Positions 1-36,346 of a stretch of 36,346 nucleotides of DNA are shown here, piece after piece (within the stretch, counting starts at the first letter, position 1; the number at the start of each line of letters is the position of its first letter). The notes below the pieces were generated by a model. It ran no database searches, was not told where the DNA came from, and saw only the letters and a program-made list of their open reading frames with translations. Origin of the DNA: Candidatus Gastranaerophilales bacterium (lineage in GTDB: Bacteria; Cyanobacteriota; Vampirovibrionia; Gastranaerophilales; Gastranaerophilaceae); the NCBI GenBank assembly GCA_944325815.1, contig CALVBV010000008.1:1-36346 (forward strand), read 5' to 3'. The translations under genes and the position numbers were made by a program.

Positions 1-1671
1 CTAATGGAAATGATGGTAGTACTGTTAATTATGTCAATAATCGCAGCTGCCACAGCACCAATTGTGAGCAAAAAAATGATGCAAAGCTCAAAAAGCAATG
101 CAAGCCCCTGGGTATTCACAGGCCAGGGAAAGAATATAGCGTATAATATGGGCGGACTGGATAACGCGACCGCAATAATCGGTGCGGCTAAAGTTCCGGC
201 CGGGACAAAAACAAGGTTATATATAGACTGCGGAAACAATGCATCCCAAATAGCTCTCGGAAGCGGTGACACTGCGGCTAATATCTTGGCCGACCCTGTC
301 GGTAAAAGGGTTGGTATATTTTCTGCCGGCTCTAATGTTAATGTACCGAATAATTCTATAGCAATTGGAATGGATCAGGCCCTTGGCGGTTCCGGTATTG
401 TTGCTGTGGGAACAGGGGCACAAACAAGCAGTGATAAAGCAACTGCAGTAGGATACTCTGCAAAAACTTCTCAAGCTTCTGCAATATCTGTAGGTGACTC
501 ATCCAATGCTTCAGGAAAACAATCGATTGCAATAGGTGCAAACAGCGATGCAAACGGTGTTAATTCAATAGCTCTTGGGGCGAATGCCTACACAAGTACA
601 ACCGGTGCCGTAGCAATAGGCGGCTCAGATGGCAGTCAGTATAGAGCGGAGGCCGGCCATTACGGAACTGCAGTAGGGTATTATGCCAGAGCAACCGGCG
701 GTTCTTGTATGACAGCAATAGGAAACAATGCAATGGCATCGGCTAATTATGCTGCAGCTGTCGGCTGGAAGGCTAATGCAAGCAAGGATTCATCTGTTGC
801 AATAGGGAACTCTCCAAAAGCGGCAGGCAGTTTGTCTATCGCAATAGGGAATAATGCGAGCGCCTCTGCATTTAATTCAATAGCTATCGGTTCCGGTTCT
901 AATTTGGATTACCCGCAGGCAACCCAGAGAGGTTCTGTCGCAATTGGTTACAATGCGAAGGCTACACATTCTCAATCCTATGCTATCGGTAATAGCGCAA
1001 AAACTACAGCTACCAATCAAATTGTTCTAGGGAATAAAGATTACACAGTCTACATCCCGGGCAGACTTGTTGTAGGGAAAAGTGTTTATGTAGGAGCCGA
1101 TTCTGATGATGGTGCTCCGGATACAGGGTCCCCTTTATTTGTGAGATTTAATCTGAATACAGGTTCTGTTGTGGGACGTATACATGAAAAACGCGGCTCA
1201 AGTGCAAGTATTCATTATGAAGGGAATTATATTTATAATATAAACCGTTCCGATAAGCGCTTAAAAAACATTGGCAATAAATACACGGCAGGTATAAATG
1301 AACTTAAGAAATTAGAGTTTTTCCACTATACTTTTAAAAAGGATGAAGCTAAGACTCCTCATGTTGGCGTAATAGCTCAGGATTTGCAAAAAGTATTTCC
1401 TGACGCCGTAACAAAAGGCGAGGACGGATATTTAAGAATCCGGTTTGAAGATATGTTCTACGCAGTTATTAATGCAGTAAAAGAACTGGATAATAAAATT
1501 TCTGAAATTGCTTCTCAAGTCAAGAGCTCGGCAGAAGAAATTAAAAATCTAAAGATAAAAAACGATGAACAGGATAAAATTATTGAAGAGCTTCAAAAGA
1601 CAGTAAACGAGCTGAAATTACAAAATGAAGAACAAAAGAAAATTATTGAAAAATTAGAAAAACAGATTTAG
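1..1671 (+). CDS. Prepilin-like surface protein with YadA-type head and S74 chaperone domain (5' partial)
   Basis: The window opens inside this gene. The first codons read L-M-E-M-M-V-V-L-L-I-M-S-I-I-A-A, which is residues 3 onward of a mature type IV prepilin (the expected GFTLxE places Glu at position 5), so the ATG at base 4 is internal and the true start lies a few codons upstream. Counting from that ATG, residues about 115-345 carry repeated S-x-A-I-G-x-x-A motifs of the YadA/Hia left-handed beta-roll head, which forms trimers in known adhesins. Residues about 416-500 match the peptidase S74 intramolecular chaperone, with the self-cleavage motif S416-D-K-R-L-K and a following HVGVIAQDLQKVFPDAV block. 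Residues about 485-555 are a heptad-rich coiled coil. No YadA beta-barrel anchor is present. I infer a pilus-tip or surface adhesin; function is unproven. A terminator follows directly. Confidence 0.85.
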   Translation, partial: LMEMMVVLLIMSIIAAATAPIVSKKMMQSSKSNASPWVFTGQGKNIAYNMGGLDNATAIIGAAKVPAGTKTRLYIDCGNNASQIALGSGDTAANILADPVGKRVGIFSAGSNVNVPNNSIAIGMDQALGGSGIVAVGTGAQTSSDKATAVGYSAKTSQASAISVGDSSNASGKQSIAIGANSDANGVNSIALGANAYTSTTGAVAIGGSDGSQYRAEAGHYGTAVGYYARATGGSCMTAIGNNAMASANYAAAVGWKANASKDSSVAIGNSPKAAGSLSIAIGNNASASAFNSIAIGSGSNLDYPQATQRGSVAIGYNAKATHSQSYAIGNSAKTTATNQIVLGNKDYTVYIPGRLVVGKSVYVGADSDDGAPDTGSPLFVRFNLNTGSVVGRIHEKRGSSASIHYEGNYIYNINRSDKRLKNIGNKYTAGINELKKLEFFHYTFKKDEAKTPHVGVIAQDLQKVFPDAVTKGEDGYLRIRFEDMFYAVINAVKELDNKISEIASQVKSSAEEIKNLKIKNDEQDKIIEELQKTVNELKLQNEEQKKIIEKLEKQI

Positions 1672-1696
1672 CCGCTCACTTCGGCTTTCTTTCTAA

Positions 1697-1724
1697 GGCA
1701 GGGCTTCACCCCTGTCTTTTTTTT
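1697..1724 (+). terminator. Intrinsic terminator after the prepilin-like gene
   Basis: GGCAGGG (1697-1703) pairs with CCCTGTC (1710-1716) with one G-U pair, and eight T follow. It separates the surface-protein gene from the pyrH operon. Confidence 0.8.
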
Positions 1725-1732
1725 AAACGCTC

Positions 1733-1761
1733 TTTACAAACAGTTTCTTTTTTACTAATAT
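1733..1761 (+). promoter_or_regulatory. Predicted sigma-70 promoter of the pyrH operon
   Basis: A -35 TTTACA (1733-1738) and a -10 TAATAT (1756-1761) are 17 bases apart, just after the preceding terminator. The expected transcript start, near 1768, gives a short leader containing the AGAGG ribosome-binding site of pyrH. Confidence 0.5.
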
Positions 1762-1782
1762 AAATCAAAGAGAGGTATCTTG

Positions 1783-2499
1783 ATGGCTACAAAATATAAG
1801 CGTGTGTTATTAAAAATCAGCGGGGAGGCTCTGCTAGGCAGTCAGCAATTCGGCATTGACTATGAACCTGTTGAAATGATTGCAAATGAAATAAAATCAA
1901 TTTACGATAAAGGCGTTGAAATTGCAGTTGTTGTCGGAGGAGGAAATATCTTCCGCGGGATGAAAAACAGCGCAAAACTCGGTATGGACCAAGCCTCCGG
2001 AGATTATGTCGGCATGTTGGCGACGGTTATGAACGCGGTTGCTCTGCAATGCGCGCTAAAAAAAGTTAATGTTGAATGCCGTGTACAAACAGCTATTGCG
2101 ATGAACCAAATTGCAGAACCCTATGTTAGACATAGAGCAATCAGGCATCTCGAAAAAGGAAGAGTTGTTATATTCGCTGCAGGAACCGGCAATCCCTTCT
2201 TTACCACTGACACAGCCTCTGCGCTCAGGGCATCGGAAATTGATGCGGAAGTTATGCTTATGGCAAAAAACGGGGTCGACGGAGTTTATGACGACGATCC
2301 GAATGTTAACCCGTATGCTAAAAAACTTGATTATATGTCTTATGATGATATCATTAAAAATGAACTTAAAGTTATGGATACTTCTGCTTGTGCTTTGTGC
2401 AAACAAAACAAAATTCCAATAATCGTTTTTGATTTCAAAGCAAAAGGAAGTCTCGGAAAAATTATGGACGGTGATGCCGTCGGTACGTACGTAAATTAA
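1783..2499 (+). CDS. pyrH: UMP kinase
   Basis: UMP kinase phosphorylates UMP to UDP with ATP in the cytoplasm, the step feeding all pyrimidine nucleotides. The 238-residue protein has the bacterial amino-acid-kinase fold layout. The N-terminal LLKISGEAL binds phosphate, then comes the glycine-rich [10 protein letters not shown], and a [12 protein letters not shown] segment lies near residue 140. Length is normal for the family. A TTG at 1780 is in frame, but the AGAGG site (1771-1775) is spaced 7 bases from the ATG at 1783 and only 4 from the TTG, so ATG is chosen. It is the first gene of pyrH-frr-cdsA-rnc. The usual partners rpsB and tsf are not directly upstream here. Confidence 0.96.
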
Positions 2500-2518
2500 A
2501 TTTATAAAGGAGAAAATT

Positions 2519-3085
2519 ATGTCAGAAGCTCTTGAGGAGATGTATTTATTTGGCGAAGAAAAAATGGAAAAAGCTATTGCGCAGATGAAAAGAGAATTTG
2601 CCTCTGTACGTACAGGACGGGCAAATCCGGGTATTCTTGACAGAGTTCTTGTCGATTATTACGGCGCACCGACTCCTGTCAGACAAATGGCACAGGTTAC
2701 GGTCAGTGAGGGTACCAGCCTTGTAATTACGCCGTTTGATAAAAGTATTATGAAAGAAGTAGAAAAAGCTGTTATAAAAGCAGAGCTTGGAGTTGCACCT
2801 AATAATGATGGCGTCTGCATAAGATTAAATTTCCCGCCTCTTACGGAAGAAAGAAGAAAAGAAACAGCAAAGGAAGTTAAAAAGTTTGGCGAAGACGCAA
2901 AAATTGCGGTCAGAAACGTTAGACGAGACATGGTTGACTCTTTGAAAAAAATCGAAAAAGAAGAAAACATGCCTGAAGATGCTGTTAAAGATAACCAGGA
3001 TAAAATCCAAAAAATTACTGATAAGTACGTCGGGATGATTGATTCACTTGTTACAGAAAAAGAAAAAGAGGTTATGACGGTATAA
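2519..3085 (+). CDS. frr: Ribosome recycling factor
   Basis: RRF, with EF-G, splits post-termination ribosomes. The 188-residue protein matches the family over its whole length. The conserved RTGRANPGILDRV block is near residue 32, VDYYGAPTPVRQMA follows, and the C-terminal region holds RRKETAKEVKKFGEDAK and VRNVRRD, all typical of the RRF three-helix bundle and hinge. A clear AAGGAG site lies just before the ATG. It sits 19 bases after pyrH, and its stop overlaps the cdsA start by one base, so translation is probably coupled. EF-G, its partner, is encoded 4 kb downstream. Confidence 0.97.
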   Translation: MSEALEEMYLFGEEKMEKAIAQMKREFASVRTGRANPGILDRVLVDYYGAPTPVRQMAQVTVSEGTSLVITPFDKSIMKEVEKAVIKAELGVAPNNDGVCIRLNFPPLTEERRKETAKEVKKFGEDAKIAVRNVRRDMVDSLKKIEKEENMPEDAVKDNQDKIQKITDKYVGMIDSLVTEKEKEVMTV

Positions 3086-3960
3086 TGGCTTTAAGCAAAA
3101 GCATAACAAGATTACTGACCGGTATTGTTATAGGATTCTTGGCATTTTTTGCCATTATGTCAGGGGGATTGTATTTAGTAGCTCTGGTTCTGGCCATTGT
3201 CATACTGGCTTCAAAAGAGTATACAACAATTTTAAGGCACAAAGGCTTCCTGCCGAGTTTCAGAGTTATAATCGCCTCAAGTATTATATTTGCAGGACTT
3301 GCATATTTTAATCGTTTTGATTTGGTGGCACTAGCTTTTTCAGCCTGCTCTATTATGGCATTTATGTCTGTTTTATTTAGAGGCAGACAGCCCTATATCG
3401 CAAATGTGGCAACAACAATTTTAGGGTTTGTTTACTGCGGCTGGTTCCCGCTTCACCTTTTATTTTTAAGAGATTTGGGAAGCCATCCTGTCTATAACGG
3501 ATTTCTAAAACAAAATGTTACGCTTGAAGGCGCAGGTTATGCAATCATGCTTCTTCTTGCCGTCATACTTACTGACTCGTTCTGCTATTATGCAGGATGC
3601 AAATTCGGGAAACACAAATTGTCAAAAGTAATCAGTCCGAACAAAACTATTGAAGGCTCTATCGGCGGTACACTTATGTGCGTAATATTCTGTTTTCTTT
3701 TTGGCATGGCGTTAATGATTCCCTGGTACCACTGCTTAATTCTCGGACTTTTGATTGCAGGATTTGCCCAAATCGGAGATTTGTGCGAATCAATGATTAA
3801 ACGTGACGCCGGAGTTAAAGACTCAAGCAGTATTCTCCCGGGACACGGCGGGTTTTTGGACAGAACCGACAGTTATATCCTGACGATTCCGGTAGTCCAT
3901 TACTATTTATACTTCTTTGTGGTGAACAACTTCATTGATATTTTTAAGGGATTGTTTTAA
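3085..3960 (+). CDS. cdsA: Phosphatidate cytidylyltransferase
   Basis: CdsA makes CDP-diacylglycerol from CTP and phosphatidic acid, the branch point for membrane phospholipids. The 291-residue protein is strongly hydrophobic, with several membrane segments from residue 8 onward. Near its end it carries the full family signature: S-M-I-K-R-D-x(3)-K-D, followed by LPGHGGFLDRTD. The start ATG overlaps the frr stop by one base, and the stop overlaps the rnc start by one base. This gives tight translational coupling through the operon. PlsY, an earlier enzyme of the same pathway, is encoded at the far end of the window. Confidence 0.95.
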   Translation: MALSKSITRLLTGIVIGFLAFFAIMSGGLYLVALVLAIVILASKEYTTILRHKGFLPSFRVIIASSIIFAGLAYFNRFDLVALAFSACSIMAFMSVLFRGRQPYIANVATTILGFVYCGWFPLHLLFLRDLGSHPVYNGFLKQNVTLEGAGYAIMLLLAVILTDSFCYYAGCKFGKHKLSKVISPNKTIEGSIGGTLMCVIFCFLFGMALMIPWYHCLILGLLIAGFAQIGDLCESMIKRDAGVKDSSSILPGHGGFLDRTDSYILTIPVVHYYLYFFVVNNFIDIFKGLF

Positions 3961-4631
3961 TGCTGGAAAACTTTTTGGAATCCAATGACAGTCTTATTCA
4001 AAAAGCACTGACACATCCTTCATATACAAAAGAAAATAATCTAGGTGCGCTGGATAATTACGAAAGGCTGGAATTTTTCGGAGATTCGGTTTTAAAACTT
4101 TTTACCTCTAAGCTTCTTTATGAGATATATCCGAAAGCTGAAGAGGGTGAGCTTTCCAAAATACGTTCTATACTTGTTTCTGATGCAATACTTGCTCAAA
4201 TTGCGGTTAAAGTCGGTTTGGATAAAGCGATTAAATTAGGACCCGCCGAAGAAAAACAGGGGGGGCGGAAAAGAGAATCCAATCTTGCCTGCTCGCTTGA
4301 AGCTTTGCTGGGTGCATTGTATTTGAAAGGCTGCCATCAGGATATCGAAGACTTTATAAAAGAATACGTTATGATTTTTGCGGAAGATGTTGATAAGCAT
4401 TTTGAAAAATACAATGCTAAAGATATTCTTCAACAATACACCCAGGGAGTAAATAAAACCCTTCCCGTATACAAGACTGTTGCGGTAAAAGGGCCGGCTC
4501 ATAAACCGGTTTTTGAGGTTGAAGTAGAATGGGACGGCCGGATTATTGCCGGGGCCTGCGGAAAAACAAAAAAAGAAGCACAGCAGAACTGCGCGCTTGA
4601 GGCCTGTAAAAAACTAGGGGTAATAAATTAA
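3960..4631 (+). CDS. rnc: Ribonuclease III
   Basis: RNase III cuts double-stranded RNA, including rRNA precursors. The 223-residue protein has the catalytic signature ERLEFFGDSVL near residues 36-46 with the metal-binding Glu and Asp. The second conserved block, EALLGALYLKG, is near residue 115. A C-terminal double-stranded RNA-binding domain starts with DILQQYTQG at about residue 154 and ends with KTKKEAQQNCALEACKKL. Length is normal. It is the last gene of the operon, and the start overlaps the cdsA stop by one base. I see no clear terminator after it. A new promoter-like TATAAT lies 41 bases downstream. Confidence 0.96.
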   Translation: MLENFLESNDSLIQKALTHPSYTKENNLGALDNYERLEFFGDSVLKLFTSKLLYEIYPKAEEGELSKIRSILVSDAILAQIAVKVGLDKAIKLGPAEEKQGGRKRESNLACSLEALLGALYLKGCHQDIEDFIKEYVMIFAEDVDKHFEKYNAKDILQQYTQGVNKTLPVYKTVAVKGPAHKPVFEVEVEWDGRIIAGACGKTKKEAQQNCALEACKKLGVIN

Positions 4632-4671
4632 CTTACTCCAAACGTATGATTACGAGAATATTTTGTTTTAA

Positions 4672-4677
4672 TATAAT
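4672..4677 (+). promoter_or_regulatory. Predicted -10 element for the 107-residue gene
   Basis: A perfect TATAAT 27 bases before the ATG at 4699 would start transcripts near 4684. That makes the GTG at 4684 an unlikely start and supports ATG 4699. The -35 region is weak. Confidence 0.4.
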
Positions 4678-4698
4678 GAGTATGTGGGAGAAGTTTTG

Positions 4699-5022
4699 AT
4701 GAACAGACGCTGGTACGATTCAAACGAACATACTGAAAAAGCATTATCGTTGTTAAAGGATATGGATGAAGAAAAAAGAAGAGCTTTGTCCAGGGATTTG
4801 ACAACAGTCGTAAAACAGATTAAAGAAATGCACGAAGAAGACGAAGAACAAGATGTCAGCATCGGAATTGACAGAGTGCTCGGGCTGTACAAACTTTCTA
4901 ATTCCAGAAGGTGGTATGATAAAGTGAGTGTTTTGTCATACGCTCTAAAAACAATGTCTACCCTGCCAAGCGAAGATTTTTACAACATAATGGAAGGTCT
5001 ATCGACTTCTTTATCAGCTTAA
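4699..5022 (+). CDS. Small conserved-looking protein of unknown function
   Basis: I do not recognise this 107-residue protein. It is acidic and predicted to be mostly helical. RRWYD occurs twice, at the very N-terminus and near residue 72, each followed by helical sequence, which hints at an internal repeat or two similar caps. There is no signal peptide or membrane segment, so it is probably cytoplasmic. The start at 4699 is chosen over an in-frame GTG at 4684 because GGGAGA (4685-4690) is correctly spaced from the ATG and a TATAAT lies just upstream. Its 3' end overlaps the convergent hydrolase gene by 9 bases. Confidence 0.75.
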   Translation: MNRRWYDSNEHTEKALSLLKDMDEEKRRALSRDLTTVVKQIKEMHEEDEEQDVSIGIDRVLGLYKLSNSRRWYDKVSVLSYALKTMSTLPSEDFYNIMEGLSTSLSA

Positions 5023-5910
5023 AATAGAAATAATTGTATTAATTTTTTGATTGTCCCACGCATGACCGCCCGTTTTCAGGATATGAAAACTCTGCAGATT
5101 CCGGCATTTTTTAGCAATCCTTTGGGCTGAAATAATTTTTACAACACGGTCGTCCGTTGAATGTATTATATCAATCGGGGTTTTTATTTTTTTCAAACAT
5201 TCTCCGGTTTTGAATATATGTTCCAGCGGTTTGCGTAGAATCTTAAAGTTTTCAAACAGATAAAAAACAAACGGCGGAAAACTGTTTTTTACGGAACCGA
5301 AATTCGCTGAATCTTTTTTTAATGAATCAATTGATGATACAAGAATAAGCCGCCCTACATTCTGATTTTTCTGCACAAGCTGAGAGGCTGCAAACCCGCC
5401 TAAACTGTGTCCGATAACCGTAATATCTTTGGGGTTTATTCCTTTATTTTTCAAATACTCAAACGCAAGAGATGTGTCCTCAAGAAAAGATTTAGTACTG
5501 ACCGGTGCTTCCGGGTTTTTGCCGAACCCTCTGTATTCCGGCGCCAAAACCGCGTAATCGGTTTTTTTGAATAATTCTTTATAAAGCGACTGGAGATTAG
5601 ATATATTCTGGCTCATTCCGTGGAGAACCAAAACATATTTTTTTCTTGAGCCATCATTAATATCCCAGGCATAAGTCGACTTTTTCCGGTCTTTCAGTTG
5701 AATCTCCTGCGTTATAGGCTGAAGTTCCGGAATAACCGGCTGTATTCTTGAGCGGGAAATAATAAGTGTCCGCTCAAAAATATTCTGCAAATACATTTTA
5801 CCCGGATTTAACCGTGTTAAAAACGACTTTTGGGGTGAGTATATCCGCGCGCGAAACTCCGGGGATTGACGATTATAAGTATTTATATTCGGATTAAACT
5901 GTACTTTCAT
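5014..5910 (-). CDS. Alpha/beta hydrolase
   Basis: This is a serine hydrolase of the alpha/beta fold, 298 residues long. VLVLHGMS marks the oxyanion strand, PEYRGFGKN follows, and GHSLGG is the nucleophile elbow near residue 165. IDIIHSTDDRVV supplies the acid residue, and GGHAWDN near the C-terminus supplies the histidine, so the catalytic triad is intact. The substrate is unknown. The first 20 residues lack a signal peptide but contain EFRAR at residues 18-22, resembling the F-[KR]-[GA] leader of other genes here. Start: the 5919 codon is GTG and the 5910 codon is ATG. TTGCAA (5941-5946), a 17-base spacer and TAAAGT (5918-5923) lie just upstream, so the message may be leaderless from ATG 5910. 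Confidence 0.85.
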   Translation of the reverse strand: MKVQFNPNINTYNRQSPEFRARIYSPQKSFLTRLNPGKMYLQNIFERTLIISRSRIQPVIPELQPITQEIQLKDRKKSTYAWDINDGSRKKYVLVLHGMSQNISNLQSLYKELFKKTDYAVLAPEYRGFGKNPEAPVSTKSFLEDTSLAFEYLKNKGINPKDITVIGHSLGGFAASQLVQKNQNVGRLILVSSIDSLKKDSANFGSVKNSFPPFVFYLFENFKILRKPLEHIFKTGECLKKIKTPIDIIHSTDDRVVKIISAQRIAKKCRNLQSFHILKTGGHAWDNQKINTIISILS

Positions 5911-5917
5911 ATTCCAC

Positions 5918-5946
5918 ACTTTAAATTAAACAAATTGATTTTGCAA
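5918..5946 (-). promoter_or_regulatory. Predicted promoter of the hydrolase gene, leaderless geometry
   Basis: On the minus strand TTGCAA (5941-5946), 17 bases and TAAAGT (5918-5923) end 7 bases before the ATG at 5910. Transcription would start at or next to the start codon, and no ribosome-binding site is visible. Confidence 0.45.
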
Positions 5947-5949
5947 TTC

Positions 5950-5978
5950 TTGATTTTATCGGTTTTTTATTCTAAAAT
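5950..5978 (+). promoter_or_regulatory. Predicted sigma-70 promoter of tpiA
   Basis: TTGATT (5950-5955) and TAAAAT (5973-5978) are 17 bases apart. The expected start near 5985 leaves a leader of about 57 bases before tpiA. The promoter is back to back with the hydrolase promoter. Confidence 0.5.
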
Positions 5979-6041
5979 TCAAGTGTAAATGTGAATAAAG
6001 ACCGGATATGGGAAATCCTCTCCGGCAGAAGGAGAAATATT

Positions 6042-6836
6042 ATGTCAAGAAAACCGATTATTGCAGGAAACTGGAAAATGAATCTGCTTCAAGACGAAGC
6101 AAAAGCTTTATTTGAAGGCATAAAGAGCTTTACAAAAGATTTTACTGCACCACAATTACCTACAATCGTAATTGCGCCGGTGTTTACATCTTTAAACGTA
6201 GTTCACACCGAAAAATGCACCTGCGGATGCGGAGGCGATAAAATTGCTATTGCCGGCCAAAACTGCCATTGGGAAAAATCAGGCGCTTATACAGGCGAAG
6301 TTTCTGTAGAAATGTTAGCAGATGCAGGATGTTCTTATGTTATCATAGGCCACTCCGAAAGAAGACAGTATTTCTCAGAAACTGACGAAATGATTAACAA
6401 GAAAGCAAAAGCAATACTTGCCGGGGGTTTAATCCCTATTATCTGCTGCGGCGAAACTCTTGAACAGAGAGAATCCGGAATTACTGACCAGCACATTGCT
6501 TCACAAATAAGAGCTGATTTAAACGGTTTGTCAGAAGAAGAAATCGCTAAGTCTGTTATTGCTTATGAACCAATCTGGGCTATAGGCACCGGTAAAACCT
6601 GCGACAGCAAAGAAGCTAACAGAGTTATCGCAATGATTAGAAATGTTGTGAAAGAAATCTCTTCCGAAAAGGCCGGAGATTCAATAAGAATCTTATACGG
6701 CGGCTCTGTTAAACCTTCTACTATAGAAGAACAGATGTCACAATCTGATATCGACGGTGCTTTGGTAGGAGGCGCAAGCTTAAAAGCAGAAAGCTTTAAT
6801 GAAATTATCGCAAATACAATGAAAGTCAGTGTATAA
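6042..6836 (+). CDS. tpiA: Triosephosphate isomerase
   Basis: This glycolytic enzyme interconverts dihydroxyacetone phosphate and glyceraldehyde 3-phosphate. The 264-residue protein has Lys12 in GNWKMN, His104 in GHSERR and the catalytic Glu176 in AYEPIWAIGTG. YGGSVKPS is the phosphate-binding loop near residue 219. The reading frame is open from 5991, but AAGGAGA (6029-6035) sits before the ATG at 6042 and the family begins there, so 6042 is the start. One oddity is a small cysteine-rich insertion, CTCGCGG, at residues 59-65 before the GQNCHW strand. The gene stands alone with its own promoter and a strong terminator. Confidence 0.96.
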   Translation: MSRKPIIAGNWKMNLLQDEAKALFEGIKSFTKDFTAPQLPTIVIAPVFTSLNVVHTEKCTCGCGGDKIAIAGQNCHWEKSGAYTGEVSVEMLADAGCSYVIIGHSERRQYFSETDEMINKKAKAILAGGLIPIICCGETLEQRESGITDQHIASQIRADLNGLSEEEIAKSVIAYEPIWAIGTGKTCDSKEANRVIAMIRNVVKEISSEKAGDSIRILYGGSVKPSTIEEQMSQSDIDGALVGGASLKAESFNEIIANTMKVSV

Positions 6837-6848
6837 AGATTATTTTTT

Positions 6849-6884
6849 AAGGCGCCGGTATGAATTTCATACCGGCGCCTTTTT
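6849..6884 (+). terminator. Intrinsic terminator after tpiA
   Basis: A very stable, perfect hairpin: GGCGCCGGTATGAA (6851-6864) pairs with TTCATACCGGCGCC across a one-base centre, and five T follow. The A/T flanks extend the stem by two pairs. Confidence 0.9.
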
Positions 6885-7021
6885 GACTACTTGTTTACAA
6901 AATATGTTTATGTGAAAATAAAATTAGCCATTCACTTTAAAGTTTGTGATAGAAATCCAACTTAAAAAGAAGCCGGCAAAAATACAATCGTAGTAGTAGA
7001 AATATAAAGGAAAGTAAGACA

Positions 7022-9109
7022 ATGGCTAGAAAAACTCCATTAGAAAAAATCAGAAATATTGGTATTGCGGCTCACATCGACGCCGGCAAAACCACTACAA
7101 CTGAACGTATCCTGTTCTATACAGGAAAAACCCATAAACTCGGTGAAGTTCACGACGGCGCAGCCGTAACTGACTTTATGGACCAAGAAAGAGAAAGAGG
7201 TATTACTATCCAATCAGCAGCAGTAACTGCCGAATGGAAAGGACATCAAATTAACATTATCGACACACCAGGCCACGTTGACTTTACTATTGAAGTTGAA
7301 CGTTCATTACGTGTATTAGACGGTGTAGTTGCAGTATTCTGCGCAGTAGGCGGTGTTCAATCACAGTCAGAAACCGTTTGGAGACAGGCTAACAGATACG
7401 AAGTTCCGAGAATGGTATTTGTTAACAAAATGGACAGAACAGGGGCTGACTTCTACAGGGTTGTAGACCAAATCAAAAACAGATTGGGTGCAAATGCGTT
7501 CCCGATAAGACTTCCTATCGGTGCTGAAGATAAATTCAGAGGACTTATTGATTTATTTACAATGAAGGCTGAAATCTATACAAATGATTTAGGCACAGAT
7601 ATAAAAGAAGAAGATGTTCCTGCTGATATGCTTGAAATGGCTCAAAAATACAGAGACGAGCTTGTAGAAGCTATTGCGGCAGAGAATGACGATTTAATGG
7701 AAAAATACTTTGAAGACCCTGCTTCAATAACAGTAGAAGAACTGAAAAGAGGCTTGAGAAAAGCTGTATGCGAAAACAAAATTGTACCTGTAACCTGCGG
7801 TACCGCATTCAAAAACAAAGGCGTTCAGCTTCTTTTAGACTCAATCGTAGAATTAATGCCTTCTCCTGTTGATGTAAAAGCAATTGAAGGTGAATTGGAA
7901 GACGGCACAAAGGTAGAAAGACATTCTTCTGACTCTGAACCGTTCTCTGCATTGGCTTTCAAAGTAATGACAGACCCGTTCGTAGGACGTCTTACATTCT
8001 TGAGAGTTTATTCAGGCGTTATTACATCAGGTTCTTATGTTCTTAACGCTACTAACGGCAAAAAAGAACGTATCTCAAGACTTGTCCGTATGTACGCAGA
8101 CCAGAGACTTGAAGAAAATGAAGTTTACGCAGGCGATATCTGTGCTGCAGTTGGTTTGAAAGATACTACAACAGGGGATACACTCTGCGATGAAAAAGCA
8201 CCTATTATCTTAGAAAAAATGAGCTTCCCGGAACCGGTTATCTCTGTAGCTATTGAACCAAAGACAAAAGCTGACCAGGATAAAATGGGGATTGCGCTTC
8301 AAAAACTCGCAGAAGAAGATCCGTCATTCAGAGTTAAATCTGATACAGAAACCGGACAGACTATTATCTCCGGTATGGGTGAACTTCACCTTGATATTAT
8401 CGTAGACCGTATGCTTAGAGAATTTAAAGTAGAAGCTAACATCGGTAAACCTCAGGTTGCATACAGAGAAACAATCAGAGGAAATGCCGACCAGGATTCA
8501 AAATTCGTTCGTCAGTCAGGCGGTAAAGGTCAATACGGACACGTTAAAATCAGAATCTCACCGGCCGGTGAAAATGAAGGTTTTGTATTTGAAAATAAAA
8601 TCGTCGGCGGTGCTATTCCTAAAGAATACATCGAACCTGCAAGAAAAGGTATGGAAGAAGCTCTTGAAGGCGGTATCCTGGCAGGCTTCCCGATGATAGA
8701 CGTAAAAGTAGAGCTTTATGACGGTTCTTACCACGAAGTTGACTCTTCTGAAATGGCATTCAAAATTGCAGGGTCTATGGCAATAAAAGACGGTACAAAA
8801 AAAGCACAGCCTTGCATTTTAGAACCGATGATGAAAGTCGAAATTGAAATTCCTGAAGAGTTTACAGGTACAATTATCGGTGACATCTCAAGACGCCGCG
8901 GACGTGTTGAAGGTCAAGAACCTCAAGGAAATACCGGAAACGTAATTGTAAGAGCGGTTGTTCCTCTTGCAAATATGTTCGGATATGCAACTGATTTGAG
9001 ATCCAATACTCAGGGGCGTGGAACATTCTCTATGGAATTCCAGAAATATGAACAAGTTCCTGCAAATATCGAAAAAGAAATTATCGAAAAATCAGGGGCT
9101 TCCAAGTAG
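7022..9109 (+). CDS. fusA: Elongation factor G
   Basis: EF-G is the GTPase that drives ribosomal translocation and, with RRF, ribosome recycling. The 695-residue length is typical. GTPase motifs are in order: [15 protein letters not shown] (P-loop) near residue 17, RGITIQSAA (switch I end), DTPGHVDF (G3) near residue 82, and [10 protein letters not shown] (G4) near residue 136. Domain IV and V landmarks such as GKGQYGHV and [14 protein letters not shown] follow. A GGAAAG ribosome-binding site precedes the ATG. It is not next to rpsL, rpsG or tuf, unlike the classical str operon, and is flanked by terminators, so it is probably monocistronic. Confidence 0.97.
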
Positions 9110-9135
9110 GATAAAGTGTATACTTGATAAAATAG

Positions 9136-9172
9136 AACAGCGCTCTCGTCTTTTGAAGAGCGCTGTTTTTTA
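9136..9172 (+). terminator. Intrinsic terminator after fusA
   Basis: AACAGCGCTCT (9136-9146) pairs perfectly with AGAGCGCTGTT (9157-9167), and a T run continues to 9171. It lies immediately before the stop codon of the convergent gene at 9174. Confidence 0.88.
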
Positions 9173-9173
9173 G

Positions 9174-9494
9174 TTATTTATCATATTGGGCGGGGATAAT
9201 TTTTTCCAGAATAGAGCTCAGTTCTTTACAAGTATTTTCTATTTCTTGTGCAATGTTCATGATTTCATTTTGTTTTGCGTTTCCAAGACTATCCCAAACG
9301 TATTCTTGTGATTTAATAAAAGTGAGGACATTATATATTAATTCAAATTCAAGAACTGTTCTTGCGAAGCATTTTAGGGCATAGCCGATTCTATCATCCA
9401 GAGCTGTATAGAGATTTTTATTTTCAAAATTTTCACGAAAATATTCCATCAGATTTCTTTCGTAAAAATCTTTGTACTCCTCTTCGTTTAACAT
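9174..9494 (-). CDS. Small helical protein of unknown function, divergent from an XRE regulator
   Basis: I do not recognise this 106-residue protein. It is charged, predicted to be nearly all helical, and has no signal peptide or membrane segment. The N-terminus is acidic (MLNEEEYKDFYERN) and a central LEFELIYNVLTFIKSQEYVWDS stretch is more hydrophobic. A good ribosome-binding site (GGGGAG) precedes the ATG. It has the most consensus promoter in the pocket: TTGACT, 17 bases, TATAAT. A perfect 28-bp palindrome covers its expected transcript start. This layout implies tight regulation, presumably by the divergent XRE protein. It could be the target half of a regulator/effector pair, but no toxin fold is evident to me. 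Confidence 0.72.
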   Translation of the reverse strand: MLNEEEYKDFYERNLMEYFRENFENKNLYTALDDRIGYALKCFARTVLEFELIYNVLTFIKSQEYVWDSLGNAKQNEIMNIAQEIENTCKELSSILEKIIPAQYDK

Positions 9495-9501
9495 GTCTCC
9501 C

Positions 9502-9529
9502 CTTATATCTACATATATGTAGATATAAG
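9502..9529. promoter_or_regulatory. Perfect 28-bp palindrome, candidate XRE operator
   Basis: CTTATATCTACATA (9502-9515) is followed immediately by its exact reverse complement (9516-9529), with no mismatch and no spacer. It lies just downstream of the -10 box of the minus-strand promoter and covers the predicted start near 9526. A bound dimer would block transcription of the 106-residue gene. A second smaller palindrome, GCTTATTATAAGC, overlaps that -10 box at 9529-9541. Confidence 0.7.
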
Positions 9530-9532
9530 CTT

Positions 9533-9561
9533 ATTATAAGCAGTTGTCTGAGAAAAGTCAA
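9533..9561 (-). promoter_or_regulatory. Predicted strong promoter of the 106-residue gene
   Basis: On the minus strand TTGACT (9556-9561), 17 bases and TATAAT (9533-9538) give 11 of 12 consensus positions. It overlaps the divergent XRE promoter, so the two may interfere. Confidence 0.65.
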
Positions 9562-9572
9562 TATCATATTAT
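9544..9572 (+). promoter_or_regulatory. Predicted promoter of the XRE gene, leaderless geometry
   Basis: TTGTCT (9544-9549), 17 bases and TATTAT (9567-9572) end 6 bases before the ATG at 9579. No ribosome-binding site exists upstream of the ATG, so translation is predicted from a leaderless message. Confidence 0.45.
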
Positions 9573-9578
9573 AATATT

Positions 9579-9815
9579 ATGAATAAAGATTGCGGTGTGA
9601 TAAATGCTAAAATTTGTAAGAAAGTAAAACTCGAAAGAACCAAAAGAGATTTATCACAAGAAGAGCTTGCCTTTCTGGCTGGGGTCAATAAAAACACTAT
9701 TTGGAAAATTGAAACAGGGCAGGTTTCACCAACAATTCAAACAATAGAAAAAATAGCCAAGGCATTAGACATGGATTTTGCGGCTTTGACTGATGTCTCC
9801 AAAGTAGACTTGTAG
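9579..9815 (+). CDS. XRE-family helix-turn-helix transcriptional regulator
   Basis: This 78-residue protein is essentially one HTH_3/XRE DNA-binding domain. KVKLERTKRDLSQEELAF leads into the recognition-helix segment LAGVNKNTIWKIETGQ, followed by SPTIQTIEKIAKALDMDF. These are family hallmarks (SQEELA...N..TI..IE.G...P...T..KIA.AL). Such proteins bind palindromes as dimers. The 28-bp palindrome beside its own promoter is the obvious candidate site, giving control of the divergent gene and possibly of itself. No Shine-Dalgarno sequence precedes the ATG, and the promoter predicts a leaderless transcript. Single-domain XRE proteins occur in toxin-antitoxin, phage and restriction systems; which applies here is unknown. 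Confidence 0.88.
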   Translation: MNKDCGVINAKICKKVKLERTKRDLSQEELAFLAGVNKNTIWKIETGQVSPTIQTIEKIAKALDMDFAALTDVSKVDL

Positions 9816-9840
9816 TAGAAAGACGCGTTAATCTAAACCA

Positions 9841-10165
9841 GCCCATTCCCTAAATGGGTGATAGTGGCGTGAAGGGTGAGGCGTGAAGGGTGCGTTTATG
9901 AAGTGACCAAGTGACCTGGTGACTAAGTGATCAAGCGGTAGGGTAGACTTTAGTCTACCGCATCATTAGGTGAAGCGTGAAGCGTGAGGAGTGAAGGGTG
10001 CGTTTATGAAGTGATTAAGTGACTAGGTGACTAAGTGATTATACTCCCTTCCCTAAATGAGGGAAGGGCCGGGGATGGGTGATAATGGCGTGAAGCGTGA
10101 GGCGTGAAGAGTGAAGGGTTCGTTTTTGAAGTGATTAATGACTAGGTGACTAAGTGATTAAGAAA
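9841..10165. repeat. Three-copy composite tandem repeat (7-mer array + 8-mer array)
   Basis: Each copy has the same parts: two to four tandem 7-mers of the form GTGARGS; a linker CGTTTATG (CGTTTTTG in copy 3); and about four tandem 8-mers of the form RRGTGAYY. Copy 1 spans 9869-9935, copy 2 spans 9970-10040 and copy 3 spans 10090-10162. One 8-mer of copy 3 has lost a base. A small hairpin precedes copies 1 and 3: CCCATT/AATGGG (9842-9858) and CCCTTCCCT/AGGGAAGGG (10046-10068). No open reading frame covers the array and the units are too short for CRISPR. Function is unknown. Confidence 0.85.
9942..9959. repeat. GGTAGACT hairpin, copy 1
   Basis: GGTAGACT, a TT loop and AGTCTACC form a perfect 8-bp stem between repeat copies 1 and 2. 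The same motif recurs at 10263-10286. Confidence 0.8.
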
Positions 10166-10262
10166 TATATAACTACTCTTCAACTATTCCACCTTTCTAC
10201 TCTTCAACATTTTTAACTTCTTCTCAACTCCTAAACTTCTCAACTTCTAAACCTTTCTGTAA

Positions 10263-10286
10263 TATGGTAGACTGAAGTCTACCATA
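10263..10286. repeat. GGTAGACT hairpin, copy 2
   Basis: TATGGTAGACT (10263-10273), a GA loop and AGTCTACCATA form a perfect 11-bp stem. The core is identical to the copy at 9942-9959. Confidence 0.8.
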
Positions 10287-10373
10287 CTCCTCCCCCTCTC
10301 CAATTAAGATTATATAAAGGCATAATTATTATGTGATAAACTTAGAATATAGAGGAAATAATAGGAGGGAAAT

Positions 10374-11492
10374 ATGATACCAATTTTAGATTCAAAAAGA
10401 CAGTACGCAACAATCGGAAATGAAATTGAAAAAGTTGTATGCGAGGTTTTACGTTCCGGCTCATATATTCTTGGCCCGAATGTAAAAGCACTGGAAGCTG
10501 AACTTGCTAAATACATCGGCTGTAATTACACAGTATCGCTGAACTCGGGAACTGATGCTCTTCACCTTGCTCTCAGAGCACTTGATATAGGCGCAGGCGA
10601 TGAAGTTATCACAACAGCATTCACTTTTGTTGCAACCACTGAAGCAATCGGTATTGTAGGCGCAACTCCTGTTTTTGCAGATATTGACCCCGATACATTC
10701 AATATTGATCCTAAAAAAATAGAAGAAAAAATTACTCCGAAAACAAAAGCTATAATCCCTGTACACCTTTACGGACAGCCTTGCGATATGGATGCAATTA
10801 TGGATATCGCAAAACGTTATAACTTATATGTGATAGAGGATTGCTGTCAGGCAATAGGCGCAGAATACAAAGGACAAAAAGTCGGAACATTCGGCGATAT
10901 CGGATGCTATAGCTTCTACCCGACTAAAAACTTAGGCGGTATGGGAGACGGCGGTTTGATTACCGTTAACAGCGAAAACCTGAAAAACAGAATTATTGCA
11001 CTCAGAAACCACGGTGGGGCTATAAGATACCACCACGATGAAATCGGAGTAAACTCCAGATTGGACGAAATTCAGGCAGCTATTTTAAGAGTTAAATTGA
11101 ATTATATTGATGAATGGAACAAACAAAGAAGAGCGCATGCAAAAACTTATAATGAACTTTTTGCAGGATGTCCTGATATTCAAACACCAAAAGAATTGGC
11201 AGATACATATTGCGTATACCACCAATACACCGTAAAAATCCCAAACCGTGACAATATTCATAAAATGCTTCAGGAAGCGGGAATCGGCGCAATGCTTTAT
11301 TATCCGATACCTCTGCACCTTCAGAAAGTTCACGCACATCTTGGATGGACAAAAGGAATGCTTCCGAATACAGAAAAGGATACTGAGATGGTAATTTCAC
11401 TTCCGATGTTCCCTGAACTTACTCTTGAAGAACAAAAAACTGTTGCTTCTACTCTCATCAACTGCCTTGAAAAATCAAAGGCAGGAGTATAA
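10374..11492 (+). CDS. DegT/DnrJ/EryC1/StrS-family sugar aminotransferase
   Basis: This is a PLP-dependent aminotransferase of the class that aminates keto-sugars on nucleotide carriers for surface polysaccharides. It is 372 residues long, normal for the family. Landmarks are LNSGTDALHLALRAL near residue 56 (cofactor phosphate contact), IEDCCQAIGA with Asp156 facing the pyridine nitrogen, and FYPTKNLGGMGDGG with the Schiff-base Lys185. The C-terminal substrate region contains HHQYTVKIPNRD-like and YYPIPLHLQ sequences. A very strong AGGAGGG precedes the ATG. No sugar-nucleotide or glycosyltransferase genes are adjacent, so the exact sugar cannot be named. 3-oxo-glucuronate and 3-keto-6-deoxyglucose types are possibilities. 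Confidence 0.9.
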   Translation: MIPILDSKRQYATIGNEIEKVVCEVLRSGSYILGPNVKALEAELAKYIGCNYTVSLNSGTDALHLALRALDIGAGDEVITTAFTFVATTEAIGIVGATPVFADIDPDTFNIDPKKIEEKITPKTKAIIPVHLYGQPCDMDAIMDIAKRYNLYVIEDCCQAIGAEYKGQKVGTFGDIGCYSFYPTKNLGGMGDGGLITVNSENLKNRIIALRNHGGAIRYHHDEIGVNSRLDEIQAAILRVKLNYIDEWNKQRRAHAKTYNELFAGCPDIQTPKELADTYCVYHQYTVKIPNRDNIHKMLQEAGIGAMLYYPIPLHLQKVHAHLGWTKGMLPNTEKDTEMVISLPMFPELTLEEQKTVASTLINCLEKSKAGV

Positions 11493-11547
11493 AAGAGAAC
11501 TTGAGGGAAATTTCCTCTTGCACAGACAAAAAAATTTAGGTATTATA

Positions 11548-11575
11548 AAGGGGTGGAAATATTCCATCCCTTTAT
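11548..11575 (+). terminator. Possible weak terminator between the aminotransferase and GGDEF genes
   Basis: AAGGGGTGGAA (11548-11558) pairs with TTCCATCCCTT (11562-11572) with one G-U pair across a 3-base loop. The following T run is short (TTTATT), so termination may be partial or the hairpin may serve another role. Confidence 0.45.
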
Positions 11576-11599
11576 TACATATTAAGAAGAGGAAAATTT

Positions 11600-12472
11600 A
11601 TGAGCAATATTGTTATTTATTCAACAAAACCGGAACCGGAACTCCAAGCCTTATTAACAGAGATAGACGAGGCTGATGTAAGAGTTGTTGCTATTAATCA
11701 GATGAAGGATTATGCCGTTTTAAATCCATCTTTAATGATAGTAGAAAATATAGATTTGGCAAAAGATGCCTTGATGACCAATAAGTTCCCCTGTCCGATT
11801 TTATTTTTCGGGCCGGCAAGACGTGACGTAACAGTCCGGGCAGAAGGATTTGACTTTATAAAAGACCCTGGGGAAAAGGATGAATTAATTATCCGTGTTA
11901 ATGCTCTTTTAAGAATCAAGACAATTAAGGATAAACTGGAAAGAGTAAGTACAACTGATGATTTAACAGGGCTTCATAACAGAAAATACCTTCAGGAACG
12001 TCTTGAAGAAGAAATTTCCCGTTCAAAACGTTACGGCACAAAGCTCTCCTGCATATTATTCGACATAGATTTCTTTAAAGTCGTAAACGATATGTACGGA
12101 TACGAGTGGGGGGATATCCTTCTAAAAAACATTGCAAACAAACTTAGTGCAATGATTAGAAAAGAGGACATTCTTACCCGCTACGGAGATGAAGAATTTT
12201 TGCTGGTGCTTCCGAATACATCAGAAGAAAATGCGTTCCTTTTTGGAGAAAGATTCAGACGGGAAGTCGAAAAAATGGAATTTATTCCGGCAGGTGAAGA
12301 TGAAGCCCACAAGGTGACAATCTCCGGCGGAATTTCAACATATCCTTGCATGCCGGATGTTGACGAGGATGCAAATACAGTTATAAGATACGCGGAACAT
12401 GCGCTTTATAACGCAAAACACCGGGGGAAAAACAAAATTATTCAATTCTCGCAAATGAATTTAGAAATGTAA
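11600..12472 (+). CDS. GGDEF-domain protein with degenerate active-site motif and receiver-like N-terminus
   Basis: The 290-residue protein has an N-terminal receiver-like region (residues 1-105). The usual phospho-acceptor Asp appears replaced, as the strand reads SLMIVENID. A GGDEF domain fills residues about 115-285. DDLTGLHNRKYL, FDIDFFKVVND (metal-binding Asp) and ISGGIST are intact, and so is the RxxD inhibitory site at 187-190. The signature loop, however, reads RYGDEEF: the second Gly of GG[DE]EF is Asp. The usual GHxxGD reads GYEWGD. Diguanylate cyclases make cyclic di-GMP; here activity may be lost or altered, leaving a c-di-GMP-binding or scaffold role. A purine-rich ribosome-binding site precedes the ATG. 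It is convergent with the TonB_C/TPR gene. Confidence 0.88.
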   Translation: MSNIVIYSTKPEPELQALLTEIDEADVRVVAINQMKDYAVLNPSLMIVENIDLAKDALMTNKFPCPILFFGPARRDVTVRAEGFDFIKDPGEKDELIIRVNALLRIKTIKDKLERVSTTDDLTGLHNRKYLQERLEEEISRSKRYGTKLSCILFDIDFFKVVNDMYGYEWGDILLKNIANKLSAMIRKEDILTRYGDEEFLLVLPNTSEENAFLFGERFRREVEKMEFIPAGEDEAHKVTISGGISTYPCMPDVDEDANTVIRYAEHALYNAKHRGKNKIIQFSQMNLEM

Positions 12473-12474
12473 AA

Positions 12475-12510
12475 GCAGGGGGGCTGATTATTAAGTCCCC
12501 TGTTTTTTTG
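12475..12510. terminator. Bidirectional terminator between convergent genes
   Basis: GCAGGGG...AGTCCCCTGT forms a stem around 12475-12502 with T7 on the plus side and TTTT on the minus side. It serves the GGDEF gene and overlaps the last codons of the minus-strand gene. Confidence 0.7.
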
Positions 12511-13321
12511 CAATTAATTCCTGTTTATATCTTTTATACTGATTATTTAATTCCGTCAAAGCAATCGCTTTATCAATTGCCTCAAGCGCGTGTTCATAAT
12601 CCCCGGCAATATCATAAGAATACGCAAGATAATAATAAGAAAACGGGGTTTTTTCCATCTCTGCAATAAGCTTGGATGAATTTATCCTCTTTTGGTCAAA
12701 TTTAGCTTTCAGCCTTCTGCATTCCTCCAAATCAAGCCGTGCGCCTTCGGTATCTCCAAGCGCTCTTTTGATTTTGCTTCTTTTCCCGTAGAGAAAATAA
12801 GAGCCGATATCACCCTGTACTTCGTTTATTGCAAGATTAATATAGGAAAGCGCAGTATCATTATTAACATTAAAGAAAGTATCCGCTTTTTTTACATACT
12901 CCTTCATTCTGTCTGTTTTTACATAAGATGTATCAAAAGAGTATCTTATAGTCAGCGAATCTTTTGCGGTATATGCAGGGAACTTATTAAAAGGAGACGA
13001 TTTTTTTATAGCTTCTATCGTCGATTCATCATACACGTTATTATTAGAACTCTCAATAATATTAACCGCGAGCACTTCTCCCTGCCGGTTAATCCTAAAC
13101 ATAACAACAGCGTGTCCGTCCTCCATAAAGTCCGGGGGATTCCAGGAACGCTGAATTTTTTCCCGCAAAACTGCCATGTATTCGGAAAAATCGTTTTGAA
13201 GCTTTTCATTTGCGCGGTATTGGCTAAAATCAGGCTGATTCGCAGGATATGCCGGACACAAAAACACCGCCGAAAAAGCACATATAAAAACTAAAATTTT
13301 ACGACCTGCACTCCCAATCAT
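12491..13321 (-). CDS. Exported TonB C-terminal-domain protein with TPR-like tail
   Basis: The 276-residue protein begins with a signal peptide (hydrophobic residues about 9-22, likely cleaved after CPAYPA). Residues about 45-130 resemble the TonB/TolA C-terminal domain: YMAVLREKIQRSWNPPD, then AVVMFRINRQGEV and IIESSNNNVYDESTIEAIKKSSPF. The rest (about 140-276) is helical with TPR-like pairs, including YYLAYSYDIAGDYEHALEAIDKAI. It lacks the N-terminal membrane anchor of true TonB, so a soluble periplasmic partner is more likely than an energy transducer. TGGACT (13351-13356), 17 bases and TAAAAT (13328-13333) end 6 bases before the ATG. No ribosome-binding site is present, so the message is predicted to be leaderless. 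Confidence 0.82.
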   Translation of the reverse strand: MIGSAGRKILVFICAFSAVFLCPAYPANQPDFSQYRANEKLQNDFSEYMAVLREKIQRSWNPPDFMEDGHAVVMFRINRQGEVLAVNIIESSNNNVYDESTIEAIKKSSPFNKFPAYTAKDSLTIRYSFDTSYVKTDRMKEYVKKADTFFNVNNDTALSYINLAINEVQGDIGSYFLYGKRSKIKRALGDTEGARLDLEECRRLKAKFDQKRINSSKLIAEMEKTPFSYYYLAYSYDIAGDYEHALEAIDKAIALTELNNQYKRYKQELIAKKQGT

Positions 13322-13327
13322 AAGTTT

Positions 13328-13356
13328 ATTTTAAATAAAAATAACGCTAAAGTCCA
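13328..13356 (-). promoter_or_regulatory. Predicted promoter of the TonB_C/TPR gene, leaderless geometry
   Basis: TGGACT, a 17-base spacer and TAAAAT are followed by AAACTT and then the ATG. The spacing matches the XRE and STAND-like genes exactly. Confidence 0.45.
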
Positions 13357-13393
13357 TTTATATTACGATTTATTAAAGAGCATTTTTGATTAA

Positions 13394-13422
13394 TTGCAGG
13401 GGGTTTTTGTTTTTTATATAAT
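13394..13422 (+). promoter_or_regulatory. Predicted sigma-70 promoter of pgk
   Basis: TTGCAG (13394-13399) and a perfect TATAAT (13417-13422) are 17 bases apart. The expected start near 13429 gives a short leader with the AAAGGAAAG ribosome-binding site. Confidence 0.6.
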
Positions 13423-13451
13423 AGTCATGCAAATAAGAAAGGAAAGAGACT

Positions 13452-14648
13452 ATGAAAAAATCCATTAAAGATTTAGGCGACATCAAAGGTAAAACAGCTC
13501 TTGTCAGAGTTGATATCAATGTACCTTTGGATGAGAACAAAAATGTAACAGATGATACACGTATTCAGGCAATAGTACCTACAGTAAACTATCTGAAAGA
13601 AAAAGGTGCAAAAATCGTTCTTATGGCTCACCTTGGCAGACCAAAAGGCGAAAAGAATCCTGAATTTTCTTTGGCACCTGTTGCAAAATATATGTCAAAA
13701 GTTTTCGGCGAAGAAATTGTATTCATTCCGTCTGTTGAAGAAGCAAAACCTTATGTAGAAAAACTTCAAGACGGTCAGATTGCTCTTCTTGAAAACATTC
13801 GTTACTATAAAGCAGAAGAAGCAAAAGACGACGATATGACATTTGCTAACGAACTTGCTAAACTTGGTGATTTCTATGTAAACGACGCATTTGGCGCAGC
13901 TCACAGAAACCACACATCAACAGCTAAATTGGCAAAAGTTCTTAAACCTGCTGTATCAGGTTTGTTGATGGAAAAAGAAATCAGATGCTTATCTCAAGCC
14001 CTTGACAATCCTGAAAGACCTTTCACTGCAGTTGTTGGCGGTGCAAAAGTTTCTTCAAAAATCGGCGTTTTAGAAAACCTTATTGATAAAGTTGATAACT
14101 TGATTATCGGCGGCGGCATGGCTTATACATTTGTAAAAGCTAACGGCGGTAAAATCGGAAATTCAATTTGCGAAGATGACCAGCTTGATGTTGCAAAAGC
14201 CATTGAAAAGAAAGCTGCAGACAAAGGCGTTAAGCTTGTAATGGCTACAGATGTTCTTGTAACAGACGATTTTTCTGGCAACGGAACTAACAAATTCGTT
14301 AAGATTAATGAAATTCCTGACGGATTTGAAGGCGTTGATGCTGGCCCTGATTCAAGAAAAGCTTTTGCGGATGTTATCAAATCATCAAAAACAATTCTTA
14401 TGAACGGCCCTGTAGGCGCATTTGAGAATCCGAAGTTTGCAGAAGGCACAAAGGCTGTATTAGAAGCTATTGTAGAAGCTACAAAGAACGGTGCGACATC
14501 CGTAATCGGCGGCGGCGATTCTGTTTCTGCAGCTAAGAAATTCTGCAAAGCAGAAGATTTCACCCACGTATCAACAGGCGGCGGCGCATCATTAGAATTT
14601 ATCGAAGGTAAAGTATTACCTGGCGTTGCAGCACTTGATGATAAGTAG
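13452..14648 (+). CDS. pgk: Phosphoglycerate kinase
   Basis: PGK transfers phosphate between 1,3-bisphosphoglycerate and ADP, the first ATP-yielding step of glycolysis. The 398-residue length is typical. The N-terminal signature KTALVRVDINVPLD is at about residues 14-27, followed by MAHLGRPKG and NDAFGAAHRNHTS in the triose-binding domain. The nucleotide domain holds VVGGAKVSSK, NGPVGAFE and the C-terminal GGGDSVSAAKKF and STGGGASLEF. A good ribosome-binding site and promoter precede it and a strong terminator follows, so it is a single-gene unit. tpiA, the neighbouring enzyme in the pathway, lies 7 kb upstream rather than in an operon. Confidence 0.97.
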   Translation: MKKSIKDLGDIKGKTALVRVDINVPLDENKNVTDDTRIQAIVPTVNYLKEKGAKIVLMAHLGRPKGEKNPEFSLAPVAKYMSKVFGEEIVFIPSVEEAKPYVEKLQDGQIALLENIRYYKAEEAKDDDMTFANELAKLGDFYVNDAFGAAHRNHTSTAKLAKVLKPAVSGLLMEKEIRCLSQALDNPERPFTAVVGGAKVSSKIGVLENLIDKVDNLIIGGGMAYTFVKANGGKIGNSICEDDQLDVAKAIEKKAADKGVKLVMATDVLVTDDFSGNGTNKFVKINEIPDGFEGVDAGPDSRKAFADVIKSSKTILMNGPVGAFENPKFAEGTKAVLEAIVEATKNGATSVIGGGDSVSAAKKFCKAEDFTHVSTGGGASLEFIEGKVLPGVAALDDK

Positions 14649-14671
14649 ATATTATATTTTACAACTTACGG

Positions 14672-14699
14672 CGGGCGGTAAAATTACCGCTCGTTTTTT
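14672..14699 (+). terminator. Intrinsic terminator after pgk
   Basis: CGGGCGGTAA (14672-14681) pairs with TTACCGCTCG (14684-14693) across an AA loop, with one G-U pair, followed by T6. Confidence 0.88.
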
Positions 14700-14771
14700 A
14701 ATAGCAAATTTTATTTTTTTCGTGTATTATAATTAGTAGCTAATATTAACTGACATTATGAAGGAAAGCTA

Positions 14772-16214
14772 GTGGAAAAGTCTCTTAAACAGAAAATTGA
14801 TATATCAAAACAAACAGATGTGTATGCGCCGATAGTGGAGGCGCTAAAGAAAGCTTATGAAAATCCGACATACCAGTTCCATATTCCGGGACATACAAAA
14901 GGTAAGGCTATTTTTAAAGATTTCAAAAAACTTACCGGAGAAAAAGTTTTAAATATAGATACAACGGATGAGTTTGATAATCTTGGAACTCTTCATCCTG
15001 CAACCGGCCCTATTAAGGAAGCGCAGGAACTTGCGGCACAGGCTTTCGGTGCTAAAAAGACATTCTTCCTTTTAAACGGCTCTACTGCCGGAAACCTTGC
15101 TCTTGCAATGGCTTTGACTAAAAAAGGACAGAAGATTGTTGTTAATAGAAACTGCCACCGCTCAATTCTCACAGGGTTAATAATTTCAGGCGCAGAGCCT
15201 ATTTGGGTATGCCCGAACAGGATTGAGGACTGGTCTGTGTGGGGAAATATTGAAGCTTCCCAAATAGAAGAACTATTGAAAAAGAATGATGATATTTCAA
15301 TGGTTTGGATTACAAATCCTACCTATGAAGGCGTTGTTTCTGATATTAAATCAATCAGCGAAGTTTGTAAAAGATACGGCGTTCCGCTTATTGTTGATGA
15401 AGCTCACGGGTGCCTGTGGAATTTTAATAAACACCTGCCGGAAACAGCATTGAAACTTGGCGCAGATGCCGTTGTTCATTCGCTTCACAAAACAGGCGGA
15501 AGTATGAGCCAGAGTTCTATGCTTCATATCTCAAAAGATTCCTGCTTGGATTGCGATGCTGTGGAAAAAGCTTTAAAACTATTGCATACAACAAGCCCGT
15601 CTTTGCTTCTGCTTGCAAGTCTAGATGCTGCAAGAGCAAACCTTCAGTCAAAATCAGGGCTTAAACTTCTTGACAGAGCTGTTAAAAATGCAAAATATTT
15701 AAGAGCGCGTCTTGATGCAATTCCGAATCTTCACCAGCTTAAAGGAGATTTTGGGTACAAAACGGATGTTACAAAAGTTTTCATAAAAGTTGACGGCTTA
15801 TCAGGTAAACGTCTTGAATCAATTTTAGAAATTGATTTCGGAATTGAAGTTGAATCAGCCTCTGATATTGGGGTTTTGATTCTTTGTAATCTCGGGAATA
15901 AGCATTCTGATTTTAAATATCTTGCGGACGCTCTTGAAAAAATTGCAACAAGGGATTATAAGGATATTTATTATCTTGAAAAACGCAAGCACATGCCAAT
16001 GCTTGAACCTAAGATTATGATGAGCTTAAGGGACGCTTTCTATTCAGAAAAAGAAACTATTCCAAAAGAAGAAGCGGTTGGCAGAATTTCTGCAGAAGTC
16101 GTTGCGGAATGTCCTCCGGGAATTTCTATTCTGCTTCCGGGAGAATTAATAACAGAAGAACACTTACCATATCTTAGGGATTACGAAACTCTGGAAGTAG
16201 TTGTTAATGGCTAG
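14772..16214 (+). CDS. Orn/Lys/Arg-type PLP decarboxylase (probably arginine decarboxylase)
   Basis: This is a fold-type I decarboxylase of basic amino acids, 480 residues long, the short form common in Cyanobacteria and Firmicutes. FHIPGHTKG near residue 36 and DTTDEFDNLGTLHPATGPI are N-terminal landmarks. NGSTAGNLA contacts the cofactor phosphate. IVDEAHG holds Asp209 and His212, and HSLHKTGGSM holds the Schiff-base Lys240. The C-terminal domain has the family segment AEVVAECPPGISILLPGE. Family knowledge suggests arginine to agmatine for polyamine synthesis, but lysine cannot be excluded. The start is GTG with AAGGAAAG (14761-14768) at correct spacing. It overlaps the next gene by 8 bases. 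Confidence 0.9.
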   Translation: MEKSLKQKIDISKQTDVYAPIVEALKKAYENPTYQFHIPGHTKGKAIFKDFKKLTGEKVLNIDTTDEFDNLGTLHPATGPIKEAQELAAQAFGAKKTFFLLNGSTAGNLALAMALTKKGQKIVVNRNCHRSILTGLIISGAEPIWVCPNRIEDWSVWGNIEASQIEELLKKNDDISMVWITNPTYEGVVSDIKSISEVCKRYGVPLIVDEAHGCLWNFNKHLPETALKLGADAVVHSLHKTGGSMSQSSMLHISKDSCLDCDAVEKALKLLHTTSPSLLLLASLDAARANLQSKSGLKLLDRAVKNAKYLRARLDAIPNLHQLKGDFGYKTDVTKVFIKVDGLSGKRLESILEIDFGIEVESASDIGVLILCNLGNKHSDFKYLADALEKIATRDYKDIYYLEKRKHMPMLEPKIMMSLRDAFYSEKETIPKEEAVGRISAEVVAECPPGISILLPGELITEEHLPYLRDYETLEVVVNG

Positions 16215-16635
16215 AAGAAAGAAGCAGTCAAATAAAACGATTCATTTTATTGTAACTTTTCTCTTGATGGCGACAGGCGCTTATTACTTTTGGTTGAGTA
16301 ATGTGCCGCAAAAATGGTATGAGCCTCAGACAATGCGTCCTAATCAGGTTGAATCTTATTATGTAGACCAGTGGTGTACATCAGATTTTGGACGCAAAGA
16401 AGCTGTTTTGTGGGATTTAACCAGAGTTGATTGTTTGAGTAAAGATTATGCAATAGAATTTGACTTTGCTAAAAAGTGGGCAGAAAGCGTCGGTCAGTCG
16501 TTGTATTACTCTAAGATGACAGGCAAATCCCCTGCGGTTGTTCTTATTTTAACCAATATTACAGATTATCGATACGTAAAGCGTGTTGAAAGGCTTAATC
16601 AAAATATAAAGATTTTTCTTGTAAAAGCCTATTAA
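16207..16635 (+). CDS. Membrane-anchored protein with PD-(D/E)XK nuclease-like region
   Basis: The 142-residue protein has a basic N-terminus (MARRKKQ) and one membrane segment (about residues 13-31), then an outward-facing domain. The core reads EAVLWDLTRVDCLS, YAIEFDFAKKWAESVGQSLYYSKMTGK and AVVLILTN. This order (Asp, then E-x-D/K, then a Q-helix and a hydrophobic strand) resembles the restriction-endonuclease-like fold of small conserved bacterial proteins; activity is not established. ATG 16207 is chosen over an in-frame TTG at 16201. It overlaps the decarboxylase stop by 8 bases, so the two are probably co-translated. Its end overlaps the convergent 65-residue gene by 4 bases. Confidence 0.75.
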   Translation: MARRKKQSNKTIHFIVTFLLMATGAYYFWLSNVPQKWYEPQTMRPNQVESYYVDQWCTSDFGRKEAVLWDLTRVDCLSKDYAIEFDFAKKWAESVGQSLYYSKMTGKSPAVVLILTNITDYRYVKRVERLNQNIKIFLVKAY

Positions 16636-16829
16636 CCGCGTTTAACCACAGTTGCAATCAGTTCGCCATAGCTGTTAAAGCAGCCGTTTGTTTCTTTTAT
16701 TTCATAAGAAACTTCGCTATCAGCTTCTTTTTCTTTTTGTGCAAACGCAACAGCGCTATCCAGATCTTTAAATTCTTGAGCCATTTCCGGTTCAAAATAT
16801 GATGGTTTATCAATATAAACTTGGTACAT
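16632..16829 (-). CDS. Small protein of unknown function
   Basis: This 65-residue soluble-looking protein is acidic, with MYQVYIDKPSYF at the start and AVAFAQKEKEADSEVSYEIKE in the middle. The helix-then-strand pattern suggests a compact alpha/beta fold. I do not recognise the family. It is supported as a gene by a strong GGAGGG site 7-8 bases before the ATG and by a TATAAT (16845-16850) just upstream. A TTGACT further up (16873-16878) fits a TAGAGT -10 at 17 bases. Confidence 0.7.
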   Translation of the reverse strand: MYQVYIDKPSYFEPEMAQEFKDLDSAVAFAQKEKEADSEVSYEIKETNGCFNSYGELIATVVKRG

Positions 16830-16934
16830 AACAAATTCCCTCCAATTATACTCTAGGACGGATTAGAAGATTAGTCAAGAATTATAAAATCATTGTAAAA
16901 ATTATTCTCAAGTAGGGTTTACAAGTATATAACA

Positions 16935-16962
16935 TTGAGTTAAAATGTATACGAGATATAAA
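16935..16962 (+). promoter_or_regulatory. Possible promoter of the two-helix membrane protein gene
   Basis: TTGAGT (16935-16940) and TATAAA (16957-16962) are 16 bases apart. The implied start near 16969 lies after the ATG at 16945, favouring the ATG at 16981. Confidence 0.4.
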
Positions 16963-16980
16963 GAAAGTGTGTGTGTGATT

Positions 16981-17409
16981 ATGATTCAACCTGTCAATGC
17001 CTTAGCCCCTAAGGTATTTTTCAAGGGGCAGTTCAATGATTACGAAAATCCTGTAAGCAGAAAAACAGAGAGACGGCTTGCCCTGCTTAATGCCGGCGGG
17101 ATTTCTGCCGTTATTGGCGCCGTGACCACCGCGATTACAAGAAGCTATACCTCTTCCTGGAAAAGTGCAAGCATATTCGGAGTCGGCGCAGGTATTATTT
17201 CTATGCTGTTTTTAGCACCAAGATTTTTGTACAAATCAGGAATTGATGCTTACGCAAAACAAAAAGAGATGGATGTTTTCACAAGAGAAAAAGAGGTTCA
17301 AAAAAAGCTTCTCGGCGATGTAAATGAAGCTATTGAGATTCATAGCACAGATTTAGGCTCAAAATTAGAAAACTATTCCAAGTCTGTTGCCAGAAAAACA
17401 GTAGTCTAG
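16981..17409 (+). CDS. Small membrane protein with lineage-type F-K-G N-terminus, unknown function
   Basis: The 142-residue protein starts MIQPVNALAPKVFFKGQ, a short Pro/Asn-rich leader ending in FKG like another small gene at 20097. Two membrane segments follow (LNAGGISAVIGAVTTAIT and SIFGVGAGIISMLFLAP), then a charged helical tail. The frame is open from an ATG at 16945, but a promoter-like pair predicts a start after that codon, and the leader motif begins at 16981, so 16981 is preferred. No clear ribosome-binding site is visible. The last 4 bases overlap the convergent gene. Function unknown. Confidence 0.68.
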   Translation: MIQPVNALAPKVFFKGQFNDYENPVSRKTERRLALLNAGGISAVIGAVTTAITRSYTSSWKSASIFGVGAGIISMLFLAPRFLYKSGIDAYAKQKEMDVFTREKEVQKKLLGDVNEAIEIHSTDLGSKLENYSKSVARKTVV

Positions 17410-17843
17410 TCCATCGGAGAATGCTTGCCAAAACCAAATCCTTCTTTCATAACGGTATAAACGCCGTAACCGGCAAGCCCCCAGGCACCGAGTTTGGCGA
17501 AGAAACCTTTGCCTGCAAGAGCGAGTGATGCAAAAGAGGCCGGGATTATATTGTCTGCAAGAGATTCCAAAACGCCTTCCGCAAAACCCTTAATCCGTCC
17601 AAATATTGACCAAATCGGACTGTCCATTCGAAAATCTTTTACTTTTTTCTGAACAGCTTCCTTGCTAGGATTTTCAAAACTAAGTGTTCTTGTTGCGGAA
17701 TGAACTCTTATAAAATGGTCTGCAGTCTCCAGCTGGGAAATGCGTCTTGATGTGTCCTTGCCAACAGTATAGGCGTCGTAAACTACGGCGCTTAATCCTG
17801 CAATCCCTGCAGTTTTACATACTATTTTGGCTAAGGTTCCCAT
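17406..17843 (-). CDS. Protein of unknown function with hydrophobic helices
   Basis: The 145-residue protein has a hydrophobic N-terminus (IVCKTAGIAGLSAVVYDAYTVGKDTSRR) and a second Gly/Ala-rich hydrophobic region near residues 100-130 (ASFASLALAGKGFFAKLGAWGLAGYGVYTVM), with a charged helical middle. It may be membrane-associated. AAGGAAA precedes the ATG. It lies 12 bases downstream of the 309-residue gene in the same direction, so the two form an operon. I do not recognise the family. Confidence 0.72.
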   Translation of the reverse strand: MGTLAKIVCKTAGIAGLSAVVYDAYTVGKDTSRRISQLETADHFIRVHSATRTLSFENPSKEAVQKKVKDFRMDSPIWSIFGRIKGFAEGVLESLADNIIPASFASLALAGKGFFAKLGAWGLAGYGVYTVMKEGFGFGKHSPMD

Positions 17844-17855
17844 ATTTATATTTCC

Positions 17856-18785
17856 TTATTTTTGAGGCTGTTCCGCTTTTTCTTCCTTTACAGCAGGGTT
17901 CGGAATTTCTTTTATTTCCCGTCCGGCTGACATTTTAAGAAGTATGTCTGCTGATTGCAATACATCTTCTTTATCCGAACTCGGATTCTGCTGTATTGTC
18001 TGCAATAAGTGGACGGTATATTCGTTTCCGCTTGCAAGCTGAGAATTAAATGCACTTAATGATGCAATTCTTATTAACTTGGACGGATCCTGAAGCATTT
18101 TATTCAATAATGCGTTCAATGCCGGATCATCAAATCGGGATTTGTCCTCATCCAATCTTGTTAGGATTTCTTTGGATGCCATCAAGCGGATTTCCTGATT
18201 TGGGTTATTCAAATAATTTTCCAGAGATTTGATATATTCATCCGTAAGAGCCACTACATTTTTCTTTTGCTTATTCTCCTCTTCAGCCTTGAGCGCATTT
18301 TCTCGGGCATTTAAATCATCTATAATGTTTTGCGACTTCGTTAAATCTTCCGGCTCATTTGTCACAGGATATTCAGCAGTCTCTTTTTCCACATTTTTAT
18401 CCAAAGTATCCGCAAGAGCCGTTCCGTCATCCGCTGTGGTTTTTATCCCGCTGTCAGTCGTTTGGGTATTCCCATCCTGAGGACTTTTTTGCGGATTAGA
18501 CTGATAGTTATAATTATTCAAATAATACTGCGGAGGATAAGATGCAGGCTGTGACGCCTGTTGAGATAACGCCGGCAATCCCTGTTGGGCGGCAGGTATT
18601 GTCTCATTCGCCATGCCGGAAAGATTTAAGGCCGGCATGTTTCCGGCGGTCAGCGGTTGAGCCGGACAAACTTGAGGACAGATATTTTGTCCGTATATTT
18701 GAGGGGGAAGCCCCGCATTTACGGTTGGATTGGCTATTTGAATCGTTACACCTGAATAGTTAGGATTAAACATCGGATTTGTCAT
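17856..18785 (-). CDS. Pro/Gln/Asn-rich protein with HEAT-like helical C-terminus, unknown function
   Basis: The 309-residue protein has two parts. Residues 1-110 are low complexity, rich in Pro, Gln, Asn and Tyr, starting MTNPMFNPNYSGVTIQIANP, with no signal peptide. After a Thr/Asp-rich linker, residues about 165-290 form helical pairs resembling HEAT repeats: SLENYLNNPNQEIRLMASKEIL, then LLNKMLQDPSKLIRIASLSAF. HEAT-like arrays usually bind other proteins. An AAGGGAAAA site precedes the ATG. It leads a two-gene operon with the 145-residue gene. The name of the family is not known to me. Confidence 0.72.
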   Translation of the reverse strand: MTNPMFNPNYSGVTIQIANPTVNAGLPPQIYGQNICPQVCPAQPLTAGNMPALNLSGMANETIPAAQQGLPALSQQASQPASYPPQYYLNNYNYQSNPQKSPQDGNTQTTDSGIKTTADDGTALADTLDKNVEKETAEYPVTNEPEDLTKSQNIIDDLNARENALKAEEENKQKKNVVALTDEYIKSLENYLNNPNQEIRLMASKEILTRLDEDKSRFDDPALNALLNKMLQDPSKLIRIASLSAFNSQLASGNEYTVHLLQTIQQNPSSDKEDVLQSADILLKMSAGREIKEIPNPAVKEEKAEQPQK

Positions 18786-18840
18786 ACTATTTTCCCTTTT
18801 TTACACACTTACTTATATAAAGTCTATAATAAAACAGAAA

Positions 18841-18869
18841 TTGCCAGTTTTTGATATTTTTGTTACGAT
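18841..18869 (+). promoter_or_regulatory. Predicted extended -10 promoter of the aldolase-like gene
   Basis: TTGCCA (18841-18846), 17 bases and TACGAT (18864-18869), with TG one base upstream of the -10. A CAGAGG ribosome-binding site follows at 18882-18887. Confidence 0.45.
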
Positions 18870-18893
18870 ATGTAAAGAAACAGAGGTTTTTTA

Positions 18894-19742
18894 ATGAGTA
18901 TTAAAGTTTTGGATTGCACATTAAGAGATGGCGCCTATGTGGTTGATTCTTATTTTGGCATTGAACATATAAAAAGGATTATTGAGAATCTTGCTGATGC
19001 GGGAGTTGAGATTATTGAATGCGGATGGCTTAAAAACGGCATTCATAAAGAAGGGACTGTTTTTTACAACACGCCAGAGGATTTTAAATTCAAAAAAACC
19101 GGCGCGAAATACGCATTGATGTTTGATTATGGAAAATATGACATTAACAATTTACCCCAAAACAGCGGAATTATCGATATAATAAGAATCGCCTTCAACA
19201 AAACTAATTTTAGTGAGATTGAGTCGACAGTTGAATCTGTTCAAAATAAGGGGTACGAAGTATTTTTGCAGCCTTCTAATACCATAGAATACACCGACGA
19301 TGAGATAAAAAAACTCTGCGAAATTGCAAATTTATCAAAAGTTGCAGCTATTTATATAGTAGATTCTTTTGGTTCAATGTTTCCTAAAGATTTGGATAGA
19401 GTATGTTCACTATACAGAGAGTTCCTTATACCGGAAATTCAAATCGGATTTCATTCACACAACAGTATTCAACTTTCTTTTGCTCTGTCAATCCAATTTA
19501 TAGACAGAATGAAAAGAGATATTATTGTTGATTCCTCACTCTGCGGAATCGGGCGCGGGGCAGGAAATACAAAAACAGAACTTTTGCTTGAGTATCTTAA
19601 AACCTATAATACAGAGCCTCTTTGGAATACAATAAAAAAAGACATTTTGCCTCTATACAAAGACTATAGCTGGGAATATACACCGGAAAAAGCCCTCAAA
19701 GGTTTAAGAGGGCTTCATCCGAATAGTAAAATTATTCTTTAG
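18894..19742 (+). CDS. HMGL-like (DRE-TIM metallolyase) aldolase-type protein
   Basis: The 282-residue protein belongs to the pyruvate-carboxyltransferase/HMGL-like TIM-barrel superfamily that includes 4-hydroxy-2-oxovalerate aldolase and isopropylmalate synthase. DCTLRDGAYV at residues 6-15 supplies the DRE Arg/Asp. GFHSHNS near residue 185 supplies the metal-binding His pair, and CGIGRGAGNT is a conserved barrel loop. It is shorter than multi-domain synthases and has only the catalytic barrel, so the substrate cannot be assigned; related free-standing proteins occur in surface-sugar clusters. Near its 3' end AAGCCCTC (19690-19697) and GAGGGCTT (19708-19715) can form a hairpin inside the coding region. 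The stop overlaps the convergent gene by 11 bases. Confidence 0.83.
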   Translation: MSIKVLDCTLRDGAYVVDSYFGIEHIKRIIENLADAGVEIIECGWLKNGIHKEGTVFYNTPEDFKFKKTGAKYALMFDYGKYDINNLPQNSGIIDIIRIAFNKTNFSEIESTVESVQNKGYEVFLQPSNTIEYTDDEIKKLCEIANLSKVAAIYIVDSFGSMFPKDLDRVCSLYREFLIPEIQIGFHSHNSIQLSFALSIQFIDRMKRDIIVDSSLCGIGRGAGNTKTELLLEYLKTYNTEPLWNTIKKDILPLYKDYSWEYTPEKALKGLRGLHPNSKIIL

Positions 19743-20097
19743 GTTCTTTAAACTCGTGAGTGATTTTAAAATTAGGTGATTCAATAACCGACTTTCCGTT
19801 TTCGCGCAAATAAGATGCTGAATATTTATCAGCAGCCGGCATTTCTAATTCTTTTACCGGTTTATTTTTAAGTGTATCAGCATAAAATTTTACGCATCCT
19901 TTCAGCTGTTCCAGACACTTTGAAGCCGAAGGGACTTCTACGATACGATTGTTTGCAATACTCATAAACTTATTAAGTAGAACAGTATCTGTCTGTGCAT
20001 CGGTAACGACTTTGTTTACAACACCCGTTTTAAGATTGTTTACTGTAACAAGTCCTTTAAATGATTCTTTTCTGCAATTGATTGGTGTAATATTCAT
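19732..20097 (-). CDS. Small protein with lineage-type F-K-G N-terminus, unknown function
   Basis: This 121-residue protein starts MNITPINCRKESFKGLVTV, matching the short leader plus F-K-G pattern seen at 16981. The rest is mixed alpha/beta and hydrophilic, with two Cys near residues 60-68 and no membrane segment. AAGGAG precedes the ATG at good spacing, which supports the start. I do not recognise a family. Its 3' end overlaps the aldolase-like gene by 11 bases in convergent orientation. Confidence 0.74.
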   Translation of the reverse strand: MNITPINCRKESFKGLVTVNNLKTGVVNKVVTDAQTDTVLLNKFMSIANNRIVEVPSASKCLEQLKGCVKFYADTLKNKPVKELEMPAADKYSASYLRENGKSVIESPNFKITHEFKEPKE

Positions 20098-20194
20098 AAT
20101 TAAACTCCTTAACCTTCTTTGATAATAAACCGGATAAAGATTTTTTTTGCGCTTTTCTTTACATTTTTTTACAAAAAAGAGCCGATGAGAAAAG

Positions 20195-20227
20195 TTTACC
20201 CCTATTTACCCCGATTTACCCCCCCCC
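20195..20227 (-). repeat. TTTACCCC triplicate ending in a nine-base C run; potential G-quadruplex on the minus strand
   Basis: TTTACCCC occurs three times at 10-base steps, the last extended to nine C (20219-20227). On the minus strand, directly after the surE stop, this gives G9, G4 and G4 runs separated by 6-base loops, enough for a four-tract quadruplex in the surE transcript. Confidence 0.7.
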
Positions 20228-20229
20228 TT

Positions 20230-21024
20230 CTAGGACCACCAGTTGCAAAGATTTTCACGACAAAGATCTGTTTCCAGCTCTTTGATAATATTAGTTCTTG
20301 TCATCTCGTAAGTTACCGGAGTTATAGAAATTTTATTATTACGTACTGCGGCAATATCAGTTGAAGCATCTTCAGGCTCATTAATCAACTCTCCTGCCAT
20401 CCAGTAGTAAACCTTGCCTCTCGGGTCAATTCTTTTTTCGTACGCGTCGGTAAACATTCTGCTTCCGAGCTCTGTTGCCGCAACACCGCCGATATCCTCT
20501 TTATCAAGCCCCGGGACATTAATATTAAGAATGGTTTTAGACGGAAACTTTTTCATATCAAGCTTGGGCAGTAAATCCGCAATAAATTCTGCTGATACTT
20601 TAAAAGCTTCATATTCCGTATTCATACTTGCAAGAGATGTTGCAATGCTCGGGTATCCCATCATAGCACCTTCCATGGCGCAGCTTACTGTGCCGGAATA
20701 AAGAATATCCGCACCGAGATTTGGGCCGTGGTTTATGCCGGATATAACCAAATCCGGAAGTTCTTCTCTGGATAAAATTGCATTAATTGCAAGCTTAACG
20801 CAGTCTCCCGGGGTTCCGGTTGTCATCCAGCAGCGTCTGGCGCCGTATTTAGCATCAACCTCTTCCACCCTAAGCGGAGTTTGCAGTGTCAATGAATGAC
20901 CTGCGGCACTTCTTTCTCTGTCAGGCGCCACTACATATACGTCATGGCAGGGGGATAATGCTTCTATTAGGGCCCTTATACCGTTTGCAAGTATGCCGTC
21001 ATCATTTGAGATTAATATTTTCAT
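20230..21024 (-). CDS. surE: 5'-nucleotidase / phosphatase SurE
   Basis: SurE is a metal-dependent phosphatase acting on nucleoside monophosphates, linked to stress and stationary survival in other bacteria. The 264-residue protein opens with MKILISNDDG, whose Asp8-Asp9 bind metal. APDRERSAAGHSLT and SGINHGPNLGADILYSGTVSAA-type sequence (SGINHGPNLG near residue 100, then YSGTVSCAMEG) follow, all family signatures. Length is normal. It begins 12 bases after the stop of the M16 peptidase gene in the same direction, so the two form an operon. A run of G tracts follows the stop instead of a standard terminator. Confidence 0.95.
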   Translation of the reverse strand: MKILISNDDGILANGIRALIEALSPCHDVYVVAPDRERSAAGHSLTLQTPLRVEEVDAKYGARRCWMTTGTPGDCVKLAINAILSREELPDLVISGINHGPNLGADILYSGTVSCAMEGAMMGYPSIATSLASMNTEYEAFKVSAEFIADLLPKLDMKKFPSKTILNINVPGLDKEDIGGVAATELGSRMFTDAYEKRIDPRGKVYYWMAGELINEPEDASTDIAAVRNNKISITPVTYEMTRTNIIKELETDLCRENLCNWWS

Positions 21025-21036
21025 ATTCAGCCTTTC

Positions 21037-23607
21037 TTATTTTTTAACTTCCGATTGAACAAGGTTATTGGTAAAATACTTATTTGCAACCCGAATTATA
21101 TCAGAAGCTGTAACCCCGTCAATCATTTTTGTGTACTTATCAAGAAAATCATACCCGAATCCCATTGCTTCAAATATACCGATATTTGAAGCTTTTTCCG
21201 AATTTGTTTCCATTGCTATGATAAATCCGCCTTTTAATCTGTCTTTTGCATCTTTGAGTTCACTATCCGATACAAATTCCATCTTGAGGCGTTCAATTTC
21301 TTTTAAAATTTTGGATTTTGAATACTCTAAAGTATCAGGATTTGTGCCAATATAGGCCATAAATGTTCCGCCGAGTTTCTTGGGTGAATAACTTGAGCCA
21401 AGCTGGTAAGCAAGCCCGTCTTGTTCTCTCAGATTTTTGTATAGTCTTGAACTTAGGCCGGAACCGAGAATTGTATTCATAACTTTTAATGTCACAAAAT
21501 CTTTTACATCAGAGACTCCTGCTGCCTGCCAGCCCATAAATACCCACGCTGTCTGCAGGTCTTTGATATCTTTTGAAACTGTCTTAGGGGAGGTCAGTTT
21601 TGTAACTTTGAAGTTTGAATAGTTTACTTTTGGCTGCTTTTTGTCGCTGAATATTGAGCCGAAAGAATTTATCATTTTTTCGCTGTCAATATTACCGTTA
21701 ACGGAAATAATAATGTTTTTGGAATCAAGAGCCTTGTTGTAGTAATTGACTACATCTTCTCTTTGAACAGAAGGCAGTGATTTTTCTAATATTTTGTTTG
21801 AGTGAGAGTAAACGCTTCCTTCAAATATTGCAGTCTTAAAGTTTTCCAGAGCAACATTCATCGGAATATCCCGGGTTTGTTTGATTCTGTTTAAAATCTC
21901 AGAGCGCTTTTTTTCAAGCTCATAATCATCAAACACGGCATTATTAACTATTTCATCTAAAATATCCAAAGTCTTGTCTATTTGAGCGGTAGTAGTTTGG
22001 ATATCTATTATAAAATAATCTTCGCTGCATCCGGGCTCTATTATTATACCATTTTCATCCAAAATTTGTGCAAGCTCCTGAGCCGAGTATTTTTTTGTTC
22101 CCTTAAGCATTGTACCGGCCATTAAAGTCCCTTCGCCTGCTATATTTTCCAAAAACTCGCCGCCCTGTGCAATTATAGTAATTGCAATTATATCATTATT
22201 CTTATTTTCATTAATCAACAGAGTGCTTCCGTTATCAATTGCGTATTTTGCAGTACCGTTATGCTCGGAAACTTTTTGTGCGGTATGTTTAATTTCCGCC
22301 TTTGTTTCCATCTTTTCCATTGATTTTGGAAGGATTACGGAAACTGCGCTCTTGTTCACGCCGAGATATTTCTGGGCAGCAGCCTTAACTTCTTCTGCCG
22401 TAACATTCTTGATATTATTAACATAATTAGTATAAAAATCAGAACTGTTAGTAAGCGCCATAACGTAACCCAATTCCGTTGAAATATTTGAAGTCGATTC
22501 ACGTGAATAATATGTATCCTGTATAATCATCTGCTTTGCCCTTTGAAGCTCTTCATCTGTTATACCGTACTTTTGAATATAAGCAATCTCTTCAAAAACG
22601 GCCTTTTCCAATTTGTTTAAACTTGTAGGAGTGAAGTTTGCCGAAATATAGAAAATCCCGTCATCTCTGTAGCTTCCGTTAGAAGCGCTTATTGAATACG
22701 CTAAACCTTTCTGCTCTTTTATATCACGATAAAGTTTTGAAGATTTTCCGCCGCCCAAAACTTCAGACAAAACATCCAGCGCGTAAGTGTCTTTATCAGA
22801 GATATCTGCACCTCTAAAACCTATCATAATATAACCGGATTGAGTGTCAGTGTAGTCAATCTTGCGCTTTTGGGTTTGAAGCTGATGTTCTTTTCTGAAA
22901 TTCTTTTTAACAGGCTTTTTGTATTCCTGATTAAAGCACTGCTGAACCTTTGCTACAGCCTTTGCAGTATCAACATCACCGACAATAAGGGTTACCATAT
23001 TAGACGGTGCATAGTAATTGTTAAAATAATCTAAAATCTCTTCACGCCTGATTGTACCAATAATATCTTCCGTACCTATAACCTTGCGTTTGTAAGGATG
23101 TGTTGTATACATCATATCATTCAAGTTATCATAGACCTTTTTAGCAGGTGTGTTGCCGTCTTTTGCAATCTCCTCCAGCACGACTTTGCGTTCTTTTTCA
23201 AGTTCTTTGCGCGGAATCTGTGGGTGAAGAAGCATATCTGAATGCAATTCCATTGCAGTATCAAAATATTCAGACGGAATTGTTATATAATAATGCGTAA
23301 AATCCTTGCTTGTCGCAGCATTCACAATAGCACCCTTTGATTCCAAGATTCTATCCATATCTCCTGCAGGATGAGCCTTTGTACCTTTGAAAAATAGGTG
23401 CTCAAGAAAATGCGCTACACCATTATTTGCGTCTGTTTCATTTATCGAGCCTGTCTTAATCCAGGTATCAATCGTCACAATAGGATTGTTCTTGATTTCA
23501 TACACAACAACCGTCTGACCGTTCGGAAGCTTTTGGGTCGTAAAATCCACCGCCCATACAGAGGCTGTAAATATCATCATTGCCAATATTAACAAAAATT
23601 TCTTCAT
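21037..23607 (-). CDS. Exported M16-family zinc peptidase, two-module form
   Basis: The 856-residue protein has a signal peptide (MKKFLLILAMMIFTASVWA) and two M16 modules. The first carries the inverted zinc motif H66-F-L-E-H70 in GVAHFLEHLFFKGT, followed by the Glu region EKERKVVLEEIAKDG. The second module, from about residue 440, lacks the motif and is the usual inactive half (SGLSSRLYKNLREQDGLAYQ). M16 enzymes degrade peptides held in a closed chamber; this one is probably periplasmic. The frame opens 18 bases earlier, but GAGGGG sits 5 bases before the codon at 23607 and the signal peptide starts there. It leads an operon with surE. A TATAAT at 23628-23633 may be the promoter. Confidence 0.93.
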   Translation of the reverse strand: MKKFLLILAMMIFTASVWAVDFTTQKLPNGQTVVVYEIKNNPIVTIDTWIKTGSINETDANNGVAHFLEHLFFKGTKAHPAGDMDRILESKGAIVNAATSKDFTHYYITIPSEYFDTAMELHSDMLLHPQIPRKELEKERKVVLEEIAKDGNTPAKKVYDNLNDMMYTTHPYKRKVIGTEDIIGTIRREEILDYFNNYYAPSNMVTLIVGDVDTAKAVAKVQQCFNQEYKKPVKKNFRKEHQLQTQKRKIDYTDTQSGYIMIGFRGADISDKDTYALDVLSEVLGGGKSSKLYRDIKEQKGLAYSISASNGSYRDDGIFYISANFTPTSLNKLEKAVFEEIAYIQKYGITDEELQRAKQMIIQDTYYSRESTSNISTELGYVMALTNSSDFYTNYVNNIKNVTAEEVKAAAQKYLGVNKSAVSVILPKSMEKMETKAEIKHTAQKVSEHNGTAKYAIDNGSTLLINENKNNDIIAITIIAQGGEFLENIAGEGTLMAGTMLKGTKKYSAQELAQILDENGIIIEPGCSEDYFIIDIQTTTAQIDKTLDILDEIVNNAVFDDYELEKKRSEILNRIKQTRDIPMNVALENFKTAIFEGSVYSHSNKILEKSLPSVQREDVVNYYNKALDSKNIIISVNGNIDSEKMINSFGSIFSDKKQPKVNYSNFKVTKLTSPKTVSKDIKDLQTAWVFMGWQAAGVSDVKDFVTLKVMNTILGSGLSSRLYKNLREQDGLAYQLGSSYSPKKLGGTFMAYIGTNPDTLEYSKSKILKEIERLKMEFVSDSELKDAKDRLKGGFIIAMETNSEKASNIGIFEAMGFGYDFLDKYTKMIDGVTASDIIRVANKYFTNNLVQSEVKK

Positions 23608-23676
23608 ATAAACCCCTCGTCTCATTTATTATATATACTAATATATTCTAAAAAGTTTTTCCAGCCGTTAATCGTA

Positions 23677-24111
23677 TTAATTTTTATTGTATCTTACAGG
23701 TGTATATACATATTTATAAACACTTTTTGATTTATACTCAACAGGAACAACAACACCTTCCGGCTCAGAGACATCCGCTTTAATCTCTTGTATTTGTTCG
23801 GCGCTGCCGGTTACAGGTTCCTGCAAAACAATCTCTTCTTTTTTAACAGATGCTTGCGGTTCCTTTGGAAGCGCAGCCTGCCTTTTCATCGGTTTAACTG
23901 AAGGTTTAATCTTTACCGGCTCAATTTTCTCCTGCTCTTTGTTTTGCGGTAATTGAACTCCGGAGGTATCTTCTATTCGTTCTTCCGGATTTTCCTTCTG
24001 CGGTTTTTTTTTTTTTTCTGGTTTATGCGGAGTTTTGCATATTAAAACAGCTAAAACAAAGGCTGTAATTGCAGCAAGCAGAACTGTGATAATAAACTTT
24101 TTATTCTTCAT
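23677..24111 (-). CDS. Membrane-anchored Pro/Lys/Glu-rich protein with a 14-base homopolymer
   Basis: The 144-residue protein has one N-terminal membrane segment (about residues 6-25), then a long Lys/Pro/Glu-rich region with no predicted fold, and a Tyr-rich end (VYKYVYTPVRYNKN). The composition recalls the periplasm-spanning linker of TonB-like proteins, but no TonB C-terminal domain is present. Residues 34-37 (KKKK after Glu33) are encoded by 14 consecutive A (24004-24017 on the plus strand as T). Slippage there would shift the frame early and abolish the protein. GAGGG precedes the ATG. A near-consensus promoter lies upstream. Confidence 0.76.
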   Translation of the reverse strand: MKNKKFIITVLLAAITAFVLAVLICKTPHKPEKKKKPQKENPEERIEDTSGVQLPQNKEQEKIEPVKIKPSVKPMKRQAALPKEPQASVKKEEIVLQEPVTGSAEQIQEIKADVSEPEGVVVPVEYKSKSVYKYVYTPVRYNKN

Positions 24112-24140
24112 TTGAAACCCTCATTGGCTCTTGTATTTTT

Positions 24141-24170
24141 ATTGTAGTTTATATTACAAATTATTGTCAA
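24141..24170 (-). promoter_or_regulatory. Predicted sigma-70 promoter of the Pro/Lys-rich gene
   Basis: Minus strand: a perfect TTGACA (24165-24170), 18 bases, then TACAAT (24141-24146). Start is expected near 24134, with a short leader to the ATG at 24111. Confidence 0.6.
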
Positions 24171-24323
24171 CGTATAGATATTTTGTAGGGTTGTACCAGG
24201 CCAACAGGCAGATTTAGACTTTAGAAGAAGTTAATAAATCCACGCACATTACAAGCAGGGATAAATAAAAGTCGAGCAATGACGCTGTGAAATCGAGGCG
24301 GCGCTTATCTTGCCCGGCAATTA

Positions 24324-24339
24324 CCCCCGTTTGCGGGGG
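24324..24339. repeat. Perfect GC hairpin directly after the metalloprotease stop codon
   Basis: CCCCCG, TTTG loop, CGGGGG abuts the stop codon at 24340-24342 with no gap. On the minus strand it is not followed by a T run, so it may stabilise the 3' end of the message rather than act as a standard terminator. Confidence 0.6.
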
Positions 24340-25806
24340 CTAAAACGCCAGAAGGAATCCGTATGTCGAAAATCGCGGATTGTTTTTCTCGTTTGGATTA
24401 TTCTTTATAAAGTTTTTAAGAATTTTTCTGGCTTTTAAATATTTTTTTTCACGTATATAAATATTTGCGTAATTAATCGCATAATCAATATTCTTTGGCG
24501 CTTTTCGGGTTAAATACTGATACTCTTCTACAGCTTTTTCCGGTTTATTTTGGCTTACATAGATTTCTGCAAGTAAAAAATGCATCTCATCGCTGTTGCG
24601 AATGTCCAAAGCCTTTTTTATATACTCTTCTGCAAGTTCCGTGTGGTTTATATAATAGTATGAAACTGCAAGGTTATAATAAATTATACATTTTATCTCT
24701 TCAGAATCTGCTAATCTTAAAGCTTTTTCGAGGCTTCTTATTGCCTCCGGATATCTTTTTTCCGCAACATAGCTTTCTGCCAAATCAATGTAGCCGCTAG
24801 GAAGTCCCGGGGCCTGACGGATATAATTTTTGGCTTCTTTTGCTTTTGATCTGTTTACTTCCTCAGCGTCTCCCAATACCAGATATGGAATATATTCACC
24901 TGCTAATTCTTTAGAATTTGTTATGTCCGGCTCTATTTTATAAAGAAGCTTAAGAGTATTGATATCTGCTTTACTCAGCTCTTCCCGGCTGTCATCAATT
25001 ATTGTATTGCTGTCTTTTGCCAGATACATTATATTATTCTTTTCATAACTGTGTCCCATAAACCCGAGAGCGTGGAAAATCTCGTGAAGCGCTGTATTGT
25101 ACACCTGATTCTGCGTAAAATAATTACCCTCAGGATCCTGCAGGTAGAATTTTATCCGCATATTTTTTAATTTATTAGAATGAGTGGATGGTACTGTGTA
25201 TGCTACAACGTATTTTTTACCATATTCTAAATCTTCAACTTTGTTCTGTTGGAAATCTATCAGAATATTCGCATCATCTGTATTGACCTTGGAAAATAAT
25301 ATACTGTGCGAACTTGCTTTTTCCCAGTCTGAAAACGCGGTATCAATCTCTTTGATGAACTCCTGCGGCACACCGGAAGTATGCAGATAAGCATAAGTTA
25401 TCGGAATCTTGCCCCATCTTACAATCTTTTGGTTAAATGGCGCTTGTTTTATATAATTTAAAGGATATTTTCGGTGGATTTCACGCATTAAATCATATAA
25501 AAAATACTTAGCTTTATAAGAAGCACTATCTTGGATTTTATCCTCTGCAATACCTGCAAGTTTCCGCTGGCTGTCTATTGTAAGAGGTGAATTTATTAGT
25601 GAATTGACATAAGTCTCTCTTTGCTTGGAATCTTTATTCCCCAGGCGGAATGAATACTCATAATACTCCTGTGCTTTGGGGATATTATTATGCCGGTAAT
25701 AATAATCACCAAGCCCGGCGTATATTGTATCTGCATTGTTTCTAAAATATAATGAACCGCAAAGCACAAGAATCAGAAAAGAATAAAAAGCGATTCTAAC
25801 CTTCAT
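24340..25806 (-). CDS. Matrixin-type metalloprotease with TPR repeats
   Basis: The 488-residue protein has an N-terminal membrane anchor or signal (residues 4-20) and a TPR-like pair. The metzincin catalytic domain follows: H241-E-I-F-H-A-L-G-F-M-G-H252 is the complete zinc motif HExxHxxGxxGH, and NIMY (Met260) is the Met-turn. IPITYAYLHTSG and the ANILIDFQ strand fit the M10 fold. From about residue 325, four or more TPR units extend to the end (IDLAESYVAEKRYPEAIRSL and similar). It should act outside the cytoplasm; the target is unknown. The gene overlaps scpB by 11 bases, so its translation is coupled to condensin genes. A perfect hairpin follows the stop. Confidence 0.9.
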   Translation of the reverse strand: MKVRIAFYSFLILVLCGSLYFRNNADTIYAGLGDYYYRHNNIPKAQEYYEYSFRLGNKDSKQRETYVNSLINSPLTIDSQRKLAGIAEDKIQDSASYKAKYFLYDLMREIHRKYPLNYIKQAPFNQKIVRWGKIPITYAYLHTSGVPQEFIKEIDTAFSDWEKASSHSILFSKVNTDDANILIDFQQNKVEDLEYGKKYVVAYTVPSTHSNKLKNMRIKFYLQDPEGNYFTQNQVYNTALHEIFHALGFMGHSYEKNNIMYLAKDSNTIIDDSREELSKADINTLKLLYKIEPDITNSKELAGEYIPYLVLGDAEEVNRSKAKEAKNYIRQAPGLPSGYIDLAESYVAEKRYPEAIRSLEKALRLADSEEIKCIIYYNLAVSYYYINHTELAEEYIKKALDIRNSDEMHFLLAEIYVSQNKPEKAVEEYQYLTRKAPKNIDYAINYANIYIREKKYLKARKILKNFIKNNPNEKNNPRFSTYGFLLAF

Positions 25807-26341
25807 TTATAGTTCCTTCTTTTGTCTCAGGCTCATCATCTTTTACGCCATTATCTATATTTAAGGTTTTAACAAGCGTTCTTACATCACCCTTGAGCTT
25901 GAAATACTCGGCAAACTTAGGAGTTGTTTTAATATTAAATGAACGCCCGTTTTTGTCTTTGTGGCGGGAGATTAATCCTTTTTCCAGAAGTTCCTGAACA
26001 TGTTCATACGCGTTTGAGCCTCTTAATTCTTTTAATAAAGATTGTCTTATTGGCTCTTTGAGCGCAATAACCGTCAATGTCTTTAATACAGGAGGTTTTA
26101 ATTCCACCGGACAGAGTTTTTCTACAATATCTAAGTGTTCCTGTTTTACCTGCAGAATATAGCCGTTCTCATCATCGATTTCTAATGCGCCTTCTCTTGA
26201 GGCGTAGTCCATTATAAGCTCAAGCAGAGCTTCCTCCACTTTTTCCGGCTCTTCTTCCAGAATTTCCGCTATGTCTTTTATTTGAAGGACTTTGGCTGTA
26301 ACAAATAAAACAGCCTCTATTCTCGATTTTAGCTGTTCCAT
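25796..26341 (-). CDS. scpB: Segregation and condensation protein B
   Basis: ScpB is a kleisin-associated winged-helix protein of the Smc-ScpAB condensin. The 181-residue protein starts with LKSRIEAVLFVTAKVLQIKDIAEIL, the first winged-helix domain. The second has TVIALKEPIRQSLLKELRGSNAYEHVQELLEKGLI, the family's most conserved part. The acidic tail (DNGVKDDEPETKEG) is typical. The start overlaps the scpA stop by one base and the end overlaps the metalloprotease by 11 bases. Confidence 0.94.
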   Translation of the reverse strand: MEQLKSRIEAVLFVTAKVLQIKDIAEILEEEPEKVEEALLELIMDYASREGALEIDDENGYILQVKQEHLDIVEKLCPVELKPPVLKTLTVIALKEPIRQSLLKELRGSNAYEHVQELLEKGLISRHKDKNGRSFNIKTTPKFAEYFKLKGDVRTLVKTLNIDNGVKDDEPETKEGTINEG

Positions 26342-27183
26342 TATGCGGCGCCTCCTTCAAGGTTTTCTTGAGAAGGCTCAGCAGGACGCCTTACTACGTA
26401 CAAATCAGAATAAAATTCATCCTGTTCCAAATCATAGTCACTTTCTGCTGTCAGAAACAAAAGCGAAATATAAGCGTTAATCTTATCCATCCCGAGAAGT
26501 GTTAACTCGTTGAGTTCAATTCTGTCCTGACGGCTCAAAATCTCGGAAAGATTTGCCTTGAGCCTCTGAACCCCGTCTTCTATATACTCATCATGCGCAA
26601 GATTAATAATATCATCAGGAGAAAGTCTCGCATAATTCTGAACCCTGCGTTTGGCTCTTTCGTGCGCATTTTTGAGAGACTGCTTTTTATCAAGCATTTC
26701 ATAAAATTCCAACTGGCGGATTAAGTCTCTCAAGGTCACAACCCTGTTATGATTAAGTCTTACGCTTGTTCTTCTCTGCAAAACCTCATCAATTGAGATT
26801 ACGTTATTTGTCGGAATATATTCCTCCTTATAATCAAGCGGCATCTCGTCATCATAATTAAAATCTTCTTCGTGCTGAGGCTCAAAATCTAAAACATCTA
26901 ATCCTTCCAGCACATTGGATTTGAGCTTCAAAAGAATGGCTGCAAACAAAAGAGTTCTGCCTGTAAGACGCAGGTTTTGAGCTTTGGACTGAAATAAGTG
27001 CATTAAATACTTGTCCGTAACTTCTACAATATCGACATTCCACGGGTCAATTTTCCCCTGTTTTGCCATATTTACAAGTATTTCAATCCCGTCCACTTCC
27101 GCTTCGTGAACGATTTCTTCCTGCGCTGCGCTAAGCGTCTGATTATGTAATATATTCGTACTATCTATATTATTTACTGCCAT
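26341..27183 (-). CDS. scpA: Segregation and condensation protein A
   Basis: ScpA is the kleisin that bridges Smc heads. The 280-residue protein has the N-terminal family block GIEILVNMAKQGKIDPWNVDIVEVTDKYL and LRLTGRTLLFAAILLKLKS, and a C-terminal winged helix near LNELTLLGMDKINAYISLLFLTAE. It lies 9 bases after the ORF6N gene. The ATG has no clear ribosome-binding site, but TAGAAT ends 6 bases before it, echoing the leaderless geometry of other genes here, although a -35 is not evident. The stop overlaps scpB by one base. Confidence 0.95.
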   Translation of the reverse strand: MAVNNIDSTNILHNQTLSAAQEEIVHEAEVDGIEILVNMAKQGKIDPWNVDIVEVTDKYLMHLFQSKAQNLRLTGRTLLFAAILLKLKSNVLEGLDVLDFEPQHEEDFNYDDEMPLDYKEEYIPTNNVISIDEVLQRRTSVRLNHNRVVTLRDLIRQLEFYEMLDKKQSLKNAHERAKRRVQNYARLSPDDIINLAHDEYIEDGVQRLKANLSEILSRQDRIELNELTLLGMDKINAYISLLFLTAESDYDLEQDEFYSDLYVVRRPAEPSQENLEGGAA

Positions 27184-27192
27184 ATCTATATT

Positions 27193-27735
27193 CTAATTTA
27201 TACCTTTAATCTTTTTATCCTCTGTTTTTATGAATCCTATTTTAGCAGGCTTGGTTCTGTCCATCAGTAAATCTATGGCCTGATAAATTTCTTTCATATC
27301 CTCTTTGTAGTCCTTACAATGCTCTATAAAGTAGTGTTCAAGATCCGCAACCCGTCTTGCCAAATCTTTGTTTTCTAATGCGAATTGCCTTAATTTTACA
27401 AAGGTATCAATAATTTGTATGTTTATTTGTATTGCTCTTTCTGAGTTTAATACACTTGAAAGCATAGCAACTCCCTGCTCAGTGAATACATAGGGTGTGT
27501 AGCGCCTGCCGCCATGCTGCTTGCTTGAGGTCGCAATTTGCGACCTCAAGTTTTCAAACTCTTCTTCTGATAATTGAAACATATAATGTTTTGGAAAGCG
27601 TGTAATATTACGCTTAACAGCTTCATTTAGTCTCTTTGTCGGAACTTCATACAATTTCGCGAGGTCGCTGTCGAGCATTACCTTTACACCCCTGATTTCA
27701 TATATTAAATTCTGTATTTGTACTACTTTATCCAC
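27193..27735 (-). CDS. ORF6N-domain DNA-binding protein inside the condensin operon
   Basis: The 180-residue protein has an N-terminal ORF6N domain (IYEIRGVKVMLDSDLAKLYEV, then RLNEAVKRNITRFPKHYMFQL and RRYTPYVFTEQGVAMLSSVL), a DNA-binding module common in phages and mobile elements, followed by a coiled helix and a basic tail. The start is GTG with AAGGGA upstream. It lies between smc and scpA, which are usually not separated by such a gene. Within it, CTTGAGGTCGCA (27534-27545) and TGCGACCTCAAG (27549-27560) form a perfect 12-bp hairpin in the coding sequence. It may be a transferred gene or an operon-specific regulator. Confidence 0.9.
   Translation of the reverse strand: MDKVVQIQNLIYEIRGVKVMLDSDLAKLYEVPTKRLNEAVKRNITRFPKHYMFQLSEEEFENLRSQIATSSKQHGGRRYTPYVFTEQGVAMLSSVLNSERAIQINIQIIDTFVKLRQFALENKDLARRVADLEHYFIEHCKDYKEDMKEIYQAIDLLMDRTKPAKIGFIKTEDKKIKGIN
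27534..27560. repeat. Perfect 12-bp inverted repeat inside the ORF6N gene
   Basis: Two exact 12-base arms with a 3-base loop (ATT), within the codons for LRSQIATS. Plus strand is followed by TTTT. It could be a protein-binding site, an mRNA hairpin or an antisense stop. Confidence 0.75.
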
Positions 27736-27793
27736 TTAATCCCTTATTCTGTTGTTAATTTTTCATATCGCAAAATGAGATATCAAACTAACC

Positions 27794-30700
27794 TTAATCT
27801 CTTAGCTTAACCCCAGTAACCTTAGAGATACCCTTTTCTTTTTGTGTAACCCCGATAGTTCTGTTTGCGGATTCTATCATCGGTTTTCTGTGGCTTACGA
27901 CGATAAACTGGGTTGTTTCGGCCTGTGATTGAACTATATGAGCAAGTTTTTCCACATTTATGCCGTCTAAACTTGCGTCAACTTCATCAAACGCATAAAA
28001 AGGCGCCGGCATGTATTTTTGGATTGCAAACACAAAAGATAGCGCAGTTAGAGCCTTTTCCCCTCCGGACATGCCTGCAAGACGCTGCTTTTTCTTATCT
28101 CTCGGCTGGGCCTCTATATCCAGACCGCCTTCAAAAGGCTTTTCTTCATTTTCCAGAATCAGTGTGCCTTCGCCGTCTGAAAGTCTGTGGAAAATATCTT
28201 TAAAGTTTTCATTTATCACATTGTATGTTTTGAGGAAAGTTTCTTTTTTCAAATCCTCGTAGCCTTTCATTCTCTCAAGAATCTGCGCACGCTCGTTGCT
28301 TAGGGTTTCTATCTGGTTCTGGAGTTCCTGCTGGCGCGCTGAAACTTTTTCAAAATCTTCCAGAGCCTTCATGTTAACTGCACCCAAATCATCCATTCTC
28401 TTTTGTAATCTTTGTATTCTGGAAGTTATCTCCTCAATCGACATCTCAACAGGAGTTAAGTCATTAACATTTACACCTGCTTCCGTTAAAATATTTTTTG
28501 TTTCTTCAAGCTGAGGCTCTAATTCCCGCCGTCTTGCTTTAAACGATTCTATCTGTTCGGCAATTTTTTCTATATCAGAAGCCTTAAGATTGCGCTGGGT
28601 TTCAATATCAACAAGGTCTTTATTAATATCGTCTCTCTGCTTAAGAAGTTCTCCGAGCTTGTCCGTAATCTCCTTTATCTGAACTTCCAGAACATCAAGC
28701 TGCTCATTTAAACCCTTTATTTCTTCCGTAAACTTAGCTTTATCAAGTTCCAAGTCTTTATTTGAATTAAGAGAACGCTCAATTGTGTCGTTGTGTGTCT
28801 TTATTGTTGTTTTTATAAAATCTATTCTCTGATGAAGTCCCTCGATTTCGTTATTAGCGTCTGCCATGTTCTTTTCATAACGCTTAATTTCCGCCTCGAC
28901 ACCGGCTGTTTTTTCTTTGAGATCCTTTAAGTCAGCATCGTTCATAAGCTTTTCAACTTCCGAAATCGCTGTCTGAACATCCGTCATTTTTTCCGAAATA
29001 TTGATGTGCTCTTCTTCCAGCTTATCAAGAGTTTTTTCTATGGATGAGATTTCAGGCGCGGTTGTTTTAATAAACCCGGCTCTTTCATCAATATTTTTCT
29101 GCGTATTTTCAAAACTTGTTTCAAGGTTTGTGAGTTCAAGTTTCGCTTTATTAAACTCTGTTGTGGATGTTGAATACTTGCTTCTTACATCCTCCATTTT
29201 GGCTTCCAGATTTGAGCGCTTAGAAACAAGAGCAGAGTATTTAGATTCCATCTCTTTTAATCTGGCTTTGAACGTATCAATTTCGGAATCGGAGTTCTGC
29301 GCAAATTTTAAACCTGTTTTTCTCACGGCACCGCCTGTTATTGAGCCTGATTTTTCAAACAAGTCGCCTGAGAGCGTCACCATTCTGTATTTACCGATAA
29401 GTTTGTTTGCGGTGTTTCTGTCTTCCACAACAAGGGTTTCGCCTACTGCGTAATAAAAAGCATTCAAATACTCATCATCAAAATCAATAAGGTTGATTGC
29501 AAAATCTATTACGCCTTTCTCTTTTGGAAGATTCAAGCTTCTCGGGCATTTAACGATTTTGTTTAGAGGAACAAAAGTTGCACGCCCGGCGTTTGAGGAT
29601 TTAAGAAGCTCAATACAGGTGGAAGCAACATGCTCGTCGTCAACAACTATATGCGCCATTCTTCCGCCGACCGCTATTTCCATCGCGGTAGAATACTCCT
29701 CGTCGACTTGACCGAGCTTCATCAAAGGTGCGTGAACCCCTTGGATATTTGCGTTTATAACTGTATCAACCGCACGTCCGAGGTTAGCTTCTTCGTTCGC
29801 CTGCTTAACTGCTTCAAGCTGATATATCTTCTTACGTGCTGCTTGAAGGTCGTAGTCCATGTCTGTGATTTCATTTTTAGTTTTATCATACTCATTTAAT
29901 GTATTTTTAAGGATGATTTTGAAATCGTCAAGTTCTTTGCCAAGTTGTTCAATAAGAAGTTCTTTTGAAGATTTTGTCTCAGAAAAATTGGCCTTAAAAT
30001 CTTCAAGTTCCTTAAGTTTAGCCTCGGCTTCCTCAAGCAGTTTTTTCTTTGTCGATAGGTCTGCTTCCAGAGGCGCCTGTTTCTGGATAAGTTTGGTTTC
30101 TTTATCCTGCAGGTCTTCGAGCTCTTTTCTTAAAGTATTCCTTTTTTCAATATGTTTCTCAGCGGTTTCATTCAAGCCGGACATATCTTCAAGAATCTTA
30201 TGCAGAATTGCTTTCTGCTCTTCAATATTTTTTTCAATTCCTTTAATTTCGTCCTGCTTTAATGTAATTTTAAGTTCGGCATCTTTTATTTTGCCTTCCT
30301 GAACTTCGATACCGTTTTTTGTGTTCTCAATTGTTTTTAAGTTATCCTGAATTTGTTTGTCTGCAAAAACTATTGAAGAGTTTTTCCTTGCAATAGAGCC
30401 CTTAATCTCTTCTGCTTTTTGTTTCAGCTCAAGCTGATGACCTTCGCCTTTTTCCGTAATAGTCTTGGAAATCTCGTCATATTTTTCTTTTATGAGTTTA
30501 AGTCTCTCTTCAAGGTCTTTGGATTTGATTTCTTCTTCTTTTTTGCGTTTTGTGAACTCTAATATATTTTCGTGAGCTTTTTCTAAGTTTCTTCTTATAT
30601 CAAAAAACTTAACCGTATTAATCTGGCTTTCAAGCCCTGTTTTCTCATCTTTGAGTTTTTGATACTTGAGCGCGACTTCTTTTTCTTCATTAAGCTGCTC

Positions 30701-31285
30701 AAGCCTTACGTTAACTTCATTCAGAATTAATGTAGAATTAACAACTCTCTTTTCAACCGTTTCAAGTTCGTTTGTTGCCTGCTCTATACGCCTGTCAAAA
30801 TCTGCAACGCCTGCGATTTCATCAATAATTTTTCTTCTCTCTCCGGGCGTGCAGTTTGTAATACTCATAACATCGCCCTGCATCATAACATTGTAGCTGT
30901 TTGGCGTAATATTGTACTTTTCAAGCTTAGCGTGAATATCCGAAAGCGTTGCGATTTTATCATCAAGATAATATATACTGTTAAACCCTTGTGAAGATTT
31001 ACGGATTCTTCTTGCAACAGAAAAATCCCCTTCTTCTGTTTCTCCGAATGTAACTTTTACATAAGCTTCGTTTCTTTTGTTATATGTGGATATTAGGTGG
31101 AAAAGCTTTTCAGCCCTAAGGGTTCTTGATGTAGAAAGCCCCAGAGCAAAGAGAATACTGTCTATAATATTACTTTTTCCGGAACCATTCGGGCCGGAAA
31201 TGGTAGTAAACCCCTTCAGCATAGGTATTTCAACTTTATTTGCAAATGACTTGAAGTTATCAACTTCCAGCTGTTTTATGTACAT
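27794..31285 (-). CDS. smc: Chromosome segregation ATPase Smc
   Basis: Smc is the motor of bacterial condensin. The 1163-residue protein has the head Walker A GPNGSGKS at residues 31-38, two long coiled-coil arms and a central hinge (about 500-660, with LMKLGQVDEEYSTAMEIAVGG and GDLFEKSGSITGG). The C-terminal head has the signature LAGMSGGEKALTALS and Walker B FYAFDEVDASLD. The frame is open 90 bases further upstream, but GAGGA lies before the ATG at 31285, the conserved MYIKQLEVDNFKSF starts there, and the predicted promoter overlaps the longer extension. It heads the smc - ORF6N - scpA - scpB - metalloprotease operon. Confidence 0.96.
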   Translation of the reverse strand: MYIKQLEVDNFKSFANKVEIPMLKGFTTISGPNGSGKSNIIDSILFALGLSTSRTLRAEKLFHLISTYNKRNEAYVKVTFGETEEGDFSVARRIRKSSQGFNSIYYLDDKIATLSDIHAKLEKYNITPNSYNVMMQGDVMSITNCTPGERRKIIDEIAGVADFDRRIEQATNELETVEKRVVNSTLILNEVNVRLEQLNEEKEVALKYQKLKDEKTGLESQINTVKFFDIRRNLEKAHENILEFTKRKKEEEIKSKDLEERLKLIKEKYDEISKTITEKGEGHQLELKQKAEEIKGSIARKNSSIVFADKQIQDNLKTIENTKNGIEVQEGKIKDAELKITLKQDEIKGIEKNIEEQKAILHKILEDMSGLNETAEKHIEKRNTLRKELEDLQDKETKLIQKQAPLEADLSTKKKLLEEAEAKLKELEDFKANFSETKSSKELLIEQLGKELDDFKIILKNTLNEYDKTKNEITDMDYDLQAARKKIYQLEAVKQANEEANLGRAVDTVINANIQGVHAPLMKLGQVDEEYSTAMEIAVGGRMAHIVVDDEHVASTCIELLKSSNAGRATFVPLNKIVKCPRSLNLPKEKGVIDFAINLIDFDDEYLNAFYYAVGETLVVEDRNTANKLIGKYRMVTLSGDLFEKSGSITGGAVRKTGLKFAQNSDSEIDTFKARLKEMESKYSALVSKRSNLEAKMEDVRSKYSTSTTEFNKAKLELTNLETSFENTQKNIDERAGFIKTTAPEISSIEKTLDKLEEEHINISEKMTDVQTAISEVEKLMNDADLKDLKEKTAGVEAEIKRYEKNMADANNEIEGLHQRIDFIKTTIKTHNDTIERSLNSNKDLELDKAKFTEEIKGLNEQLDVLEVQIKEITDKLGELLKQRDDINKDLVDIETQRNLKASDIEKIAEQIESFKARRRELEPQLEETKNILTEAGVNVNDLTPVEMSIEEITSRIQRLQKRMDDLGAVNMKALEDFEKVSARQQELQNQIETLSNERAQILERMKGYEDLKKETFLKTYNVINENFKDIFHRLSDGEGTLILENEEKPFEGGLDIEAQPRDKKKQRLAGMSGGEKALTALSFVFAIQKYMPAPFYAFDEVDASLDGINVEKLAHIVQSQAETTQFIVVSHRKPMIESANRTIGVTQKEKGISKVTGVKLRD

Positions 31286-31351
31286 TATTCCTCTTCTTTT
31301 CTCCCCAACATTTCTGCGATTAAGATAAAGGGCGTAGTTTCCCCTCTTTTT

Positions 31352-31380
31352 ATTACACACTAAAATCAGCCTCATGTCAA
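31352..31380 (-). promoter_or_regulatory. Predicted sigma-70 promoter of the smc operon
   Basis: Minus strand: perfect TTGACA (31375-31380), 17 bases, TGTAAT (31352-31357). The transcript would start near 31346, leaving a leader of about 60 bases to the ATG at 31285. Confidence 0.65.
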
Positions 31381-31429
31381 TCTGTAACAGTTTATGTAGC
31401 CGAATTTCTGTTTATGCTAAACTTGTTCT

Positions 31430-32527
31430 ATGGACAAAATTTTTTCTGATAAAATAAATATTTTGAAGGCGCTTGCAATTACACTTGTTGTTTCGGGACA
31501 CCTTGAGTTTAGAATGTTTGACATGTTTCCGCCTTATTCTTTTCAGTTAACATTGTTCTTCTTTATCTCCGGCATGCTTTTTAAAGATAAGTATCTGGAC
31601 AGTGTATTTGAGTTTATAAAAAGAAGAGTTAAAAGCCTTTTGGTTTTGTATTTTCTTTATTCTGCATTTTACGCCGTAGTTACGGTTGTCTTGGATAAAC
31701 TCACCGGCAAATTCTGGGGAATGCCTCTTACCTGGAAGAATTTTTTTATAACTCCGTTTCTAAACGGACACCAGTTTGATCTTTCATGCCCTATGTGGTT
31801 TGTTCCGCAGTTGTTTATCACAATGATATGCTTTCTCTTTTTCCAAAGGTTTTTAAGAGAAAAAAAAGAATGGGTACATTTTGTTATATATGCAATTATG
31901 GGATTCTCGGCAATTCCTTTATCTAAAATGATTGAACTTAATCCGGTTTCTTTAATTGCAATAAGGGTTATGTTCTCATTGTTTTTTGTATATTTAGGAC
32001 ATTTCTATACAAAAAAAGTTCAGGGAAATTACAATATTTTCACGCCCAAAATTCTTGCCTTTGTTCTCTGCCTTCAGGCTATATTGTGGCATTTTAACCG
32101 CGATTTTGATCCGACACACGGTATCGGCTTAAGCTATGTTCTTGTATGGGCAAGATTCGACAGCCAGATTATTGTTCCAGTTCTTACAAGTATTACAGGC
32201 ATCTGGTTCTCGCTTTTCTTTATACATGTTACGTATGATTACCTGAAAGACATCAAATTTATAAAACTTGTAGGCGAAAATACATATCACATCATGGCAA
32301 ACCATCTCTTTGTTATGTACCTGATAACTGCCGCTATTTTCTGGGTTAATGGTATTCCGATAAGCGAGAGAAATAATCACAATGTATATTGGATATTTAA
32401 TCCAATACAGAATACTTATTTGTATTTTGTACTCACAATGCTTATTACAACATATTCAGGCGCAGGGCTTAAATGGCTAAAAGCCAATTATAATAAGATT
32501 CCGCTCGTAAATCTCCTCAAGAGGTAG
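31430..32527 (+). CDS. Acyltransferase-3 family membrane protein
   Basis: The 365-residue protein has about ten hydrophobic segments and the family layout: INILKALAITLVVSGH near the start (the conserved His ends the first helix), then LTLFFFISGMLF, and MWFVPQLFI in the middle. These proteins move acyl groups (often acetyl or succinyl) onto surface sugars at the inner membrane; the acceptor is unknown. No ribosome-binding site precedes the ATG. TAAACT ends 6 bases before it, but the -35 region is poor. Its last 51 bases overlap the convergent rsmG, unusually long for neighbouring housekeeping genes. Confidence 0.87.
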   Translation: MDKIFSDKINILKALAITLVVSGHLEFRMFDMFPPYSFQLTLFFFISGMLFKDKYLDSVFEFIKRRVKSLLVLYFLYSAFYAVVTVVLDKLTGKFWGMPLTWKNFFITPFLNGHQFDLSCPMWFVPQLFITMICFLFFQRFLREKKEWVHFVIYAIMGFSAIPLSKMIELNPVSLIAIRVMFSLFFVYLGHFYTKKVQGNYNIFTPKILAFVLCLQAILWHFNRDFDPTHGIGLSYVLVWARFDSQIIVPVLTSITGIWFSLFFIHVTYDYLKDIKFIKLVGENTYHIMANHLFVMYLITAAIFWVNGIPISERNNHNVYWIFNPIQNTYLYFVLTMLITTYSGAGLKWLKANYNKIPLVNLLKR

Positions 32528-33079
32528 GGTATAATCTATAATATCAATAACTCTTGCATTGAACTTCTTTAGTATTTTTTCAGCCCCTTTAAGTTCTTCT
32601 AAGGCTTTTTTTGATTTGTATGCGACAAAATATCCGTCTTTTTTTAATAAGGGAAGCGCATAGCCGGAAATTTTTCCAAGCTCTGCAACAGCACGGCTTG
32701 TTATTATATCAAACTGTTCTTTTATATTTTCCGCCCTGTCGCAAATCGTTGTTAAATTGGTCAGGTTTAATTTTTCTTTCATTGTATTAATAGAGTTGAT
32801 TTTTTTTCTTATACTGTCAAGCCCTGTAACTTTAATATTTTTACACTCAATCGCAATCGGAACTGATGGGAATCCCCCGCCGCAGCCGATATCTAATAGC
32901 TCGGCACTCTCTATTCCAAATTTATCGAAAAAAAGTTTGATTGCCAGAGAATCATAGATATGTTTCTCAAAAAGAAACTTCTCCTCATTTTTGGATATTA
33001 AATTAAGCTTGGAATTTTCTTCCAGAAAAACTCGTTTGTACTCATCAAAATCAGAATTTATCTTAACCAATTTATCCAT
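32477..33079 (-). CDS. rsmG: 16S rRNA (guanine527-N7)-methyltransferase
   Basis: RsmG (GidB) methylates G527 of 16S rRNA using S-adenosylmethionine. The 200-residue protein has SKLNLISKNEE near residue 23, LLDIGCGGGFPSVPIAI (SAM loop) near residue 62, GLDSIRKKINSI, and ITSRAVAELGKI, all conserved. It is slightly shorter than most homologues. Its start overlaps the STAND-like gene stop by 8 bases (ATGGATAA), so translation is coupled, and its last 51 bases are antisense to the acyltransferase gene. It is not next to mnmG or parAB here. Confidence 0.95.
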   Translation of the reverse strand: MDKLVKINSDFDEYKRVFLEENSKLNLISKNEEKFLFEKHIYDSLAIKLFFDKFGIESAELLDIGCGGGFPSVPIAIECKNIKVTGLDSIRKKINSINTMKEKLNLTNLTTICDRAENIKEQFDIITSRAVAELGKISGYALPLLKKDGYFVAYKSKKALEELKGAEKILKKFNARVIDIIDYTLPLEEIYERNLIIIGF

Positions 33080-35318
33080 ATTTTTTCTCTATCTCATCAA
33101 AAACATCTTTGTCCATTCTCAAACGCATATCCTCTATTCGTTGTTCAATTTTTTCTGTATCAACGGTTCCGGATAGATTCTGAGCGGTTTTCCTTGCCTT
33201 AAAATACTCCGTAAGCGCTTTTTTATTCAGGGAGATGTTGTTATAATAATAATCCCCGAGCGCCAGAGAAGCCTCCAGAATATAAAAATCTTCATTTATA
33301 AATTCCGCACTCTGTTTCGCTTCCAGCAAATAGTTCAATGCGTCTTTTGAATGCTCTTTTATACAGATTTTTGCAAGATATGAGGCATTATAATATATTC
33401 CGTCATAATTATTATTTGACTTTTCTATATCGTAAGCTCTTTGGAAACAATCTTTTGCATCGGAAAAATTTTCATTCTCAAAATAACAAGATCCCATATT
33501 AGAATACGCAAGTGCCCTGTATGGATTCCCGTTCATAATTTCGGTACATCTTGTATAATATTCAAGAGCGTTTTTTTCATCTCCCCTATCGTCATTTGCC
33601 AGTGCATATTTGAAATACAACTCTGCAAGAACACTCTCTGCAGTATTGTCATCCAGTGAATCCAGTGCCTTCTGGTAATAAGAATACGCTTCGTCCGGAT
33701 TATTCATCTTGGAATAAATATTCCCCAAAAGTGTGCATGCGGAAACCATAAGTGATTGCGGGGTGTCAACTGAATAAATAACTTTTTTTATTGTTTCTAC
33801 TGCACGTTCATTTTTGTACATTAAAAAATATAAATCCGTAAGCTCATAATACAAATAGTTTAAATTGATAACTTCATTATGTTGTTTATAATAAGTCTCA
33901 ACAAGTTCATAATAGTGGCTGGATTTTTGATATTCATTAATCTCTTTATATAATCTTGCAAGAGCAAGTCTTGATTGCACTACTGTGTGTAAATCAATCT
34001 TGTCGGAATTTAAAATTTTGGAAAATTCTTCAATAGCTTCCGTAAATTTTTTATCAGCAGCAAGTGCTTCTGCTTTTTTTATGGCATCATCAATTCCCGC
34101 AGGCTGCTGAATTTCCTTCTGTACACTTTCTTTTGGAGGCAATGCGGGCGCTGATTCCGCCTCGGATTTTTTACCCTCTTCAAGCATCTGTATACATTTA
34201 TTGTGATATTCAATCTCCGCTCTGAGCGCCTGTCTGGATATTAAAATTGAACGGCTCTGCAGAGGTTCTTTTAACTGGGATTCATAAATGTTTATTATAT
34301 ATTTATGAAGCTTTATCTCAGTTTTTTCCGGTATAGAAAAATCAATGTTTTGAAGGAAATAATCCTGTACATAAACCGTTTCTCCGGATTGAAATATCAT
34401 CAAATTAGATTTTAAATATTCAATAGAAAATTCATCATACAAATCAAATACCGCAAGGGCGTTTAATGTCATTCCGTGCCTTATTGCTCTTAAAAACCAG
34501 AAAAAATTACGGATTGTTGCCGGAACCAGATTGATATAAGTCATTCCTAAATAAGAATCAAAATTCAGACCCGATAGCGCAAATTTCTGTAAAAAATCAT
34601 TTAAAGAAATTTTCATTGCAAGAATAATTTTTATTGCAAGAGCCGTATAGTAGTAATAGCCTCTCGTATATTTATAAAAATCATCAATTGCAGTTTGGCT
34701 GCCGGTGATTTTGTCGGCTTCCAGATATTCAGTGAAAATGTTTTTTGAAAAAGCTTTTAAAAAGATTTTTCTGTCAACCGGAATTTTCCCGAGAACATTC
34801 TGTATCATTGCCCTAGTCGAGACTACAATTTTGATGTTATTGTTTTTTATAATCTCTGAAAAACAATGGCATACAAGTTCTTGATTTTCTTCCAAAATAT
34901 CATCAAAAGAGTGAAGAATAATGAAAAACGGCTTTTTTATCGAGGAAATGTACTGCTCAAATTTGACCGCAAGTGTAGAAATTTTGGCATTCAGATTTAC
35001 ACCTTTTGTTATGGCACTCTTATCTATCGTATCAATAAACGCCAGCAGAATATCATCACAGACCGTAGATTCTTTACAGTAATATTCAAGCTTAATTACA
35101 TCCTTGCTTAAAAATTCGGAAATATAATTAATATACTGCCTTTTGCCGGTTCCTAAAAAGCCGTGTACGTATAGCAATACATCATCCGAATTTATAAAAT
35201 CAATCCCCTTTATAATATCAGCATAATTATTTTTCAGTAAAAAAGGATTAATCTTATCCGATTCGGGAAGAGAAATCTTGTCAATATCAACGCCGCTGTC
35301 CAGAAACTTATAATCCAT
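33072..35318 (-). CDS. STAND/AAA-like ATPase with TPR array
   Basis: The 748-residue protein has an N-terminal P-loop domain. GFLGTGK-R at residues 53-60 is Walker A with Arg where Ser/Thr normally follows Lys. FFIILHSFDD at 131-140 is Walker B, and KIVVSTRAM near residue 165 is the sensor-like strand. A winged-helix-like middle follows (about 250-340). From residue 410 to the end there are at least seven TPR units (VSACTLLGNIYSKMNNPDEAYSYYQKAL is one; each quoted piece is partial). This is the layout of STAND signalling ATPases, but with no recognisable effector domain. TTGCAA-17-TAAAAT ends 6 bases before the ATG and no ribosome-binding site is present. It is coupled to rsmG by an 8-base overlap. 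Confidence 0.85.
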   Translation of the reverse strand: MDYKFLDSGVDIDKISLPESDKINPFLLKNNYADIIKGIDFINSDDVLLYVHGFLGTGKRQYINYISEFLSKDVIKLEYYCKESTVCDDILLAFIDTIDKSAITKGVNLNAKISTLAVKFEQYISSIKKPFFIILHSFDDILEENQELVCHCFSEIIKNNNIKIVVSTRAMIQNVLGKIPVDRKIFLKAFSKNIFTEYLEADKITGSQTAIDDFYKYTRGYYYYTALAIKIILAMKISLNDFLQKFALSGLNFDSYLGMTYINLVPATIRNFFWFLRAIRHGMTLNALAVFDLYDEFSIEYLKSNLMIFQSGETVYVQDYFLQNIDFSIPEKTEIKLHKYIINIYESQLKEPLQSRSILISRQALRAEIEYHNKCIQMLEEGKKSEAESAPALPPKESVQKEIQQPAGIDDAIKKAEALAADKKFTEAIEEFSKILNSDKIDLHTVVQSRLALARLYKEINEYQKSSHYYELVETYYKQHNEVINLNYLYYELTDLYFLMYKNERAVETIKKVIYSVDTPQSLMVSACTLLGNIYSKMNNPDEAYSYYQKALDSLDDNTAESVLAELYFKYALANDDRGDEKNALEYYTRCTEIMNGNPYRALAYSNMGSCYFENENFSDAKDCFQRAYDIEKSNNNYDGIYYNASYLAKICIKEHSKDALNYLLEAKQSAEFINEDFYILEASLALGDYYYNNISLNKKALTEYFKARKTAQNLSGTVDTEKIEQRIEDMRLRMDKDVFDEIEKKYG

Positions 35319-35324
35319 ACAACG

Positions 35325-35353
35325 ATTTTAAATGATATTTATGTAATTTGCAA
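35325..35353 (-). promoter_or_regulatory. Predicted promoter of the STAND-like gene, leaderless geometry
   Basis: Minus strand: TTGCAA (35348-35353), 17 bases, TAAAAT (35325-35330), then six bases and the ATG at 35318. Confidence 0.48.
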
Positions 35354-35359
35354 ATATTT

Positions 35360-35368
35360 TGGTATAAT
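35360..35368 (+). promoter_or_regulatory. Predicted extended -10 promoter of plsY
   Basis: TGG then a perfect TATAAT (35363-35368). Start expected near 35375, just before the GGAGGG ribosome-binding site. Confidence 0.5.
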
Positions 35369-35390
35369 GAAAAACAATGGAGGGAATAAA

Positions 35391-35999
35391 ATGATATATA
35401 AAATTATAGAGCTTGCTATGGTGGTATTAATTGCGTATCTGACGGGCTCAATCCCTACGGGATATTTGATTGTAAAAGCAAAAACCGGAAAAGATATAAG
35501 AACTGTAGGCTCAGGCTCAACAGGCGCAACAAATGTGAAGCGTGTGTTAGGTAAAAATTATTTCTTTCTGGTAATGATTCTGGATGCTTTAAAAGGTGCA
35601 TTACCGGTAGTTTTAGCAAAAATATTCATCACAGCAGGGGCTTCAATCGGCCTCGCGCCGGTACTTGCTGCGGTTGCAGTAATTGTAGGGCATAGCAAAT
35701 CTCTGTTTTTAGGATTTAAAGGCGGAAAATCTGTTGCCTCCGGTGTAGGTACAATTATAGCGCTTAATTGGATTGCAGGAATTATAATTGCTGTTGTGTG
35801 GGGAATAATTACTTACTTTACTAAATATGTTTCTGTGGGTTCAATAATCGCTCTGGTTATTTCTCCATTTATTATGTATTTTCTGAACGCCCCGGCTGCT
35901 TATATTGCTTATTGCGCATTAGGCGCAGTTTATATTGTTTATCTTCATAGAGAAAATATTAAGCGTTTGATTCAAGGTAACGAAAATAAGGTAAGATAG
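35391..35999 (+). CDS. plsY: Acyl-phosphate:glycerol-3-phosphate acyltransferase PlsY
   Basis: PlsY transfers an acyl group from acyl phosphate to glycerol 3-phosphate, the first step of membrane phospholipid synthesis. The 202-residue integral membrane protein shows all three motifs: LTGSIPTGYLI, then GSGSTGATNVKRVLG, and GHSKSLFLGFKGGKSVASGVG. Five or so membrane segments are visible. An in-frame ATG exists 24 bases earlier, but GGAGGG (35379-35384) is placed for the ATG at 35391. The downstream hairpin at 36021-36054 probably ends the transcript. The product chain continues to CdsA, encoded near the window start. Confidence 0.95.
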   Translation: MIYKIIELAMVVLIAYLTGSIPTGYLIVKAKTGKDIRTVGSGSTGATNVKRVLGKNYFFLVMILDALKGALPVVLAKIFITAGASIGLAPVLAAVAVIVGHSKSLFLGFKGGKSVASGVGTIIALNWIAGIIIAVVWGIITYFTKYVSVGSIIALVISPFIMYFLNAPAAYIAYCALGAVYIVYLHRENIKRLIQGNENKVR

Positions 36000-36000
36000 A

Positions 36001-36074
36001 TATTTTAACTTGTACAAAATAAAAAGGACAATAACAAAAGCCATTGTCCTTTTTATGGTGGGCGTTAGAAGACT
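36001..36074. repeat. 74-bp direct repeat, copy 1 (tRNA 3' fragment plus terminator)
   Basis: Matches copy 2 at 36221-36294 with only two mismatches (36008 and 36012), exactly 220 bases apart. It contains the terminator hairpin and, read on the minus strand, the last part of tRNA-Val including CCA, acceptor strand and half of the T arm. The rest of the tRNA is absent here. Confidence 0.88.
36021..36054. terminator. Bidirectional terminator, copy 1
   Basis: AAAAAGGACAAT (36021-36032) pairs with ATTGTCCTTTTT (36043-36054). T runs exist on both strands. It probably ends plsY transcripts on the plus strand. Confidence 0.8.
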
Positions 36075-36196
36075 TCTCTTGGATTTTCTTCACGCTCGAA
36101 TAGTTTCGCAAATGAACCTTTGGTTCAATTTTGCTCAATATTCTCGCTACCCGGACTAGCTCACTTTCGTTCGCGTCGTCCGTCCGAAAATCCGCC

Positions 36197-36217
36197 GAAC
36201 TTCTGGGTCAGAAGTTC
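36197..36217. repeat. Hairpin resembling a tRNA T-arm sequence
   Basis: GAACTTCTG, GGT loop, CAGAAGTTC is a perfect 9-bp stem. The left arm equals part of the tRNA-Val T arm at 36297-36305, so this spacer holds tRNA-derived sequence. Confidence 0.6.
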
Positions 36218-36220
36218 TCG

Positions 36221-36294
36221 TATTTTAGCTTATACAAAATAAAAAGGACAATAACAAAAGCCATTGTCCTTTTTATGGTGGGCGTTAGAAGACT
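36221..36294. repeat. 74-bp direct repeat, copy 2 (3' end of intact tRNA plus terminator)
   Basis: The copy joined to the real tRNA-Val gene. Same content and length as copy 1, two mismatches. Confidence 0.88.
36241..36274 (-). terminator. Terminator of tRNA-Val
   Basis: Same hairpin as copy 1, directly downstream of the tRNA 3' end when read on the minus strand, followed by a T run. Confidence 0.8.
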
Positions 36295-36346
36295 CGAACT
36301 TCTGACCCTCTCCTTGTAAGGGAGACGCTCTACCAACTGAGCTAAA
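36276..36346 (-). tRNA. tRNA-Val(UAC), 5' end cut by window edge
   Basis: Read on the minus strand the cloverleaf is clear. TAGCTCAGTTGGTAGAGC forms the D arm, TCTCC/GGAGA is the anticodon stem with loop CTTACAA (anticodon TAC), and AGAAG-TTCGAGT-CTTCT is the T arm. AACGCCC is the acceptor 3' strand, with discriminator A and an encoded CCA. About five 5' bases (expected GGGCG) lie beyond the window. Confidence 0.93.

Follow-up and report, generated by a model that had tools for sequence, protein, structure and literature searches.

The gene that opens the window, by which we mean the whole 36,346-nucleotide stretch of a Candidatus Gastranaerophilales genome analysed here, encodes a prepilin-type helix, a YadA-type head and an S74 chaperone domain. 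It is one member of a family of prepilin-head-S74 proteins that is distributed across the order Gastranaerophilales. We consider it reasonably likely that the product acts as a modular minor pilin carrying a trimeric adhesive head for display on a type IV pilus, the head being folded by the S74 domain, which is then cut free. This reading is based on the sequence architecture and its conservation, on the predicted folds of the head and of the S74 domain and on the pilus machinery genes present in the genome. A preliminary description of the DNA had already proposed the three-part architecture, and profiles, AF2 folds and a complete paralogue confirm it. Its interpretation is borne out in part: the architecture, its conservation, the pilus machine in the genome and the invariant Ser-Lys pair agree with it, whereas its background statements on S74 proteins and on trimers have to be revised.

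The gene occupies positions 1-1671 of the forward strand and is truncated at its 5' end, as judged from the open reading frame, the contig start and the complete paralogue L002. The reading frame is open from the first base, without a start codon of its own, and gives 556 visible residues beginning with L-M-E-M-M-V-V; residues are numbered here from the first visible codon. Contig C8 begins with the first base of the window, and the leader and the prepilin cleavage site fall outside this sequence. The contig edge lies directly after the G-F-S of the prepilin site, and about eight N-terminal residues would be missing from the gene if its leader is as in L002. The source genome comprises 1.84 Mb in 110 contigs, and contig C8 breaks within sequence that is common to the paralogues. 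On the 3' side a terminator-like hairpin with a T-run is found at positions 1695-1726 of the forward strand (3 such hairpins were found vs 0.2 expected in shuffles), and a pyrH-like gene begins downstream of it at about position 1780.

The prepilin-type hydrophobic helix is encoded by positions 1-93 of the forward strand (visible residues 1-31, mature residues 3-33), where AF2 predicts a helix over residues 2-31 and a profile matches PilA and geopilin. The conserved prepilin residues E5 and P22 are encoded at nucleotides 7-9 and 58-60, respectively. We looked for the cleavage site in relatives, the preliminary description having expected a prepilin site upstream of the visible sequence. Paralogue L002, located on contig C89 and 61% identical to the window gene, starts with VREKNG/FSLMEMM (the slash marks the cleavage site) and its prepilin region reads VREKNGFSLMEMM, also given as VREKNGFSLMEMMVV. 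Aligned as DNA, the two genes are 92% identical over 377 bp from window base 1 onward and 87% identical over 248 bp in the S74 part, and the head gives no match in this alignment. The TIGR02532 model scores 30 bits on L002, over its cut-off of 16.3, vs 11.3 on the window gene, from which the leader is absent. The prepilin site missing from the window gene is thus a predicted one, supplied by homology with L002. Positions 94-345 of the forward strand encode a conserved linker or N-domain (SPWVFTGQGKNIAYN...RLYID...), which according to AF2 and the profile is partly disordered with three strands at residues 84-108; the AF2 model is of low confidence at residues 18-61. A profile of the N-terminal 125 residues matches solved pilins (PilA and geopilin domain 1) essentially over the helix only, at residues 3-38, and this comparison with solved pilins did not reveal a canonical globular pilin domain behind the helix, in a region modelled with low confidence. 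Because the pilin match is limited to the helix and the region behind it is poorly modelled, filament packing is uncertain.

Positions 346-1032 of the forward strand (residues 116-344) encode the YadA-type head, a beta-roll built of repeats of about 14 residues that was identified with PF05658, AF2 and Foldseek. The PF05658 (YadA_head) profile reaches 78 bits on the window ORF against a cut-off of 25 (6e-22) in seven stretches, and the AF2 model, a monomer like our other AF2 models, is a beta-roll with one strand per 14 residues and a pLDDT of 91-98 across most of its length. The closest solved structures found by Foldseek are YadA-family heads, those of BpaC, CbpF, YadA and BoaA (7o23, 1p9h, 3s6l). 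The preliminary description had noted that an outer-membrane barrel is missing, and indeed the YadA_anchor profile PF03895 is absent from the window ORF and from all 98 sampled genomes of the order. Since there is no C-terminal YadA_anchor barrel, we do not class the protein as a trimeric autotransporter. The head is followed by a beta-rich connector (TVYIPGRLVVG...; positions 1033-1248 of the forward strand) with AF2 strands at residues 379-385 and 388-395, which runs to the predicted self-cleavage site and whose YIPG is conserved in the family alignment A1.

The self-cleavage motif SDKRLK lies at positions 1249-1266 of the forward strand, with Ser417 (codon TCC, nucleotides 1249-1251) and Lys422 as the predicted Ser-Lys dyad. 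The motif is intact, as had been stated, but its serine is residue 417 and not 416. All 88 aligned S74 domains have the S, D, R and K of the motif, and the MyRF residues equivalent to the dyad, S587 and K592, are both required for self-cleavage (PMC8326128). With this invariant Ser-Lys pair, self-cleavage of the window protein is predicted to be likely. The S74 or intramolecular chaperone domain extends over positions 1249-1452 of the forward strand, with the Pfam match at 1249-1413 (PF13884, Peptidase_S74; 51 bits on the window ORF vs a cut-off of 22, 2e-13). An AF2 model of the C-terminal 171 residues, made with 88 relatives, has a pLDDT of 89 and finds the MyRF ICA structure 7dc3 as its top PDB match (E 6e-5); among solved chains the S74 profile matches MyRF (7e-14) and phage tail fibres. 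Structure prediction, which would have counted against the first reading had it shown no beta-roll or S74 fold, returns both for the single chain, a beta-roll matching YadA-type heads and an S74 fold matching the MyRF ICA. A C-terminal coiled coil (residues 482-556; positions 1444-1668 of the forward strand; AF2 helix 482-555) forms part of the predicted released chaperone and has L, I, V, M or F at 76% of its a/d positions vs 12% elsewhere. In MyRF the coiled coil that follows the S74/ICA domain drives trimerisation (PMC8326128). By analogy the coiled coil of the window protein probably belongs to the chaperone, and for this reason it would be lost at cleavage and not retained as a stalk.

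A scan of bacterial genomes led to the identification of 71 loci, nearly all of them in Gastranaerophilales. The complete members collected number 52, a set chosen partly by the prepilin motif, in which leaders are 3-12 residues long and net positive in 51 cases, and in which Pro22, a residue outside the selection criteria, is present in all 52. The loci retrieved by S74 alone form a less biased set, and here a prepilin site was found in 32 out of 32 complete N-termini and Pro22 in 31 of them. The architecture recurs across the order. S74 is present in 99 of the 192 sampled genomes of the order and in 21 of 45 genera, and its absence from about half of the sampled genomes indicates that S74 genes are dispensable for the pilus itself. 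In the wider phylum outside the order S74 is sparse, and the single S74 protein from there that we read (n=1) has no prepilin motif in the part read, which lies behind its start. The number of S74 copies per genome ranges from 1 to 12, several lineages holding exactly three. In the source genome the other copies are fragments at the starts of contigs C9, C55 and C56 and a short remnant on C33, a count that is a lower bound given the fragmented assembly. Decayed copies are found alongside intact ones: L070 (4937-6535) is interrupted by a frame break that separates anchor from head, and the remnant G000:C33:15895-16233 is a C-terminal piece without the cleavage motif. In other phyla, represented by a Chlamydiia locus (L104) and two Rheinheimera loci (L106 and L107), the match is limited to the helix GFSLMEMMVV, in small pilin-like frames of 146-179 aa.

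Comparison of the family members revealed constant anchors and variable heads. For the N-domain, the head and S74, mean identity is 85%, 48% and 82% among paralogue pairs within a genome (n=24) and 49%, 40% and 71% among pairs between genomes (n=679). The conserved 5' DNA block includes some upstream sequence and about 350-450 bp of coding sequence, and the heads between this block and the conserved S74 block are mostly unalignable. Trees of the N-domain and of S74 both group the copies by genome, and the sequences fit lineage-specific amplification with fast head change. The higher N-domain identity within genomes makes gene conversion of the anchor possible; we did not retain this explanation because a recent duplication of the genes, combined with rapid change of the heads, explains the values equally well and the trees group by genome. 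Fast-changing heads on constant anchors suggest that the ligand or the exposed surface has diversified.

The source genome encodes one prepilin peptidase of the PilD type and one secretin, with PilB/GspE and GspF/PilC genes in a row after the secretin gene, as well as two PilT/PilU-family proteins over the cut-off. In the loci examined, the prepilin-S74 genes do not lie beside pilus machinery genes, which counts against the modular minor pilin. A termite-gut relative has been reported with pilA, pilB, pilC, pilT and pilD (PMC5877343). For the window protein we infer trimerisation, cleavage, pilus assembly and display, and adhesion. The prepilin peptidase would cut the short leader before Phe1, and every chain would be held in the inner membrane by its helix, the remainder lying in the periplasm. 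The C-terminal coiled coil and the S74 domain would then gather three chains and template the folding of the connector and of the YadA-type beta-roll. Once a correct trimer has formed, the Ser417-Lys422 dyad would cut between residues 416 and 417 and free a chaperone piece of 140 residues; as the membrane helix precedes the cut, the head would stay attached. The mature trimer, made of three pilin helices, three flexible linkers and one head, would be incorporated into the type IV pilus, with the tip as the most likely position, and be pushed by the pilus through the secretin to the surface, where it would act as a ligand-binding adhesin. The 98 sampled genomes of the order have no YadA anchor, by which the head could otherwise be exported.

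Another way to read the architecture is that the helix, cut or uncut, is an anchor only and that S74 matures the head of an inner-membrane anchored periplasmic trimer which takes no part in a pilus, the head staying in the periplasm or spanning it. The restriction of the recognisable pilin part to the helix and the long linker modelled as disordered would suit such a protein. We nevertheless regard it as rather unlikely, because E5 and P22, residues of filament packing rather than of anchoring, are conserved, Pro22 in 31 of 32 members even of the set retrieved by S74 alone, which was unselected for it, because YadA-type heads are otherwise surface adhesins and because a secretin and pilus motors are encoded in the genome. 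Capture of a phage-derived or prophage tail-fibre gene beside a pilin fragment would account for the weak similarity to phage tail fibres, which lies mainly in the S74 part. It is hardly credible, given that phage matches span at most 33% of the query among the matches listed, that a scan of viral contigs returned one weak match, to the head only, that the neighbouring genes, among them pyrH, metK and valS, have housekeeping functions and that the full architecture recurs throughout the order; a phage origin was therefore rejected. We also find it very improbable that S74 is a protease displayed on a pilus and directed against external targets, the role put forward for this pairing in PMC8179133. 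The domain is named a peptidase and its pairing with a prepilin is listed there among common modular pilins, but the characterised S74 domains of MyRF, endosialidase and MAT fibres are self-cutting intramolecular chaperones, and the domain here follows a trimeric fibre head and comes with a coiled coil, as it does in those proteins.

A further alternative bears on the composition of the trimer. Genera g28 (6/6), g36 (8/9) and g19 (5/6) have a single S74 gene, and because they nearly always hold one copy a homotrimer must suffice in them. In contrast, exactly three S74 matches were found in 16 of the 19 S74-positive genomes of genus g23, families f6 and f7 have three S74 genes, except for one f6 genome of 66% completeness with two, and UBA1186 has three in tandem. 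The g23 triad consists of a tandem pair and a third gene on the opposite strand across metK, and its metK- and valS-like neighbours are kept across species (L172, L173, L176, L184). In f7 and in the f6 loci L140 and L179, the genes form tight, partly overlapping operons of four prepilin genes, three with S74 and one without, an arrangement that also speaks for the modular minor pilin. Downstream of the f6 operons lies a gene of about 165 aa (L140 12327-12824, L179 4205-4708), whose product by eye is possibly a winged-helix (PadR-like) regulator and thus a candidate regulator of the operon. In triad lineages three different prepilin-S74 chains, with the fourth prepilin in f6/f7, might co-fold into a mixed trimer that forms a GspIJK-like tip, single-copy lineages being homotrimeric. 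The chains of each triad are distinct and divergent, their genes are tightly packed with a fourth prepilin in f6/f7, and the S74 tree places each triad within its own lineage, although this tree is built on few columns and leaves 25 of its 49 inner branches unresolved. On the other hand, single-copy genera show that homotrimers must work, the third g23 gene is split off, head lengths differ and, to our knowledge, the S74 trimers known so far are homotrimers. We judge mixed trimers unlikely on balance. In a stronger version the triads, with the fourth prepilin of f6/f7, would make a self-trimming fibre that is an obligate heterotrimer and both primes and caps the type IV pilus, a GspIJK-like tip made of phage-type chaperoned fibres with a constant anchor and chaperone and diversifying heads; this appears to us quite unlikely.

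The modular minor pilin that we favour has precedents, and no description of a prepilin-YadA-S74 protein was found in the literature searched, where the prepilin-S74 pairing surfaced in PMC8179133. That 2021 study lists the pairing (IPR012902-IPR030392) as one of the 15 commonest architectures of modular pilins and interprets it as a peptidase (PMC8179133). Like the modular pilins PilB and PilC of Streptococcus sanguinis described there, the window protein has a prepilin N-terminus to which a large foreign module for display is joined. It differs from them in that its pilin part is the helix only and its module consists of a YadA head and a chaperone; the text of PMC8179133 takes S74 as a peptidase and contains neither YadA heads nor a chaperone function. 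How pilins, which assemble as single subunits, could handle a trimer had been called an open question, yet minor pilins that form homotrimers are known: CofB and TcpB of type IVb pili have been modelled as such trimers at the tip of the pilus (PMC7248040, PMC9565799). They too are large minor pilins with E5, a residue that matters for filament packing rather than anchoring (PMC10191384), and homotrimers have been seen for them whereas ours is predicted from sequence. Unlike the window protein, they retain the pilin globular domain and trimerise through their own beta-domains, and an S74 domain or self-cleavage is undescribed for them.

The preliminary description also took S74 proteins to be mostly phage fibres, but they are not confined to these: MYRF is eukaryotic and the mosaic adhesive trimeric (MAT) fibres of Bdellovibrio are cellular surface fibres (PMC10769870). 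Many of these trimeric fibres end in a working S74 domain with an SDxxxK motif, and they are multi-copy with varied adhesive tips, comparable to the multi-copy proteins with varied heads studied here; the fibre Bd3182 cleaves itself at S782, and S782A blocks cleavage (PMC10769870). The MAT fibres are set apart, by their description, by a signal peptide and a beta domain of about 130 residues at the start in place of the prepilin helix. With the S74/ICA domains of MyRF and of phage endosialidases and tail fibres, the window protein shares the Ser-Lys dyad motif, the fold, matched to 7dc3, and the coiled coil behind the domain. In MyRF a membrane helix follows the cut, so that cleavage frees MyRF, whereas here the helix precedes it, and cleavage is expected to remove the chaperone and leave the head attached, as in phage fibres and Bdellovibrio MATs. 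YadA-type trimeric autotransporter adhesins share the beta-roll head and its repeats of about 14 residues by profile and fold; they differ in having the outer-membrane anchor, and the pilin helix of our protein sits at the opposite, N-terminal end. In all, the prepilin-S74 pairing (PMC8179133) and trimeric minor pilins such as CofB and TcpB were already known, and this analysis adds the trimeric YadA-type head, the interpretation of S74 as an intramolecular chaperone, the distribution throughout the order, the contrast of constant anchors with variable heads, and the triads. If our reading is true, it joins pilin-built pilus tips with the self-maturing trimeric fibres of phages and Bdellovibrio, display strategies thought to be separate, and gives the unexplained prepilin-S74 pairing a concrete role as a folding chaperone and not a peptidase. 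It also suggests how uncultured gut relatives of cyanobacteria may stick to hosts or neighbours through heads that vary between paralogues, and predicts that the head is surface-exposed only with the pilus machine and in the form without the S74 piece.

The source genome contains a second multi-copy prepilin family (GFTLAELLIVLGI.., frames of 474-590 aa; L112, L115, L116, L117 and L118 on contigs C103, C44, C91, C30 and C37). Its N-terminal 230 or so residues are conserved, its C-terminal parts differ and it has no S74, and from these sequences it appears to be another constant-anchor, variable-module pilin family. The same sequence of about 130 bp lies upstream of L002 and of this second family. 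We considered a common pilin promoter and rejected it because the sequence is a genome-wide repeat, copies of which also precede rpsU/dnaA-like genes and adjoin an flhA-like gene. This interspersed repeat (L195-L213; for example G000:C89:7042-7173) has eight copies of 80 bp or more that are 94-100% alike and lie mostly at contig ends; six of the eight long copies precede prepilin genes, the others being near the rpsU/dnaA-like and flhA-like genes. Short related repeats (gtgaagggtgaggcgtgaag.., gtgactaagtgatt..) that resemble the sequence upstream of the L002 prepilin gene were also found in the intergenic region at positions 9866-10260 of the window.
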